This document shows positions 1 to 64,000 of a DNA stretch of 64,000 nucleotides, piece by piece. Numbering within the stretch: the first letter of the stretch is position 1; each line of letters starts with the position of its first letter. The stretch is taken from the NCBI GenBank assembly GCA_016868295.1, contig VGHJ01000007.1, positions 1 through 64,000 on the forward strand, read 5' to 3'. Under the pieces are notes generated by a model that searched no databases, was not told the DNA's origin, and was given only the letters and a program-made list of their open reading frames with translations. The position numbers and the translations under genes are program-made. The stretch comes from Betaproteobacteria bacterium. Its GTDB lineage: Bacteria > Pseudomonadota > Gammaproteobacteria > Burkholderiales > Rhodocyclaceae.

Positions 1-163
1 TGGAACCGGACTCTGGGCGCCCCGGCTTAATCCGGCCTTAACGGAAACAGACGATTGACTTGCCTCAAGGCCGCTGGCGCTCAGCCGGATAATATTCATG
101 TCTAAATATTAGTGCTGCAGGATATTTCCTGTTCGGACTCGTGCCGGAATCTTGCCTTGCCTA

Positions 164-193
164 CCACAAATATTTAAGGTTAAAATATTGTGG
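164..193. promoter_or_regulatory. Interrupted palindrome upstream of the aromatic-CoA operon (candidate MarR-family operator)
   Basis: CCACAAATATTTAAGGTTAAAATATTGTGG, near-perfect dyad about 43 bp before the likely ATG at 236; AT-rich island in GC-rich DNA; a MarR gene lies in the same operon. Confidence 0.5.
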
Positions 194-235
194 TGGACAA
201 ACGACATCCCGGCGCGGGAAGAAAGGCTTGGAGAA

Positions 236-2524
236 ATGCGTATCGCGTGCATCGGCGGCGGACCGGCGGGGCTCTACCTCGCCATCCTCATGAAAAAGGC
301 CCATCCGGCCCACGACATCACGGTCTATGAGCGCAACCGCCCGGACGACACCTTCGGCTGGGGCGTCGTCTTTTCCGACGCCACGCTGGGCAATTTCCAG
401 GTGGCCGACCCGGAAAGCTACGCGGAGATCACGCGCGCCTTCCACCACTGGGACGACTGCGACGTCTTCTTCAAGGGCCGCAGGATCACCTCCGGCGGCC
501 ACGGCTACTGCGGCATCGGCCGCCAGAAGCTGCTCAACATCCTGCAGGCGCGCGCCGCCGGCCTCGGCGTCAAGCTGGCGTACGAGACGGAGGTCGAGGA
601 CGACACCGATCCCCGCCTGGCCGGCGCCGACCTGATCGTCGCCTCCGACGGCGTGCACAGCAAGGTGCGCAACAAGTACCTCCAGCATTTCCAGCCCGAC
701 ATCGACGTACGCAAGTGCCGCTACATCTGGCTCGGCACCCATTTGAAGCTGAATGCCTTCACCTTCATCACCGAGCCCTCCGAGTGGGGCTGGTTCCAGG
801 TGCACGCCTACCAGTTCGACCGCGACACCAGCACCTTTATCGTCGAGTGCCGCGAGGAGACCTGGCTGGCCGCCGGGCTCGACAAGCTCGACCAGGCCGG
901 CTCGATCGCCTTCTGCGAGAAGCTCTTCGAGAAGCACCTGAAGGGCAACAGGCTGATGAGCAACGCCCGCCACCTGCGCGGCTCGGCCTGGCTCAACTTC
1001 AACCGCGTCCTCAGCCGGAAGTGGCACCACGGGAACATCGTGCTGATCGGCGACGCCGCCCATACGGCGCACTTCTCCATCGGCTCCGGCACCAAGCTGG
1101 CGATGGAGGACGCCATCGCCCTGTCGAAGACGCTCAATGCCCATCCCGGCGACGTCGGGCGCGCGCTGGCCCTCTACCAGGAGGAGCGCGAGATCGAGGC
1201 GCTCAAGCTGCAGAGCTCGGCGCGCAACCGCATGGAGTGGTTCGAGAACGTGGCGCGCTACGCCCACCTCGAGCCGGAGCAGTTCGCCTACACGCTGCTC
1301 ACCGGCAGCCAGCGCATCGGCCACGAGAACCTGCGCCTGCGCGACAAGGCCTACGTCGACAGCGTCGAGGCCTGGTTCGCGCGGAAGGCCGGCCTGCCGG
1401 CGCAGCCGCTGCCGCCGATGTTCACCCCCTTCACGCTGCGCGGCCTCACGCTCAGGAACCGCGTCGTCGTCTCGCCGATGGCGATGTATTCCTGCCGCGA
1501 CGGGCAGCCGGACGACTTCCTGCTGGTGCACCTCGGCGGCCGCGCGCTGGGCGGGGCGGGACTGGTGATGACCGAGATGACCTGCGTCGCACCCGAGGCG
1601 CGCATCACGCCGGGCTGCGCCGGCCTGTGGAACGACGAGCAGACGCGCGGCTGGGGTCGCATCGCGGACTTCGTGCACGAGCGCACGGACGCGAAGATCG
1701 GCCTGCAGCTCGGCCACGCCGGACCGAAGGGCTCGACCCAGGTGGGCTGGGAGGAGATCGACGAGCCGCTGGCCGCCGGCAACTGGCCGCTGCTGGCCGC
1801 CTCCGCGATTCCCTACGGCCCGCAGAACCAGGTGCCGCGCGCCATGACGCGCGCCGACATGGACGCCGTGCGCGAGCAATTCGTCGCCGCGGCGCGGCGC
1901 GGCATCGCGGCGGGCTTCGATCTGCTCGAACTGCATTGCGCCCACGGCTATCTGCTGTCGAGCTTCCTCTGCCCGCTCACCAACCGGCGCACGGACGACT
2001 ACGGCGGCTCGCTGGAAAACCGCCTGCGCTATCCGCTCGAAGTATTCCGCGCGCTGCGCGCCGTCTGGCCCGAAGACAAGCCGATGACGGTGCGCATCTC
2101 CGCCCACGACTGGGCGCCGGGCGGCAACACGGCGGAGGACGCCGTGGCCATGGCGCGCGCCTTCAAGGCGGCCGGCGCCGACCTGATCGACGTCTCCTCG
2201 GGCCAGACGACGCGCGAGGCGCAGCCGGTCTACGGCCGCATGTACCAGACGCCCTTCTCCGACCAAATAAGGAACGAGGCCGGCATCGCCACCATCGCCG
2301 TGGGCAACATCTTCGAGGCCGACCACGTCAACTCCATCATCGCCGCCGGGCGCGCCGACCTCTGCGCCATCGCCCGGCCGCATCTTGCCGACCCGGCCTG
2401 GACCCTGCACGCGGCGGCGCAACTCGGCTACGGCGACCTCGCCTGGCCGAAGCAGTATCTCACCGGCAAGGCGCAGCTCGAGCGCAACCTGGCGCGCGCC
2501 GCGCAGCTGGCGATACGCGCATGA
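236..2524 (+). CDS. Bifunctional FAD monooxygenase/OYE-like reductase (2-aminobenzoyl-CoA monooxygenase/reductase or salicylyl-CoA 5-hydroxylase family)
   Basis: N-terminal [17 protein letters not shown] Rossmann motif and GDAAH; C-terminal OYE-like domain ([48 protein letters not shown]); start shortened from the track's 152. Confidence 0.85.
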
Positions 2525-2570
2525 GACGCCCACTTTTTAACCTGATGCCGCGCAAGCGGGGAGAGATGAA

Positions 2571-3077
2571 ATGAGCAAGCCGAGCAAGACCGCGCCGCAA
2601 CGGTCAGACCACGAGACCCGGGTCACCGACGACCACCACGAATCGCTGCGCCTCTGGCTGCGCATGCTCTCCTGCACCAACCTGGTCGAGGCGCACATCC
2701 GCAGCCAACTGCGCCTGCGCTTCCAGACGACGCTGCCGCGCTTCGACCTGATGGCGCAGCTCGAGCGCCATCCCGAGGGTCTCAAGATGGGCGAGCTCTC
2801 GAGGCGCATGATGGTCACCGGCGGCAACGTCACCGGCATCACCGACCAGCTCGTCGCCGAGGGCCTGGTGGTGCGCGAGGACAACCCGAAGGACCGCCGC
2901 GCCTACATCGTCAAGCTGACCAAGGAGGGACGCCGCGTCTTCCGCGAGTGGGCGGTCGAGCACGAGGACTGGGTCATCCGCCTTTTCGAAGGCCTGGGCG
3001 AGAAGGAGAAGAAGCAGCTCTACGATCTCCTCGCCCGGCTCAAGCAGTTTGTCGGCAGCCTCGGCACGGGAAACTGA
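2571..3077 (+). CDS. MarR family transcriptional regulator
   Basis: Winged-helix signature [49 protein letters not shown]. Confidence 0.85.
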
Positions 3078-3078
3078 G

Positions 3079-5045
<1,967 letters not shown>

Positions 5046-5047
5046 GC

Positions 5048-6673
5048 ATGGCAAGCACGGCGCACGTTGACACCTTCGCACGCGACAATCTCCCGCCGCG
5101 CGCGCAATGGCCCGAGCTGGTCTTCGCGCGGCCCGAACTGCAGTATCCGGAGCGCGCGAACTGCGCCGCCGAGTTGCTCGACCGCATGGTCGCCGCCGGC
5201 CACGGCGAACGGCCGGCGCTCTGGGCGCCGGTGGATGGCAGGCCCGTCGCCTGCACCTACCGCCAGTTGCTGGCGCGCGCCAACCGCATCGCACGGGCGC
5301 TCACCGAGGATCTCGGCCTGGTGCCGGGCAACCGCGTGCTGCTGCGCGGGCCGAACAACCCGATGATGGCCGCCTGCTGGCTCGGCATCGTCAAGGCCGG
5401 CGGCATCGTCGTGGCGACCATGCCGCTGCTGCGCGCCAAGGAGCTGACGCAGATCGCCGTCAAGGCGCGCTGCAGCCTCGCCCTGTGCGACGCACGGTTG
5501 CTCGAGGAACTCGACCTGGCGCGGCGGGACTGCCCGGAGCTTGCGCGAATCGTGCCGTTCAATGACGGCGGCGCCGGCTCGCTCGAAGCCCTGCTCGAGG
5601 GCAAGCCCGACAGCTTCGCCAACGTCGACACGGCGGCCGACGACGTGGCGCTGATCGCCTTCACCTCCGGCACCACCGGCCAGCCCAAGGGCACCATGCA
5701 CTTCCACCGCGACGTGCTGGCGATGTGCGACGCCTTCCCTCGCTCGGTGCTGAAACCCGGCCCCGACGACATCTTCTGCGGCACGCCGCCACTCGCCTTC
5801 ACCTTCGGCCTCGGCGGCATGCTCTGCTTCCCGCTGCGCTTCGGCGCCTCCACCGTGCTGGTCGAGAAGCTGATGCCGGACACGCTGATGCAGGCGATCC
5901 GCGACTTCAAGGCCACCATCTGCTTCACCGCGCCGACCTTCTGGCGCCTGATGGCGCCGCTTGCCGCAAAGGACGGCGTCGGCCGCCTGAAGAAATGCGT
6001 ATCCGCCGGCGAGGCCCTGCCCGACGCCACGCGCCAGCTGTGGAAGCAGGCGACAGGCATCGAGATCATCGACGGCATCGGCGCCACCGAGATGATCCAC
6101 ATCTTCATCTCCTCGCCGCCGGAGAAAGTCCGCCGCGGCGCCATCGGCCAGGTGGTGCCGGGCTACCATGCCCTCATCGTCGACGACGAGGGCAACCCGC
6201 TGCCGCCGGGCGAAGTCGGGCGGCTGGCGGTGATCGGGCCGACCGGCTGCCGCTACCTGGCCGACCCGCGCCAAAGCCAGTACGTCCAGCACGGCTGGAA
6301 CCTCACCGGCGACGCCTTCTCGATGGACGCCGACGGCTACTTCTATTACCAGGCGCGCACCGACGACATGATCATCTCGGCCGGCTACAACATCGCCGGG
6401 CCGGAAGTCGAAGGCGCCCTGCTCGCCCACCCGGCCGTGGCCGAGTGCGGCGTGGTCGGCATGCCCGACGCGGAGCGCGGCCAGATCGTCAAGGCAGTCG
6501 TCGTGCTGCGCCCCGGCCACACGCCCGGCGCGGTGCTGGCGAAGGAACTGCAGGAGTTCGTCAAGCAGTCCATCGCCCCCTACAAGTACCCGCGCGCCGT
6601 CGAGTTCGTCGACACCCTGCCGCGCACCGAGACCGGCAAGCTGCAGCGCTTCCGCCTGAGGCAGGCGCCGTGA
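5048..6673 (+). CDS. Benzoate/2-aminobenzoate-CoA ligase family AMP-binding enzyme
   Basis: AMP-binding motif AFTSGTTGQPKGTMHFHRD and C-terminal PRTETGKLQRFRLR; operon context. Confidence 0.8.
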   Translation: MASTAHVDTFARDNLPPRAQWPELVFARPELQYPERANCAAELLDRMVAAGHGERPALWAPVDGRPVACTYRQLLARANRIARALTEDLGLVPGNRVLLRGPNNPMMAACWLGIVKAGGIVVATMPLLRAKELTQIAVKARCSLALCDARLLEELDLARRDCPELARIVPFNDGGAGSLEALLEGKPDSFANVDTAADDVALIAFTSGTTGQPKGTMHFHRDVLAMCDAFPRSVLKPGPDDIFCGTPPLAFTFGLGGMLCFPLRFGASTVLVEKLMPDTLMQAIRDFKATICFTAPTFWRLMAPLAAKDGVGRLKKCVSAGEALPDATRQLWKQATGIEIIDGIGATEMIHIFISSPPEKVRRGAIGQVVPGYHALIVDDEGNPLPPGEVGRLAVIGPTGCRYLADPRQSQYVQHGWNLTGDAFSMDADGYFYYQARTDDMIISAGYNIAGPEVEGALLAHPAVAECGVVGMPDAERGQIVKAVVVLRPGHTPGAVLAKELQEFVKQSIAPYKYPRAVEFVDTLPRTETGKLQRFRLRQAP

Positions 6674-7143
6674 CGGAACAGTGCCGCATCCTCGGCGACG
6701 CCTTCCACAGCGACATGCTGGTGCGCTTCTCGCACTGCGACCCGGCGGGCATCGTCTTCTACCCGCAGTACTTCATCATGTTCAACGGCCTCGTCGAGGA
6801 CTGGTTCAACCAGGGCCTCGGCGTGAATTACGCCCGCTACATCACCGAGCACCGCCTCGGCTTCCCCATCGTCAAGCTCGAGTGCGACTTCGTCGCGCCC
6901 TCGAAGATCGGCGAGATCATCACCCTCGGCCTGAAGCTCGAGCGGCTGGGACGCAGCTCGATGGAGATCGCCGTCGACTGCCGGCACGGACGGGAGGAGC
7001 GCCTGCGCGCGAGATTCGTGCTGGTCTCCATGGACCTCGACCGGCAGCGCGCGCAGCCGGTGCCCGACGACCTGCGCGCCCTCATGCTGGCCTTCCGGCA
7101 GGGGCAATTCGACATCAACAACCACAACAGGAGGAACGCGTAA
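6670..7143 (+). CDS. Acyl-CoA thioesterase, 4-HBT hotdog fold
   Basis: VRFSHCDPAGIVFYPQYFIMFNGLVEDWFNQGLG; GTG start overlapping the upstream stop. Confidence 0.8.
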   Translation: MTEQCRILGDAFHSDMLVRFSHCDPAGIVFYPQYFIMFNGLVEDWFNQGLGVNYARYITEHRLGFPIVKLECDFVAPSKIGEIITLGLKLERLGRSSMEIAVDCRHGREERLRARFVLVSMDLDRQRAQPVPDDLRALMLAFRQGQFDINNHNRRNA

Positions 7144-7565
7144 TGCAGATGTTCAACCCGCCCGACTGGAAACGGCCCAAGGGCTACTCCAACGCCGTTG
7201 CCGCCAGCGGCCGCATGATCTTCGTCGCCGGCCAGGTCGGCTGGACCGGTCAGGAGGTCTTCGAGACCGACGACCTGGTCGGCCAGATCCGCCAGTCGCT
7301 CACCAACATCGTCGCCATCCTCAAGGAGGCCGGCGCCGGGCCGGAGCACATCGTGCGCATGAACTGGTACCTCGCCGACAAGGAGGAGTACAACGCGCGC
7401 CTGGGCGAGATCGGCGGGATTTACCGCGAACTCATCGGCCGCCACTTCCCCGCCATGACCGCCCTGCAGGTCGCCGGCTTCGTCGAATTCGGCGCCAAGG
7501 TCGAGATCGAGGTCACGGCGATGCTGCCGGCCTGCCAGGCCGAGGGGCGGAGGGCTGCCGCATGA
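7143..7565 (+). CDS. RidA family protein
   Basis: YSNAVAASGRMIFVAGQVGW...QIRQSLTNIVAILKEAGAGPEHIVRMNWYLAD. Confidence 0.8.
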   Translation: MQMFNPPDWKRPKGYSNAVAASGRMIFVAGQVGWTGQEVFETDDLVGQIRQSLTNIVAILKEAGAGPEHIVRMNWYLADKEEYNARLGEIGGIYRELIGRHFPAMTALQVAGFVEFGAKVEIEVTAMLPACQAEGRRAAA

Positions 7566-8422
7566 GGCTTTCCCCGGCCGAACTCGACCGCCAGTACAAC
7601 GCCCGCGCCGCGATTCCGGAGCATCCGCAGATCTTCGCGCGCTGGACCGAGGACTCGGCGCAGGCGCGACTGCAGGGCGGCTGCGAACCGGACTACTACT
7701 ACGGGGGCACGCCGGACGAGACGCTCGACTTTTTTCCGGCGTGCAGCCCGAACGCCCCGCTCCTCGTCTTCATCCACGGCGGCTGGTGGCGCTCGCTCGA
7801 CAAGCGCGACTTCTCCTTCCTCGCGCCGCCCTTCGTCGAGGCCGGCGCGGCGGTGGCGCTGATCAACTATTCGCTGGCACCCAAGGCACGCATCGAGGAC
7901 ATCGTGCGCCAGTCGCTGCACGCCTGCGCCTGGTGCCGGCGCAATGCGCGCAGCCTCGGCATCGACCCGGAGCGCATGTATGTGGCCGGCCACTCCGCCG
8001 GCGGCCACCTGGCGGCGATGATGCTCGCCGCCGACTGGCCGGCCTGGGCGGCCGACCTGCCGCCGCGGATGCTGCGCGGCGGGCTGGCCGTTTCCGGCCT
8101 GTTCGACCTCGAGCCGATCTCGCGCACGCCCTTCCTGAAACAGGATCTGCGCCTCGGCCGCGACGCCGCGCGCCGCGCCAGCCCGGTGCGCATCCGGCCG
8201 CCGCACGGCGCGCTCCTGCACACCGCGGTGGGCGGCGAGGAAAGCACCGAGTTCCACCGCCAGACCCGGCTCATTCGCGAGGCCTGGCCGCACTGCGCCG
8301 GCGCCCACCTGCGGGTGGACGGCAAGAACCACCTGACGGTGGTCGACGCCCTCGCCGCGCCCGGCCAGCCGCTGCACGATGCTGCACTGCGCATGCTGGG
8401 CATCCACCCCAACAGGGTATAA
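7562..8422 (+). CDS. Alpha/beta hydrolase (arylformamidase-like)
   Basis: VFIHGGWWRSLDKRDFSFLAPPFVEAGAAVALINYSLAP, GHSAGGHLAAMM. Confidence 0.7.
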   Translation: MRLSPAELDRQYNARAAIPEHPQIFARWTEDSAQARLQGGCEPDYYYGGTPDETLDFFPACSPNAPLLVFIHGGWWRSLDKRDFSFLAPPFVEAGAAVALINYSLAPKARIEDIVRQSLHACAWCRRNARSLGIDPERMYVAGHSAGGHLAAMMLAADWPAWAADLPPRMLRGGLAVSGLFDLEPISRTPFLKQDLRLGRDAARRASPVRIRPPHGALLHTAVGGEESTEFHRQTRLIREAWPHCAGAHLRVDGKNHLTVVDALAAPGQPLHDAALRMLGIHPNRV

Positions 8423-8423
8423 T
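8418..8423 (+). promoter_or_regulatory. Candidate sigma70 -10 element upstream of the DEAD-box helicase leader
   Basis: TATAAT at the stop codon of the upstream gene; the -35 match is weak. Confidence 0.35.
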
Positions 8424-8558
8424 GGGCCCGGTTTGCCGTTCCGCCGGTTAGCGCTCGCAAACCCGTCCGGTCGATTCCGACCCAGATCCCAAAGCAATTC
8501 TCGTGTCCTGAACCGGTACGCCGAAAGGCGCAGGCCGATCCAGGAGCATTGATATGAC

Positions 8559-8666
8559 CTACCCCCCAGCCCCCTTCCCGAGGAAGGGGGTGACAAAAGT
8601 TCAGCCGCTAACGCGGCTTCCGGTTGTTGACTGGCTGCCTCCTTGGGGCGGCCCGGCGGAGGCACG
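8559..8666 (+). repeat. About 108-bp multi-hairpin repeat element (copy A), flanked by 5-bp ATGAC direct repeats
   Basis: CTACCCCCCAGCCCCCTTCCCGAGGAAGGGGGTGAC...AGCCGCTAACGCGGCT...GTTGTTGACTGG; homologous to the reverse complement of about 43441-43547; ATGAC at 8554-8558 and 8667-8671. Confidence 0.7.
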
Positions 8667-10148
<1,482 letters not shown>

Positions 10149-10156
10149 CAGGTCAC

Positions 10157-10252
10157 TCCCTCTCCCGCTGGCGGGGAGAGGGTTGGGGAGAGGGTGGCCG
10201 CCGCTCGCCCCTCTCCCTAGCCCTCTCCCCGCAAGCGGGGCGAGGGGACAAA
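10157..10252. repeat. Two head-to-head CT/GA-rich palindromic repeats
   Basis: CCCTCTCCCGCTGGCGGGGAGAGGGTTGGGGAGAGGG ... CCCCTCTCCCTAGCCCTCTCCCCGCAAGCGGGGCGAGGGG. Confidence 0.75.
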
Positions 10253-10265
10253 TGGAGACAGCTGC

Positions 10266-11009
10266 ATGGCGCAGTGGATCGAGGGCAGCGTCGTCGAGCG
10301 CATCGACTGGAGCGACCGCCTGCATTCGCTGCGCGTGGCAGCGACCATCGAGCCCTTCCGCGCCGGCCAGTTCACCAAGCTCGGCCTCGAGATCAACGGC
10401 GAAATCGTCGGCCGGCCCTACTCCATCGTCAGCGCGCCGGGCGAGCCCGTGCTCGAGTTCTATTTTTCCACCGTGCCCGAGGGCCCGCTCTCGCCGCGCC
10501 TGTCCCAGCTCAAGGCCGGCGACGCCGTGCTGGTGGCGCCGAAACCGAACGGCTTCCTCGTCCTCGACGAAGTGCCGCCGGCGATCCACCTCTGGCTGCT
10601 GGCGACCGGCACCGGCATCGGGCCCTTTCTCTCCATCCTGAAGACCGCCGAGCCCTGGCAGCGCTTCCAGCGCGTCGTGCTGGTGCATGCCGCGCGCACG
10701 GCGGCGGAGCTCAGCTACCGTCGCGCCATCGCCCGTGTGCTCGAAGCCGAGCCGAAGCGCTTCGCCTACGTCCCGGTGATCAGCCGCGAGGAGACCGACT
10801 ACGCGCTCGCCGGCCGCATCCCGCAGGCCGTCGCCGACGGCCGGCTCGAGGCGCGCGCGCACCTGCAGCTCGATGCCGCGCTCGCCCACGTCATGCTCTG
10901 CGGCAACCCGGCCATGGTCGAGGACGCCACCGCCGCGCTCGCCGCGCGCGGCCTGCGCAAGCACAGGCGCAAGGAGCCGGGGCAGATCAGCGTGGAAACA
11001 TACTGGTAA
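10266..11009 (+). CDS. Ferredoxin--NADP reductase
   Basis: GRPYSIVSAPGEPVLEFYFSTVPEGPLSPRLSQLKAGD and ATGTGIGPFLSIL. Confidence 0.85.
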   Translation: MAQWIEGSVVERIDWSDRLHSLRVAATIEPFRAGQFTKLGLEINGEIVGRPYSIVSAPGEPVLEFYFSTVPEGPLSPRLSQLKAGDAVLVAPKPNGFLVLDEVPPAIHLWLLATGTGIGPFLSILKTAEPWQRFQRVVLVHAARTAAELSYRRAIARVLEAEPKRFAYVPVISREETDYALAGRIPQAVADGRLEARAHLQLDAALAHVMLCGNPAMVEDATAALAARGLRKHRRKEPGQISVETYW

Positions 11010-11028
11010 CCACACGGGGGAGAAAACA

Positions 11029-11874
11029 ATGATACTGGTGCGCTACGGAAGGAACGGCCAGGAGAAACCCGGCCTCATCGACGACGAGGGCAAGCTGCGC
11101 GACCTCTCGGTCGCCATCGCCGCCATCGACCAGGCGACGCTCTCGCCGCAGGGCCTCAACAGCCTGCGCAGCCTGGCGCCCGAATCGCTGCCGCCCGTCA
11201 AGGGCAGCCCGCGCCTCGGCGTGCCCTTCACCGGCATCTCGAAGATCGTCGGCGTCGGCCTCAACTACCGCGACCACGCGAAGGAAGCCGGCATGCCGAT
11301 CCCGGCCGAGCCGATCCTCTTCATGAAGGCCACCACCTGCATCGGCGGCCCGAGCGACCCGCTGCTGCTGCCGCCCGGCTCGACGAAGACCGACTGGGAA
11401 GTCGAACTCGCCATCGTCATCGGCTCGCTGGCGCGCCACGTGCCCGTCGAGCGCGCGCTCGATCACGTCGCCGGCTACTGCGTCGCCAACGACGTCTCCG
11501 AGCGCGAGTACCAGCTCGAGCGCGGCACGCAGTGGGACAAGGGCAAGGGCTGCGACACCTTCGGCCCGCTGGGACCGTGGCTGGTCACCAGCGACGAAAT
11601 CCCCGACCCGCAGGACCTGCACCTCTGGCTGGAGCTCAACGGCCGGCGCGTGCAGGACGGCACCACCGCCAACATGGTGTTCGGCTGCGCCGAGCTGGTC
11701 GCCTACATCAGCCGCTTCATGACGCTGCTGCCCGGCGACGTCATCGTCACCGGCACCCCGCCCGGCGTCGGCCTCGGCATGAAGCCGCCGCGCTACCTCA
11801 AGGCGGGAGACAGACTGCGACTGGGCATCGACGGGCTGGGCGTGCAGGAGCAAATCGTCTTGGCCTCGCGCTGA
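11029..11874 (+). CDS. Fumarylacetoacetate hydrolase family protein
   Basis: VGVGLNYRDHAKEAGMPIPAEPILFMKATTCIGGPSD, DWEVELAIVIG, GTPPGVGLGMKPPRYL. Confidence 0.88.
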   Translation: MILVRYGRNGQEKPGLIDDEGKLRDLSVAIAAIDQATLSPQGLNSLRSLAPESLPPVKGSPRLGVPFTGISKIVGVGLNYRDHAKEAGMPIPAEPILFMKATTCIGGPSDPLLLPPGSTKTDWEVELAIVIGSLARHVPVERALDHVAGYCVANDVSEREYQLERGTQWDKGKGCDTFGPLGPWLVTSDEIPDPQDLHLWLELNGRRVQDGTTANMVFGCAELVAYISRFMTLLPGDVIVTGTPPGVGLGMKPPRYLKAGDRLRLGIDGLGVQEQIVLASR

Positions 11875-11885
11875 GATCCGTCGCA

Positions 11886-12356
11886 ATGCGGGCTGCCTGG
11901 GGCCTCGGCGCTTCGGCACTAGCGCTGTTCGGCGCCATAGTGCTTTACCTGGCGCCGCTCGAGCCGGGCGTCCTGCAACTGCAGTTCGCCCTTACGCCGC
12001 GAGCCTTCGGCGCAGTGATGCACTTCTGGTCGCCGCAAGACCTGGCCCGCTATCGCGCGCACCTGCCCTGGGACTTCCTGCTGCTCATGCTGTATGCCGC
12101 CTTCGGCTGGCTGTTCGCACGCCGCTCACCACTGTTCGCCCACAGCACGCCGGCCGCGCGCGCGGCTGCGGCGTGGCTGCTGCCCGCGGCGGCGATTTTC
12201 GATGCCGCGGAAAACGCCTTGCACCTGTGGTTGACCGCAGCGCCCCGCTTTGACCTGGCTCCACTCTACGCCTTGTCCGCCCTCAGCGCCGCGGCGAAGT
12301 GGGCGCTCCTGATCGCCTTTTCGATCGTCGTCCTGCGCGCTCTGGCGCGGCGCTAA
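11886..12356 (+). CDS. Hypothetical membrane protein
   Basis: About 156 aa with several hydrophobic segments; complete ORF in a gap. Confidence 0.6.
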   Translation: MRAAWGLGASALALFGAIVLYLAPLEPGVLQLQFALTPRAFGAVMHFWSPQDLARYRAHLPWDFLLLMLYAAFGWLFARRSPLFAHSTPAARAAAAWLLPAAAIFDAAENALHLWLTAAPRFDLAPLYALSALSAAAKWALLIAFSIVVLRALARR

Positions 12357-12385
12357 GAGCGCCGTCCCGCCGCGGCTGACTTTTC

Positions 12386-12796
12386 CTATATGGTCCACTC
12401 GCAGCCGCACTTGCGGCAGCGCGCCTTGAGCCAGACCTCCTTCGGGTCCTCGATGTTGGCCGGTTCCTGATGCAGGGCCTTGCCGGCGTCGACCACGCTG
12501 AACCTCGCGTAGGCATTGCATTCGGGGCAATGGGCATGGGCGCCGATGTGCTCGGCCACCAGCATGATGCGCTTGTAGCGCTCCCAGCAGAACAGCGTCG
12601 CCCAGACGCCGCCGAGGCCGACGCCGAGCGCGACGACCAGGCCGAGCGGCCCTTCGCGCGCGCCGTACAGTTCGAGCGAGGAGGCGATGGCGATGATGCC
12701 GAGGAAGCAGCTCGTCAGGTAAAGGTGGCCCTCGACGAGCTGGCGCTCGTACCATTTCCTGAAGCCGAGGAGGCGCATGCGGCCGAGGGTGTCCAT
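12386..12796 (-). CDS. Hypothetical membrane protein with C-terminal zinc-ribbon-like cysteines
   Basis: MDTLGRMRLLGFRKWYERQLVEGHLYLTSCFLG...CPECNAYARF...ARCRKCGCEW; track start 12880 reads through a repeat and terminator. Confidence 0.6.
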   Translation of the reverse strand: MDTLGRMRLLGFRKWYERQLVEGHLYLTSCFLGIIAIASSLELYGAREGPLGLVVALGVGLGGVWATLFCWERYKRIMLVAEHIGAHAHCPECNAYARFSVVDAGKALHQEPANIEDPKEVWLKARCRKCGCEWTI

Positions 12797-12830
12797 CAGC
12801 CCGTTCTGTTCCTTCAGGCCTGAAACAACA

Positions 12831-12850
12831 AGGCCGGGGTGTCCCGGCCT
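12831..12850 (-). terminator. Hairpin terminator-like structure downstream of pntB
   Basis: AGGCCGGG gtgt CCCGGCCT, followed on the minus strand by TTGTTGTTTC. Confidence 0.5.
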
Positions 12851-12855
12851 CTTTG

Positions 12856-12894
12856 CCCCTCTCCCCTGCCCTCTCCCCAATGGGGAGAGGGGGA
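12856..12894. repeat. CT/GA-rich palindromic repeat
   Basis: CCCCTCTCCCCTGCCCTCTCCCCAATGGGGAGAGGGGG. Confidence 0.75.
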
Positions 12895-12901
12895 AAACCG
12901 A

Positions 12902-14311
12902 TCACGCCTTCAGCGCCACCAGCACCTCGTCGAGCATCTTCTTGGCGTCGCCGAAGAGCATGCGGTTGTTGTCCTTGTAGAAGAGCGGGTTGTCCACGCC
13001 GGCGTAGCCCGAGGCCATCGAGCGCTTCATGACGATGGAAGTCTTCGCCTTCCACACTTCCAGCACCGGCATGCCGGCGATGGGGCTCGTCGGATCGTCC
13101 TGCGCCGCCGGGTTCACGATGTCGTTGGCGCCGATCACCATGGCGACGTCGGTGTCGGGGAAGTCCTCGTTGATCTCGTCCATCTCGAGCACGATGTCGT
13201 AGGGCACCTTGGCTTCCGCCAGCAGCACGTTCATGTGCCCGGGCATGCGGCCGGCCACCGGGTGAATGCCGAAGCGCACGTTGACACCCTTCTCGCGCAG
13301 GTGTTTCGTGATCTCGAACACCGTGTGCTGGGCCTGCGCCACCGCCATGCCGTAGCCCGGCACGATGATGACATTTTTCGATTCGCGCAGCAGTTCCGCC
13401 GTCTCCGCCGCGCTGACCGGACTGACTTCTCCCGCCGGCTGCGCACCACTCGCCGCCGCCGGCGCGCCGCCGCCCGTACCGAAGCCGCCGGCGATGACGC
13501 TGATGAAGTTGCGGTTCATGGCGCGGCACATGATGTAGGAAAGGATGGCGCCGGAGGAGCCCACCAGCGCGCCAACCACGATCAGAAGATCATTCGAGAG
13601 CATGAAGCCGGTGGCCGCCGCCGCCCAGCCGGAGTAGCTGTTCAGCATCGACACCACCACCGGCATGTCGGCACCGCCGATGGCCATCACCATGTGGATG
13701 CCGAAGAGGAGCGCGATCACCGTCATGACGATCAGCGGCGGCATGCCGGCCTCGATGGACGGCGCCATGACGAACTGGCGGCCGTACCAGATCACCACCA
13801 GCAGGCCGATGAGGTTGAGCCAGTGGCGGCCCGGCAGCAGCATCGGCTTGCCGCCGATCTTGCCGGAGAGCTTGCCGAAGGCGATCACCGAGCCTGAGAA
13901 GGTCACCGCGCCGATGAGGATGCCGACGTAGATCTCGATTTCGTGGATGGTCTTCTCGGCGCCGGTGAAGGCGATCGAGGTGTCGACGTAGCTGGCGAAG
14001 CCGACCAGGCAGGCGGCAAGGCCGACCAGGCTGTGCATGATGGCCACCAGTTCGGGCATCTGCGTCATCTGCACGGCGCGCGCGGCGTAGAGGCCGATGG
14101 CCCCGCCCGCCACCATGGCGGCGACGATCCAGGGAATGCCGGCGGCGGTAACGCGCGGTCCGAGCACGGTGGCGAGCACGGCGATGGTCATGCCGACAAT
14201 GCCGTAGAGATTGCCGCGCCGCGAAGTCTCCGGATTGGAGAGGCCGCCCAGGCTGAGGATGAAGAGGATGGTCGCGCCGAGGTAAGCGACGGTGGTGAGG
14301 CTCGAAGTCAT
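12902..14311 (-). CDS. pntB: NAD(P) transhydrogenase subunit beta
   Basis: [58 protein letters not shown]...[31 protein letters not shown]. Confidence 0.95.
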
Positions 14312-14324
14312 TTCTCGTCGCTCC

Positions 14325-15914
14325 TTACTTGCGGAACATCGCCAGCATGCGGCGGGTCACGGCGAAGCCGCCGAACATGTTGATGCAGGTGAGCCCGATG
14401 CCCACCACCGCCATCCAGCGGATCAGCTCGTCCGGCCTGCCGGCGGCGCCCGCCTCGATGGGCGGCGCGATCTGCACCAGCGCGCCGATGGCGATGATGC
14501 TGGAGATGGCGTTGGTCACGCTCATCAGCGGCGTGTGCAGCGAGGGCGTCACGTTCCAGATCACCATGTAGCCGACGAAGCAGGCCAGCACGAACACCGT
14601 GAAGTGGCCGAGAAAGGAGGCCGGCGCGTAGGCGCCGATCAGCCAGAACAACCCGGCGGCCACTACGGAGATGATCGCCAGCGTGCTGCCGGCCATCGGT
14701 TCGCTCGCACCGTGGCCGTGGCCCTTGGCGGCGGGTGCGGCGGCCACTGGCTTGGCGGCGGCAGGTGCCGCGGCCGCCTGCTTCGGCGCCGGCGGCGGCC
14801 AGGTGATCGCGCCGTCCTTGATGACCGTGAGGCCGCGGATGGCCTCGTCTTCCATATTGACGTCGATGTTGCCGTCCTTGGTCTTGCACAACTCCTCGGT
14901 GAGGCGGAAGAGGTTGGTGGCGTAGAGCGTCGAGGACTGCTTGGAGAGGCGGCCGACCAGGTCGGTGTAGCCGATGATGGTGACGCCGTGCCTGACCACC
15001 GCCTCGCCCGGCACGGTCAACTCGCAGTTGCCGCCCTGCTCGGCGGCCATGTCGACGATGACGCTGCCCGGGCGCATCGATTGCACCATCTCGGCGGTGA
15101 TCAGCCGGGGCGCCGGCTTGCCGGGAATCAGGGCGGTGGTGATGATGATGTCGACTTCCTTCGCCTGCTGCGCGTACATGGCGCGCTGCGCCGCCTGGAA
15201 GCCCTCGCTCATCACCTTGGCGTAGCCGCCGCCGCCGGAGCCTTCCTCCTCGTAATCGACCTTGACGAATTCGCCGCCGAGCGAGACGACCTGGTCGGCC
15301 ACTTCGGCGCGGGTGTCGTTGGCACGCACGATGGCGCCGAGGCCGGCGGCGGTGCCGATCGCCGCGAGTCCCGCCACGCCAGCGCCGGCGATGAAGACCT
15401 TGGCCGGCGGCACCTTGCCGGCGGCGGTGATCTGGCCGTTGAAGAAGCGGCCGAAGGCGTTGGCGGCCTCGATCACGGCGCGGTAGCCGGCGACGCCGGC
15501 CTGGGAGGTCAGTGCGTCCATCTTCTGCGCGCGGGAGAGCGTGCGCGGCAGCGAATCGATGGCCAGCACGGTCGCCTTGCGGGCGGCGAGCTGCTGCATC
15601 AGCTCCGGGTTCTGCGCCGGCCAGATGAAGGAGATCAGCGTCCCGCCCTCGCGCAGCAGGCCGACTTCCTCGGCCGAGGGGGCGCGCACCTTGAAGACGA
15701 TGTCGGCCTTCGACCACAGCGCGGCGGCGTCATTGACCACCTCGGCGCCGGCGGCGCGGTAGGCGTCGTCGCCGCAGTTGGCGGCCTCGCCGGCGCCGGA
15801 CTGCACGGCGACGGAGAACCCGAGCTTGATGAGTTTTTCGACCACCTCGGGCACGGTCGCGACCCGCTTTTCGCCCACGGCCGTCTCCTTCGGTACGCCT
15901 ATGACCAGAGACAT
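14325..15914 (-). CDS. pntA: NAD(P) transhydrogenase subunit alpha
   Basis: [41 protein letters not shown]...; C-terminal membrane segments after an Ala/Pro/His linker. Confidence 0.95.
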
Positions 15915-16047
15915 GTCACACCCCTTGCTTTATGCTTGTTGGAAGGAGCCAAGGCGCATCAGAAATCCTGCTCTTGGCGATAAACGGCAATAATACTTAA
16001 ATCGATTCACCCTGTGTTGGTTGCAATAATCCGTTGAGGGTTGAAAC

Positions 16048-17115
16048 ATGAAGAAGCCTCGCAAGCTGCGCTCTCAAAAGGTCGGCCTCGCCCCGGGTAC
16101 CCTCGTCCACCTCGGCGAGCGGCGCACGACCCAGCCGGACATCGCGCTGTTCGAATACGACGCCTCCGTCCTGAAAGAGACCCGTTTCGCCTCGCTCGCC
16201 GCCTCGCGCGGGCACGTGCGCGGGCCGGGTACGCTCTGGCTCAACGTGCATGGCCTGCACGAGCCGGAGGTGATGGCCGAGATCGGGCGACGCTTCAACC
16301 TGCATCCCCTCGTGCTGGAGGACATCCTCAATACCGACCAGCGGCCGAAGGTGGACGATTACGGCGACTACCTCTACATCGTCGCCCGCTTCTTCGAGTA
16401 CGACGCGGCGAGCGGCAGCATCGGCTCGGACCAGGTGAGCATCGTGCTCGGCACCGACTTCGTGCTCACCTTCCAGGAACGGCCGACCGGCACCTTCGAT
16501 CCGGTGCGCGAACGGCTGCGCGGCGACAAGGGCCCGATCCGCAAGCTCGGCGCAGACTACCTCGCCTACTCGCTGCTCGACACGGTGGTCGACCGCTATT
16601 TCTCCGTGCTGGAGCAGCTCACCGAACGCACCGAAGGCCTCGAGGACAGGCTGCTGCAGCAGGCCACGCCCGCCCTGCTGCGGGAAATCCACGAGATCAA
16701 GCGCGAGACGCTCGTCATGCGCCGCGCCGTCTGGCCGCTGCGCGAGGTCATCAACGGCCTGACGCGCGCCGACCAGCGCTTCTTCAAGGCGGAGACGCAG
16801 CCCTACCTGCGCGACGTCTACGACCACGCCGTGCACGTCATCGAATCGCTGGAGGGCATCCGCGACCTCATCGCCGGCATGCTCGACATCTACCTGTCGA
16901 GCATTTCCAACCGCGTCAACATGGAGGTGCGCATCCTCACCGTGATCACCACGCTGTTCATGCCGGCGGCGCTCATCGCCGGCATCTTCGGCATGAACTT
17001 CCGCACCATGCCGATGCTGGAGGAGCCCGAGGGTTTTCTCGTCGCCCTCGGCATGATGGCGACGATTGCCGTGGCGATGGGCGCGATCTTCTGGCGGCGG
17101 CGCTGGCTCGGCTGA
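16048..17115 (+). CDS. corA: CorA family magnesium/cobalt transporter
   Basis: C-terminal GMNF motif (IFGMNFRTMP) before the last TM helices; VLEDILNTDQRPKVDDYGDYLYIV. Confidence 0.9.
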   Translation: MKKPRKLRSQKVGLAPGTLVHLGERRTTQPDIALFEYDASVLKETRFASLAASRGHVRGPGTLWLNVHGLHEPEVMAEIGRRFNLHPLVLEDILNTDQRPKVDDYGDYLYIVARFFEYDAASGSIGSDQVSIVLGTDFVLTFQERPTGTFDPVRERLRGDKGPIRKLGADYLAYSLLDTVVDRYFSVLEQLTERTEGLEDRLLQQATPALLREIHEIKRETLVMRRAVWPLREVINGLTRADQRFFKAETQPYLRDVYDHAVHVIESLEGIRDLIAGMLDIYLSSISNRVNMEVRILTVITTLFMPAALIAGIFGMNFRTMPMLEEPEGFLVALGMMATIAVAMGAIFWRRRWLG

Positions 17116-17126
17116 GCCGGAGCGGA

Positions 17127-17972
17127 TCAGCGCTGCGGCGGACGCGGCAAGGGGCCGGGCGCCGGCTTCTTCTCTTCCTTCTTCTCCACCAGCTTGACGA
17201 TCGCCAGCGAGCAGTTGTCGCCGCGCCCCTGGGCGCGGTCGCGCGCGCGCTGGATGAGGATCTCCGCCGCGGCGCGCGGCGCATGGGCGGCGAGCACGCC
17301 GCCCAGTTCGGCATCCGTGAAATAGGCCCACAGGCCGTCGGAGCAGAGCAGGTAGATATCGCCCGCCTGCGGCGGCACCGCCTCGCCGTAGTCGATGGTC
17401 GGCTCGCGCTCCGCGCCGAGGCAGCCGAGCAGGACGTTCTTCTGCGGATGGTGCTCGGCCTGCTCCGGCGTCAGATAGCCCTTCTTCAGCATCTCGTTCA
17501 CGTAGGAGTGGTCCGAGCTGCGCGTGACCAGCTGGTCGTTGCGGAAGTGGTAGATGCGCGAGTCCCCGCAATGCGCCCAGTCGATGCGGCCGGGCTGGAA
17601 GAGCAGCGCGCAGGCCGTGCTGTGCGGATCCTGCTCGCTGGTGAAGCGCGTCAGCTTGATGGCGATGTGCGCCTCCTCGATGATCGCGCCAAGCAACTGC
17701 TGCGGCGACTCGTCGGCCGGCGCGAACACCTCGAAGAGGTGCCTGGCCTTGAACACCACCTGCTCGGCCGCCATGGCGCCGCCGGTGTGGCCGCCCATGC
17801 CGTCGGCCAGCACGGCCATCATCAGGCCGCGCCGCGTCGGGTGCGGAAACAGGCTGACGCGGTCCTGCTGCTCCTTGCGGTCGCCGATGTGCTGGGCGGT
17901 GCAGGTTTCTACGGTAAAGGCCACGGGGTCGGAATCGATCGTGTTCGTATGCGCTGAGGGCGACTTTAGCAT
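17127..17972 (-). CDS. PP2C-family protein serine/threonine phosphatase
   Basis: HIGDRKEQQDRVSLF, VLADGMGGHTGGAMAAE, LLCSDGLWAYFTDAEL, GRGDNCSLAIVKL. Confidence 0.88.
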   Translation of the reverse strand: MLKSPSAHTNTIDSDPVAFTVETCTAQHIGDRKEQQDRVSLFPHPTRRGLMMAVLADGMGGHTGGAMAAEQVVFKARHLFEVFAPADESPQQLLGAIIEEAHIAIKLTRFTSEQDPHSTACALLFQPGRIDWAHCGDSRIYHFRNDQLVTRSSDHSYVNEMLKKGYLTPEQAEHHPQKNVLLGCLGAEREPTIDYGEAVPPQAGDIYLLCSDGLWAYFTDAELGGVLAAHAPRAAAEILIQRARDRAQGRGDNCSLAIVKLVEKKEEKKPAPGPLPRPPQR

Positions 17973-18022
17973 GCAAACACCGCCCCAGGCGCTATGATTG
18001 CCCATCTCACACGGAGTCGCGC

Positions 18023-18460
18023 ATGCTCTATCCAGCCAGAGGCTTCAACCAGGTCCGCGTCGGCGAGCGCTTCGAGAGCGCGATGACCATGACCGAGACC
18101 CACATCGTCATGGGCGCCGGCCTGTTCGGCGACTTCAACCGGCTGCACGTCGACGAGCCCTTCGCCAAGGCTTCGCGCCACGGCGGCCGCATCGCCCACG
18201 GCTACCTCACCAGCTCGCTCATCGCCGCCTCCTACGGCATGGTCTTCCACGGCACGGCCGTCGCCTACCTCGAGCACGCCTGCACCTTCCTCAAGCCGGT
18301 GCGCGCCGGCGACACGCTGACGACCGTGTGGGAAGTGACGGAATTGACGCCGAAGCCGAAGCACGACGGCGGCATCGTCGCCATGAAGGCGACGTGCACC
18401 AACCAGCACGGCGAGGTGGTGGCCGAGGCGACGGGGACGATGCTGGTCAGGAACGCCTGA
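18023..18460 (+). CDS. MaoC-like dehydratase family protein
   Basis: GLFGDFNRLHVDEPFAKASRHGGRIAHGYLTSSLIAASYG hot-dog hydratase motif. Confidence 0.8.
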   Translation: MLYPARGFNQVRVGERFESAMTMTETHIVMGAGLFGDFNRLHVDEPFAKASRHGGRIAHGYLTSSLIAASYGMVFHGTAVAYLEHACTFLKPVRAGDTLTTVWEVTELTPKPKHDGGIVAMKATCTNQHGEVVAEATGTMLVRNA

Positions 18461-18490
18461 CCCCTCTCCCCGCAAGCGGGGAGAGGGGGG
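18461..18490. repeat. Palindromic repeat between convergent genes
   Basis: CCCCTCTCCCCGCAAGCGGGGAGAGGGGGG; fills the gap between the stops at 18460 and 18491. Confidence 0.75.
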
Positions 18491-20158
18491 TCATTTCTGG
18501 AGCTTCTCTTCTTCCCGCTGGCGCAGCACGCGCCGCTGCACCTTGCCGGTGGTGGTCATGGGCAGGGCGTCGATGAACTCGATGGCCTTGGGGTACTCGT
18601 AGGGCGCGAGGTATTGCCGCACGTGAGCAGCGAGCTCGGCCTCCAGCGCGGCGCCCGGCTGCGCGCCCGGCTGCAGCACGATGAAGGCCTTGACGATGGT
18701 GCCGCGCGTCTCGTCGGGCGCGCCGATCACCGCGGCGTTGGCCACCGCCGCGTGCTTGACCAGGCAGTTCTCGATCTCGGCCGGGCCGATGCGGTAGCCG
18801 GCGCTCTTGAACATGTCGTCGGCGCGGCCCTGGTACCAGAGGTAGCCCTCCTCGTCCGCCTTCGCCAGGTCGCCGGTGCGCGCCCAGGCCGTCTCGCCCG
18901 CGCCGATGTATTTCTCCTGCGTCGCTTTCGGGTTGTTCCAGTATTCGATGAGGAACACCGGATCGCGCTCGCCGTTGCAGGAGCGTTGCACGCAGACCTC
19001 GCCCACCTCGCCCGGCGGCAGCTCGCGACCTTCATCGTCCACCACCGCCACGCGGTGGCCGGGATAGGGCCGCCCCATGGCGCCGGGCTTGGCCGGATAC
19101 GCCGCCGCGCAGTTGCCGACGATGTAGTTCACCTCGGTCTGGCCGAACATCTCGTTGATGGTCAGGCCGAGCTTGTCGCGCGCCCAGGCGAAGACCGTCT
19201 CGCCCACCGATTCGCCGGCGCTCATGATGCTGCGCAGGCTGAGGTCGTAGCGCGCCGCAGGTGTAGGCACCGCCTTCATCATCATCTTCAGCGCGGTGGG
19301 GAAGAGGAAGGCGTTCCTCACGCCGTACTTCTCCATCAGCCAGAAGGCCTTCTCCGGATCGAAGCGGCCGCGGTAGCCAAGCAGCGGCTGGCCGAAGGCC
19401 CAGGTCGGCAGCAGCACGTCGAAGAGACCGCCGGTCCACGCCCAGTCGGCCGGCGACCAGAACAGGTCGCCCGGCTGCGGAAAGAAGTCGTGCGAGCAGA
19501 CGTAGCCGGACAGGTTTCCGAGCAGCGTGCGCTGCGCCATCAGCGCGCCCTTCGGGTTTCCCGTCGTGCCGCTGGTGTAGATGATCAGCGCCGGATCGTC
19601 GGCCGCGGTGTCGACGCAGGCGAAGCGGCGCGAGGCGCGCGCGAGCAGCCTCTCCCACTCGTGCACGCCGGCCTCCTTCGCCGCGCCGACGCCGATGACG
19701 TGGCGCAGATTCGGCAGACGGTCCTTCACCGCCCACAGCTTGGGCAGGGTGGATTCGTCGACGATGGCAACGCAGGCGCCGGAATCGGCCAGCCGGTACT
19801 CCAGCGCGTCCGGGCCGAAGAGGTGGGAGAGCGGCAGCGCGATGACGTCCATCTGGTAGCAGGCGACATGGGCGACGCCGGTCTCCGGCCGCTGCGGCAG
19901 CATGATGGCGACGCGGTCGCGGCGCATGACCCCGAGGGCGTGCAGCACGTTGGAGAGGCGGTTGGCCGCCATCTGGATGTCCCAGAAGGTCCACGCCTCC
20001 TTGTGCCCCGCCTCGTCCTCGTAATAGAGGGCGAAGCGCGAACGGTCCCCGGCCCAGCGGCCGCAGCACTCGCGCGCCATGTTGTAGCGCGACGGCACCT
20101 CCCAACCGAAGGTGTTGTGCAGCGCATCGTAGTTTTTCGCCTGTCGATTCAACTTCAT
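18491..20158 (-). CDS. AMP-binding acyl-CoA synthetase (medium-chain/benzoate-like)
   Basis: IIYTSGTTGNPKGALMAQRTLLG, RADDMFKSAGYRIGPAEIENCLVKH, TTTGKVQRRVLR; likely start MKLNRQAKNYDALH, not the track's 20323. Confidence 0.85.
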   Translation of the reverse strand: MKLNRQAKNYDALHNTFGWEVPSRYNMARECCGRWAGDRSRFALYYEDEAGHKEAWTFWDIQMAANRLSNVLHALGVMRRDRVAIMLPQRPETGVAHVACYQMDVIALPLSHLFGPDALEYRLADSGACVAIVDESTLPKLWAVKDRLPNLRHVIGVGAAKEAGVHEWERLLARASRRFACVDTAADDPALIIYTSGTTGNPKGALMAQRTLLGNLSGYVCSHDFFPQPGDLFWSPADWAWTGGLFDVLLPTWAFGQPLLGYRGRFDPEKAFWLMEKYGVRNAFLFPTALKMMMKAVPTPAARYDLSLRSIMSAGESVGETVFAWARDKLGLTINEMFGQTEVNYIVGNCAAAYPAKPGAMGRPYPGHRVAVVDDEGRELPPGEVGEVCVQRSCNGERDPVFLIEYWNNPKATQEKYIGAGETAWARTGDLAKADEEGYLWYQGRADDMFKSAGYRIGPAEIENCLVKHAAVANAAVIGAPDETRGTIVKAFIVLQPGAQPGAALEAELAAHVRQYLAPYEYPKAIEFIDALPMTTTGKVQRRVLRQREEEKLQK

Positions 20159-20349
20159 GGCTCGCCCCCCGGTGAGTTCCGTGAATTCTACACATCCAGC
20201 AATAGAGCGGAACTTCACCCTCTTTTCCGCATCTCTAAACCAAAGCCAAAGTTGTACGTTAATGTCGTTAACAGGCCAGCGAAACCTGTCGGACAACTTC
20301 CTACAACGCATGTCGCCGTGCAAACGGGCGGCCGGAAAAGGAGAGAGAC

Positions 20350-22272
20350 ATGGATATCGTCGCCGAAGTCGCCTCCCGCTACGAACGCATTCGCGAGGAG
20401 GAATATTCCCTCCAGGAATACCTGGAAATCTGCCGCAAGGACGACACCGCGTATGCCACCGCCGCCGAGCGCATGCTCGCCGCGATCGGCGAACCGGAGA
20501 TGATCGACACGCGGCAGAATCCGCGCCTGTCGCGCATCTTTGCCAACAAGGTTATCAGGGTTTATCCCTCGTTCCGCGAGTTTTACGGCCTCGAGGAGGC
20601 GATCGAAAACGTCGTCTCGTATTTCCGCCACGCCGCCCAGGGCCTGGAGGAGAAGAAGCAGATTCTCTACCTGCTCGGGCCGGTCGGCGGCGGCAAGTCG
20701 TCCATTGCCGAGCGCCTCAAGCAGTTGTTCGAACGCGTACCCTTCTACGCGCTGAAAGGGTCGCCGGTCAATGAAACGCCGCTCGGCCTGTTCTCGCCCG
20801 AGGAAGACGCCGCCATCCTCGAGGAAAAATACGCCATCCCGCGCCGCTATCTGACGGGTCTGCTCTCGCCCTGGGCGGTCAAGCGCCTGCACGAATACAA
20901 CGGCGATATCTCCAAATTCCGCGTGGTCAAGCGCTTCCCCTCGGTACTGCGCCAGATCGGCGTCGCCAAGACCGAACCGGGCGACGAGAACAACCAGGAC
21001 ATCTCCTCGCTCACCGGCAAGATCGACATCCGCAAGCTGGAACAGTACGCGCAGAACGATCCCGACGCCTACAGCTACTCGGGCGGCCTGTGCCTCGCCA
21101 ACCGCGGCCTGCTCGAGTTCGTAGAGATGTTCAAGGCGCCGATCAAGGTGCTGCACCCCCTGCTCACCGCCACGCAGGAGGGCAACTACAAGGGCACCGA
21201 GGGCTTCGGCGCGATTCCTTTCGACGGCATCATCCTGGCGCACTCCAACGAGTCGGAATGGCGCGCCTTCAAGAACAACCGCAACAACGAGGCCTTCCTC
21301 GACCGCATCTACATCGTCAAGGTGCCCTACTGCCTGCGCATCTCGGAGGAAATCGGCATCTACGAAAAGCTGCTGACCAACTCCGCCCTGTCTCAGGCGC
21401 CGTGCGCGCCGGGCACGCTGAAGATGATGTCGCAGTTCGCCGTGCTCTCGCGTCTGGTCGAGCCGGAGAACTCCGGCATCTATTCCAAGATGCAGGTCTA
21501 CGACGGCGAGAACCTGAAAGACACCGACCCGAAGGCCAAGTCCTATCAGGAGTACCGCGACTTCGCCGGCCCCGACGAGGGCATGAGTGGCATCTCGACG
21601 CGCTGGGCCTTCAAGATCCTGTCGAAGGTGTTCAACTTCGACCATTCGGAAGTCGCCGCCAACCCGGTGCATCTGCTCTACACCCTCGAGCAGCAGGTCG
21701 AGAAGGAGCAGTTCCCGCCCGAGGTGGAGCAGCGCTACCTGGCCCACATCAAGGAGTACTTGTCGCCGAAGTACGCCGAGTTCATCGGCAAGGAGATCCA
21801 GACGGCGTATCTCGAGTCGTATTCCGAATACGGCCAGAACATCTTCGACCGCTACGTCATCTACGCCGACTACTGGATCCAGGACCAGGAGTTCCGCGAT
21901 CCCGACACCGGCGAGGTGTTCGACCGCAAGGCGCTCAACGAGGAGCTGGAGAAGATCGAGAAGCCTGCCGGCATCTCCAACCCGAAGGACTTCAGGAACG
22001 AGATCGTCAACTTCGTCCTGCGTTCGCGCGCGCAGAACCACGGCAAGAACCCGGCATGGACCAGCTTCGAGAAAATGCGCCAGGTGATCGAGAAGAAGAT
22101 GTTCTCCAACACCGAGGAGCTGCTGCCGGTGATCTCCTTCAACGCCAAGGCCTCGGCCGAGGAGAGCAAGAAACACGAGGATTTCGTCAATCGCATGACC
22201 ACCAAGGGCTACACGCAAAAGCAGGTGCGCCTGCTCTGCGAGTGGTACTTGCGCGTGCGGAAATCGTCCTGA
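20350..22272 (+). CDS. prkA: PrkA family serine protein kinase/AAA protein
   Basis: YLLGPVGGGKSSIAERLKQLFE, long PrkA-like protein, followed by YeaH and SpoVR. Confidence 0.92.
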   Translation: MDIVAEVASRYERIREEEYSLQEYLEICRKDDTAYATAAERMLAAIGEPEMIDTRQNPRLSRIFANKVIRVYPSFREFYGLEEAIENVVSYFRHAAQGLEEKKQILYLLGPVGGGKSSIAERLKQLFERVPFYALKGSPVNETPLGLFSPEEDAAILEEKYAIPRRYLTGLLSPWAVKRLHEYNGDISKFRVVKRFPSVLRQIGVAKTEPGDENNQDISSLTGKIDIRKLEQYAQNDPDAYSYSGGLCLANRGLLEFVEMFKAPIKVLHPLLTATQEGNYKGTEGFGAIPFDGIILAHSNESEWRAFKNNRNNEAFLDRIYIVKVPYCLRISEEIGIYEKLLTNSALSQAPCAPGTLKMMSQFAVLSRLVEPENSGIYSKMQVYDGENLKDTDPKAKSYQEYRDFAGPDEGMSGISTRWAFKILSKVFNFDHSEVAANPVHLLYTLEQQVEKEQFPPEVEQRYLAHIKEYLSPKYAEFIGKEIQTAYLESYSEYGQNIFDRYVIYADYWIQDQEFRDPDTGEVFDRKALNEELEKIEKPAGISNPKDFRNEIVNFVLRSRAQNHGKNPAWTSFEKMRQVIEKKMFSNTEELLPVISFNAKASAEESKKHEDFVNRMTTKGYTQKQVRLLCEWYLRVRKSS

Positions 22273-22291
22273 GCGCGACGCGGAGGCAGGC

Positions 22292-23566
22292 ATGGCCTAC
22301 CTGATCGACCGCCGCATCGCCGGCCGGCACAAGTCGGCCGTCAATCGCGAGCGCTTCATGCGCCGCTTTCGCGGCCAGATCAAGGAGGCCGTCGACCGCG
22401 CCATCAAGCGCCGCTCAATCAAGCAGATCGATTCCGGCGAAAAGGTGTCGATTCCGGCGCGCGACATCTCCGAGCCGGTGTTCCGCCAGGGCCACGGCGG
22501 CGTGTGGGAGTCCGTGCACCCCGGCAACGAGGAATACCGCCGCGGCGACCGCATTCCGCGGCCGCGCTCGGGCGCCGGCGGCAGCGGCGGCGGCGCCTCG
22601 AACGACGGCGAAGGCGAGGACGACTTCGTCTTCGAGCTCTCGCGCGAGGAGTTTCTCGACTATTTCTTCGAAGACCTGGCCCTGCCCAATCTGGTCAAGA
22701 CGCAGCTCGCCAACACGCAGGACTACAAGACCACGCGCGCCGGCTACAGCGTGGAAGGCACGCCGACCAACATCCATGTCGTGCGCTCGCTGCGTGGCGC
22801 CATCGGCCGGCGCATCGCGCTCGGCTCGCCGCTGGTGGCCGAGTTGCGCCAATTGCTGGAAGAGAAGGAACGGCTGGAGTCCGAGCCGGTGCCGGACATG
22901 TTGCGCATCCGCGAGCTGGAGGAGCAGATCCATGCCTTGCGCAGCCGCATCTACCGCATTCCCTACCTCGATCCCTTCGACCTGCGCTACCGCAACCGCG
23001 TGCGCATGCCGCAACCCTCGGCGCGGGCCGTGATGTTCTGCCTGATGGACGTCTCCGGCTCGATGGACGAGGCGAAGAAGGACATCGCCAAGCGCTTCTT
23101 CACCCTGCTCTATCTGTTCCTCACGCGCAACTACGACACGGTGGAAGCGGTCTTCATCCGCCATCACACCCAGGCCGAGGAGGTGGACGAGGAGACTTTC
23201 TTCAAGTCGCGCGAGACCGGCGGCACGGTGGTGTCCACGGCCTTGAAACTCATGCAGGAGATCATCGCGCGCCGCTATCCCGTGGCGGAGTGGAATCTCT
23301 ATGCCGCCCAGGCCTCCGACGGCGACAATTGGCACGACGACTCGCCGCAGTGCCGCCATCTGCTCGCCAACGAGATCGTGCCGCTGATGCAGTACTACGC
23401 CTACGTCGAGATCGCCGAGGCAGAGCCGCAGAACCTGTGGCAGGAGTACGAGAGAGTGGCAGAACAGCACAAGCACCGCTTCGCCATGCAGCGCATCCGC
23501 GGCGTGGAGGAGATCTACCCCGTCTTCCGCGAGCTGTTCAAGAAAACCAATGCCTTCGCCTACTGA
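22292..23566 (+). CDS. YeaH/YhbH family protein (DUF444)
   Basis: LMDVSGSMDEAKKDIAKRFFTLLYLFL VWA-like motif; operon context. Confidence 0.92.
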   Translation: MAYLIDRRIAGRHKSAVNRERFMRRFRGQIKEAVDRAIKRRSIKQIDSGEKVSIPARDISEPVFRQGHGGVWESVHPGNEEYRRGDRIPRPRSGAGGSGGGASNDGEGEDDFVFELSREEFLDYFFEDLALPNLVKTQLANTQDYKTTRAGYSVEGTPTNIHVVRSLRGAIGRRIALGSPLVAELRQLLEEKERLESEPVPDMLRIRELEEQIHALRSRIYRIPYLDPFDLRYRNRVRMPQPSARAVMFCLMDVSGSMDEAKKDIAKRFFTLLYLFLTRNYDTVEAVFIRHHTQAEEVDEETFFKSRETGGTVVSTALKLMQEIIARRYPVAEWNLYAAQASDGDNWHDDSPQCRHLLANEIVPLMQYYAYVEIAEAEPQNLWQEYERVAEQHKHRFAMQRIRGVEEIYPVFRELFKKTNAFAY

Positions 23567-25115
23567 ACCCGGTTCGGCCGCGGAGGCCAAGGCCAAGCCC
23601 GCGCGCGGCGGCAAGAAACTGCCGACCGGCTCGGAGTGGACCTTCGAGGCGCTGGAACGCTACGAGCGCGCCATCGACCGCACGGCCAAGGGGTTCGGCC
23701 TCGACACCTATCCGGTGCAGCTCGAGATCATCACCTCCGAGCAGATGATGGACGCCTATGCCAGCGCCGGCATGCCCACCGGCTACCACCACTGGAGCTA
23801 CGGCAAGCACTTCATCGCCACCGAGAAGCGCTACAAGCGCGGCGAAATGGGCCTCGCCTACGAGATCGTCATCAACTCGAATCCCTGCATCGCCTATCTG
23901 ATGGAGGAGAACACGCTGACCATGCAGGCGCTGGTGATCGCCCACGCCGCCTACGGCCACAACTCCTTCTTCAAGGGCAACCATCTGTTCCGCCAGTGGA
24001 CCGATGCCACCACCATCATCGACTACCTGGTCTTCGCCAAGGAATACCTCGCCGATTGCGAGCGCCGCCACGGCGTCGATGCCGTCGAGGACGTGCTCGA
24101 TTCCTGCCATGCGCTGATGAACGTCGGCGTCGACCGCTACAAGCGCCCGCAGAAGCTCTCGCTGGCCAAGGAGCGTGCACGCCAGAGCGAGCGCGAGGCC
24201 TATCTGCAGTCGCAGGTGAACGAGCTGTGGCGCACCCTGCCGCAGCGCCCGGCCGAACCCGAGCCGGCCGAGGCCGAGCGCTTTCCGCCCGAACCGGAGG
24301 AGAACCTGCTCTACTTCATCGAGAAGTACGCGCCGCTGCTGGAGCCCTGGCAGCGCGAGGTGGTGCGCATCGTACGCAAGATCGGCCAGTATTTCTACCC
24401 GCAGCGCCAGACCAAGGTGATGAACGAGGGCTGGGCCTGCTTCTGGCACTACACCCTGTTGAACGACCTCCACGACCAGCGCAAGCTCTCCGACGGCTTC
24501 ATGATCGAATTCCTGCAGTCGCACACCAACGTCGTGCTGCAGCCGCCGTTCACCAAGCCCTGGTATTACGGCATCAATCCCTACGCCATCGGCTATGGCA
24601 TGATGAATGAGCTGCGCCGCATCGCCGAGACGCCCGACGACGAGGATCGCGCCTGGTTTCCCGACATCGCCGGGCGCGACTGGCGCGAAGTGCTCGACTT
24701 CGCCATGCGCAACTTCAAGGACGAGAGCTTCATCGCCCAATACCTCTCGCCGCGCCTGATGCGCGAGCTGCGCATGTTCGCCGTCACCGACGACGAGAAC
24801 GAATCGGAGCTGCTCGTCTCCGCCATCCACGACGAGGACGGCTACCGCCATCTGCGCCAGGCGCTCGCCGAGCAGTACAACCTATCCAACCACGACCCGG
24901 ACATCCAGGTCTGGTCGGTGCGCACGCGCGGCGATCGCAGCCTCACCTTGCGCCACTTCATGCACCGCGACCGCCCGCTCGGCGACAGCGCCGACGAGAT
25001 GCTGCGCCATGTCGCCCGCCTATGGGGTTTCGACGTCTTCCTGGAAAGCGTGAACGGCGCCGGCGAGGTGACCAAGCAGTATTCCTGCTGCTTCGAGAAG
25101 CGGCACGGCCGGTAG
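23550..25115 (+). CDS. SpoVR family protein
   Basis: MNEGWACFWHYTLLNDLHDQ, PYAIGYGMMNELRRIAE; overlaps yeaH. Confidence 0.92.
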   Translation: MPSPTEPGSAAEAKAKPARGGKKLPTGSEWTFEALERYERAIDRTAKGFGLDTYPVQLEIITSEQMMDAYASAGMPTGYHHWSYGKHFIATEKRYKRGEMGLAYEIVINSNPCIAYLMEENTLTMQALVIAHAAYGHNSFFKGNHLFRQWTDATTIIDYLVFAKEYLADCERRHGVDAVEDVLDSCHALMNVGVDRYKRPQKLSLAKERARQSEREAYLQSQVNELWRTLPQRPAEPEPAEAERFPPEPEENLLYFIEKYAPLLEPWQREVVRIVRKIGQYFYPQRQTKVMNEGWACFWHYTLLNDLHDQRKLSDGFMIEFLQSHTNVVLQPPFTKPWYYGINPYAIGYGMMNELRRIAETPDDEDRAWFPDIAGRDWREVLDFAMRNFKDESFIAQYLSPRLMRELRMFAVTDDENESELLVSAIHDEDGYRHLRQALAEQYNLSNHDPDIQVWSVRTRGDRSLTLRHFMHRDRPLGDSADEMLRHVARLWGFDVFLESVNGAGEVTKQYSCCFEKRHGR

Positions 25116-25121
25116 GCCCTC

Positions 25122-26351
25122 CTACATCGCCTCGTCGAGCAGCTCGATCCAGTGACGCACCGGCACGGCCGCACTTTCGCCCAGATGGGCGATACAGCCG
25201 ATGTTGGCACTGGCAATGGCCGCCGGAGCGCCGGCCGAGAGGCATGCGAGCTTGTTGTCGCGCAGCCTGAGCGAGAGTTCCGGCTGCAGCACGGAGTAGG
25301 TGCCGGCCGAGCCGCAGCAGAGGTGGCCGTCGGCCACCGGCGTCAGCTCGAAGCCTGCTGCCTGGAGGATTTCCTCCACGGCGCCCCGCACCTTGAGGCC
25401 ATGCTGCAATGTGCACGGCGAGTGGAAGGCGATCTTGCGCCGTTCCATGGGGACTGACTTTTCCAGCAGGGCCGCGAGGCCCGTTCTTTCCGCTGCGATC
25501 ACCTCGCCGATGTCGCGTGCGATCAGGGTCACGCGCGCCGCCTTCGCCGCGTAGGCCCGGTCGTGCCCGAGCAGGTGGGCGTACTCGCGCACGTGGGCGC
25601 CGCAGCCCGAGGCGGTGACGATGACCGCTTCCGCCCCGCGCTCGATGTGCGGCCACCAGGCGTCGATGTTGCGCCGGGCGTCGTCGCGCGCGCCCTCGTG
25701 GTCGTCGAGGTGCAGGCGCACGGCGCCGCAGCAGCCCGCACCCTCGGCTTCGATCGTCGCAATGCCCAAGCGGTCGAGCACGCGCGCCGTCGCCGCATTG
25801 ATGTTCGGCGACATGGCGGGCTGCACGCAGCCGGCCAGCATGAGCATCTTGCGCGGGTGGTTGCGCCGTGTCGTGGCGACTGACTTTTGCCGCGGCAGCA
25901 CCTTGGCCTTGAGCGAAGGCGGCAGCAGCGGGCGGAAGAACTGTCCGAGCTTGTAGGCCGGCCCGAACAGCCAGCCGCGCGGCAGGAATTCGCGCAGGGC
26001 GAAGCGCAGGAAGCGCGTCCCGGCCGGACGCGCCACGCGCTCGGCGACCACGGCGCGGCCGATATCGACCAGGCGGTGGTACTCCACCCCCGAGGGGCAG
26101 GTCGTCTCGCAGGAGCGGCAGGTGAGGCAGCGGTCGAGGTGGCGCTGGGTTTTCTCCGTGACCGCGGCGCCCTCGAGAAACTGCTTGATGAGGTAGATGC
26201 GGCCGCGCGGGCCGTCGAGCTCGTCGCCGAGCAGCTGGTAGGTCGGGCAGGTGGCGGTGCAGAAGCCGCAGTGCACGCACTTCCGCAGGATGGCGTCGGC
26301 CGTGTCGCCGTCCGGCGTGCCGCGGATGAAATCGGCGAGGTTCGTCTGCAT
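25122..26351 (-). CDS. glcF: Glycolate oxidase iron-sulfur subunit
   Basis: Two Fe-S clusters CVHCGFCTATCPTYQ and CLTCRSCETTCPSGVEY; CCF-like repeats. Confidence 0.93.
   Translation of the reverse strand: MQTNLADFIRGTPDGDTADAILRKCVHCGFCTATCPTYQLLGDELDGPRGRIYLIKQFLEGAAVTEKTQRHLDRCLTCRSCETTCPSGVEYHRLVDIGRAVVAERVARPAGTRFLRFALREFLPRGWLFGPAYKLGQFFRPLLPPSLKAKVLPRQKSVATTRRNHPRKMLMLAGCVQPAMSPNINAATARVLDRLGIATIEAEGAGCCGAVRLHLDDHEGARDDARRNIDAWWPHIERGAEAVIVTASGCGAHVREYAHLLGHDRAYAAKAARVTLIARDIGEVIAAERTGLAALLEKSVPMERRKIAFHSPCTLQHGLKVRGAVEEILQAAGFELTPVADGHLCCGSAGTYSVLQPELSLRLRDNKLACLSAGAPAAIASANIGCIAHLGESAAVPVRHWIELLDEAM
25452..25461 (-). repeat. AAAGTCAGTC word, exact copy
   Basis: GACTGACTTT on plus; inside glcF. 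Confidence 0.9.
25878..25887 (-). repeat. AAAGTCAGTC word, exact copy
   Basis: GACTGACTTT on plus; inside glcF. Confidence 0.9.
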
Positions 26352-27445
26352 CAGAGCTCCGGATACAGGCGGCCGGGATTGAACAGGCCCTGCGGGTCGA
26401 AGCTGCGCTTGAGGTTCTTGTGGATCGCCATCAGCGGCAGCGGCAGCGGCTGGAAGGCGCCGACGGATTCATTTCCGCCGCGGAACAGCGTGGCGTGGCC
26501 GCCGGCCTGCGACACCGCCGCGCGCACGGTGTCGGCCGGGCCGTCGAAAGTCAGCCAGCGCAAAGCGCCGCCCCACTCGATCAGCGGCGCGCCCGGCAAT
26601 GAGAGCGGCGGCGTCTTCGCCGGCAGCGAGAGGCGCCACAGCGTTCCTGCTCCGGAGAAGAAATCCGTCTGCTGCTCGCGCACGCCGCGCCAGAAGGTTT
26701 CCGCATCGGCGACGCTCTCGCCGCCGATCTTCCCGCGCGCCGCCGCCACCGCGGCGCGCGCGCCGGACAGGCGCACCGTCAGGTGCCCATCGCTCCAGCA
26801 GGTGGCGGAAATCGGCAGCGGCTGGCCGCCCCAGCGGTTCATCGTCTCGATGGCCTTGTCCTGCGGCAGATCGAGTCGCAGCGTGGTTTCCGCCGGCGGC
26901 TTCGGCAGCACTTTCAGCGAAACCTCCAGCAGCAGGCCCAGCGTGCCCAGCGCGCCGGCCATGAGGCGCGAGACGTCGTAGCCGGCGACGTTCTTCATCA
27001 CCTGGCCGCCGAAGTTGAGGATTTCGCCTTTCCCGTCGAGCAGCTTCACGCCGAGGACGAAGTCGCGCACCGAACCGGCCGTGGCGCGACGCGGGCCGGA
27101 AAGCCCCGAAGCAACACAACCGCCGACGGTGGCACCCTCTCCCCCTGTCCCTCTCCCGCTCGCGGGAGAGGGGAGCGAGAAATGCGGCGGCTCGAAGGCG
27201 AGCATCTGGCCCTGCTCGTCGAGCGCCGCTTCGAGTTCCGCCAGCCGCGTGCCGGCGCGCACGGTGACGACCAGCTCGGTCGGCTCGTAGGCGACGATGC
27301 CGGCGTGATTCGTGGTGCCGAGCCGCGCGCCCGCCGGCGCATTGCCGTAGAAATCCTTCGTGCCGCCGCCGCGGATGCAGAGCGGCGCCTTGTCCGCCGC
27401 CGCGGCGAGCACGCGCTCGCGCAGCTGTTCGGTCAGGTCAGTCAT
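26351..27445 (-). CDS. glcE: Glycolate oxidase FAD-binding subunit, containing an in-frame repeat-derived insert
   Basis: IRGGGTKDFYGN, EPPHF...GATVGGCVASGLSGPRRATAGSVRDFVLGVKLLDGKG. Confidence 0.9.
   Translation of the reverse strand: MTDLTEQLRERVLAAAADKAPLCIRGGGTKDFYGNAPAGARLGTTNHAGIVAYEPTELVVTVRAGTRLAELEAALDEQGQMLAFEPPHFSLPSPASGRGTGGEGATVGGCVASGLSGPRRATAGSVRDFVLGVKLLDGKGEILNFGGQVMKNVAGYDVSRLMAGALGTLGLLLEVSLKVLPKPPAETTLRLDLPQDKAIETMNRWGGQPLPISATCWSDGHLTVRLSGARAAVAAARGKIGGESVADAETFWRGVREQQTDFFSGAGTLWRLSLPAKTPPLSLPGAPLIEWGGALRWLTFDGPADTVRAAVSQAGGHATLFRGGNESVGAFQPLPLPLMAIHKNLKRSFDPQGLFNPGRLYPEL
27135..27173. repeat. CT/GA-rich palindromic repeat embedded in the glcE coding sequence
   Basis: CCCTCTCCCCCTGTCCCTCTCCCGCTCGCGGGAGAGGGG; encodes SLPSPASGRGTGGE; same family as 10157, 12856, 18461, 34813. 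Confidence 0.8.
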
Positions 27446-28899
27446 TTCGCAGAACCGGTCAATCGGTATTCGGAGCAGCGGCGCGGCGTCGGCACGGCCT
27501 TGCCCGGGTTGAGCAGGGTGTGTTCGTCGAAGGCCGCCTTGACGCCGTGAAAGGCGGCCAACTCCTCTTTCGAGAACTGCACGCACATCTGGTTCACCTT
27601 CTCGATGCCGACGCCGTGCTCGCCGGTGATGGTGCCGCCGACTTCCACGGAGAGTTCGAGGATCTTGCCGCCGTAGCCGGTGGCGCGCTCGACCTCGCCC
27701 TCGCGGTTGGCGTCGAACATGATGAGCGGGTGCAGGTTGCCGTCGCCGGCGTGGAAGACGTTGGCACAGCGGAGATTGTATTTCTGCGACAGCTCGGCAA
27801 TGCGCGTCAGCACGCGGGCGAGATGCTTCCTCGGAATAGTGCCGTCCATGCAGAGATAATCGGGCGTGATGCGGCCCACCGCCGGAAACGCCGCCTTGCG
27901 CCCGGCCCAGAACTTGAGCCGCTCGGCCTCGTCGCGCGAGACGCGGATCTCGGTGGCGCCGCTCTTCTCCAGCACGGCGCACATGGCGGCGATCTCCTCG
28001 GCCACCTCCTCCGGCGTGCCGTCGGACTCGGACAGCAGGATGGCTTCCGCATTCAGGTCGTAGCCGGCGTGCACGTAGTCCTCGACGGCGGCCGTGGCCG
28101 GCTTGTCCATCATTTCCAGCCCGGCCGGGATGATGCCGGCGGCGATGATGTCGGCCACCGCGTTGCCGGCCTTCACCACGTCGTCGAAGGAAGCCATGAC
28201 CACCTGGGCGAGCTGCGGCTTCGGCGTCAGCTTCACCGTCGCCTCGAGCACGACGCCGAGCATGCCCTCCGAGCCGATCATCAGCGCCAGCAGGTCGTAG
28301 CCGGGCGCATCCAGTCCCTCCGAGCCGATCTCCACCACCGTGCCGTCGATCAGCGCCACGCGCAGGCGCATCACGTTGTGCACGGTGAGGCCGTACTTCA
28401 GGCAGTGCACGCCGCCGGCGTTCTCGGCGACGTTGCCGCCAATGGTGCAGGCGATCTGGCTGGAGGGATCGGGCGCGTAGTAGAGGTTGCAGGGCGCCAC
28501 CGCTTCCGAGATGGCGAGGTTGCGCACGCCCGGCTGCACGCGCGCCGTGCGCGCCACCGGGTCGATGTCGAGGATGCGCATGAACTTCGCCAGCGACAGC
28601 ACGACGCCGTGCTTGACCGGCGTGGCGCCGCCGGAGAGCCCGGTGCCGGCGCCGCGCGCCACCAGCGGCACGCGCAGTTCGTGGCACAGCTTCAGCACGG
28701 CGACGACCTGCTCCTCGGTGGTCGGCAGCGCCACCAAGAGCGGCAGCTGGCGGTAGGCGGTGAGGCCGTCGCACTCGTAGGGGACGAGGTCCTCGCGTTC
28801 GACCAGCAAAGAGTCAGTCGCCAGGATGCGGCGCAGGCCGGCGACGAGCCGCGCGATCTCGGCCTCGCTCAACTGGCGGTGTTCTTCGGGTGAGCCCAT
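27442..28899 (-). CDS. glcD: Glycolate oxidase subunit, FAD-linked
   Basis: GAGTGLSGGATPVKHGVVLSLAKFMRILDIDP, HAGDGNLHPLIMFD, GEHGVG. Confidence 0.95.
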   Translation of the reverse strand: MGSPEEHRQLSEAEIARLVAGLRRILATDSLLVEREDLVPYECDGLTAYRQLPLLVALPTTEEQVVAVLKLCHELRVPLVARGAGTGLSGGATPVKHGVVLSLAKFMRILDIDPVARTARVQPGVRNLAISEAVAPCNLYYAPDPSSQIACTIGGNVAENAGGVHCLKYGLTVHNVMRLRVALIDGTVVEIGSEGLDAPGYDLLALMIGSEGMLGVVLEATVKLTPKPQLAQVVMASFDDVVKAGNAVADIIAAGIIPAGLEMMDKPATAAVEDYVHAGYDLNAEAILLSESDGTPEEVAEEIAAMCAVLEKSGATEIRVSRDEAERLKFWAGRKAAFPAVGRITPDYLCMDGTIPRKHLARVLTRIAELSQKYNLRCANVFHAGDGNLHPLIMFDANREGEVERATGYGGKILELSVEVGGTITGEHGVGIEKVNQMCVQFSKEELAAFHGVKAAFDEHTLLNPGKAVPTPRRCSEYRLTGSAK

Positions 28900-28951
28900 G
28901 GTTCCTCCAGCCGGCTATGGTAGCCGCCGCGCCCCGGCGCGGCCATGCGGG

Positions 28952-30247
28952 TTAACGCGAACTCCCCGCGACGTAGATGGCGCGGAAGTCGTTGACGTTG
29001 GTGCGCGTCGGCCCGGTGAGGACGAGATCGCCGAGCGCGGCGAAAAAGCCGTAGCCGTCGTTGTCGGCCAGGCGCGCCTTGGCGTCGATGCCCGCGGCGC
29101 GGGCGCGCGCCAGGCTGTCGTCGGCCAGGATCGCACCGGCATTGTCCTCGGTGCCGTCGATGCCGTCGGTGTCGGCGGCCAGGGCATGGATGCCCGGCGC
29201 GCCGTCGAGCGCCACCGCCAGCGCCAGCAGGAACTCGGCGTTGCGCCCGCCGCGCCCCTGCCCCCGCACCGTCACCGTCGTCTCGCCGCCGGAGAGCAGC
29301 ACGCAGGGCGGCCGCGCCGGCACGCCGTGCAGTGCGCAGGACTTGGCCAGGCCGGCCATGACTTTCGCCACTTCGCGCGCCTCGCCCTCGATGGCGTCGC
29401 CGAGGACGAGCGGTTCGACCCCGGCGACGCGCGCGGCCTGCGCCGCCGCTTCGAGCGAGGCCTGCGCCGTGGCGATGACGCGCGTCTCGCAGTGTACCAA
29501 ACGCAGGTCGTCCGGCTTCGGCGTCTCGCTGAGGCACGACCGGAGCAGGGCCTCCACCGTCGGCGGCACGGCGATGCGGTACTTCGCCAGGATCGCCAGC
29601 GCATCGGCGCAGGTGGTGGGATCGGCCACGGTGGGACCCGAAGCCACCACGGCCGGGTCGTCGCCCGGCACGTCGGAGATCACCAGGGTCAGCATGCGCG
29701 CCGGATAGGCCGCTGCGGCGAGCCGCCCGCCCTTGATGGCGGAGAGGTGCTTCCTCACGCAGTTCATCTCGTCGATGCCGGCGCCGCTCTTCAGCAGGGC
29801 GCGGTTCACCTGCTGCTTGTCGGCCAGCGTGACGCCCTCGAAGGGCAGGGCCAGCAGGGCCGAGCCGCCGCCGGAGACCAGCACCAGCACGAGGTCGTCG
29901 GAAGTCAGTCCCCGCACGGCGGCGAGGATGCGCCCGGCGGCGGCGCGGCCGGCCTCGTCGGGCACCGGGTGGGCCGCCTCGACCACCTCGATGCGCTCGC
30001 AGGGCAGGCCATGGCCGTAGCGCGTCACCACCAGGCCGGACAGTTCGCCCGGCCAATGGTCTTCGACCGCCCGCGCCATGGCGGCGGCGGCCTTGCCGGC
30101 GCCGACCACCAAGGTGCGCCCCGGCGGCGCAGGCGGCAGGTGGCGCGGCACGCAGGCCGCCGGGTCGGCGGCGGCGACCGCCGCCTCGAACAGGGATTGG
30201 AGAAACCGGGCCGGGGAAGGGGAATGTGCCATCAAGTTTTTGTCCAT
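28952..30247 (-). CDS. Glycerate 2-kinase (MOFRL/GckA-TtuD family)
   Basis: VVGAGKAAAAMARAVEDHW, VLVSGGGSALLALP, LLSGGETTVTVRGQGRGGRNAEFLLALA, DTDGIDGTEDNAGA. Confidence 0.92.
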   Translation of the reverse strand: MDKNLMAHSPSPARFLQSLFEAAVAAADPAACVPRHLPPAPPGRTLVVGAGKAAAAMARAVEDHWPGELSGLVVTRYGHGLPCERIEVVEAAHPVPDEAGRAAAGRILAAVRGLTSDDLVLVLVSGGGSALLALPFEGVTLADKQQVNRALLKSGAGIDEMNCVRKHLSAIKGGRLAAAAYPARMLTLVISDVPGDDPAVVASGPTVADPTTCADALAILAKYRIAVPPTVEALLRSCLSETPKPDDLRLVHCETRVIATAQASLEAAAQAARVAGVEPLVLGDAIEGEAREVAKVMAGLAKSCALHGVPARPPCVLLSGGETTVTVRGQGRGGRNAEFLLALAVALDGAPGIHALAADTDGIDGTEDNAGAILADDSLARARAAGIDAKARLADNDGYGFFAALGDLVLTGPTRTNVNDFRAIYVAGSSR

Positions 30248-30286
30248 TGGGCCGTTGACCAAGAGTACCGCAGCGGAGCGCCGGCC

Positions 30287-30409
30287 ATGAATGCCACGAC
30301 CATCGAACGCCGCCATAATATCCGGCTGCGCGCCTCGGTGCGCGTCTTTCGCGAGCGCAACCCGGCCGGCTCAAACCACCTGCCCCGGCCCGAAGAGATC
30401 GCCGTGTAG
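30287..30409 (+). CDS. Possible 40-aa small protein
   Basis: ATG...TAG ORF MNATTIERRHNIRLRASVRVFRERNPAGSNHLPRPEEIAV in an intergenic gap; no homology evidence available. Confidence 0.3.
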   Translation: MNATTIERRHNIRLRASVRVFRERNPAGSNHLPRPEEIAV

Positions 30410-30503
30410 GACCGATTCCTACATGCAATTCATCGTTCGCCCTATACAGTTCCTTGGGAATTTGCCGTTTAATCAGGCAAACGCGACACGAAAGGACCGG
30501 CAC

Positions 30504-30743
30504 ATGAACCACGAACGACGCAAGAACCACAAGCTGCGCGCCCTCTTCGACGAGGCCTGCCGCCGCGTCGCGCCCTGCTACGACATGCCGGCGCGGGGAC
30601 TGCCGGTGGAGTGGCTGGTGTTCCGCGCGGCGCGCGCCGCCTACCCCCAGTTGTCGACCCTCGACCTGTTCCAGTTTTCCGTGGCCTCGACCCGCATTCA
30701 TCGCAGCCGGCAGGCCGAACTGGCGGGCCATCTGGCCTGCTGA
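30504..30743 (+). CDS. Hypothetical small protein
   Basis: 79-aa ORF with an upstream purine-rich stretch, followed by a clear terminator. Confidence 0.5.
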   Translation: MNHERRKNHKLRALFDEACRRVAPCYDMPARGLPVEWLVFRAARAAYPQLSTLDLFQFSVASTRIHRSRQAELAGHLAC

Positions 30744-30792
30744 AGGGTTTCCTCCTCACCCGCCCATACCCCCCCCTCCTTGGGCGGACTTG

Positions 30793-30826
30793 AGCCGGCG
30801 CTGACCACGCCGGCTTGTTTTTTTTG
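30793..30826 (+). terminator. Rho-independent terminator
   Basis: AGCCGGCG ctgacca CGCCGGCT followed by TGTTTTTTTT. Confidence 0.85.
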
Positions 30827-30853
30827 GCGCGAGGGCGGCATGATGGCGCACTC

Positions 30854-31597
30854 ATGCGCACCGCCCTCCTCGCCGACATCCACAGCAACCTCGAGGCGCT
30901 CGAAGCCTGCCTGGCCCACGCCCGGCGCGAAGGCGTGGATCGCTTTGCCTTTCTCGGCGACCTGCTCGGCTACGGCGCCGACCCCGGCGCCTGCCTGGAG
31001 ATCGTCGCCGGCCTGGTGCAGGAAGGCGCCCTCGCCGTGCGCGGCAACCACGACGAGGCCTGCCTCGGCGGCGTGCTGCCGGAGATGCATTTCATCGCGC
31101 GCGACGCCATCTACTGGACGCGCGAGCGGCTCGGCGAGGCCGAGCGGGCATTCATCGCCGGCCTGCCGCTGACGGTCGGCGAGGCAGACCGGCTTTATGC
31201 GCACGCCAGCGCCGAGCGTCCGCAGGACTGGATCTACGTCGTCGGCACCGAGGAGGCCGCGCGCGCCTTCGCGGCAACGCCGGCGCGCCTGGTGTTCGTC
31301 GGCCACGTGCACCACCCGCTGCTGTACTTCACGACGCCGGCGGGGACGCCGCGCCTGTTCGAACCGATGCCCGGCGTGCCCTTGCCGCTGTCCGACTTCC
31401 GCCGCTGGCTGGTCATCGCCGGCGCCGTCGGCCAGCCGCGCGACGGCAACCCCGCCGCCTGCTACGCCCTGCACGACCACGATGCCGGCACGCTGACGCA
31501 TTTCCGCGTGCCCTACGATGTCGACCAGGCGGCGCGCAAGATCCTCGATGCCGGGCTGCCGGAAAAGCTCGCCTGGCGACTGATCGTGGGGGAATGA
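30854..31597 (+). CDS. Metallophosphoesterase family protein
   Basis: LLADIHSNLEALEACL, LGDLLGYGADP, VRGNHDEA, FVGHVHHP. Confidence 0.88.
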   Translation: MRTALLADIHSNLEALEACLAHARREGVDRFAFLGDLLGYGADPGACLEIVAGLVQEGALAVRGNHDEACLGGVLPEMHFIARDAIYWTRERLGEAERAFIAGLPLTVGEADRLYAHASAERPQDWIYVVGTEEAARAFAATPARLVFVGHVHHPLLYFTTPAGTPRLFEPMPGVPLPLSDFRRWLVIAGAVGQPRDGNPAACYALHDHDAGTLTHFRVPYDVDQAARKILDAGLPEKLAWRLIVGE

Positions 31598-33009
31598 TGC
31601 TGGGCGAAGGCATGCTGGAGGCGGGTACGGCGGTGGGCGGATTCCGCGTGCGCAGCCTGCTGCACGAAGGCGGCATGGCGCTGCTCTACGATGTCGAGCC
31701 CGCCGCCGGCGCGGCGCCTTTCCCGCTCATCCTCAAGGTGCCGCGGCTCGGCTTCGGCAGCCACCCCGGCTGCCTGGTCGGCTTCGAGGTGGAGCAGATG
31801 ATCCTGGCGCGCCTCGTCGGGCCGCACGCGCCGCGCCTGGTCGCCAGCGGCGACGAGGACGGCGCGCCCTGGCTGGTGATGGAGCGCATCGACGGCGGCC
31901 GGCTCGCCGACGTTGCGGCGCACGCCCCGCTCGCGCCCGGCGAGGTCGCCCGCCTGACCGGCACCGTCGCCGCGGCGGTGCACGACCTGCACCGGCAGAA
32001 CGTCATCCACCTCGATCTGAAGCCCGAAAACGTGCTGTTCCGCGCCGACGGCACGGCCGTGCTGGTCGACTACGGCCTGGCGCGCCATGGCGAACTGCCC
32101 GATCTCGTCGAGGAGGAATTCGACCTGCCCGCCGGCACCGGCGCCGCCATTTCGCCCGAGCAACTGGCGGGCATCCGCTCCGACCCGCGCAGCGACCTCT
32201 TCGCCCTCGGCGTCATCGCCTACCGGCTGGCCACGGGCCGGCTGCCGTTCGGCGCGCCGACGACGCGCGGCGCCATGCGGCGGCGGCTCTGGCTCGACCC
32301 GCTGCCGCCGCGCGCCCACGCGCAGGGCCTGCCGCCCTGGCTGCAGGAGATCATCCTGCGCTGCCTGGAAGTGCGGCCGGAGGCACGCCATGCCACGGCG
32401 GCCCAGTTGGCGCACGACCTCGCCCATCCGCAGCAGGTGCCGCTGACCGAGCGCGCCGCGAGGCTGCGTCGCCGCGGTCCGCTCGTGGCGCTGCGCCGCT
32501 GGCTGCGGGCGTTCGGCGCACCGCCCGCGGCGGCGCCCTCGCCCGCGCGGCAGCTCTCGCGCGCGCCGCACGTGCTGGTGGCGGTGGACCTGGCCGACCG
32601 CCGCGAGGCGCTGGCGGAGGCCATGCGCGCCGCCCTGCGCAGGGCGTTGGCCGCAGAGCCCGGCCTGCGCGTGACGCTCGTCGCCGCGTGCCCGCCGCCG
32701 CCCTTCGGCGAGGAGACCGCGCCCGAACTGGCGCACGGCCAGCAGACCGCCGCGCTCATCGCGCTGCGACACTGGGCGCACCCGCTCGGCCTGCCGGCGG
32801 AGAAGCTGCGCATCCATGTCGCGGAGAGCACCGACCCCGCCGGCGCCCTGCTCGACTATGCTGCCGCGCACCATGCCGATCGGATCATCGTCGGCGCGCG
32901 CGGCCACTCCGCCCTGCGCCGCTACCTCGGCAGCGTCTCGGCGCGCGTCGTGGCGGAGGCCGCCTGCAGCGTCACCGTGGTGCGGCCGGCCGGCGAACGA
33001 CCGGATTGA
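31594..33009 (+). CDS. Serine/threonine protein kinase fused to a C-terminal UspA domain
   Basis: HLDLKPENVLF catalytic loop, DYGL; C-terminal RIIVGARGHSALRRYLGSVSARVVAEAACSVTVVRP Usp motif. Confidence 0.88.
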   Translation: MMLGEGMLEAGTAVGGFRVRSLLHEGGMALLYDVEPAAGAAPFPLILKVPRLGFGSHPGCLVGFEVEQMILARLVGPHAPRLVASGDEDGAPWLVMERIDGGRLADVAAHAPLAPGEVARLTGTVAAAVHDLHRQNVIHLDLKPENVLFRADGTAVLVDYGLARHGELPDLVEEEFDLPAGTGAAISPEQLAGIRSDPRSDLFALGVIAYRLATGRLPFGAPTTRGAMRRRLWLDPLPPRAHAQGLPPWLQEIILRCLEVRPEARHATAAQLAHDLAHPQQVPLTERAARLRRRGPLVALRRWLRAFGAPPAAAPSPARQLSRAPHVLVAVDLADRREALAEAMRAALRRALAAEPGLRVTLVAACPPPPFGEETAPELAHGQQTAALIALRHWAHPLGLPAEKLRIHVAESTDPAGALLDYAAAHHADRIIVGARGHSALRRYLGSVSARVVAEAACSVTVVRPAGERPD

Positions 33010-33129
33010 TTAGTCCATTGAATATTTCTATCACGGCATCGAAGCGATGAGTTTGCGGGCGGGCGTGTCTGGTTGTAGAAATAGCGGCCAATAACAAAAA
33101 ACATCCAACGACAAGAAAGAGGAGGAGAC

Positions 33130-34812
33130 ATGATCTACAGCCACAAATCCCCTGCCCTGCTGATCATCGGCATCCTCATGCTGATGTGGGGCTGGCTGAA
33201 CAATGCCGGCAGCCTCGACGGCATGCAGGGCTGGTTGCATCCCGGCGCCTACAAGGAGCACAAGCAGGCAGTCGAGAAGCACGCCGCCGATGCCAAGGCC
33301 GCCGCCGAGAAGGCCGCGGCGGAGGGCAAGCCGGCACCCGAGGCGAAGCCGATGAAACCCTCGAAGTTCGACGGCACCAAGGCCGAGCAGGCGCAGCTCG
33401 CCTACATCCTCGGCGGCCTCTTCGCCGCCGTCGGCGTGCTGGTGCTGGTGATCCCGAAGAAGGAGGGGCACCTCGACTACTACGCCGGCGTGGTGCCGGG
33501 CATGGCCTTCATCGTCGGCATCGCCTGCGCCGTGCGCTGGATCCTCGATCCGATGTTCGCCAACTGGGGCAAGGCGGCGCAGCCGACGCTGGGCTGGGAC
33601 TTCGCCCGCATCATGAACCTCAACTACATCATCCTCGGCATCGTCCTCGGCATGATCATCGTGAACGTGTTCCGCATTCCCGCCTGGGCGAACAACGGCG
33701 TGAGAACGGCGCGCCTCTTCCTCAAGACCGGCGTGGTGCTGCTCGGCACGCTCTACTCGGCGGCCGAGCTGGCCCAGCTCGGCGCCCTGTCGGTGGTGAT
33801 GATCGGCTTCTTCGTGCTCGGCTCGGTCTGGCTGGTGCTGCTCTGGGGCCCGCGCATGGGCGCCAGCAACTCGATGACGGGGTGCTCTCCCTCCGGCGTC
33901 GGCGTCTGCGGCGTCTCGGCGGCGGTGGCCGCTTCCCCGGTGGTAAACGCCAAGGCGGTGGACATCGCCTTCACGCTCGGCACCATCCTGCTCTGGGGCG
34001 TGCTGTGCATGTTCACCTTCCCCACCATCGGCCAGCTGCTCGGCATGGGACCGGTGCAGTTCGGCGCCTGGGCCGGCACCGGCATCCTCAACTCGGCGCA
34101 GGTGGCGGGCGCGGCGCTGGCCTTCGACCCGCACGGCATCGAGACGCTGAAGGTCGCCGAGATCTTCAACATCACGCGCGTGCTGTTCCTGCCCCTCATC
34201 GTGGTGTGGCTGGCGGCCTGGTACGTCAAGCGCGAGGTCGGCGCGCAGAAGGTGGATCTGGGCAAGGTGCTGGTGGCGAAGTTCCCGGTGTTCGTCATCG
34301 GCTTCCTCTTCATGTTCCTGCTGTCCACGATGGGCGTGTTCGCCCCTTCCGGCCACTACCAGGGCAAGTACTTCGCCCACGAGCAGGTGAAGGAGGACAA
34401 GCTGCTCAAGGAGAAGGATCTCGCCGCCCTTCAGGCGATGCTGCCGAAAGTAACCAAGCCCGAGGAGACGAAGGCGCTGCAGGACCTCATCGCCAACCGG
34501 AAGCTCACCTCGCGCGAGCAGGATCACGTGCTGAAGGGCGTGGCCAAGGCAGCCAAGGACGACAAGGCGGTGAAGGACGCCATCGGCAACGCCAACAAGG
34601 CGGCCTGGCACGACTCGAAGATCATCCGCGCCTTCCGCGACTGGATTGCCTGGCTCTTCGCCATCGGCCTCACCGGCCTGGGCATGCAGATCACCGTGGC
34701 CTCGATCAAGCAGGCCGGCGGCAAGCCGCTCATCATCGGCTCGGTGGTCGGCACCATCAAGGCGATCGGTTCGCTGATCGTGGTGCTGCTGTTCGTCAAG
34801 GAATTCGTCTAA
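33130..34812 (+). CDS. YeiH-family (PF03601-like) putative sulfate exporter with charged insertions
   Basis: SNSMTGCSPSGVGVCGVSAAVAASPVVNAKAVDIAFTLGTILLWGVLCMF, GTGILNSAQVAGAALAF; polytopic. Confidence 0.75.
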   Translation: MIYSHKSPALLIIGILMLMWGWLNNAGSLDGMQGWLHPGAYKEHKQAVEKHAADAKAAAEKAAAEGKPAPEAKPMKPSKFDGTKAEQAQLAYILGGLFAAVGVLVLVIPKKEGHLDYYAGVVPGMAFIVGIACAVRWILDPMFANWGKAAQPTLGWDFARIMNLNYIILGIVLGMIIVNVFRIPAWANNGVRTARLFLKTGVVLLGTLYSAAELAQLGALSVVMIGFFVLGSVWLVLLWGPRMGASNSMTGCSPSGVGVCGVSAAVAASPVVNAKAVDIAFTLGTILLWGVLCMFTFPTIGQLLGMGPVQFGAWAGTGILNSAQVAGAALAFDPHGIETLKVAEIFNITRVLFLPLIVVWLAAWYVKREVGAQKVDLGKVLVAKFPVFVIGFLFMFLLSTMGVFAPSGHYQGKYFAHEQVKEDKLLKEKDLAALQAMLPKVTKPEETKALQDLIANRKLTSREQDHVLKGVAKAAKDDKAVKDAIGNANKAAWHDSKIIRAFRDWIAWLFAIGLTGLGMQITVASIKQAGGKPLIIGSVVGTIKAIGSLIVVLLFVKEFV

Positions 34813-34852
34813 CCCTCTCCCCCGACCCCTCTTCCGCACGCGGGAGAGGGGC
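34813..34852. repeat. CT/GA-rich palindromic repeat
   Basis: CCCTCTCCCCCGACCCCTCTTCCGCACGCGGGAGAGGGG. Confidence 0.7.
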
Positions 34853-34869
34853 GTAGAAAGGAGCAAGTC

Positions 34870-35004
34870 ATGGCTGAAGAAGAGAAGAAGTTCGACCGCG
34901 GCACCCAGCTCTCGATTTTCGTCAGCGACCGCATGGAAGACGTCGGCGCGCTGGTGTTGGCGCTGGCCATCGCCATCGGCATCCTGATCGTCGTCGGCAA
35001 GTGA
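34870..35004 (+). CDS. 44-aa single-TM microprotein
   Basis: MAEEEKKFDRGTQLSIFVSDRMEDVGALVLALAIAIGILIVVGK; AAAGGAGC before the ATG; stop overlaps the next gene's GTG. Confidence 0.7.
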   Translation: MAEEEKKFDRGTQLSIFVSDRMEDVGALVLALAIAIGILIVVGK

Positions 35005-35462
35005 GCTTTATTCCGGAAACCCTGCTGCTGGCGCATCACGGGACGGACGGGGCAAAGCGGGCGGAGGCGGCGGCCTTCGCCTGCGCCGTCGCCAGCAGGA
35101 CGCGCATTGTGCACCTCTTCGTCGTTCCGGATTTCTGGGCCGGCATGCAGGGCGACGACTGGCTCAACAACGCCTGGACGCGCGACGCCTTCGCCGTGCA
35201 TGTCGAGCGCCAGCTCGACGCCGAGGCGACCATGGAAGTCGACGCCCTCGCCGCGCACTGCATGGCGCGCGGGTTGACCTGCAACAGCCTGGTGCGCTTT
35301 GGCGAGCCGGCGGAATGCCTGCTCGCCGTAGCGCGCGAAGTGCAGCCCGACCTCGTCGTCATCGGCCCGCCGCGGCCGAAAGGCACGCTGGGCTACCGCA
35401 GCCGCATGGACCTCGAGAAACTCGCCCGCGGCCTGACCGCCCCTTTGCTGATTGCCCGCTGA
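35001..35462 (+). CDS. Universal stress protein family protein
   Basis: C-terminal PDLVVIGPPRPKGTLGYRSRMDLEKLARGLTAPLLIAR; GTG start overlapping the upstream TGA. Confidence 0.7.
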   Translation: MSFIPETLLLAHHGTDGAKRAEAAAFACAVASRTRIVHLFVVPDFWAGMQGDDWLNNAWTRDAFAVHVERQLDAEATMEVDALAAHCMARGLTCNSLVRFGEPAECLLAVAREVQPDLVVIGPPRPKGTLGYRSRMDLEKLARGLTAPLLIAR

Positions 35463-36030
35463 ACCACCGACAGACAACGCCGCCTGGGTCGACATCGACC
35501 TGCCGCAGCCAGCGCAGGACGTCGCCGAATATCTGCGCGACGTCGAGCGCCTGCTGCGCCTGAATCCCTACCTCGAGATCCGCCGCTTCGAAAAAGCGCC
35601 GCAAGGTTTCGCGCTCGAAGCGCTCAACGAGATGAACGGATGTGCCGTGTCGCAGCGACTGACTTTCGACGCGGCGGGACTGCGCGGCTACGTCCTCCGC
35701 TACGACACGGGGCTGAAGCAGACCACCGAGGTCGCGGTCGAGCCGCATCGCGCGGGGTCCAGGCTGCGCATCCGCGAAACCTACCGCCCGCCCGCCGACG
35801 ATGCCGAGCTCGCCCAGGTCGACCGCAGCCTGACGCCGTGGGGGCAATCGATCCGCCGCCATTTCATGGGGTTGGCGCGCTGGGGCCGACTGCCCGGCTA
35901 CCGCCGCTGGCGCGAACGCGTCTGGCTGGGCATGAAGCCGCGCGAGCGGCGCGTGACGCGGCTCATCGTCTGGGCGACGCTCGTCGAATTCTTCGTCTTC
36001 GTCGCCGCCGTCTTTCTCTACCTCGGCTGA
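35452..36030 (+). CDS. SRPBCC-like protein with C-terminal TM segment
   Basis: DIDLPQPAQDVAEYLRDVERLLRLNPYLEIRRFEKA...RLRIRETYRP; terminal hydrophobic helix; TTG start overlapping usp. Confidence 0.55.
   Translation: MPAEPPTDNAAWVDIDLPQPAQDVAEYLRDVERLLRLNPYLEIRRFEKAPQGFALEALNEMNGCAVSQRLTFDAAGLRGYVLRYDTGLKQTTEVAVEPHRAGSRLRIRETYRPPADDAELAQVDRSLTPWGQSIRRHFMGLARWGRLPGYRRWRERVWLGMKPRERRVTRLIVWATLVEFFVFVAAVFLYLG
35657..35666 (-). repeat. AAAGTCAGTC word, exact copy
   Basis: GACTGACTTT on plus; inside the SRPBCC-like gene. Confidence 0.9.
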
Positions 36031-37220
36031 TCACGTTCCTCCGGCGGCTTGAGGCCGCGGAAGGCGCGCCAGAGCAATAGATCGTAGGCGATCTTCATGC
36101 CGGCGCCGATGAACAGCGGCGCGGCGAGCGAGGCGGCCTGCATCAGCCAGCCGGCGAAAGTGGGCGCCACCGCCCAGCCGCCGAGGCGCACGAGGTGCGT
36201 GACCCCGGATGCATAGGTGCGTTCCTCCGGCTGCACCACCGCCATGACGTAGGACTGCCGCGTCGGCACGTCCATCTCGACCAGTCCTTCGCGCAGCAGG
36301 AACAGCAGCGCCGCCACGGGGAAATTCGGCGCGAAGGCGACCGAGGCGAGCAGGAGGCTCGACGGGATGTGGGTGAACACCATGGTATTCACCAGTCCTA
36401 TCCGCGCCGCCAGCCACGCCGCGCCGAGGTGCGAAAGGGCATTCAGCACGCGCGCGGCGAAGAACAGGCCGCCGATCCACGCGGCGGAGACGGCGAAGCG
36501 CTCGAAGAAATAATAGGACAGCAGCGCCGAGCCGAGGAAGCCGCCGGCGATGCTGTCGATGGCGAACAGCGCCGAGATCTTCCAGACAATCTTTCTGCTC
36601 TCTGGCGACACCGGCCGGCGCGGGCCGGCGGCGCCGGTCTCCGCCGCCGATGACAGCGCGAGGGCCAGCGGCGCGCCGGCGGCGAGCAGCGCCGCGTAGA
36701 GCAGGAACATGGCGCGGAAGGCCTGCGTCTCGTCGACGCCCAGTTCGGCGAGCAGGGTCGGCGCCGCCGCCAGCAGCGCGCCGAGCGCGTGGCCGATGTC
36801 GGTGAGCAGGTTGTAGCGGGCGAAGGCGCCGGTGCGGCCGGCGTCGTCGGTGGTCGCCGGCAGGATAGCCTGCTCCAGCACCAGCGCCGCGCCGCGGTCG
36901 CGGCCCATGCCGTTGAGGATGCCGACGAAGGCCGCCGCCGCCATCGCCCACGGCGCGCTCACCCATGCCGCGCCGAGGCCGCCGATCGCACCGAGCAGGG
37001 ACAGCCCGAGCAGGCAGCGGCGCCGGCCGAGGCGGTCGCCGGCCCAGGTCACGATCACCAGCGCCAGCGTCGCGCTGGCGAGTCCGGCCGAGAGCACGGC
37101 GCCGATGGCGGCGGCGGAGAAGCCGAGCCGCGCCAAAGTCAGTCCCAGCAGCACGCCGGCCATGCCGGTGGCCAGCGCGCGCAGAAAAGCGGCGGCATAG
37201 ATGAGGCGGCGGTCGTTCAT
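36018..37220 (-). CDS. MFS transporter
   Basis: 12-TM-like hydrophobic pattern, TWAGDRLGRRRCLLGLSLLGA MFS loop motif; track extension to 37289 is repeat-derived (WIPAFAGMT). Confidence 0.82.
   Translation of the reverse strand: MNDRRLIYAAAFLRALATGMAGVLLGLTLARLGFSAAAIGAVLSAGLASATLALVIVTWAGDRLGRRRCLLGLSLLGAIGGLGAAWVSAPWAMAAAAFVGILNGMGRDRGAALVLEQAILPATTDDAGRTGAFARYNLLTDIGHALGALLAAAPTLLAELGVDETQAFRAMFLLYAALLAAGAPLALALSSAAETGAAGPRRPVSPESRKIVWKISALFAIDSIAGGFLGSALLSYYFFERFAVSAAWIGGLFFAARVLNALSHLGAAWLAARIGLVNTMVFTHIPSSLLLASVAFAPNFPVAALLFLLREGLVEMDVPTRQSYVMAVVQPEERTYASGVTHLVRLGGWAVAPTFAGWLMQAASLAAPLFIGAGMKIAYDLLLWRAFRGLKPPEERDQPR
37135..37144 (+). repeat. AAAGTCAGTC word, exact copy
   Basis: Direct reading; inside the MFS gene. 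Confidence 0.9.
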
Positions 37221-37245
37221 AAGTCCGTCATTCCCGCAAAGATCC

Positions 37246-37314
37246 GTCATTCCCGCGAAAGCGGGAATCCACGATTGAGTGCCTCCCATGGATTCCCGCT
37301 TTCGCGGGAATGAC
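37246..37314. repeat. Inverted pair of 26-bp palindrome-containing repeats
   Basis: GTCATTCCCGCGAAAGCGGGAATCCA (37246-37271) and its exact reverse complement (37289-37314), plus a truncated GTCATTCCCGC at 37227. Confidence 0.9.
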
Positions 37315-37357
37315 GAAGTTATTGTTATAAGTATTACTTTATTGTAGAGTTATTTAC

Positions 37358-38296
37358 ATGATCAAGCAAACCCCGGCCGACTGGCTGCTGCTCGTCACCA
37401 CCCTGCCGACGAAGAACGCCACGGCGCGCATGCGCCTGTGGCGCGCGCTCAAGGCGCACGGCTGCGCCACCCTGCGCGACGGCGCCTACCTGCTGCCGGA
37501 CCAGGCGAAGACGGAGCACGCCCTGGCGCGGCTCGCAGCCGACACCGAGGCGGCCGGCGGCAGCGCCCACCTGCTGCGGCTGGCGAGCCGCGACGCCGCG
37601 CAGGAGGCCGCCTTCCGCAAGGGGTTCGACCGCAGCGCCGACTACCGCGCCCTGCTCGATGCCCTCGGCAGGATGCCGAAGCGCGAGGTGGCGGCGCTGA
37701 AGGCGCTGAAGAACCTGCGCCGCGAGTTCGAGGCCATCGCCGCGACGGATTATTTCCCGGGCGAAGCCCGGCGCCAGGCGGAAGCAACGCTGCGGGCGCG
37801 CGAAGCCGCCGCCGGCGGCGAGCCGGCCAGCATCGCCGGCCGGGTGCGCCGTCTCGCGGCGGCTGACTTTCAGGGGCGCAACTGGGCGACGCGCAAACAC
37901 CCGTGGGTGGACCGCATGGCCTCGGCCTGGCTGATCCGCCGCTTCATCGACCGCAAGGCGAAGTTCCTCTGGCTCGACGACCCGAAGCGCTGCCCGAAGA
38001 AGGCGCTCGGCTTCGACTTCGACGGCGCGGCGTTCACCCACGTCGACGGCCGCGTGACGTTCGAGGTGCTGCTGGCGAGCTTCGGCCTCGAGGCCGACGC
38101 CGCCCTCGCCCGCATCGCCACCATCGTGCATTTTCTCGACGTCGGCGGCGTGCCGGTGGCCGAGGCGGCGGGCATCGAGGCGGTGCTGACGGGGCTCCGC
38201 GCCGTTTCATCCGACGACGACAAACTGCTGGCCGAGGCGAGCCGCGTCTTCGACGGCCTCTACAACAACTATCGACAGGAGAACCCCAATGAGTGA
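37358..38296 (+). CDS. chrB: Chromate resistance protein ChrB
   Basis: WLLLVTTLPTKNATARMRLWRALKAHGCATLRDGAYLLP; C-terminal TRKHPWVDRMASAWLIRRFIDRKAKFLWL. Confidence 0.9.
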   Translation: MIKQTPADWLLLVTTLPTKNATARMRLWRALKAHGCATLRDGAYLLPDQAKTEHALARLAADTEAAGGSAHLLRLASRDAAQEAAFRKGFDRSADYRALLDALGRMPKREVAALKALKNLRREFEAIAATDYFPGEARRQAEATLRAREAAAGGEPASIAGRVRRLAAADFQGRNWATRKHPWVDRMASAWLIRRFIDRKAKFLWLDDPKRCPKKALGFDFDGAAFTHVDGRVTFEVLLASFGLEADAALARIATIVHFLDVGGVPVAEAAGIEAVLTGLRAVSSDDDKLLAEASRVFDGLYNNYRQENPNE

Positions 38297-39638
38297 CGAC
38301 ATTCCCGCCGCGCCGCCGCCCGCGCCCACGCTGGGCGAGGCCTTCAAGTACTGGCTCAAGCTCGGCTTCATCAGCTTCGGCGGCCCCGCCGGACAGATCG
38401 CCATGATGCACCAGGAGCTGGTCGAGCGCCGCCGCTGGATCTCCGAGCACCGCTACCTGCACGCGCTCAATTACTGCATGCTGCTGCCGGGGCCGGAAGC
38501 CATCCAGCTCGCCATCTACATCAGCTGGCTGATGCACGGTGTCAGGGGCGCGGTCATGGCCGGCGTGCTGTTCTTCCTGCCGGCCTTCGCGCTGCTGTCG
38601 CTGCTCGCCGGCATCTACCTCGCCTACGGCGACGTGCCGCAGGTGGCCGGCGTCTTCTACGCCATCAAGCCGGCCGTGGTCGCCGTGGTGCTGTTCGCCG
38701 CCTGGCGCATCGGCTCGCGGGCGATCAAGAATGAAGTCCTGCTCGGCATCTGCGCGCTGGCCTTCGTCGGCATCTTCTTCTTCAAGATCGACTTTCCCTG
38801 GATCGTGCTGGCCGCCGGCATCCTCGGCGCATTGGGTAACGCAATGGGCGGCAAGCTCGCGAGCAAGTTCAAGGGCGGCGGCGGCCACGGCGCCTCGCAC
38901 AAGCAGTACGGCCCGGCGCTGATCGACGACGATACCCCGCCGCCGGCCCACGCCCGGTTCACCTGGACCCGGCTGGTCGTGACCACGCTGGCGTTCGTCA
39001 CCCTCGGCGCGGCGCCGCTGCTGGCGCTGCGGGGCAGCGGCACGCTGCTCGACATGGGCGAATTCTTCACCGCCGCCGCCTTCCTCACGATCGGCGGCGC
39101 CTACGCCGTGCTGCCCTACGTCTACCAGGCGGCGGTCGAGCACTTCGGCTGGCTCACCGGCCCGCAGATGATGGACGGCCTGGCGCTGGGCGAAACCACG
39201 CCGGGGCCGCTGATCATGGTGGTGACCTGGGTCGGCTACATCGGCGGCGTGACCAAGCAGGTGCTCGCCGATCCCGTCGCCGCCGGCCTCGCCGGCGCCA
39301 GCGTCGCCACCTTTTTCACTTTCCTGCCGAGCTTCTGGTTCATCATCGCCGGCGCCCCCGTGGTGGAAGCCACGCGCGGCGAGCTCAAGTTCACCGCGCC
39401 GCTCACCGCCATCTCCGCCGCCGTGGTCGGCGTGATCGTCAACCTCGCCGTCTTCTTCGCCTGGCACACCTTCTGGCCGCAGGCCAGCGAGGCCGCGCCC
39501 TTCGCCGGGCCGTTCGACTGGCTGTCGGTCGTCGTCGCCGTCGCCGCCTTCCTCGCCCTGTGGAAGTACAAGGTCGACATCATGAAAGTCATCGGCGCCT
39601 GCGCGCTGCTCGGCCTGGCGCTGTCCTTCGTGAGGTAG
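38289..39638 (+). CDS. chrA: Chromate efflux transporter ChrA
   Basis: FKYWLKLGFISFGGPAGQIAMMHQELVERRRWISEHRYLHALNYCMLLPGPEAIQLAIY; two-half transporter. Confidence 0.93.
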   Translation: MSDDIPAAPPPAPTLGEAFKYWLKLGFISFGGPAGQIAMMHQELVERRRWISEHRYLHALNYCMLLPGPEAIQLAIYISWLMHGVRGAVMAGVLFFLPAFALLSLLAGIYLAYGDVPQVAGVFYAIKPAVVAVVLFAAWRIGSRAIKNEVLLGICALAFVGIFFFKIDFPWIVLAAGILGALGNAMGGKLASKFKGGGGHGASHKQYGPALIDDDTPPPAHARFTWTRLVVTTLAFVTLGAAPLLALRGSGTLLDMGEFFTAAAFLTIGGAYAVLPYVYQAAVEHFGWLTGPQMMDGLALGETTPGPLIMVVTWVGYIGGVTKQVLADPVAAGLAGASVATFFTFLPSFWFIIAGAPVVEATRGELKFTAPLTAISAAVVGVIVNLAVFFAWHTFWPQASEAAPFAGPFDWLSVVVAVAAFLALWKYKVDIMKVIGACALLGLALSFVR

Positions 39639-39709
39639 GCAGGGATGAAACGGGTCGCCCGCGAGCGCCCGAAGATCGGCCGCATCGCCTGACGGCGAAA
39701 TTGACGCCG

Positions 39710-39753
39710 ATCATGATGTTCATTATGATGATCAATGGTTCATTATATTGAAC
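39710..39753. promoter_or_regulatory. Candidate autoregulatory operators of the XRE regulator
   Basis: Direct repeats GTTCATTAT at 39718 and 39738, palindromes ATCATGATGTTCATTATGAT and GTTCATTATATTGAAC. Confidence 0.6.
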
Positions 39754-40274
39754 ATGATAATCCCGTGATCGCCGACCTGTCATCGCTCGTTCGCGCGCGC
39801 CGGCGCGAGCTGAACCTCAGCCAGCAGCAGCTGGCCAGGGCGGCGACCGTCTCCAGGACCACGCTTTCGCACGTCGAACGGGGCAAGGCGCCGCACGTGC
39901 AGATGGACGTGCTCGATCGCATCCTGCGCGCCCTCGGCCTGGCGCCGCGGCTGGCCGCCGGCGCGGCGCCCGACGCGGCCCGGCTGGCGGCGCGCATGGC
40001 GCACCAGGCGCGCCTGCATGCGCAGCGCGAGCGGCATTTGCGCCTGGCGGTGGCGCTGGCCGCCGACCCGAGGGCGGCACGCGGCAAGATCGAGCGTGCG
40101 CAAAGCGTCGTCGAACTGTGGCGCAGGAACCGCAGCTGCAGCCCGCAATACGTCAGGCGCTGGACGGCATTGCTGGCGCTGCCGCCGGCGCGGCTGGCGC
40201 AGCGCATGGCCAGCCTGGCCGATTGGGAAGACGCGCTGTTCCAGAACACGCCCTGGTCCTGGGCATGGAACTGA
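39735..40274 (+). CDS. XRE/HTH transcriptional regulator (antitoxin-like)
   Basis: RRRELNLSQQQLARAATVSRTTLSHVERGKAPHVQMDVLDRILRALGL; GTG at 39765 may be the true start. Confidence 0.8.
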   Translation: MVHYIEHDNPVIADLSSLVRARRRELNLSQQQLARAATVSRTTLSHVERGKAPHVQMDVLDRILRALGLAPRLAAGAAPDAARLAARMAHQARLHAQRERHLRLAVALAADPRAARGKIERAQSVVELWRRNRSCSPQYVRRWTALLALPPARLAQRMASLADWEDALFQNTPWSWAWN

Positions 40275-40529
40275 ATGAGGCTAACCCCGTTTCAGTACCG
40301 ATCAGAAGTAGAAATTTCCAGCCGCTTGCCGGCGGCATCGTCGCCGGCTTTCTCGACCCGAACGACGCGGCGGTCTCGAAATACGCCCGCGGCGAACCGC
40401 GCGACCGGGAATGGATCCGCGCCGGTCATCGAGAGCCACTTCCGGGATACGGTATTTCTCGACGATGCCGAACGCCTGCGGGCGCACCGGCTGCTGGCGG
40501 AGGATCAGGCCTGGCTGGCCCGTGCCTGA
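40265..40529 (+). pseudogene. Truncated, frameshifted fragment resembling a DUF6036/nucleotidyltransferase-type toxin C-terminus
   Basis: Frame 1 MELNEANPVS...FLDPNDAAVSKYARGEPRDREWIRAG, then the +1 frame continues VIESHFRDTVFLDDAERLRAHRLLAEDQAWLARA; junction about 40425. Confidence 0.5.
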
Positions 40530-40567
40530 ACATCCCTTAGGTAACAGTCGGTCCCGCCAACACGGCG

Positions 40568-40594
40568 AAAAAAAGCCCCGCCATGCGGCGGGGT
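40568..40594 (-). terminator. Rho-independent terminator after the cytochrome b gene
   Basis: Minus strand: CCCCGCC gcat GGCGGGG CTTTTTTT. Confidence 0.8.
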
Positions 40595-40618
40595 CTGATC
40601 GTTGCGGGACGGCGAAGC

Positions 40619-41215
40619 CTAGTCGACCTCTTCCCAGCCGGTGATCATCGCCTTGAGGTGCGCGGTCGGCGTGTGGCCGGCGGTCGCCAGGTAGATGTGG
40701 GCGATGAAGAAAATGAGCATGAGGAAGGCGCCGATGGTATGGCCGGTGGCGACGAGGCCGAGGTCGAGGCCGCCCAGGCCCCAGGCGGCCCACCGGTCGT
40801 AGAAGAGGTAGAGCCAGCCGGTGATCCAGATCAGCGGGCTGATGAAGAGCAGCACGCCGAGGTAGGCCAGGCGCTGCAGCGGGTTGTGCTTCCGGAGCGT
40901 AGTCTGGCGGAACGGGTGCGGCGCGTGCGTGAAGATGCCCGAGAGGTAGTACTTCAGCATCGCCACCACCTTCTCCGTGGTCGGGATGTACTGCTTCCAC
41001 TCACCCGTGGTGAGGTGCCAGAAGATGGCGAAAACCCACAGGCCGACCAGCGTCCAGGCGGCGAGGGTGTGGAAACCCACCGCCTGCTCGAAGCCGAAGA
41101 CGCGATAGGCGCCGTGGATCTCGAAGCCGGTGAGCAGGAGGAACATGATCAGCGCGGCCTGCGACCAGTGCCAGAAGCGCTCGAATCTCTTGAAGATGTA
41201 GATGCGTTCAGCCAT
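40619..41215 (-). CDS. Cytochrome b561/thiosulfate reductase cytochrome b-like subunit
   Basis: MAERIYIFKRFERFWHWSQAALIMFLLLTGFEIHG; HTIGAFLMLIFFIAHIYLATAG. Confidence 0.85.
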   Translation of the reverse strand: MAERIYIFKRFERFWHWSQAALIMFLLLTGFEIHGAYRVFGFEQAVGFHTLAAWTLVGLWVFAIFWHLTTGEWKQYIPTTEKVVAMLKYYLSGIFTHAPHPFRQTTLRKHNPLQRLAYLGVLLFISPLIWITGWLYLFYDRWAAWGLGGLDLGLVATGHTIGAFLMLIFFIAHIYLATAGHTPTAHLKAMITGWEEVD

Positions 41216-41226
41216 TTTCGTTCTCC

Positions 41227-42843
41227 TCAGCCTTTGCGGGCGGCGACGATGCGCACGATGCCATGGCCGATCACGCCGAGCAGGGTGAGCAACGCCATGA
41301 TCCAGCCGGCCTTGTCGACCAGCGGATGGGCGTCGCGGCCGGGCAGGTAGACGCCCTCGATGCCTTCCAGGCGGCCATTCTTCATGTGGCACTCGGCGCA
41401 GCCGACGGCCTTGTCCTTCGGCGCCACCATGTGGGTGGTCGGCCAGTACATCTCGGTCTCGACGAAGTCGACCTTGCCGGAGAAGGGCGCGCCGGAGGTG
41501 CGCATGCCGGTCTCGATGGCCTTTTCCCAGTTCAGGTTCTTCCAGAAGCCGGTGTCGTCGTTGCCGGCCGTGTGCGGCGTCACCAGCGTGTTGTGCACCG
41601 GATCGTAGGGCTGCTTGCCGCGCATGATCTTCATCGGCCAGATGAGCGACTTGCCGTCGGTCGGGCTGCCGCCGATGCGGTTGATCTGCGTCGGCCCACC
41701 GTTACCCTGGCCCTTCACGATCTTGTCGCCGAGCAGCGTGTAGGTGATCTCGCCGTTGAACCAGCGGTATTCCGGCTTGACGTTCTCGCCGATCACGAAG
41801 TCGCCCTTGTGCGAGGCGTAGATGTCGTGGCCCTTCTTGTCCTTGACGGTGAACTGCTTGCCGTCCTTCAGCTTGCCGGCGGTGGACCAGTCCCACACCA
41901 TCTTGGTCGGCACGCCGCCGCGCGCGAAGGTCGGGATGTGGCAGGTCTGGCAGGCCACCTTGTTGGCGTGGTGGTTGAGGCGGGCCGATTCCTTCGCCTC
42001 CTTGTGCGGCGCGTTGCCGTGGCAGGCGACGCAGGTGGCCGGATTGCGCTTCTTCTCGTCCTTGCCGCGGATGTGCGCGCCGCCCTTGTCGAGCGCCGTC
42101 GGCGTGTAGCGGCTGCCCGGCACGTCGTGGCTGGAGGCCTTGTGGCAGGTGCCGCAGGTGAAGTCGAGTCCCTCGGCATCCATGTGCACGTCCACGTCCG
42201 CCGTCGGCGCCGCCAGCGAGGTGTCCATGTCGCCGTGCTTGACGCCGTCGCCGCCGCCGCCGCGGAAGTGGCAGGCGCCGCAGGTGTCGCGGCTGGTCTT
42301 GCCGATCTTCTGCGCGACCTTGGCGAGGTCGACCGGCTTGATCATCTTGCCCGAGCCGGGCGGCAGCTCGATCGGCGCGCCCACCACCGGGTTGCCGGCG
42401 AGGCCGGGCGGCTTCTGGTAGAGGCCGGTCGTGTCGTGGCAGACCAGGCAGTCGACGTTCTCTTCCCTGGCGAAGTCGAAGCTGGCGTCCTTCCAGCCGT
42501 AGCCGACGTGGCAGGCGGTGCAGGCAGCGTAGTTCGAGGGGATCGAGATGCAGAAGTTGTTGAGCACGTTCTTCTTGCCGAGCCGCTGCTTGTTCTCGGG
42601 ATTCATGAACTCCCAGGTCCAGTGCTTGGTGCGATGCACCTGACGGGCGGCTTCGGTGTGGCAGGAGAGACAGGCCTTGGTGACCTCGGGACCGGACTTG
42701 AACGGGCCGTTCAGTTCCTTGAACTTGGTGTGGTCGGCCGTGGTGTTCAGCTTGACCGGCGGCGGGTCGCTGGCCAAGGCGGAGGCGGATGCGAACAGCG
42801 CGAGCCAGCCGGCCATCGCAACGCCAATCGAAGTACGTAACAT
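41227..42843 (-). CDS. Octaheme c-type cytochrome, tetrathionate reductase (OTR) family
   Basis: Eight CxxCH motifs (CLSCH, CTACH, CLVCH, CGACH, CGTCH, CVACH, CQTCH, CAECH); signal peptide and C-terminal TM anchor. Confidence 0.88.
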   Translation of the reverse strand: MLRTSIGVAMAGWLALFASASALASDPPPVKLNTTADHTKFKELNGPFKSGPEVTKACLSCHTEAARQVHRTKHWTWEFMNPENKQRLGKKNVLNNFCISIPSNYAACTACHVGYGWKDASFDFAREENVDCLVCHDTTGLYQKPPGLAGNPVVGAPIELPPGSGKMIKPVDLAKVAQKIGKTSRDTCGACHFRGGGGDGVKHGDMDTSLAAPTADVDVHMDAEGLDFTCGTCHKASSHDVPGSRYTPTALDKGGAHIRGKDEKKRNPATCVACHGNAPHKEAKESARLNHHANKVACQTCHIPTFARGGVPTKMVWDWSTAGKLKDGKQFTVKDKKGHDIYASHKGDFVIGENVKPEYRWFNGEITYTLLGDKIVKGQGNGGPTQINRIGGSPTDGKSLIWPMKIMRGKQPYDPVHNTLVTPHTAGNDDTGFWKNLNWEKAIETGMRTSGAPFSGKVDFVETEMYWPTTHMVAPKDKAVGCAECHMKNGRLEGIEGVYLPGRDAHPLVDKAGWIMALLTLLGVIGHGIVRIVAARKG

Positions 42844-43054
42844 GATCATTCTCCCTGGCGATAGGTGGAGAGGAGTCTAGGCGTTTGTAAATCGATCCGT
42901 GTTGACCCTTCTCAATGAAAGAATAGAATATTTGTAGATAATTAAGTAACGATATTGTGATTAATTTTGTGCATCGCCGAATGCATCGCATTGATCCACG
43001 CCGCATGACGCCGATGCTATGTTTCGATCAAATCTCTTTTGGAAAGGGAGCATC

Positions 43055-43441
43055 ATGAAACTCAAGACCGCATTGCCGCTGCTGGCCGCCACCGCGCTGT
43101 TCGCCTCCGCCGCCCAAGCCTACGATGCCGACTGGAAACGCGGCCGCGTCTACTACCGCAGCGTGTGCACCTCCTGCCACGTCGCCTCGCCCGTCGGCCA
43201 GATCAATCCGAGCAGCAGGACCAAGGCCGAATGGGCGGCCTACATGCAGGCCGACAAGCACGGCAAGGGCAAGGAGACCGTCAGGCAATACGTCAGCAAG
43301 CAGTACCGCGCCAGCATCAAGTCGGGCAACAAGGCCGCCGAGAAATTCGCCGACGTGCCCGACCAGGAGCTGTTCGAGGACGTCAAGGTCTTCCTCATGC
43401 GCGGCGCCAAGGACGGCGAGAGCCCGGCCAGCTGCAGCTGA
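43055..43441 (+). CDS. Periplasmic monoheme c-type cytochrome
   Basis: Signal peptide MKLKTALPLLAATALFASAAQA; single CTSCH. Confidence 0.75.
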   Translation: MKLKTALPLLAATALFASAAQAYDADWKRGRVYYRSVCTSCHVASPVGQINPSSRTKAEWAAYMQADKHGKGKETVRQYVSKQYRASIKSGNKAAEKFADVPDQELFEDVKVFLMRGAKDGESPASCS

Positions 43442-43547
43442 TCGCCCGCGCGGCCCGCCAGGGCGGCGCAGTCAACAACATGGAGCCGCGTGAGCGGCGA
43501 ACGACCGTCACCCCCTTCCCCGGAAGGGGGACGGGGGGAAGGGGATC
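43441..43547 (-). repeat. Multi-hairpin repeat element (copy B)
   Basis: Reverse complement CTTCCCCCCGTCCCCCTTCCGGGGAAGGGGGTGACGGTCGTTCGCCGCTCACGCGGCTCCATGTTGTTGACTG aligns with 8559-8666. Confidence 0.7.
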
Positions 43548-43549
43548 CA

Positions 43550-44788
43550 ATGAGTGAAGGAAGCGGCTGGCTGGCCGGCTTCAAGGCCGACTACGACAGG
43601 CTCTTCGTCGAGGAATGGTCGCCCTACGTCGGCGCCATCCTGCTGATGCTGGTGATCGTCGCCCTGATGATCAACGGCCTGTTCTGGGGCGTCTTCGGCG
43701 GCGTGCGCCACTGGGGCGATGCCTTCAACCACCTGATCGGCCTCGCCCCGCTCATCGGCGTGCCCAAGGTGGAGGAAGGCTTCCTCACCCACCGCATGTC
43801 GCTGATGAACATCATGCTGCTGCTGGGCGCCTTCAGCGCGGCGCTGATGTCGCGGCAGTTCCTCGTCAACCGCCCGCCGAAGCTCGAACTCGTCTGGGCC
43901 GCGCTGGGCGGCACGCTGATGGGCATCGGCGCCTCGCTCGCCGGCGGTTGCACCACCGGCGGCTTCTTCAACCCGGTGCTGCATTCCTCGCCGGCCGGCT
44001 GGATGATGTGGGCGGGGCTGCTCGCCGGCGCCGTGATCGGCCTCAAGCTGCTGCTGTGGACGCTCGACCACATCGAGTGGGGCACGCAGGCGCCGCCGAC
44101 GCTGGAGACGCCGCCCGCCCTGCTCAAGGCCTATCCCTTCATCGGCCTGGCCATCGTCGTCGGCGTGCTCGTGTGGACCGCCGGCTGGTACGGCTCGCCC
44201 GACACGGTGCTGGTCTCGCGCGCCGTCATCGTGCTGCTCGGCTTCTGCATCGGCTTCGTCATGCACCGCTCGCGCCTGTGCTTCGCGCGCGCCTTCCGCG
44301 AGCCGTTCATGACCGCCGAGGGCGACATGACCAAGGCGCTGATCCTGGCGCTGGCCATCGGCATCCCCGTCGCCGCCTTCCTCTTCCAGAAAAAGGTGAT
44401 CGATCCCTACATCGCCATCCCGCCGACCTTCTGGATCGGCTCGCTTCTCGGCGGCCTCGTCTTCGGCATCGGCATGGTGTTTGCCGGCGGCTGCGCCTCC
44501 GGCTCGCTCTGGCGCATGGGCGAGGGCCACGTCAAGCTGTGGGTGGCGATGTTCTTCTTCGCCTGGATGGGCTCGACCGCCAGCGCCCTGCTGAAGAAGG
44601 CCGGCCTCACTTCCATCGACGAGGAGAACGTCGAGACCTTCGAGATCACCGCCGTCGGCTACCAGGCCTACTGGCCGGACCTGCTGCCCGGCTGGGGCTG
44701 GACGCTGCTCGTCGGCGGCGCGCTGCTGGCCCTCTGGTACGCCTTCGTGCGCTACAACGAATCGACCGAGAAATTCACCGTGCTTTGA
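43550..44788 (+). CDS. YeeE/YedE family transporter (thiosulfate uptake-like)
   Basis: IGASLAGGCTTGGFFNPVLHSS and VFGIGMVFAGGCASGSLWRMGEG. Confidence 0.9.
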   Translation: MSEGSGWLAGFKADYDRLFVEEWSPYVGAILLMLVIVALMINGLFWGVFGGVRHWGDAFNHLIGLAPLIGVPKVEEGFLTHRMSLMNIMLLLGAFSAALMSRQFLVNRPPKLELVWAALGGTLMGIGASLAGGCTTGGFFNPVLHSSPAGWMMWAGLLAGAVIGLKLLLWTLDHIEWGTQAPPTLETPPALLKAYPFIGLAIVVGVLVWTAGWYGSPDTVLVSRAVIVLLGFCIGFVMHRSRLCFARAFREPFMTAEGDMTKALILALAIGIPVAAFLFQKKVIDPYIAIPPTFWIGSLLGGLVFGIGMVFAGGCASGSLWRMGEGHVKLWVAMFFFAWMGSTASALLKKAGLTSIDEENVETFEITAVGYQAYWPDLLPGWGWTLLVGGALLALWYAFVRYNESTEKFTVL

Positions 44789-44810
44789 CAACCACTACGA
44801 GGAGACCACC

Positions 44811-45584
44811 ATGATCAGCAAGCTCAAGCTGTTTGCCCTCGCCACTGCCGTCGCACTGGCCGCCGGCTGCGCCCAGTCGCCGTCGACACCGGCCGGCGCC
44901 CAGTCCGCCGAATCGGCGGAGGGCCTGGTCCGCTACAGGAACGTCGTCGATTACGCCTACGTGAAGAAGCACGCCGCGCTGCCGCGCGACGAAAAGGCCG
45001 CACTCGTCGTCGACTCGCGTCCCGCCGCGCGCCGCTACGACATCGGCCACATCTCTGGCGCCATCAACATACCCGACACGAACTTCGACAAGCTGGCGCC
45101 CAGCATGCTGCCCGCCGACAAGAAGGCCGAGATCATCTTCTACTGCCAGGGGCCGACCTGCGACCTGTCGGCGAAATCGGCGCTGAAGGCCGAGAAGCTC
45201 GGCTACACCAACATCAAGGTCTATGAGGGCGGCATCCCCGACTGGGAGGCCAAGGGCGAACCCCTGTCCGTCAGCACGGCCTTCATGCAGAAGATCATCG
45301 CCGAGAAGGCCGACATCGTGCTGATCGACTCGCGGCCCGCCCGCCGCGTCCAGAACGAGGGCACCATCCCCGGCGCCATCAACATTTCCGACAGCAGCTT
45401 CGACAAGGAAGTCGGCAAGCTGCCGCAGGACAAGCAGAAGGAGATCATCTTCTTCTGCCAGGGCTTCGCCTGCGATCTGTCCGACAAGTCGGCGAAGAAG
45501 GCGATGGCCCTCGGCTACAAGAAGGTCCGCACCTATGCCGCCGGCCATCCGGCCTGGAAGGCCGCCGCCGAAGGCAAGAAATAA
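44811..45584 (+). CDS. Lipoprotein with two rhodanese domains
   Basis: Lipobox LAAGC; two rhodanese repeats with FYCQGPTCDLS and FFCQGFACDLS. Confidence 0.85.
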   Translation: MISKLKLFALATAVALAAGCAQSPSTPAGAQSAESAEGLVRYRNVVDYAYVKKHAALPRDEKAALVVDSRPAARRYDIGHISGAINIPDTNFDKLAPSMLPADKKAEIIFYCQGPTCDLSAKSALKAEKLGYTNIKVYEGGIPDWEAKGEPLSVSTAFMQKIIAEKADIVLIDSRPARRVQNEGTIPGAINISDSSFDKEVGKLPQDKQKEIIFFCQGFACDLSDKSAKKAMALGYKKVRTYAAGHPAWKAAAEGKK

Positions 45585-45639
45585 ACCGCACTCGGGAATG
45601 GCGGCCTACGCCATTCCCGAAACCTATGGAGATCGGAAC

Positions 45640-46062
45640 ATGACCCGCACGTTTCTGAAAACCGTTCTATGCGCCGCCGCGCTGGCGTTCGCCCCGCTCG
45701 CCCCGGCCGCCGACATCGCCATCGAGCAAGGCAAGGAAAAGGGCAGCATCACCGTCGCCTCCTTCGAGCGCATCCTCAAGGAAAATCCCTCGCAGATCGT
45801 CGTCATCGACGTGCGCGACGAGAAGGAAGTGAAGAAGGGCACCTTCCCCGGCGCCCTCAACATCCCGGTCGGCGACATCGAGAAGAAGCTCGGCGAACTG
45901 CCGAAGGACAAGCCGATCGTGTTCACCTGCTCGACCGGCGCCCGCTCCGGCGAGGCCTACGACACCGTCAAGATGCTCGGCGGCAGCAGCGGCATCACCG
46001 CCTACTTCCTCGACGCCGACGTGACCTTCGCCGACGGCAAGTACAGCATCAAGCCGCGCTGA
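45640..46062 (+). CDS. Periplasmic single-domain rhodanese
   Basis: Signal peptide; VIDVRDEKEVKKGTFPGALNIPVGDIEKK; FTCSTGARSGEAYDTV. Confidence 0.85.
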   Translation: MTRTFLKTVLCAAALAFAPLAPAADIAIEQGKEKGSITVASFERILKENPSQIVVIDVRDEKEVKKGTFPGALNIPVGDIEKKLGELPKDKPIVFTCSTGARSGEAYDTVKMLGGSSGITAYFLDADVTFADGKYSIKPR

Positions 46063-46210
46063 GCGGCCGTCTTCCCTTCCTCCTCCGACCGCCGGCGCCG
46101 GCAGAAGTCAGCGCCGGCGGCACGGCGGCGGATACCCGTCAGCCGTCGTGACGGTCGGATCAACCCGTGGTACTGTCGGACACCATTCGAATCGAAGATC
46201 CCCGCCGGCC

Positions 46211-47293
46211 ATGACCATACACGGCAAACCGATCCAGGAACGCATCGACTGGCTGTTCGACCTCGCCGACCGCCACGGCGCCGACTACCGCAACCCGGAG
46301 GCCTGGCTGGCGCGCGAGCGCTACCTCGCCGAGCACCCGACCGCCATCGCCGTGCTCAAGTGCATGGACGGGCGCGTGAACATCCCGGTGGTCACCAACA
46401 CGCCGGTCGGCATCCTGATGCCCTTCCGCAACCTCGGCGGCATGTTCGACCTCGGCTGGCCGCACCTCGGCGAGGTGCTCGCCAGCTTTGTTTCGCGAAT
46501 GGTGCATACCGGCCGCCGCGTGCTGTTCCTCATCACCTACCATTTCTCGAAGGGCGACCCGCAGCGCGGCTGCGCCGGCTTCCGCTACGACACGGAGGCC
46601 GCCATCGCCCACACCCTGCAGATCCGCCGCCAGGTCGAGCACATCTTCGGCGCCGCCCACGGCACCGTGTACCCGCTCGTCTGCGGACTCGAGACCGACG
46701 AGGACGCGCTGATCGTGCACGGCAGCGACGGCCGCCGGCTCGACCTGTCGACGCTGGACGCCGGGGGCCGCGCGGCGCTGGAGGGCGAACTCGCCGCGCT
46801 GCTGCCCGACATGCCGGCGCAGATGCGCGCCGACCTGCTGCCCCTGCTGCAGGGCAACCTCGTGCGCATCGACACGGTGCGCGCCCAGATCGCGCGGCGC
46901 GAGCGCGCGCTCGACATCGAGCACCGCGAGTGGATGATCTGCCTCGGCCGCGGCTTCGATTTCCTGCACACGCCCAACGTCGCGCTGATCATCGGCCCCT
47001 ACAGCCCCAATCTCGACGAGCCGATCCGCATGGCCGCCGGCATCATCGAGGCGAACATGCGGGCCGGCCGCGTGCCCGACGACGGCTTTCTGCTGCTCGC
47101 CTCGGTGCCCTACGACGAGATCGGCGTCGACCGCGCCCGCGCCGAGCTGAAGAGCCGCTTCCTCTCGCGCTTCGCCGCCGAGGTCGTCGGCCGTGAATAT
47201 CCCGCCCTTGCCGGGCGGATGTTCGCGCGCACCGCGGTGCTCGACTGGCGCTCGCGCCGGCTCGAGCGGCTCACCGACGACGAATCGCACTGA
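46211..47293 (+). CDS. CsoSCA-like (carboxysome shell carbonic anhydrase domain) protein
   Basis: LKCMDGRVNIP (beta-CA-like C-x-D-x-R), ITYHFSKGDPQRGCAGF (H-x9-C putative Zn ligands). Confidence 0.65.
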   Translation: MTIHGKPIQERIDWLFDLADRHGADYRNPEAWLARERYLAEHPTAIAVLKCMDGRVNIPVVTNTPVGILMPFRNLGGMFDLGWPHLGEVLASFVSRMVHTGRRVLFLITYHFSKGDPQRGCAGFRYDTEAAIAHTLQIRRQVEHIFGAAHGTVYPLVCGLETDEDALIVHGSDGRRLDLSTLDAGGRAALEGELAALLPDMPAQMRADLLPLLQGNLVRIDTVRAQIARRERALDIEHREWMICLGRGFDFLHTPNVALIIGPYSPNLDEPIRMAAGIIEANMRAGRVPDDGFLLLASVPYDEIGVDRARAELKSRFLSRFAAEVVGREYPALAGRMFARTAVLDWRSRRLERLTDDESH

Positions 47294-47308
47294 CCAGGGA
47301 AAAACCGC

Positions 47309-49045
47309 ATGCGCCTAACTGCCCTCAAGCTGTCCGGTCTGATCCACGGTTTGCGCTTCGACAACCTGCGCGGCGACCTCTTCGGCGGCATCACGGCGGC
47401 TGTGGTGGCGCTGCCGCTGTCGCTGGCCTTCGGCGTCGCCTCCGGCGCCGGGCCGGTGGCGGGCCTCTACGGCGCCATCTGCGTCGGCTTCTTCGCGGCG
47501 CTGTTCGGCGGCACGCCGGCGCAGGTCTCGGGCCCCACCGGACCGATGACGGTCGTCATGGCCGCCATCTTCATGCAATACACGTCGCTCTTCCCGGACG
47601 ACCCCGGCAAGGGGGCGGTGCTCGCCTTCACGGTGGTGATGCTGGGCGGCGGCTTCCAGATCCTCTTCGGCCTGCTCAGGCTGGGCAAGTACATCAACCT
47701 CGTGCCGGCGCCGGTGATCTCCGGCTTCATGACCGGCATCGGCGTCATCATCATCCTGCTTCAGCTGGCGCCGCTGCTCGGCCAGCCCGTCGCCGCCGGC
47801 CCCCTGGAGGCGTCGCGCGCCCTGCCGCAGGTCTTCGCCAACGTCGTGCCCGGCGCCGCCCTCCTCGGCGGCTTCACGCTGCTGCTGGTCTACCTCTGGC
47901 CGAAGCGGCTGAACCGCATCCTGCCGGCGCCGCTGCTGGCGCTGCTGGCGGGCAGCCTCGGCCTCTATGTGGTTTCCGGCGGCGTCATCGTCTCGCGCGA
48001 AGTCGACGGCAGGACACTCCACTTCCTCGGCCAGGCCAGCATCCTCGGCGACATCCCCGGCGGCCTGCCGTCGGTCGTCTTTCCCGACATCGACCTGGCG
48101 CTGGCCGCCGACATGATCAAATCGGCCCTGATGCTGGCCGTGCTGGGTTCCATCGATTCCCTGCTCACCTCGCTGGTGGCCGACAACATCACGCGCACCT
48201 ACCACGAGTCCGACCGCGAGCTGGTTGGCCAGGGCATCGGCAACGCCGTTTCCGGCCTGTTCGGCGGCCTGCCCGGCGCCGGCGCCACCATGCGCACCGT
48301 GGTGAACGTGCGCGCGGGCGGGCTGACGCCGATCTCCGGCATGACGCACGCCGTCGGCCTGCTGGCCGTGGCCCTCGGCGCGGGCGCGCTCGCCAGGTAT
48401 GTCCCCCACGCCGTGCTGGCCGGCATTCTCGTCAAGGTCGGCACCGACATCATCGACTGGGACTACCTGAAGCGCATGCGCCTCATCTCGATCGCCGGAT
48501 CGGCGATGATGCTGACGGTGTTCTTCCTCACCGTTTTCGTGGACCTGATCACCGCCGTGGCGGTGGGCATGATCATGGCCAGCCTGGTGCTCATGAAACG
48601 CATCACCGACATGCAGCTGGCCAGCATCACCGCCATCACCGAGCCGCACGAGGAGGCGCCCCTTTCCCCCGAGGAGCGGGAGCTGCTGGCCGCGGCGGGC
48701 GGCCGGGTCCTGCTCTACCACATGGGTGGGCCGATGAGCTTCGGCGCCGCCAAGGACATGGTGCGGCGGCTGGCCGCCTTCGACCAGTACGATGCCCTCG
48801 TGCTCGACCTCTCGGACGTGCCCAGCATCGACTACACCACCACGCGCAGCATCGAGGACATGATCCAGCGCGCCCAGGGCAGCGGGCGCGCGGTCTTCCT
48901 CACCGGCGAGCCGCCGCAGGTCATGGACATGCTGGAGAAGCACGGCGTGCTCGCGCAACTGGCCGAGGGCGGCCACCTGCCCACCCGCCGCGAGGGGCTG
49001 GCCGCTGCGGTGCGCGGCCTGGCGCCGGTGCGCCAACAAACATAG
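47309..49045 (+). CDS. SulP family anion transporter with STAS domain (first copy)
   Basis: GITAAVVALPLSLAFGVASGAGPVAGLYGAI; C-terminal STAS VLDLSDVPSIDYTTTRSIEDMI. Confidence 0.9.
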   Translation: MRLTALKLSGLIHGLRFDNLRGDLFGGITAAVVALPLSLAFGVASGAGPVAGLYGAICVGFFAALFGGTPAQVSGPTGPMTVVMAAIFMQYTSLFPDDPGKGAVLAFTVVMLGGGFQILFGLLRLGKYINLVPAPVISGFMTGIGVIIILLQLAPLLGQPVAAGPLEASRALPQVFANVVPGAALLGGFTLLLVYLWPKRLNRILPAPLLALLAGSLGLYVVSGGVIVSREVDGRTLHFLGQASILGDIPGGLPSVVFPDIDLALAADMIKSALMLAVLGSIDSLLTSLVADNITRTYHESDRELVGQGIGNAVSGLFGGLPGAGATMRTVVNVRAGGLTPISGMTHAVGLLAVALGAGALARYVPHAVLAGILVKVGTDIIDWDYLKRMRLISIAGSAMMLTVFFLTVFVDLITAVAVGMIMASLVLMKRITDMQLASITAITEPHEEAPLSPEERELLAAAGGRVLLYHMGGPMSFGAAKDMVRRLAAFDQYDALVLDLSDVPSIDYTTTRSIEDMIQRAQGSGRAVFLTGEPPQVMDMLEKHGVLAQLAEGGHLPTRREGLAAAVRGLAPVRQQT

Positions 49046-49154
49046 ACCTCCGTAATGCGCGCATAACCCCGTTCTACCCAGCGACGAGACGGCCGGGGAT
49101 AGAATTACGCTTTGCTCGTGCACGGCGCGAGCCGCGTCGCTCCCGAAACGATCC

Positions 49155-51293
49155 ATGTTCGCCAACAAGCTGCTGCTGCGCCTGTTCCCCTTCCTGGCCT
49201 GGTTCCCGGTCAATGCCGTCATCCTGCGCGGCGACCTGATCGCCGGCATCACCGGCGCGCTGGTGCTGGTGCCCAAGGCGATGGCCTACGCGCAGCTCTC
49301 CGGACTGCCGGTTTATTACGGCCTCTACGTGGCCCTGGTGCCGGCCTTCCTCGGCGCCCTGTGGGGCTCCTCGCGCCAGCTCGCCACCGGGCCGGTGGCC
49401 ATCGTCTCGCTGATGACCGCCGCCGCCATCACGCCCTTCGCGGTGCCCTTCAGCGAGGAATTCATCGGCCTCGCCCTGCTGCTCGCCCTGATGGTGGGCA
49501 TCATCCAGTTCGGCCTCGGCGTGCTCAAGCTCGGCACCATCGTCAATTTCGTCTCGCATCCGGTGATCCTCGGCTTCATGAACGCCGCGGCCATCATCAT
49601 CGCGCTCTCCCAGCTCGACATGCTGCTCGGCATCCCGAAGGGCCGCTCGGATTCCTTCCTCAAGGACATCTGGGAGATGCTGGCCTACCTGCCGCTGACC
49701 CACCTGCCGACGCTGGCGATGTCCGTCTTCGCCCTCGCCCTGATGCTCGGCCTGAAGAAGATCGAGCCGCTCGCCAAGCCGAGCGTCCTCATCGCCGTGG
49801 TCATCACCGCCCTGGTCAGCTATGCCGTCGGCTTCGAGCACAAGACCAGGGGCGCGCCGGAGGAGATCGCCGATGCCGACGTCCAGGCGCTGGCCGCCGC
49901 CTACGTCCAGACCGATGCGCAGATCGACCTGCTCAACAAGGCGATCACGGCGAAATCGGTGCAGTTGCGCCAGGCCGAGAAGGCGCACGCCGAGCAATCC
50001 ACCGTCAACCTCGACCACCAGATCGACCTGATGCGCATCGAACTGGCGGGCGCCGAGAGACAGAACGGCGAGCGCATGAAGCAGTTGCGCCGGGTCCATT
50101 TCGAGCGCGCCCGGGCCCCCGAGAACGAGTCCGCGCCGCTCTACATAGCCGGCCAGGTGCCGGCCGGCGTCGAGAGCGACGGCCGCCAGTGGCACATCAA
50201 GAAGATCGAGAAGGGCAGCATGGCGCTGATGGGCGGCGGCGACGTCGTCGGCAAGATCCCCTCCGGGCTGCCCTCCTTCCGCCTGCCCGCGCTCAACCTC
50301 GACGCCATCCTCGCCCTGCTCTCGGCCGCTCTGATCGTCGCGCTGGTGGCCTTCATGGAGTCCATCTCGATGGCCAAGGCGATGGCGGCCAAGACCAAGG
50401 ACAAGATCGACCCGAACCAGGAGCTCATCGGCCAGGGCCTCGCCAACATCGGCGGCGCCTTCTTCCAGTCCTACCCGGCCTGCGGCTCCTTCACCGGCTC
50501 GGCCATCAACCTGCAGGCGGGAGCGAAGACCGGCTTCGCCATGGTCTTCAACGGCCTCTTCGTCGGCGTCACGCTGCTGTTCCTGACGCCCTGGCTCTAC
50601 CACCTGCCGAAGGCGGTGCTGGCGGTGATCATCCTGCTTGCCGTCACCAGCCTGATCACGCCGGGCGCGCTCAGGCACACCTGGAAGGCGAGCCGCGCCG
50701 ACGGCATCGTCGCCCTCGTCACCTTCGTCGCCACCTTGCTCGCCGCGCCCCACCTCGACAAGGGCATCATGATCGGCGCCGTGCTCGCCATCGTGCTGCA
50801 CCTCTACGGCACCATGAAGCCGCGCGTGGCCATCCTCGGCCGCATGGCCGACGGCACGCTGCGCGACGCCAGGGTCAACAGCCTGCCCGCCTCGAAGGTG
50901 GTCACCGCCGTGCGCTTCGACGGCCGCCTCTACTTCGCCAACGTCTCCTACTTCGAGGACGCCGTGCTCAACGCCGTGGCGGAGAACCCGGATGCGCCCT
51001 ACGTGCTGATCGTCGGCGACGGCATCAACGACCTCGACGCCTCCGGCGAGGAGGTGATCCACCACCTGGTCGAGCGCCTCAACGAAAACGGCATCGTCGT
51101 GCTGTTCTCCGGCCTGAAGAAGCAGGTCATCGACGTCATGCAGGCCACCGGCCTGTGGGACAAGATCGGCGAGAAACGCTTCTTTCCCACCGCCGAGCAG
51201 GCGCTCACGCGCATCTACGAGCGCAGCGAATACGCCGGCGAAGACGACCCGCTCAAGCCGCCGCCGCGAGGCGCCACGCTCCTGCACGACTGA
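49155..51293 (+). CDS. SulP family anion transporter with internal coiled-coil insert (second copy)
   Basis: GDLIAGITGALVLVPKAMAYAQLSGLPVYYGLYVALVPAFLGALWGSSRQLATGPVAIVSL; STAS; about 120-aa charged insert after YAVGFEHKT. Confidence 0.9.
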   Translation: MFANKLLLRLFPFLAWFPVNAVILRGDLIAGITGALVLVPKAMAYAQLSGLPVYYGLYVALVPAFLGALWGSSRQLATGPVAIVSLMTAAAITPFAVPFSEEFIGLALLLALMVGIIQFGLGVLKLGTIVNFVSHPVILGFMNAAAIIIALSQLDMLLGIPKGRSDSFLKDIWEMLAYLPLTHLPTLAMSVFALALMLGLKKIEPLAKPSVLIAVVITALVSYAVGFEHKTRGAPEEIADADVQALAAAYVQTDAQIDLLNKAITAKSVQLRQAEKAHAEQSTVNLDHQIDLMRIELAGAERQNGERMKQLRRVHFERARAPENESAPLYIAGQVPAGVESDGRQWHIKKIEKGSMALMGGGDVVGKIPSGLPSFRLPALNLDAILALLSAALIVALVAFMESISMAKAMAAKTKDKIDPNQELIGQGLANIGGAFFQSYPACGSFTGSAINLQAGAKTGFAMVFNGLFVGVTLLFLTPWLYHLPKAVLAVIILLAVTSLITPGALRHTWKASRADGIVALVTFVATLLAAPHLDKGIMIGAVLAIVLHLYGTMKPRVAILGRMADGTLRDARVNSLPASKVVTAVRFDGRLYFANVSYFEDAVLNAVAENPDAPYVLIVGDGINDLDASGEEVIHHLVERLNENGIVVLFSGLKKQVIDVMQATGLWDKIGEKRFFPTAEQALTRIYERSEYAGEDDPLKPPPRGATLLHD

Positions 51294-51315
51294 CCTTTCC
51301 ATCGAGGAGATCTCC

Positions 51316-51840
51316 ATGTCCCTTTCCGGAACCGCGCGCGACCTCATGACGCCGCTTGCCAGCTTTCCGCACGTCCATGTCGACCAGACGCTGCGCGACG
51401 TCTTCGCGATGCTGAAGGAGAAATACGCCGCCGCCGAGCAGTTCCGCAGCGTGCTGGTGCTCAACCGCACCGGCCAGCCCGTCGGCCGCATCACGCTGCA
51501 CCAGCTGCTGCGCGCGCTGCTGCCCGACTACCTCGCGGCCCACCCCACGCACTACGAAGGCGCAAGCGCCGACCTCGCCTCGCTCGCGCTGCTGTGGCAG
51601 GAGGACAGCGACGAAAGCTGCCGCAGGGCCGCGGCGCAGCGTGTCGGCGACCACATGCTGCCGGTCGCCGCGCCGCTGGCGCCCGACGACCCGCTGACAC
51701 TGGCGCTCTACCGCATCGCGGTTGCCGATTTCAACCTCGTGCCGGTCGCCGAGGCAGGCCGCGTCATCGGCGTCGTGCGCATCGTCGACCTGCTGACCGA
51801 GGTCGCCAACGCCGTGCTCGACGAAGGGATCGCCCGATGA
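51316..51840 (+). CDS. CBS domain protein
   Basis: LMTPLASFPHVHVDQTLRDVFAMLKEKYAAAEQFRSVLVLNRTGQPVGRITLHQLLRAL; second CBS-like half. Confidence 0.8.
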   Translation: MSLSGTARDLMTPLASFPHVHVDQTLRDVFAMLKEKYAAAEQFRSVLVLNRTGQPVGRITLHQLLRALLPDYLAAHPTHYEGASADLASLALLWQEDSDESCRRAAAQRVGDHMLPVAAPLAPDDPLTLALYRIAVADFNLVPVAEAGRVIGVVRIVDLLTEVANAVLDEGIAR

Positions 51841-53324
51841 GCAACGAGACCGCAGGCGACGCCGCCCTCGCCACCGCCGCCGCACCGTTCGACTGGAAGC
51901 GCTGGACCGCACTCGTCGGCGGCTTCGCGATCTTCCTGCTCGTTTATTTCTCGCCGCCCTGGGGCGTCGCCATCGACCCTTCCGGCAAGGAATTCGTCCT
52001 TTCGCCGCAAGGCAAGGCCGCCATCGGCCTGTTCCTCATGGCCGGCATCTGGTGGGTGTTCGAGGTGATCCCGATCGGGGTGACCGCCATCGCCATCGGC
52101 GTGTTCCAGGCGCTGTTCCTGATCCGGCCGGCCAAGGAGGCCTTCCGCGACTTCATGGATCCGTCGGTGATGTTCATCTTCGGCTCGCTGGTGATCGGCA
52201 TGGCCTTCACCAAGACGGGCCTGACGAAGCGCATCGCCTACAAGATGCTGGCCGTCGTCGGCGAGAACACGCGGACCATCCTGCTCGGCAGCATGGTCGT
52301 CACCGCGCTGCTCGCCCACGTCATGGCCCATACGGCGGCGGCGGCCACCGTGTTCCCGGTGCTGCTCGCCATCCTCGCCCTCTACAAGGAAGGCGACGGC
52401 CCGTCGCGCTTCGGCAAGAGCCTGTTCATGGGCATGGCCTGGGCCGCCGGCGCCGGCAGCGTGATCACCCTGCTCGGTTCGGCGCGCGCGCCCGCCGCCG
52501 CCTCCATGTTCACCGAATTCACCGGCCGGCAGGTCGATTTCTTCGACTTCCCCCTCTATCTGGGCCTCATCGGCTGGGGCATGGTGTTCCTCATCTGGCT
52601 CTACCTCTCCGTCGTCTTCAAGCCCTCGAAGGCGACGATTCCCGGCCTGCGCCAGAAGGTGGGCAAGCTCTCCGCCGCGCTCGGCCCGATGTCGGGCAAG
52701 GAGAAGTTCGTCCTCGCCTGCGTGGCGCTGGTCATCCTGCTGATGGCCCTGCAGTCCGCGGTTCCGGCGCTGAAGGGCGTTGACCGGGCGGCGCTGATGC
52801 TCACTTCGACGCTGCTGTTCTTCATTTTCGGCGTGCTGACGGTGAAGGATCTCGAGGAGATGCCCTGGAACATCGTGCTGCTCTTCTCCGGCGCCATGAG
52901 CATCGGCTTCTGCCTGTGGAAGACCGGAGCGGCAGAGTGGATGGCGGTGCAGTGGCTGGGGCTGCTCAAGGACGCGCACTGGTGGGTGTTCGTCATGGGC
53001 ATCGCCGCCTTCGTGCTGGCGATGACCAACTTCATCATGAACGTCGCCGCCATCGCCATCGCGCTGCCGGTGTCGCTGGTGATCGCGCGCTACCTAGGCG
53101 TGGCGCCGGACGTGATCTTCTACGCCTCGCTGGTCACCGCCGGCATGCCCTTCGTGCTGCTGATCGGCGCGGCGCCCAACGCCATCGCCTACGAGTCGAA
53201 GCAGTTCACGCCGGGCGAGTTCTTCCGGCACGGCCTGGCGATGAGCATCATCCTGCTCGTCGTGCTCGGCCTGGCCATGGTCAGCCTCTGGCCGCTGTTC
53301 GGCATGCCGGTGCTCGTCGGATAA
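51837..53324 (+). CDS. SLC13/DASS family anion transporter
   Basis: AAIGLFLMAGIWWVFEVIPIGVTAIAIGVFQ, LLFSGAMSIGFCLWKTGAAEWMA; start overlaps the CBS gene stop. Confidence 0.87.
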   Translation: MSNETAGDAALATAAAPFDWKRWTALVGGFAIFLLVYFSPPWGVAIDPSGKEFVLSPQGKAAIGLFLMAGIWWVFEVIPIGVTAIAIGVFQALFLIRPAKEAFRDFMDPSVMFIFGSLVIGMAFTKTGLTKRIAYKMLAVVGENTRTILLGSMVVTALLAHVMAHTAAAATVFPVLLAILALYKEGDGPSRFGKSLFMGMAWAAGAGSVITLLGSARAPAAASMFTEFTGRQVDFFDFPLYLGLIGWGMVFLIWLYLSVVFKPSKATIPGLRQKVGKLSAALGPMSGKEKFVLACVALVILLMALQSAVPALKGVDRAALMLTSTLLFFIFGVLTVKDLEEMPWNIVLLFSGAMSIGFCLWKTGAAEWMAVQWLGLLKDAHWWVFVMGIAAFVLAMTNFIMNVAAIAIALPVSLVIARYLGVAPDVIFYASLVTAGMPFVLLIGAAPNAIAYESKQFTPGEFFRHGLAMSIILLVVLGLAMVSLWPLFGMPVLVG

Positions 53325-53334
53325 AAAGTCAGTC
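53325..53334 (+). repeat. AAAGTCAGTC word, exact copy
   Basis: Intergenic, directly after the SLC13 stop. Confidence 0.9.
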
Positions 53335-53391
53335 CCTGCGGCACGGCGGGCGATCTGGGATAATCCGGGCGATCCGCCACGGGGAATCGCC

Positions 53392-53943
53392 ATGGGACAC
53401 CGCCTCTCGAAGATCTACACGCGCACCGGCGACGCCGGCACCACCGGCCTGGCCGACGGCTCGCGCGTGTCCAAGGACTCCGCACGCATCGCCGCGCTGG
53501 GCGAGCTCGACGAACTGAACTCGGTCATCGGCCTGCTCCTCACCGAGGAACTGCCAGACGATATCCGGCATCTCCTCACCGGCATCCAGCACGACCTGTT
53601 CGATCTCGGCGGCGAGATGGCCATCCCCGGCTCGGCGCTGTTGAACGGGAAAAGCGTCGGCGAGCTCGAGGCGGCGATCGACCGCTGGAACGCGGAACTC
53701 GAGCCGCTGAAGGAATTCCTGCTGCCCGGCGGCACGCGCGCGGCGGCGCTGGCCCACCTCGCCCGCGCGGTGTGCCGGCGCGCCGAGCGGCAACTGGTCA
53801 CCGTCGCCGCCAGCGAAGACATCGGCGAAACCGGCCGGAAATACGTGAACCGCCTCTCGGACCTGCTCTTCGTGCTCGGCCGCACGCTCAACCGCCTGGC
53901 CGGGCGCGGCGACGTGCTCTGGCAGAAGGACCGGGCGCGCTGA
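53392..53943 (+). CDS. Cob(I)yrinic acid a,c-diamide adenosyltransferase (PduO type)
   Basis: KIYTRTGDAGTTGLADGSRVSKDSARIAALGELDELNSVIGLL; NRLSDLLFVLGRTLNR. Confidence 0.93.
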   Translation: MGHRLSKIYTRTGDAGTTGLADGSRVSKDSARIAALGELDELNSVIGLLLTEELPDDIRHLLTGIQHDLFDLGGEMAIPGSALLNGKSVGELEAAIDRWNAELEPLKEFLLPGGTRAAALAHLARAVCRRAERQLVTVAASEDIGETGRKYVNRLSDLLFVLGRTLNRLAGRGDVLWQKDRAR

Positions 53944-53945
53944 TT

Positions 53946-54034
53946 CAGTCATCCCCCGCGAAAGCGGGGATCCATGGCGCAAGTCGACAGGTTCCCGCTT
54001 TCCCCGGATCAAGTCCGAGGATGACGGCGGGAAC
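53946..54034. repeat. Diverged ATTCCCGC/GCGGGAAT-type repeats between convergent genes
   Basis: TCATCCCCCGCGAAAGCGGGGATCCATGG...GTTCCCGCTTTCCCCGGATCAAGTCCGAGGATGACGGCGGGAAC. Confidence 0.65.
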
Positions 54035-54046
54035 GACAACCTGCGC

Positions 54047-55192
54047 CTACTCGCGGTCGAGCAGGGCGAGGCGGCGGTCGCGCACCGCCTGGGCAAGCAA
54101 GTCAAGCACCGTGACCGAGTCCTCCCAGCCGAGGCAGGCGTCGGTGATGCTCCTGCCGTACTCGAGCGGCTTGCCCGGCACGAGATCCTGGCGGCCTTCC
54201 TTGAGGTGCGATTCCACCATGACGCCGAAGACGCGATCCTCCCCGCCGGCGAGCTGCGCGGCGACTTCGCGCGCCGCCTCCATCTGGCGCTTGTAGTCCT
54301 TGCGGCTGTTGCCGTGCGAGAAATCGATCATGACGCGCGCGGCGAGCCCGGCGGCGCCGAGTTCCTTGCACGCCTTGTCCACGCTGGCCGCATCGAAGTT
54401 CGGCTCCCTGCCGCCGCGCAGGATGACGTGGCAGTCCTCGTTGCCATTGGTCGACACGATGGCCGAGTGGCCGGCCTTGGTCACCGAGAGGAAGTGGTGC
54501 GGATGCTGCGAAGTGCGGATGGCGTCGACCGCGATCCTGATGTTGCCGTCGGTGCCGTTCTTGAAGCCGACCGGGCAGGACAGGCCCGAGGCGAGCTCGC
54601 GGTGCACCTGGCTCTCGGTGGTGCGCGCGCCGATGGCGCCCCAGCTCACCAGATCCGCGATGTACTGCGGCGTGATCATGTCGAGGAACTCGGTGGCGGC
54701 GGGCAGGCCCATCTCGTTCACGTCGACCAGCAGGTGGCGCGCGATGCGCAGGCCTTCGTTGATCTTGAAGCTGCCGTCGAGGCGCGGGTCGTTGATGAGG
54801 CCCTTCCAGCCCACGGTGGTGCGCGGCTTTTCGAAATACACGCGCATCACCACCAGCAGGTCGGCGGCGAGGCGCTCGGCCTCGGTCCTGAGGCGCGAGG
54901 CGTACTCGATGGCGGCGTCGAAGTCATGCACCGAGCAGGGACCGATCACCACCAGCAGGCGGTCGTCGGCGCCGTGCAGGATGCGGTGGATGGCCTGGCG
55001 CGCGGCAAAGGTGGTGTCCACCGCCTGCGGCGTCGGCGGAAACTCGCGCAGCAGGTGCGAGGGCGGCGCCACCTCGTGGATGTGGCGGATGCGCACGTCG
55101 TCGGTGACGGCGCGCGGATAGGCCAGCCCGCCCTTGGGGCCGGGGCTGACGGAAGCGATGTTCGGCTTGCTCGACTTGCTCGGGGCGTTCAT
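54047..55192 (-). CDS. aroG: 3-deoxy-7-phosphoheptulonate synthase (class I DAHP synthase)
   Basis: LLVVIGPCSVHDFDAAIEYA, VMRVYFEKPRTTVGWKGLINDP, IDFSHGNSRKDYKRQ; likely start MNAPSKSSKPN. Confidence 0.94.
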   Translation of the reverse strand: MNAPSKSSKPNIASVSPGPKGGLAYPRAVTDDVRIRHIHEVAPPSHLLREFPPTPQAVDTTFAARQAIHRILHGADDRLLVVIGPCSVHDFDAAIEYASRLRTEAERLAADLLVVMRVYFEKPRTTVGWKGLINDPRLDGSFKINEGLRIARHLLVDVNEMGLPAATEFLDMITPQYIADLVSWGAIGARTTESQVHRELASGLSCPVGFKNGTDGNIRIAVDAIRTSQHPHHFLSVTKAGHSAIVSTNGNEDCHVILRGGREPNFDAASVDKACKELGAAGLAARVMIDFSHGNSRKDYKRQMEAAREVAAQLAGGEDRVFGVMVESHLKEGRQDLVPGKPLEYGRSITDACLGWEDSVTVLDLLAQAVRDRRLALLDRE

Positions 55193-55280
55193 GTGCGGCC
55201 GCTGCGTGTGACTAAGGCCTTGCATTTTAACGCAAAAGGCCTGTCATGCGGCCGCCCTTTGCAGCCCCGCGCCGACGCGG

Positions 55281-55730
55281 CTACTGCCTGGTCTGCAGTT
55301 GTTCGTACATCCCGGTGGCGTTGTTCATGACCTCGAGGATGCGCTCGCTGGTGGTGGCGACGTTGAGCGCGGCGGCCTTCTTCTCGCCGGCCCGGTTGAA
55401 CAGGGCGTTCTCGAAAAAGATCCACTGCTGTCGCCCGAGGGCCAACTCGTCCTTGATGGCCGGCGTGTTGCTGGGGGCGCCCTCCAGTTCCTGCAGCCCG
55501 GCGACGAATTCCTTGCGCGCCTTGTCCATTTCCGCCGCGCCGTTGGCCGGCGCCACGCCCCAGTTGATCGCCTGGTAGAACTTGGCCATGCGCTGGGAGA
55601 GCATGCGCTGGCGGCCGGCCTTGTTGATGGCTTCGTTGATGTTGGCGATCTGCGCCTGAGCGGAATTGCCGGCGGCGTCGAAGCCGAAGGCCAGCACGGC
55701 CACGGCAAGCATGACAAGCAGTCGGTTCAT
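55281..55730 (-). CDS. PilJ N-terminal-domain-like periplasmic protein
   Basis: Signal peptide; NEAINKAGRQRMLSQRMAKFYQAI typical of the type IV pili MCP N-terminal domain. Confidence 0.7.
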   Translation of the reverse strand: MNRLLVMLAVAVLAFGFDAAGNSAQAQIANINEAINKAGRQRMLSQRMAKFYQAINWGVAPANGAAEMDKARKEFVAGLQELEGAPSNTPAIKDELALGRQQWIFFENALFNRAGEKKAAALNVATTSERILEVMNNATGMYEQLQTRQ

Positions 55731-55830
55731 TGGGTCCCTCCTCCTGGCGGACGGGTCCCGGTCCGCGAAGGCTGTATGCTAGCCGCCGACTGCCCGCGCA
55801 ATGTTGACGAATATCGAAATGGCATGCCGG

Positions 55831-57279
55831 TTATCCGGTGCCGCCGACCGTCAGTCCGTCGATGCGCAACGTAGGCTGTCCCACCCCGACGGGGACGCTC
55901 TGCCCTTCCTTGCCGCAGGTGCCGACGCCGGGGTCGAGCGCCAGGTCGTTGCCGATCATGGAGACGCGGGTGAGGGCATCGGGCCCGTTGCCGATGAGGG
56001 TGGCACCCTTCACCGGCTGGGTGATCCTGCCGTTCTCGATGAGGTAGGCCTCGGCGGCGGAGAAGACGAACTTGCCGCTGGTGATGTCCACCTGACCGCC
56101 GCCGAAGTTTGCGGCGTAGAGCCCCTTCTTCACCGAGGCGATGATCTCCCGCGGGTCGCGGCTGCCGTTCACCATGCAGGTGTTGGTCATGCGCGGCAGG
56201 GGCAGGTGGGCGAAGGACTCGCGCCGGCCGTTGCCGGTGGGCGCCACGCCCATCAGGCGTGCGTTGAGCGAATCCTGCAGGTAGCCGACGAGGATGCCGT
56301 CCTCGATCAGCACGGTGCGCTGCGTCGGGTTGCCCTCGTCGTCGATGGACAGTGAGCCGCGCCGGTCGGGCAGCGTGCCGTCGTCCACCACCGTCACGCC
56401 GGGCGCGGCGACGCGCTCGCCGATGCGTCCGGCGAAGGCCGAACTGCCCTTGCGGTTGAAGTCGCCTTCGAGCCCGTGGCCGATCGCCTCGTGCAGCAGG
56501 ATGCCCGGCCAGCCGCTGCCCAGCACCACGGTCATCTCGCCGGCCGGGGCGGGCCGCGCGCCGAGGTTCACGCGCGCCTGGTGCACCGCCTTGTGCGCGT
56601 AGTCGCGCAGCACGGCGTCGCTGAAGTAGGCGTAGTCGAAGCGGCCGCCGCCGCCCGAGGAGCCCTGCTCGCGCCGCCCCTGCTCCTGCATGATCACCGT
56701 CACCGAGACGCGCACCAGCGGCCGCACGTCGGCGGCGAGGCGCCCGTCGGCACGGGCAATGAGCACCACCTCGTAGACGCCGGCGATGTGCGCCATCACC
56801 TCGACGACGCGGGCATCCTCGGCGCGGGCGAAGCCTTCCAGCCGCTCGAGCAGCTTCACCTTCTCCGTGTCGGGCAGCGAGGCGATCGGGTCGGCTGCGC
56901 CATACAGCGCCGGCATGGCGCGGCCGGAGAGCAGCGGCACGCGCTGCTGCGTGCCCTGCGCGGCGATGGCGCGCGTCGCCCGCGCCGCCGACATCAGCGC
57001 CGGCAGGGAGATCTCGTCGGAATAGGCGAAGGCGGTCTTCTCGCCGGCGATGGCGCGCACGCCGACGCCGCTCTCGATGTTGAAGCTGCCCGACTTGACG
57101 ATGCCCTCCTCCAGGCTCCAGGCCTCGGAACGGCTGTACTGGAAGTAGAGGTCGGCGTCGTCGAGCCGGTGGCGGCAGAGCTCGCCGAACACTGACTCGA
57201 GCCGGCGCGCGGAAAGATCGAAGGGGGCCAGCAGGCGGGATTCGGCGGTGGCGAGCGGGGAGGTGAGCGTCGTGTCCAT
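55831..57279 (-). CDS. tldD: Metalloprotease TldD
   Basis: [39 protein letters not shown]; start [14 protein letters not shown]. Confidence 0.94.
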
Positions 57280-57280
57280 G

Positions 57281-58084
57281 TCAGAAAACCCGGTGTTGCA
57301 GAGCCGGCAGGCTGGCGCGCAGTTCCGCGATGCGCGCGGCATCGATGTCCGCCGCCACCACCCCCGGCCCCTCGGCCAGACGTTCGAGCACCGCACCCCA
57401 GGGGTCGACCGCCATGCTGTCGCCCCAGGTGCGCCGCCCGCTCGGGTGCGTGCCGCCCTGCGCCGCGGCCAGCACGTAGCAGAGGTTTTCCACCGCCCGC
57501 GCGCGCAGCAGCAGCTCCCAGTGCGCCTGGCCGGTGGTGTGGGTGAAGGCCGCCGGCACCACCAGCAGGTCCACCGGCCCCATGGCACGGTAGAGCTCGG
57601 GGAAGCGCAGGTCGTAGCAGATCGACAGGCCGACCCGGCCGAAGGGGGAATCGAAGGCGACGATGTCGTCGCCGGCCTCTATCGACTGACTTTCGTCGTA
57701 GCGCTCGGCGCCGCGCCGGAAGCCGAACAGATGAATCTTGTCGTAGCGCGCCACGCGCCGCCCGGTGTCGTCGAAGACGAGGCAACTGTTGCGCACCTTC
57801 TCCGGCACCGAGGCCTCGAGCGGGATCGAGCCGCCGACCAGCCAGACCCGGTGCCGCGCCGCCGTCTCGCGCAGGAAGTCCTGCAGCGGCCCCGCGCCTT
57901 CCTTCTCCCGCGCGCGCACCTTGTCCGTCTCGTTGCCGGAGATGAGCGGGAAATACTCGGGCAGCGCGACCAGGCGCGCACCGCGATCCGCCGCCTCGGC
58001 CACCAGGCGCTCGGCATCGCGCAGGTTCCGCGCGACGTCCGGTCCCGACACCATCTGCACCGCCGCGATGCGAACCGTACTCAT
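57281..58084 (-). CDS. Carbon-nitrogen hydrolase (nitrilase) family protein
   Basis: [37 protein letters not shown]. Confidence 0.9.
57684..57693 (-). repeat. AAAGTCAGTC word, exact copy
   Basis: GACTGACTTT on plus; inside the nitrilase gene. Confidence 0.9.
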
Positions 58085-61000
58085 TGCACCGATTCCTCCT
58101 TCTTCGCCGCCGTCTGCTGCTGGATCTTCTCCACCTTGGGATCGGCCCAGCCGCCGCTGATGGCGTATTCGAAGGCGAACATCTTGCCCAGGGGATCCTT
58201 GAGGATCTTCTGCGCCAACCAGGCGGCGGCGCCCACCGCCGGGTTGGCGATCATGGCGCCGACCGCCAGCGTTTCCGACAGCGCCGGCTCGACGCGCACG
58301 CGCAGGTTCTGCGTCTCGCCGGGGATGCTCGCCTCGCCCTTGATGTAGATGCTGGCCGACGGCCCCAGGATCTGCAGATCCTGGGTGCTGAGAACGCCGC
58401 GCGCCACCCTGGCGCTGCCGGAGATCGAGTCGAAGGCGAAGCCCTCGGTGAAGATGTCGCGGAAATCCAGCGTGATGCGCCGCGGCAGGGATTGCAGGCT
58501 GAGGATGCCGAGCAGGCGGCCGGCGCCGGGATCAAGCCTGTTGAACTGGCCGTTCGCCGCCTCGGCCTTCAGCGCGCCGTCCAGCGTGGCGTGGTCGATC
58601 TGCGTCGGCGTGCCGGCCCAGGAGACCTTGCCCTCCAGCTTCGCCGTGCCGCGCCTGACGGCGTGGGGGTAGCCGAGGCGCTCCAGCATCCGGCCGATGT
58701 CGGCGACGTCGAGCTTGAAATTGAGCTGCGTGCCCTGCTCGCGCCAGAGGCCGTCGGACTGCAGCGTGCCGTCCGGGCTGCCTATGGCGAGCTTGTCCAT
58801 CCGCCAGGCATTCGCCTCGTTGGTCGCCATCAGTTCCAGCCTGCCCAGCTTCCTGCCGCGCAGCGTGAAGCTGTCGGCGACGATGTCGAGGCCGGGCAGC
58901 TCGCGCAGCGGCTCTTCCTCGATGAGGGCGTAACCCGGCCGCGTGTCGTTGAGGCTGAACTGCTTCAGGCGCGCCGACAGGCGCCCCTTGCCGCCCTTCT
59001 TCCAGGCGAATTCTCCGGTGGCGTCCTGGCTCGCCACCTGGCCCTGCCAGGCATCGTCGGCCAGCGCCGCCTTCAGCGTCACCTCGTGGAAGGGCCGCGA
59101 AAAGGCGATCAGCTCGCCCACGCGCAGGTTGAGCGCAGTGACATGGAAGGGATCGCCGCCGTCGCCGCCGTGGGCGGGAAACTGGCTGCGCCAGAAGTCC
59201 GCGTTGAACGACGGCACGTTGGCCGCGACCAGCGTGCCCCGCTCGGGCAGGGCGGGCGGCTCGCCCATGCCGATGCCGATGGCGCCGCGCTCGACCGCCA
59301 TGCCGCCGCGCTCCTCCCGGCGCAGGAACTGCGCGGCCAGCACGCCGCCGAGGTGCAGGCGCACCTCGGCGCGCGCGCCGCCGCCGGCGGGCCCGCTGCT
59401 GCGCTCGAAGCGCAGCGGCAGCGTCTCGGTCGAGGTCTTGTTGAAGGGCGGCGGCAGGCTCGAAGCGATGCCCAGCAGGTTCGATTCGAACCTGGCGGTC
59501 GTCGTGCGGTTCTTCACCAGCACGCCGGCGCGCCAGGCCGTGCTGCCGGAGAGGTGCTCGAGCAGGCGGTGGTCGTGCGTCCTGCGCACGCTGGCGATGC
59601 TGAGGCTGCCCTGCGCATTGATCGCCACCGCGCCGTCGCCGCGCGTGGCGGCGTTGATGACGAGCGGCGAACCGAAAAGCTGCGCGCTCGCGTCCTTCAT
59701 GCTGACGCTGCTGCCGGTGAACTGCAGGCGGCCGCTCGCCTCGGTCAGCGGCGGCAGGTCGGGATCGAGCGTCAGTTCGTTCCTCACGAAGTGGTACTCG
59801 CCCTCGGTCAGGGTGTTGGACACCTTGCGCAGCGGGATGGTCAGCTTGAGCGCGAGCGTGCCGCTGCCCGTCGCGCGCATGCCTTCGGTGAAGCGGTCGA
59901 TGTTCTCCGACACCGGGCTGCTTTCGATGTAGCGCAGGAAGCCCGCCGTGGCGCCGGTGGCGCGCCCCTTGACGACGAGGATTTCCTCCGGCGCCTCGAG
60001 GTCGGCGATCTCGGCGCTGACGCCCGAGATGGCGACGTCGAAGATATTGCCCTTGTCGGCGCGGATCAGCATGCGCTTGCCTTCGAAGAGCAGGTCGCCC
60101 GTGATGTTGTCGATGCCCGGCCAGTCCGGCGAAAAGCGCAGCTGCGTGCCGGCCATCTTCGCGTCGACGCGGAAGATGCCGTCCTTGCCGTCGGCGAAGG
60201 GGAAGTGCTTGAGATCGCCCTTGAGCTGCAGGTTGGCGTTGTCGGCCCTGCCGCCGGTGATGGCCTCGCGCAGCCAGTTGCGCACGTCGCGGTTCACCAC
60301 CAGCGGCATGTAGCGCCACACCGCCGCGCCGTCGGCGCGGGTGAGGCGGCCGCTCAGGTCGATCTCGCCGGGCCCTTCCGCACGGGTGGCATAGCGGCCG
60401 CTGAAGCTGCCGTCGGCATCCTGGTTGCTGAAGGAGACGTTGTTCAACTGCAGCTCGACCTGCCCGCCGGCCATCTTCCAGTCGATCTTCGCCGCAAGCT
60501 GCTCGAATTCCTTGCGCGACGTGAACACCATGGGCAGGTCCAGCGTCACGTTGCGGCTCTGCAGGGTGAAGGTGCCGCCCTTCTCGTTGCCCTCGATGGT
60601 CCCCGTCAGGCCGGAAAACCCCGGAATGTAGGCGGCGGCATGCCGCTCCAGGTCCTCGAAGCGGGTGCGCAGGCTGTAGGCGGAGATCGCGCCGGGATCG
60701 CCGCGCCAGCCCGCCTTCAGGTCGTAGAGGCGGCCGGCCAGGGCGTAGTCGTCGAGATGCTTCTGCGAGGCCTCGTCGAGCGGCAGGAAGCCGACCAGCC
60801 GCCGCAGCGCGCCGAGGTCGAGGCCGTTGGCGGCGAGCTCGCCGCGCGCCGGCCGGTTGCCTTCGGTCGCCGTCCAGCGCAGGGCGAGGTCAGTGGGCGA
60901 AAGGGCGATGCCGTCCCGCGTGGCGAGCGTCAGCTTGCGCGTGGCGAACTCGAATCCGCCGGGGTGGCGGCTGCCGGAGACGCGGCCGTTGAGGGAGGCC

Positions 61001-61953
61001 AGGTCGAGCATGGGGCGGCCGCGCGCCAGACGCAGCTGCACGTCGCGCAGGGCGATGTCCGCCGTCATCGACTCCATCTGCATGTCGGCGAAGCCGAGCC
61101 ACAGGCGCATGCCGCCCGAGCCGCGCGGCAGTTCGACCGGGTAATCGACCCAGGCGCGCCAGCCGGCGAGATCGGCATAGTCGAGCTCGGCATACAGCTT
61201 GCCCGTCCAGGCCTCCAGCCGGTCGAGGTCGGCGCCGCGCAGGTCGCCGCGCACGTCGAGTCGCGCCGCCAGCGCCTGCGGCGGCAGGGCGGTCAGGCCG
61301 AAGCGATGGCGGCGGCCGTCGTTCTGCAGGGTAAAGTTGAGCTGGCGCAGCTCGAGCGGCGGCGCGCCGCGCTTCTCGTCCTCCCAGCGGATGGTGGCGT
61401 TGCGCACGACGACCCGCTTCTGCGCCAGCAGCCAGTCGGCGAAATCGCTGCCGCTCGCCTCGGTGTTGACCTGGATGCCGGCGATGAAGATGCGGCCGTT
61501 CCTGCCGCGGCGGATGCTCAGCGTCGGCGCATCGACCTCGAGCCGGTGCAGCACGAGCTGGCGGTGCCAGAGCGAGGACCAGGAGAGGTCGGTCTCGACC
61601 GTCTCGAAAGTCAGTCCCGGCCGGCCGGCGGCATCGTGGATGCTGAAGCCGCGCAGCGAGAGATGCGGGCGCAGGCCGTTCCAGTGGGTGTCGATGCGCC
61701 GGATGGTCACCGGCAGGCCGACCGCGCGGGAAATGCCGCGCGCGATGTCCTCGCGGTAGCTCTCGATGTTCGGCAGCACCGAGTAGCGCAGCGCCAGCAC
61801 GAGCAGGGCGAAGCCGAAGTAGCCGAGCCAGAACAGCCAGACGAGGGTACGGCGCAGCCAGGCGGGCAGCCAGGCCAAGCGCGCCAGGCGAGCCAGCCGT
61901 CGCAGGTTGCCCGGGCGTGCCGGTGCTGAGGTCGTGGTCGAGTTTTCTTGCAT
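58081..61953 (-). CDS. YhdP family protein (AsmA-like, DUF3971/TIGR02099)
   Basis: Large single-TM protein; ALRYSVLPNIESYREDIARGISRAVGLPVTIRRIDTHWNGLRPHLSLRG; conserved position beside the nitrilase/tldD genes; 61953 or 61968 as start. Confidence 0.88.
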   Translation of the reverse strand: MQENSTTTSAPARPGNLRRLARLARLAWLPAWLRRTLVWLFWLGYFGFALLVLALRYSVLPNIESYREDIARGISRAVGLPVTIRRIDTHWNGLRPHLSLRGFSIHDAAGRPGLTFETVETDLSWSSLWHRQLVLHRLEVDAPTLSIRRGRNGRIFIAGIQVNTEASGSDFADWLLAQKRVVVRNATIRWEDEKRGAPPLELRQLNFTLQNDGRRHRFGLTALPPQALAARLDVRGDLRGADLDRLEAWTGKLYAELDYADLAGWRAWVDYPVELPRGSGGMRLWLGFADMQMESMTADIALRDVQLRLARGRPMLDLASLNGRVSGSRHPGGFEFATRKLTLATRDGIALSPTDLALRWTATEGNRPARGELAANGLDLGALRRLVGFLPLDEASQKHLDDYALAGRLYDLKAGWRGDPGAISAYSLRTRFEDLERHAAAYIPGFSGLTGTIEGNEKGGTFTLQSRNVTLDLPMVFTSRKEFEQLAAKIDWKMAGGQVELQLNNVSFSNQDADGSFSGRYATRAEGPGEIDLSGRLTRADGAAVWRYMPLVVNRDVRNWLREAITGGRADNANLQLKGDLKHFPFADGKDGIFRVDAKMAGTQLRFSPDWPGIDNITGDLLFEGKRMLIRADKGNIFDVAISGVSAEIADLEAPEEILVVKGRATGATAGFLRYIESSPVSENIDRFTEGMRATGSGTLALKLTIPLRKVSNTLTEGEYHFVRNELTLDPDLPPLTEASGRLQFTGSSVSMKDASAQLFGSPLVINAATRGDGAVAINAQGSLSIASVRRTHDHRLLEHLSGSTAWRAGVLVKNRTTTARFESNLLGIASSLPPPFNKTSTETLPLRFERSSGPAGGGARAEVRLHLGGVLAAQFLRREERGGMAVERGAIGIGMGEPPALPERGTLVAANVPSFNADFWRSQFPAHGGDGGDPFHVTALNLRVGELIAFSRPFHEVTLKAALADDAWQGQVASQDATGEFAWKKGGKGRLSARLKQFSLNDTRPGYALIEEEPLRELPGLDIVADSFTLRGRKLGRLELMATNEANAWRMDKLAIGSPDGTLQSDGLWREQGTQLNFKLDVADIGRMLERLGYPHAVRRGTAKLEGKVSWAGTPTQIDHATLDGALKAEAANGQFNRLDPGAGRLLGILSLQSLPRRITLDFRDIFTEGFAFDSISGSARVARGVLSTQDLQILGPSASIYIKGEASIPGETQNLRVRVEPALSETLAVGAMIANPAVGAAAWLAQKILKDPLGKMFAFEYAISGGWADPKVEKIQQQTAAKKEESVQ
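61607..61616 (+). repeat. AAAGTCAGTC word, exact copy
   Basis: Direct reading; inside the yhdP gene. Confidence 0.9.
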
Positions 61954-62038
61954 CAATGGTCCGGGCATCGCGCCGCCTTGGTTACAATCGCGGCTGACGC
62001 CCATCGGCGATAGTGAATTCTACTCGTATAACGCTTAA

Positions 62039-64000
62039 ATGACCTCCCCGAACGACAACGCCGCCCTGCTCGGGCGCGTGCTGCCCCTCTCCCGCTTCCT
62101 GGCGCGCCTGGTCGACAGCCGGCCGGAAATCGGCGAGGAGTTGCACGCGATGCTGCAGCAGCCCTTCGACGCCCGTGCCATGCGCGAGTTCCTCGCCGCC
62201 GAGGCGGCCGAGGAGGCCACGCTGCGCCCCGGCCTGCGCTGCCTGCGCGCCCGCGTCATGGCGCGCATCGCCGCGCGCGACCTGGCCGGGCTGGCCGACC
62301 TCGCCGAAGTGACCGAGGCCATGACCACCCTGGCCGACGTCGCCGTCGGCCACGCCGCGGACGTGCTCACGGCGCAGCTCGCCGCGCGCCACGGCACGCC
62401 GCGCGGACCGGAGGGCGGCGCCCAGGAACTGATCGTCATCGGCATGGGCAAGCTGGGCGGGCGCGGGCTCAACGTCTCCTCGGACATCGACCTCATCTTC
62501 GTCTATGCCGAGGACGGCGAGACCGACGGCGCGGGCGCGCGCCTGTCGAATTTCGAGTTCTTCACGCGGCTCGGCCGCCAGTTGATCGGCGCGCTGGCCG
62601 AGATCACCGGCGACGGCCAGGTCTTCCGCGTCGACATACGCCTGCGCCCGAACGGCGACTCCGGCCCGCTGGTGGCGAGCTTCGACATGCTGGAGAACTA
62701 CTTCATCACCCAGGGGCGCGAGTGGGAGCGCTACGCCTGGATCAAGGCGCGGCCGCTGCGCGGCGCGCGCGGCGGGGACCTCGCCGCCCTGGCGCGACCC
62801 TTCATCTACCGCAAGTACCTCGACTTCGGCGCCATCAACGCCATGCGCGAGCTGCACGCGCAGATCCGCCGCGAGGTGGCGCGCAAGGACATGGCCGACA
62901 ACATCAAGCTCGGCCCCGGCGGCATCCGCGAGATCGAGTTCATCGCCCAGGTGTTCCAGCTCATCCGCGGCGGGCGCGACAAGGCGCTGCAGATCCGCCC
63001 CACCCTGCTCGTGCTGGCGCTGCTCGCCGAGCGCGGCATTCTCGGTGACGGCGCGGTGCGCGAGCTGGCCGCCGCCTACCGCTTCCTGCGCAAGCTGGAA
63101 CACCGCCTGCAGTACCTCGACGATGCGCAGACGCACATGCTGCCGGCGCGGGAAGAGGATCGCGAACTGATCGCGCGCGGCATGGGCGCGGCCTCCTACG
63201 CCGCCCTGCTCGAGGAGCTCGACGACCACCGCGCCAACGTCAGCCGCCACTTCGAGGCGGTCTTCGCCGACCCCAACCGCAAGGGCCACGACCTCGCCGC
63301 CGTCTGGCAGGGCTGCGAGAACGGCGCCGAGGCGGCGGAAGAACTCGGCCGCCTCGGTTACGGCGAGGCCAAATCCGGCGCGCGGCGCCTCGCCGGCATC
63401 CGCGGCGGCAACCGCTACCAGCAGATGCCGCCGGGCATCCGCGAGCGCTTCGACGCCCTCGTGCCGCGCCTGATCGAGGCGGCGGCGCAGACGCCCAACC
63501 CCGACGCCACGCTGGCGCGCGGCCTCGACCTGCTCGAAGCCATCAGCCGCCGCGCCGCCTACCTCGCCCTGCTGCAGCAGTACCCGCAGGCGCTGCACAA
63601 GGTGGCGCAGCTGGCGGGGGCCTCGAGCTGGGCGGCGACGTACCTGACGCGCCACCCGGTGCTGCTCGACGAGCTGCTCGACGCGCGCCTGCTCGAAGCC
63701 GTGCCCGACTGGGCCGCCTTCCGCGCCCAGCTGGCGCAGGAGCTCGACGAGCACGAGACCGACACCGAGCGGCAGATGGACATCATGCGCGAAGCCCATC
63801 ACGCCCAGGTGTTCCGCCTGCTGGCGCAGGACCTCGCCGGCCTGCTCACCGTGGAGAAGCAGGCCGACCATCTCTCCGAGCTGGCCGACATCATGCTCGA
63901 CCTCTCGCTGCGCCTGACCTGGCGCAAGCTGTTGAAGCGCCACCGCGAGGAGCCGAAATTCGCCGTCATCGCCTACGGCAAGCTGGGCGGCAAGGAGCTC
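62039..64000 (+). CDS. glnE: Bifunctional [glutamine synthetase] adenylyltransferase/deadenylyltransferase, truncated by window end
   Basis: ELIVIGMGKLGGRGLNVSSDIDLIFVYAEDGETDG, FRVDIRLRPNGDSG, KLGPGGIREIEFIAQVFQLIRGG; open to base 64000, absent from the ORF track. Confidence 0.94.
   Translation, partial: MTSPNDNAALLGRVLPLSRFLARLVDSRPEIGEELHAMLQQPFDARAMREFLAAEAAEEATLRPGLRCLRARVMARIAARDLAGLADLAEVTEAMTTLADVAVGHAADVLTAQLAARHGTPRGPEGGAQELIVIGMGKLGGRGLNVSSDIDLIFVYAEDGETDGAGARLSNFEFFTRLGRQLIGALAEITGDGQVFRVDIRLRPNGDSGPLVASFDMLENYFITQGREWERYAWIKARPLRGARGGDLAALARPFIYRKYLDFGAINAMRELHAQIRREVARKDMADNIKLGPGGIREIEFIAQVFQLIRGGRDKALQIRPTLLVLALLAERGILGDGAVRELAAAYRFLRKLEHRLQYLDDAQTHMLPAREEDRELIARGMGAASYAALLEELDDHRANVSRHFEAVFADPNRKGHDLAAVWQGCENGAEAAEELGRLGYGEAKSGARRLAGIRGGNRYQQMPPGIRERFDALVPRLIEAAAQTPNPDATLARGLDLLEAISRRAAYLALLQQYPQALHKVAQLAGASSWAATYLTRHPVLLDELLDARLLEAVPDWAAFRAQLAQELDEHETDTERQMDIMREAHHAQVFRLLAQDLAGLLTVEKQADHLSELADIMLDLSLRLTWRKLLKRHREEPKFAVIAYGKLGGKEL

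Follow-up and report, generated by a model that had tools for sequence, protein, structure and literature searches.

The window, a stretch of 64,000 nucleotides from a betaproteobacterium (contig VGHJ01000007.1), carries at positions 46211 to 53324 five genes which probably (at a probability of about 0.68) represent an inorganic carbon acquisition module in a carboxysome-less autotroph with a form II Rubisco; activities, substrates and direction of transport are predicted. The first-pass annotation had proposed a non-carboxysomal system for CO2 or bicarbonate at this locus. Fold and zinc ligands of the encoded carbonic anhydrase, the BicA-type SulP transporter next to it, the lack of a detectable shell protein, the enriched genomic context and the content of the same slot in congeners, all obtained by computation, agree with this proposal.

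Gene cluster and host genome

All five genes are located on the forward strand. The first encodes a beta-class carbonic anhydrase of the CsoSCA2 (non-cso) type with 360 aa (46211..47293; zinc ligands C51, H111 and C121, catalytic residues D53 and R55), and its ATG start at 46211 was favoured over an earlier GTG at 46148 by the starts of the homologues. After a gap of 15 bp follows SulPa, a BicA-type SulP transporter with a STAS domain (578 aa; 47309..49045), and then a second SulP-STAS protein, SulPb (712 aa; 49155..51293), a protein with paired CBS domains (174 aa; 51316..51840) and a sodium-coupled anion carrier of the SLC13/DASS family (495 aa; 51837..53324, alternative start 51834). With the start at 51837, the SLC13 gene shares 4 bp with the CBS gene. 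Pfam and NCBIfam profiles confirmed both SulPs, the CBS protein and SLC13, and the gene order read at first from the open reading frames, including the 15-bp gap and the overlapping ends, proved to be exact. The five genes apparently form one transcription unit and would be co-transcribed; scans for promoters and terminators yielded nothing usable.

The assembly to which the window belongs comprises 2.67 Mb in 118 contigs and is 99% complete. It contains one Rubisco, of form II and on another contig, and one canonical beta-CA. No BMC shell protein was detected in the 118 contigs, in which genes can be missed. In the same contigs DabA (PF10070) gave no match, with a search that was positive in 20 of 120 relatives, and no Hyf-like large subunit was found beyond the ordinary NuoD.

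Identity of the carbonic anhydrase

The protein encoded at 46211 is a genuine relative of CsoSCA and, judged from sequence and structural model, a predicted carbonic anhydrase. It belongs to a family which was described earlier as CsoSCA2 (PMC9164163), where it is called widespread but unstudied, and as non-cso CsoSCA (PMC11086599). The Pfam profile CsoSCA_cat (PF20686) matched with E=1.8e-8 (34.6 bits, cut-off 21.5), and a phmmer search against the PDB returned CsoSCA chains only. The carboxysomal equivalog of NCBIfam, TIGR02701, reached 44 bits with a cut-off of 241, which marks the protein as kin of the carboxysomal enzyme and not as this enzyme itself. In the phmmer alignment, KCMDGR (C51, D53, R55) falls on the CxDGR of CsoSCA from H. 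neapolitanus, and H111-x9-C121 on its second and third zinc ligands (C173, H242 and C253 in the numbering of that enzyme). The likeness of the C-x-D-x-R and H-x9-C arrangements to CsoSCA, noticed from the letters alone, thus concerns the zinc-binding and catalytic residues, and all five of these are invariant in two sets of homologues (n=15 and n=38). A comparison of a predicted structure with CsoSCA and beta-CAs had been suggested and pointed the same way: the five best Foldseek matches of the AlphaFold2 model (mean pLDDT 86.8) in the PDB were CsoSCA structures (E 1e-14, TM 0.70-0.73), the zinc ligands are kept, and canonical beta-CAs trailed with E-values of 2e-5 or worse.

The CxDxR motif begins at residue 51 in CsoSCA2 and at residue 173 in CsoSCA of H. 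neapolitanus; CsoSCA2 is therefore without the long N-terminal domain of the carboxysomal enzyme. This domain binds Rubisco and forms the hexamer. Since the protein possesses neither this domain nor a location in a cso operon, it is not a carboxysomal CsoSCA. In the tree both types form separate clades, and the CsoSCA2 family occurs outside of carboxysome loci in many phyla.

Genomic neighbourhoods of CsoSCA2

A search of 120 relatives gave CsoSCA2 orthologues (66-82% identity) in 14 genomes besides that of the window; none of the 15 congeners in the set has one. A scan of the GTDB representatives gave 491 coding stretches for CsoSCA2, of which the best 80 were kept. At some loci crude gene calls chose the wrong strand, and the conclusions there rest on tblastn. 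Neighbours were counted within 10 kb in 61 well-flanked loci with at least 8 kb on either side, the window included. A DabA complex was present in 12, a Hyf-like complex in 8, a SulP in 7 and any of these in 21 loci. For DabA, simple arithmetic (20 DabA-bearing genomes among 120, ~3.5 Mb each) predicts about 0.1% of such neighbourhoods by chance. CsoSCA2 is encoded next to DabA complexes, Hyf-like complexes and SulPs at a frequency far above expectation. No such neighbour is present in two-thirds of the 61 loci, among them most of those from Accumulibacter. Loci that are related do not count as independent cases, and at least eight state changes for the presence of the neighbours were counted on a quick tree. 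The CsoSCA2 of the window falls into a clade of five members (with L057, L059, L078 and L093; SH-aLRT 95), all of which have such neighbours. As to the conservation of the neighbourhood, which the first-pass annotation had named as a check, the recurrence of DabA, Hyf-like complexes and SulP near CsoSCA2 (21 of 61) speaks for it, but the exact pair does not recur: SulPa directly follows CsoSCA2 in none of the 100 other loci and the pair was seen here alone among 101.

CsoSCA2 lies beside, and is mostly convergent with, a series of genes for proton-antiporter-like subunits and DabA in L043, L044, L045, L059, L076, L099, L107, L108, L115, L118 (where the contig ends within DabB), L119, L031, L159 and L161. 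Pfam confirmed the identity of DabA (E=1e-224). A Hyf-like complex, often with a SulPb-type protein at its head, is located near CsoSCA2 in L021, L025, L057, L077, L078, L111, L113 and L160. The CxxC motif is missing in all four Hyf-like large subunits examined, which makes it unlikely that these are NiFe hydrogenases. NAD or Fe-Ni hydrogenase genes, or permeases, are reported in the vicinity of non-cso genes (PMC11086599); in the loci studied here these neighbours can be named as DabA and Hyf-like/SulP complexes. In one genome (G085), CsoSCA2 is positioned between a Hyf-like/SulP cluster and a form I cbbL, about 5 kb from the latter. In another (G113) it lies about 16 kb from cbbL and coexists with a carboxysomal CsoSCA. 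CsoSCA2 is also found in genomes without a Rubisco match, e.g. G035 and G050.

Apart from these complexes, an iron-containing alcohol dehydrogenase is encoded near CsoSCA2 in 10 loci, often directly upstream (L043:8811-9986, L021, L045, L057, L059, L076-L079, L093), and is sometimes accompanied by a divergent NAD-binding oxidoreductase. Loci mostly without neighbours related to inorganic carbon are those of Accumulibacter (L046-L069, L086, L088) and of Desulfobulbaceae (L072, L094, L095, L098).

The slot beside the cobalamin adenosyltransferase

The cluster is bordered on the left by genes for a YedE-type transporter and two rhodaneses (43490..46062) and on the right by a cobalamin adenosyltransferase gene (53392..53943), all on the forward strand. 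An orthologue of the adenosyltransferase is present in 15 of the 16 genus members searched, the genome of the window included. A Hyf-like cluster with SulP is located next to it in seven of the eight congeners with enough flanking sequence; the eighth (G009) lacks a Hyf large subunit and has a SulP at the slot. G010 retains both borders, with the cytochrome-YedE block on the left (YedE 94% identical), the adenosyltransferase on the right, and Hyf-like genes and SulPb between them; for YedE of the congener locus L236 the identity is 94%. In the species of the window this interval is occupied by CsoSCA2, SulPa, SulPb, CBS and SLC13, and a search of its genome revealed no Hyf-like complex at another place. 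The simplest reading is a replacement of the Hyf-like/SulP complex by a functional substitute. The substitution is what we infer, because the function of the Hyf-like complex is putative here; it is possibly an uncharacterised inorganic-carbon or ion-pumping complex, and a role in inorganic carbon supply would have to be assumed for it as well.

The Hyf-like (hydrogenase-4-type) complex with SulP occurs in the congener loci L232-L237 and L240, and also in L025, L057, L078, L113 and L160; its large subunit is NuoCD-like and, in the four examined, devoid of CxxC nickel motifs. The YedE-rhodanese block is also found upstream of CsoSCA2 in L043, L057 and L076. In the window it is part of a sulfur-metabolism block (40619-46062) consisting of cytochrome b561, a multihaem cytochrome c, a small cytochrome c, the YedE-type transporter and the two rhodaneses, and this larger block is conserved in the same three loci. 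Further upstream (37358-39638), ChrB and a chromate-family transporter are encoded, and ChrB suggests chromate as the substrate; bicarbonate transport has been reported for a member of the Chr family (PMC10880623).

Transporters of the cluster

From its sequence, SulPa is a predicted Na+-coupled bicarbonate importer. Its best solved relative is the transmembrane domain of cyanobacterial BicA (PDB 6KI1), with 55% identity over this domain and a bit score threefold that of the runner-up. With the NCBIfam BicA model SulPa reached 593 bits, which is below the equivalog cut-off of 880, and with the general sulP model 268 bits. Like BicA, SulPa has a STAS domain and the IDxLLT and GAT motifs, which are lost in SulPb. 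These motifs contain the residues by which BicA binds sodium and bicarbonate. Homologues of SulPa with 55-68% identity exist in other orders of the class and none above 50% was found among the 120 relatives; SulPa was therefore probably acquired horizontally. Around the BicA-type SulPs of 19 other genomes, no canonical beta-CA was matched (blastp against a small reference set only) and one carboxysome locus (G469) was present, so that the context of SulPa itself says little.

SulPb carries an insert of ~120 residues between the two halves of its transport domain. Among solved structures, plant SULTR4;1 and prestin are closest to it, and its likeness is to SulPs of the sulfate type rather than to BicA. 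SLC13 matches the Pfam family Na_sulph_symp, and the CBS protein is a probable ligand-sensing regulator of the transporters. The CBS gene is conserved behind SulPb in L093, G055 and G113. The SLC13 protein was detected in three of the 120 relatives, all with CsoSCA2, and is encoded behind SulP and CBS in both others. In G055, where a sigma-54 two-component system lies alongside, SLC13 follows SulPb and CBS (85, 77 and 52% identity). In G113, SulP, CBS and SLC13 are flanked on one side by a DabA complex that has a further SulPb and on the other by the genes for CsoSCA2, the carboxysome and Rubisco, the whole set spanning about 50 kb. The L093 locus reads CsoSCA2, histidine kinase, regulator, SulPb and CBS, after which the contig ends.

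The SulP preceding CBS and SLC13 in G113 (L128:15288-17879; 863 aa) possesses a STAS domain and a C-terminal universal stress protein domain. Pairs of a histidine kinase and a sigma-54 response regulator accompany SulPb-type transporters in L093:3791-6582, L216, L128, L233 and L244 and could regulate the set.

Relation to known systems

As in the window, the CsoSCA2 or non-cso enzymes of the literature are compact, N-terminally truncated and encoded outside carboxysome loci; the accessible parts of PMC9164163 and PMC11086599 do not identify their neighbours as DabA or Hyf-like/SulP complexes and describe no BicA-type SulP directly downstream. The pairing of SulP and carbonic anhydrase, put forward as known in the first-pass annotation, has its precedent in can2-sulP of Acidithiobacillus ferrooxidans, a Rubisco-bearing bacterium in which the two genes are a few bases apart and for which bicarbonate uptake was proposed (PMC6458275). 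CsoSCA2 and SulPa are likewise adjacent and co-directional. However, can2-sulP joins a canonical beta-CA to a SulP of clade C, and the BicA-type clade is stated as not associated with Can2 (PMC6458275), whereas CsoSCA2 and a BicA-type SulP are combined here. With DAB/DAC complexes the module shares its presumed role, and many CsoSCA2 genes are convergent beside DabA operons, but DabA was not detected in the 118 contigs of the window's genome. A Hyf cluster beside a carbonic anhydrase is known in A. caldus.

Carbonic anhydrase and transporter activities without a shell, predicted here for a natural gene cluster, were engineered as Dab2 and Can in E. coli: the combination improved Rubisco-dependent growth without carboxysomes, and either carbonic anhydrase or Dab2 alone restored growth of carbonic-anhydrase-null Cupriavidus necator (PMC9894237). 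SulP-anhydrase pairs, the Hyf-anhydrase cluster of A. caldus, CsoSCA2 and DAB are all known, and the module is a variant of the SulP-anhydrase arrangement and no new class. To our knowledge, within the open-access literature, three things are new: a BicA-type SulP as the partner of CsoSCA2, the repeated association of CsoSCA2 with DabA and Hyf-like/SulP complexes, and the swap at one slot. The link to these complexes and to BicA-type transport gives CsoSCA2 a testable role. It also provides natural counterparts of a state with carbonic anhydrase and transporter alone, which was proposed from the synthetic strains as a step in the evolution of CO2-concentrating mechanisms (PMC9894237). With five genes, the cassette is small enough to be tested directly in a heterologous host.

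Proposed function and alternative explanations

In the proposed mechanism, SulPa would import bicarbonate, probably together with sodium, and cytosolic CsoSCA2 would interconvert bicarbonate and CO2. CO2 would then be supplied to the form II Rubisco and bicarbonate to bicarbonate-using carboxylases. SulPb, CBS and SLC13 might act as a linked anion-transport and regulatory set, for which bicarbonate import, export of sulfate as counter-ion or exchange of both would fit, and the module as a whole would stand in for the Hyf-like/SulP complex of the congeners. Against the proposal stand the risk of futile CO2 leakage, when an anhydrase free in the cytosol works next to a bicarbonate pump, and the conventional beta-CA already present in the genome. 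More tentatively, and at well below even odds, several unrelated machines for the uptake of inorganic carbon (DabA, Hyf-like/SulP and BicA-type SulP) may share CsoSCA2 as their dedicated partner in the cytosol and be swapped as modules at one slot. Natural carboxysome-free CO2-supply systems would then exist, from which the carboxysomal anhydrase was recruited, and SulPb might also exchange sulfate, as product of sulfur oxidation, for bicarbonate.

SulPb and SLC13 could also be sulfate carriers, with sulfur genes upstream. Extended to the entire cluster, both SulPs and SLC13 would carry sulfate or other sulfur oxyanions for an upstream sulfur metabolism of the thiosulfate/tetrathionate type, with the anhydrase as a chance neighbour or for pH balance. 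The YedE transporter, the rhodaneses and the multihaem cytochrome, the relationship of SulPb to SULTR4;1 and its lack of the BicA motif residues, and the Na_sulph_symp match of SLC13 fit such a function. Nevertheless it is unlikely, since SulPa scores far better as BicA than as a general SulP, CsoSCA2 repeatedly adjoins DabA and Hyf-like complexes, and SulP, CBS and SLC13 of G113 lie beside a DabA complex and a carboxysome cluster.

A somewhat smaller chance is given to a module that serves mainly the bicarbonate demand of biosynthetic carboxylases or pH homeostasis, rather than CO2 supply to Rubisco. The model in PMC9894237 favours relief of bicarbonate deficiency, a role in pH or bicarbonate supply was suggested for can2-sulP (PMC6458275), and some genomes with CsoSCA2 show no Rubisco match; however, the window's own genome does possess Rubisco, and in G085 and G113 CsoSCA2 is found in the vicinity of cbbL. 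A CsoSCA relative in a carboxysome-less CO2 fixer could finally be a chance leftover of a carboxysome that has been lost, but this is very improbable in view of the short N-terminus, the separate clade, the invariant catalytic residues, the coexistence of both types in G113 and the wide distribution of the family apart from carboxysomes.

The reading frame of an apparent fusion protein of 1386 aa in G060 was judged to run across genuine genes that lie in other frames. A very divergent CsoSCA2-like protein (L164 of G209; 37% identity, branch length 4.35) possibly represents a further subfamily.
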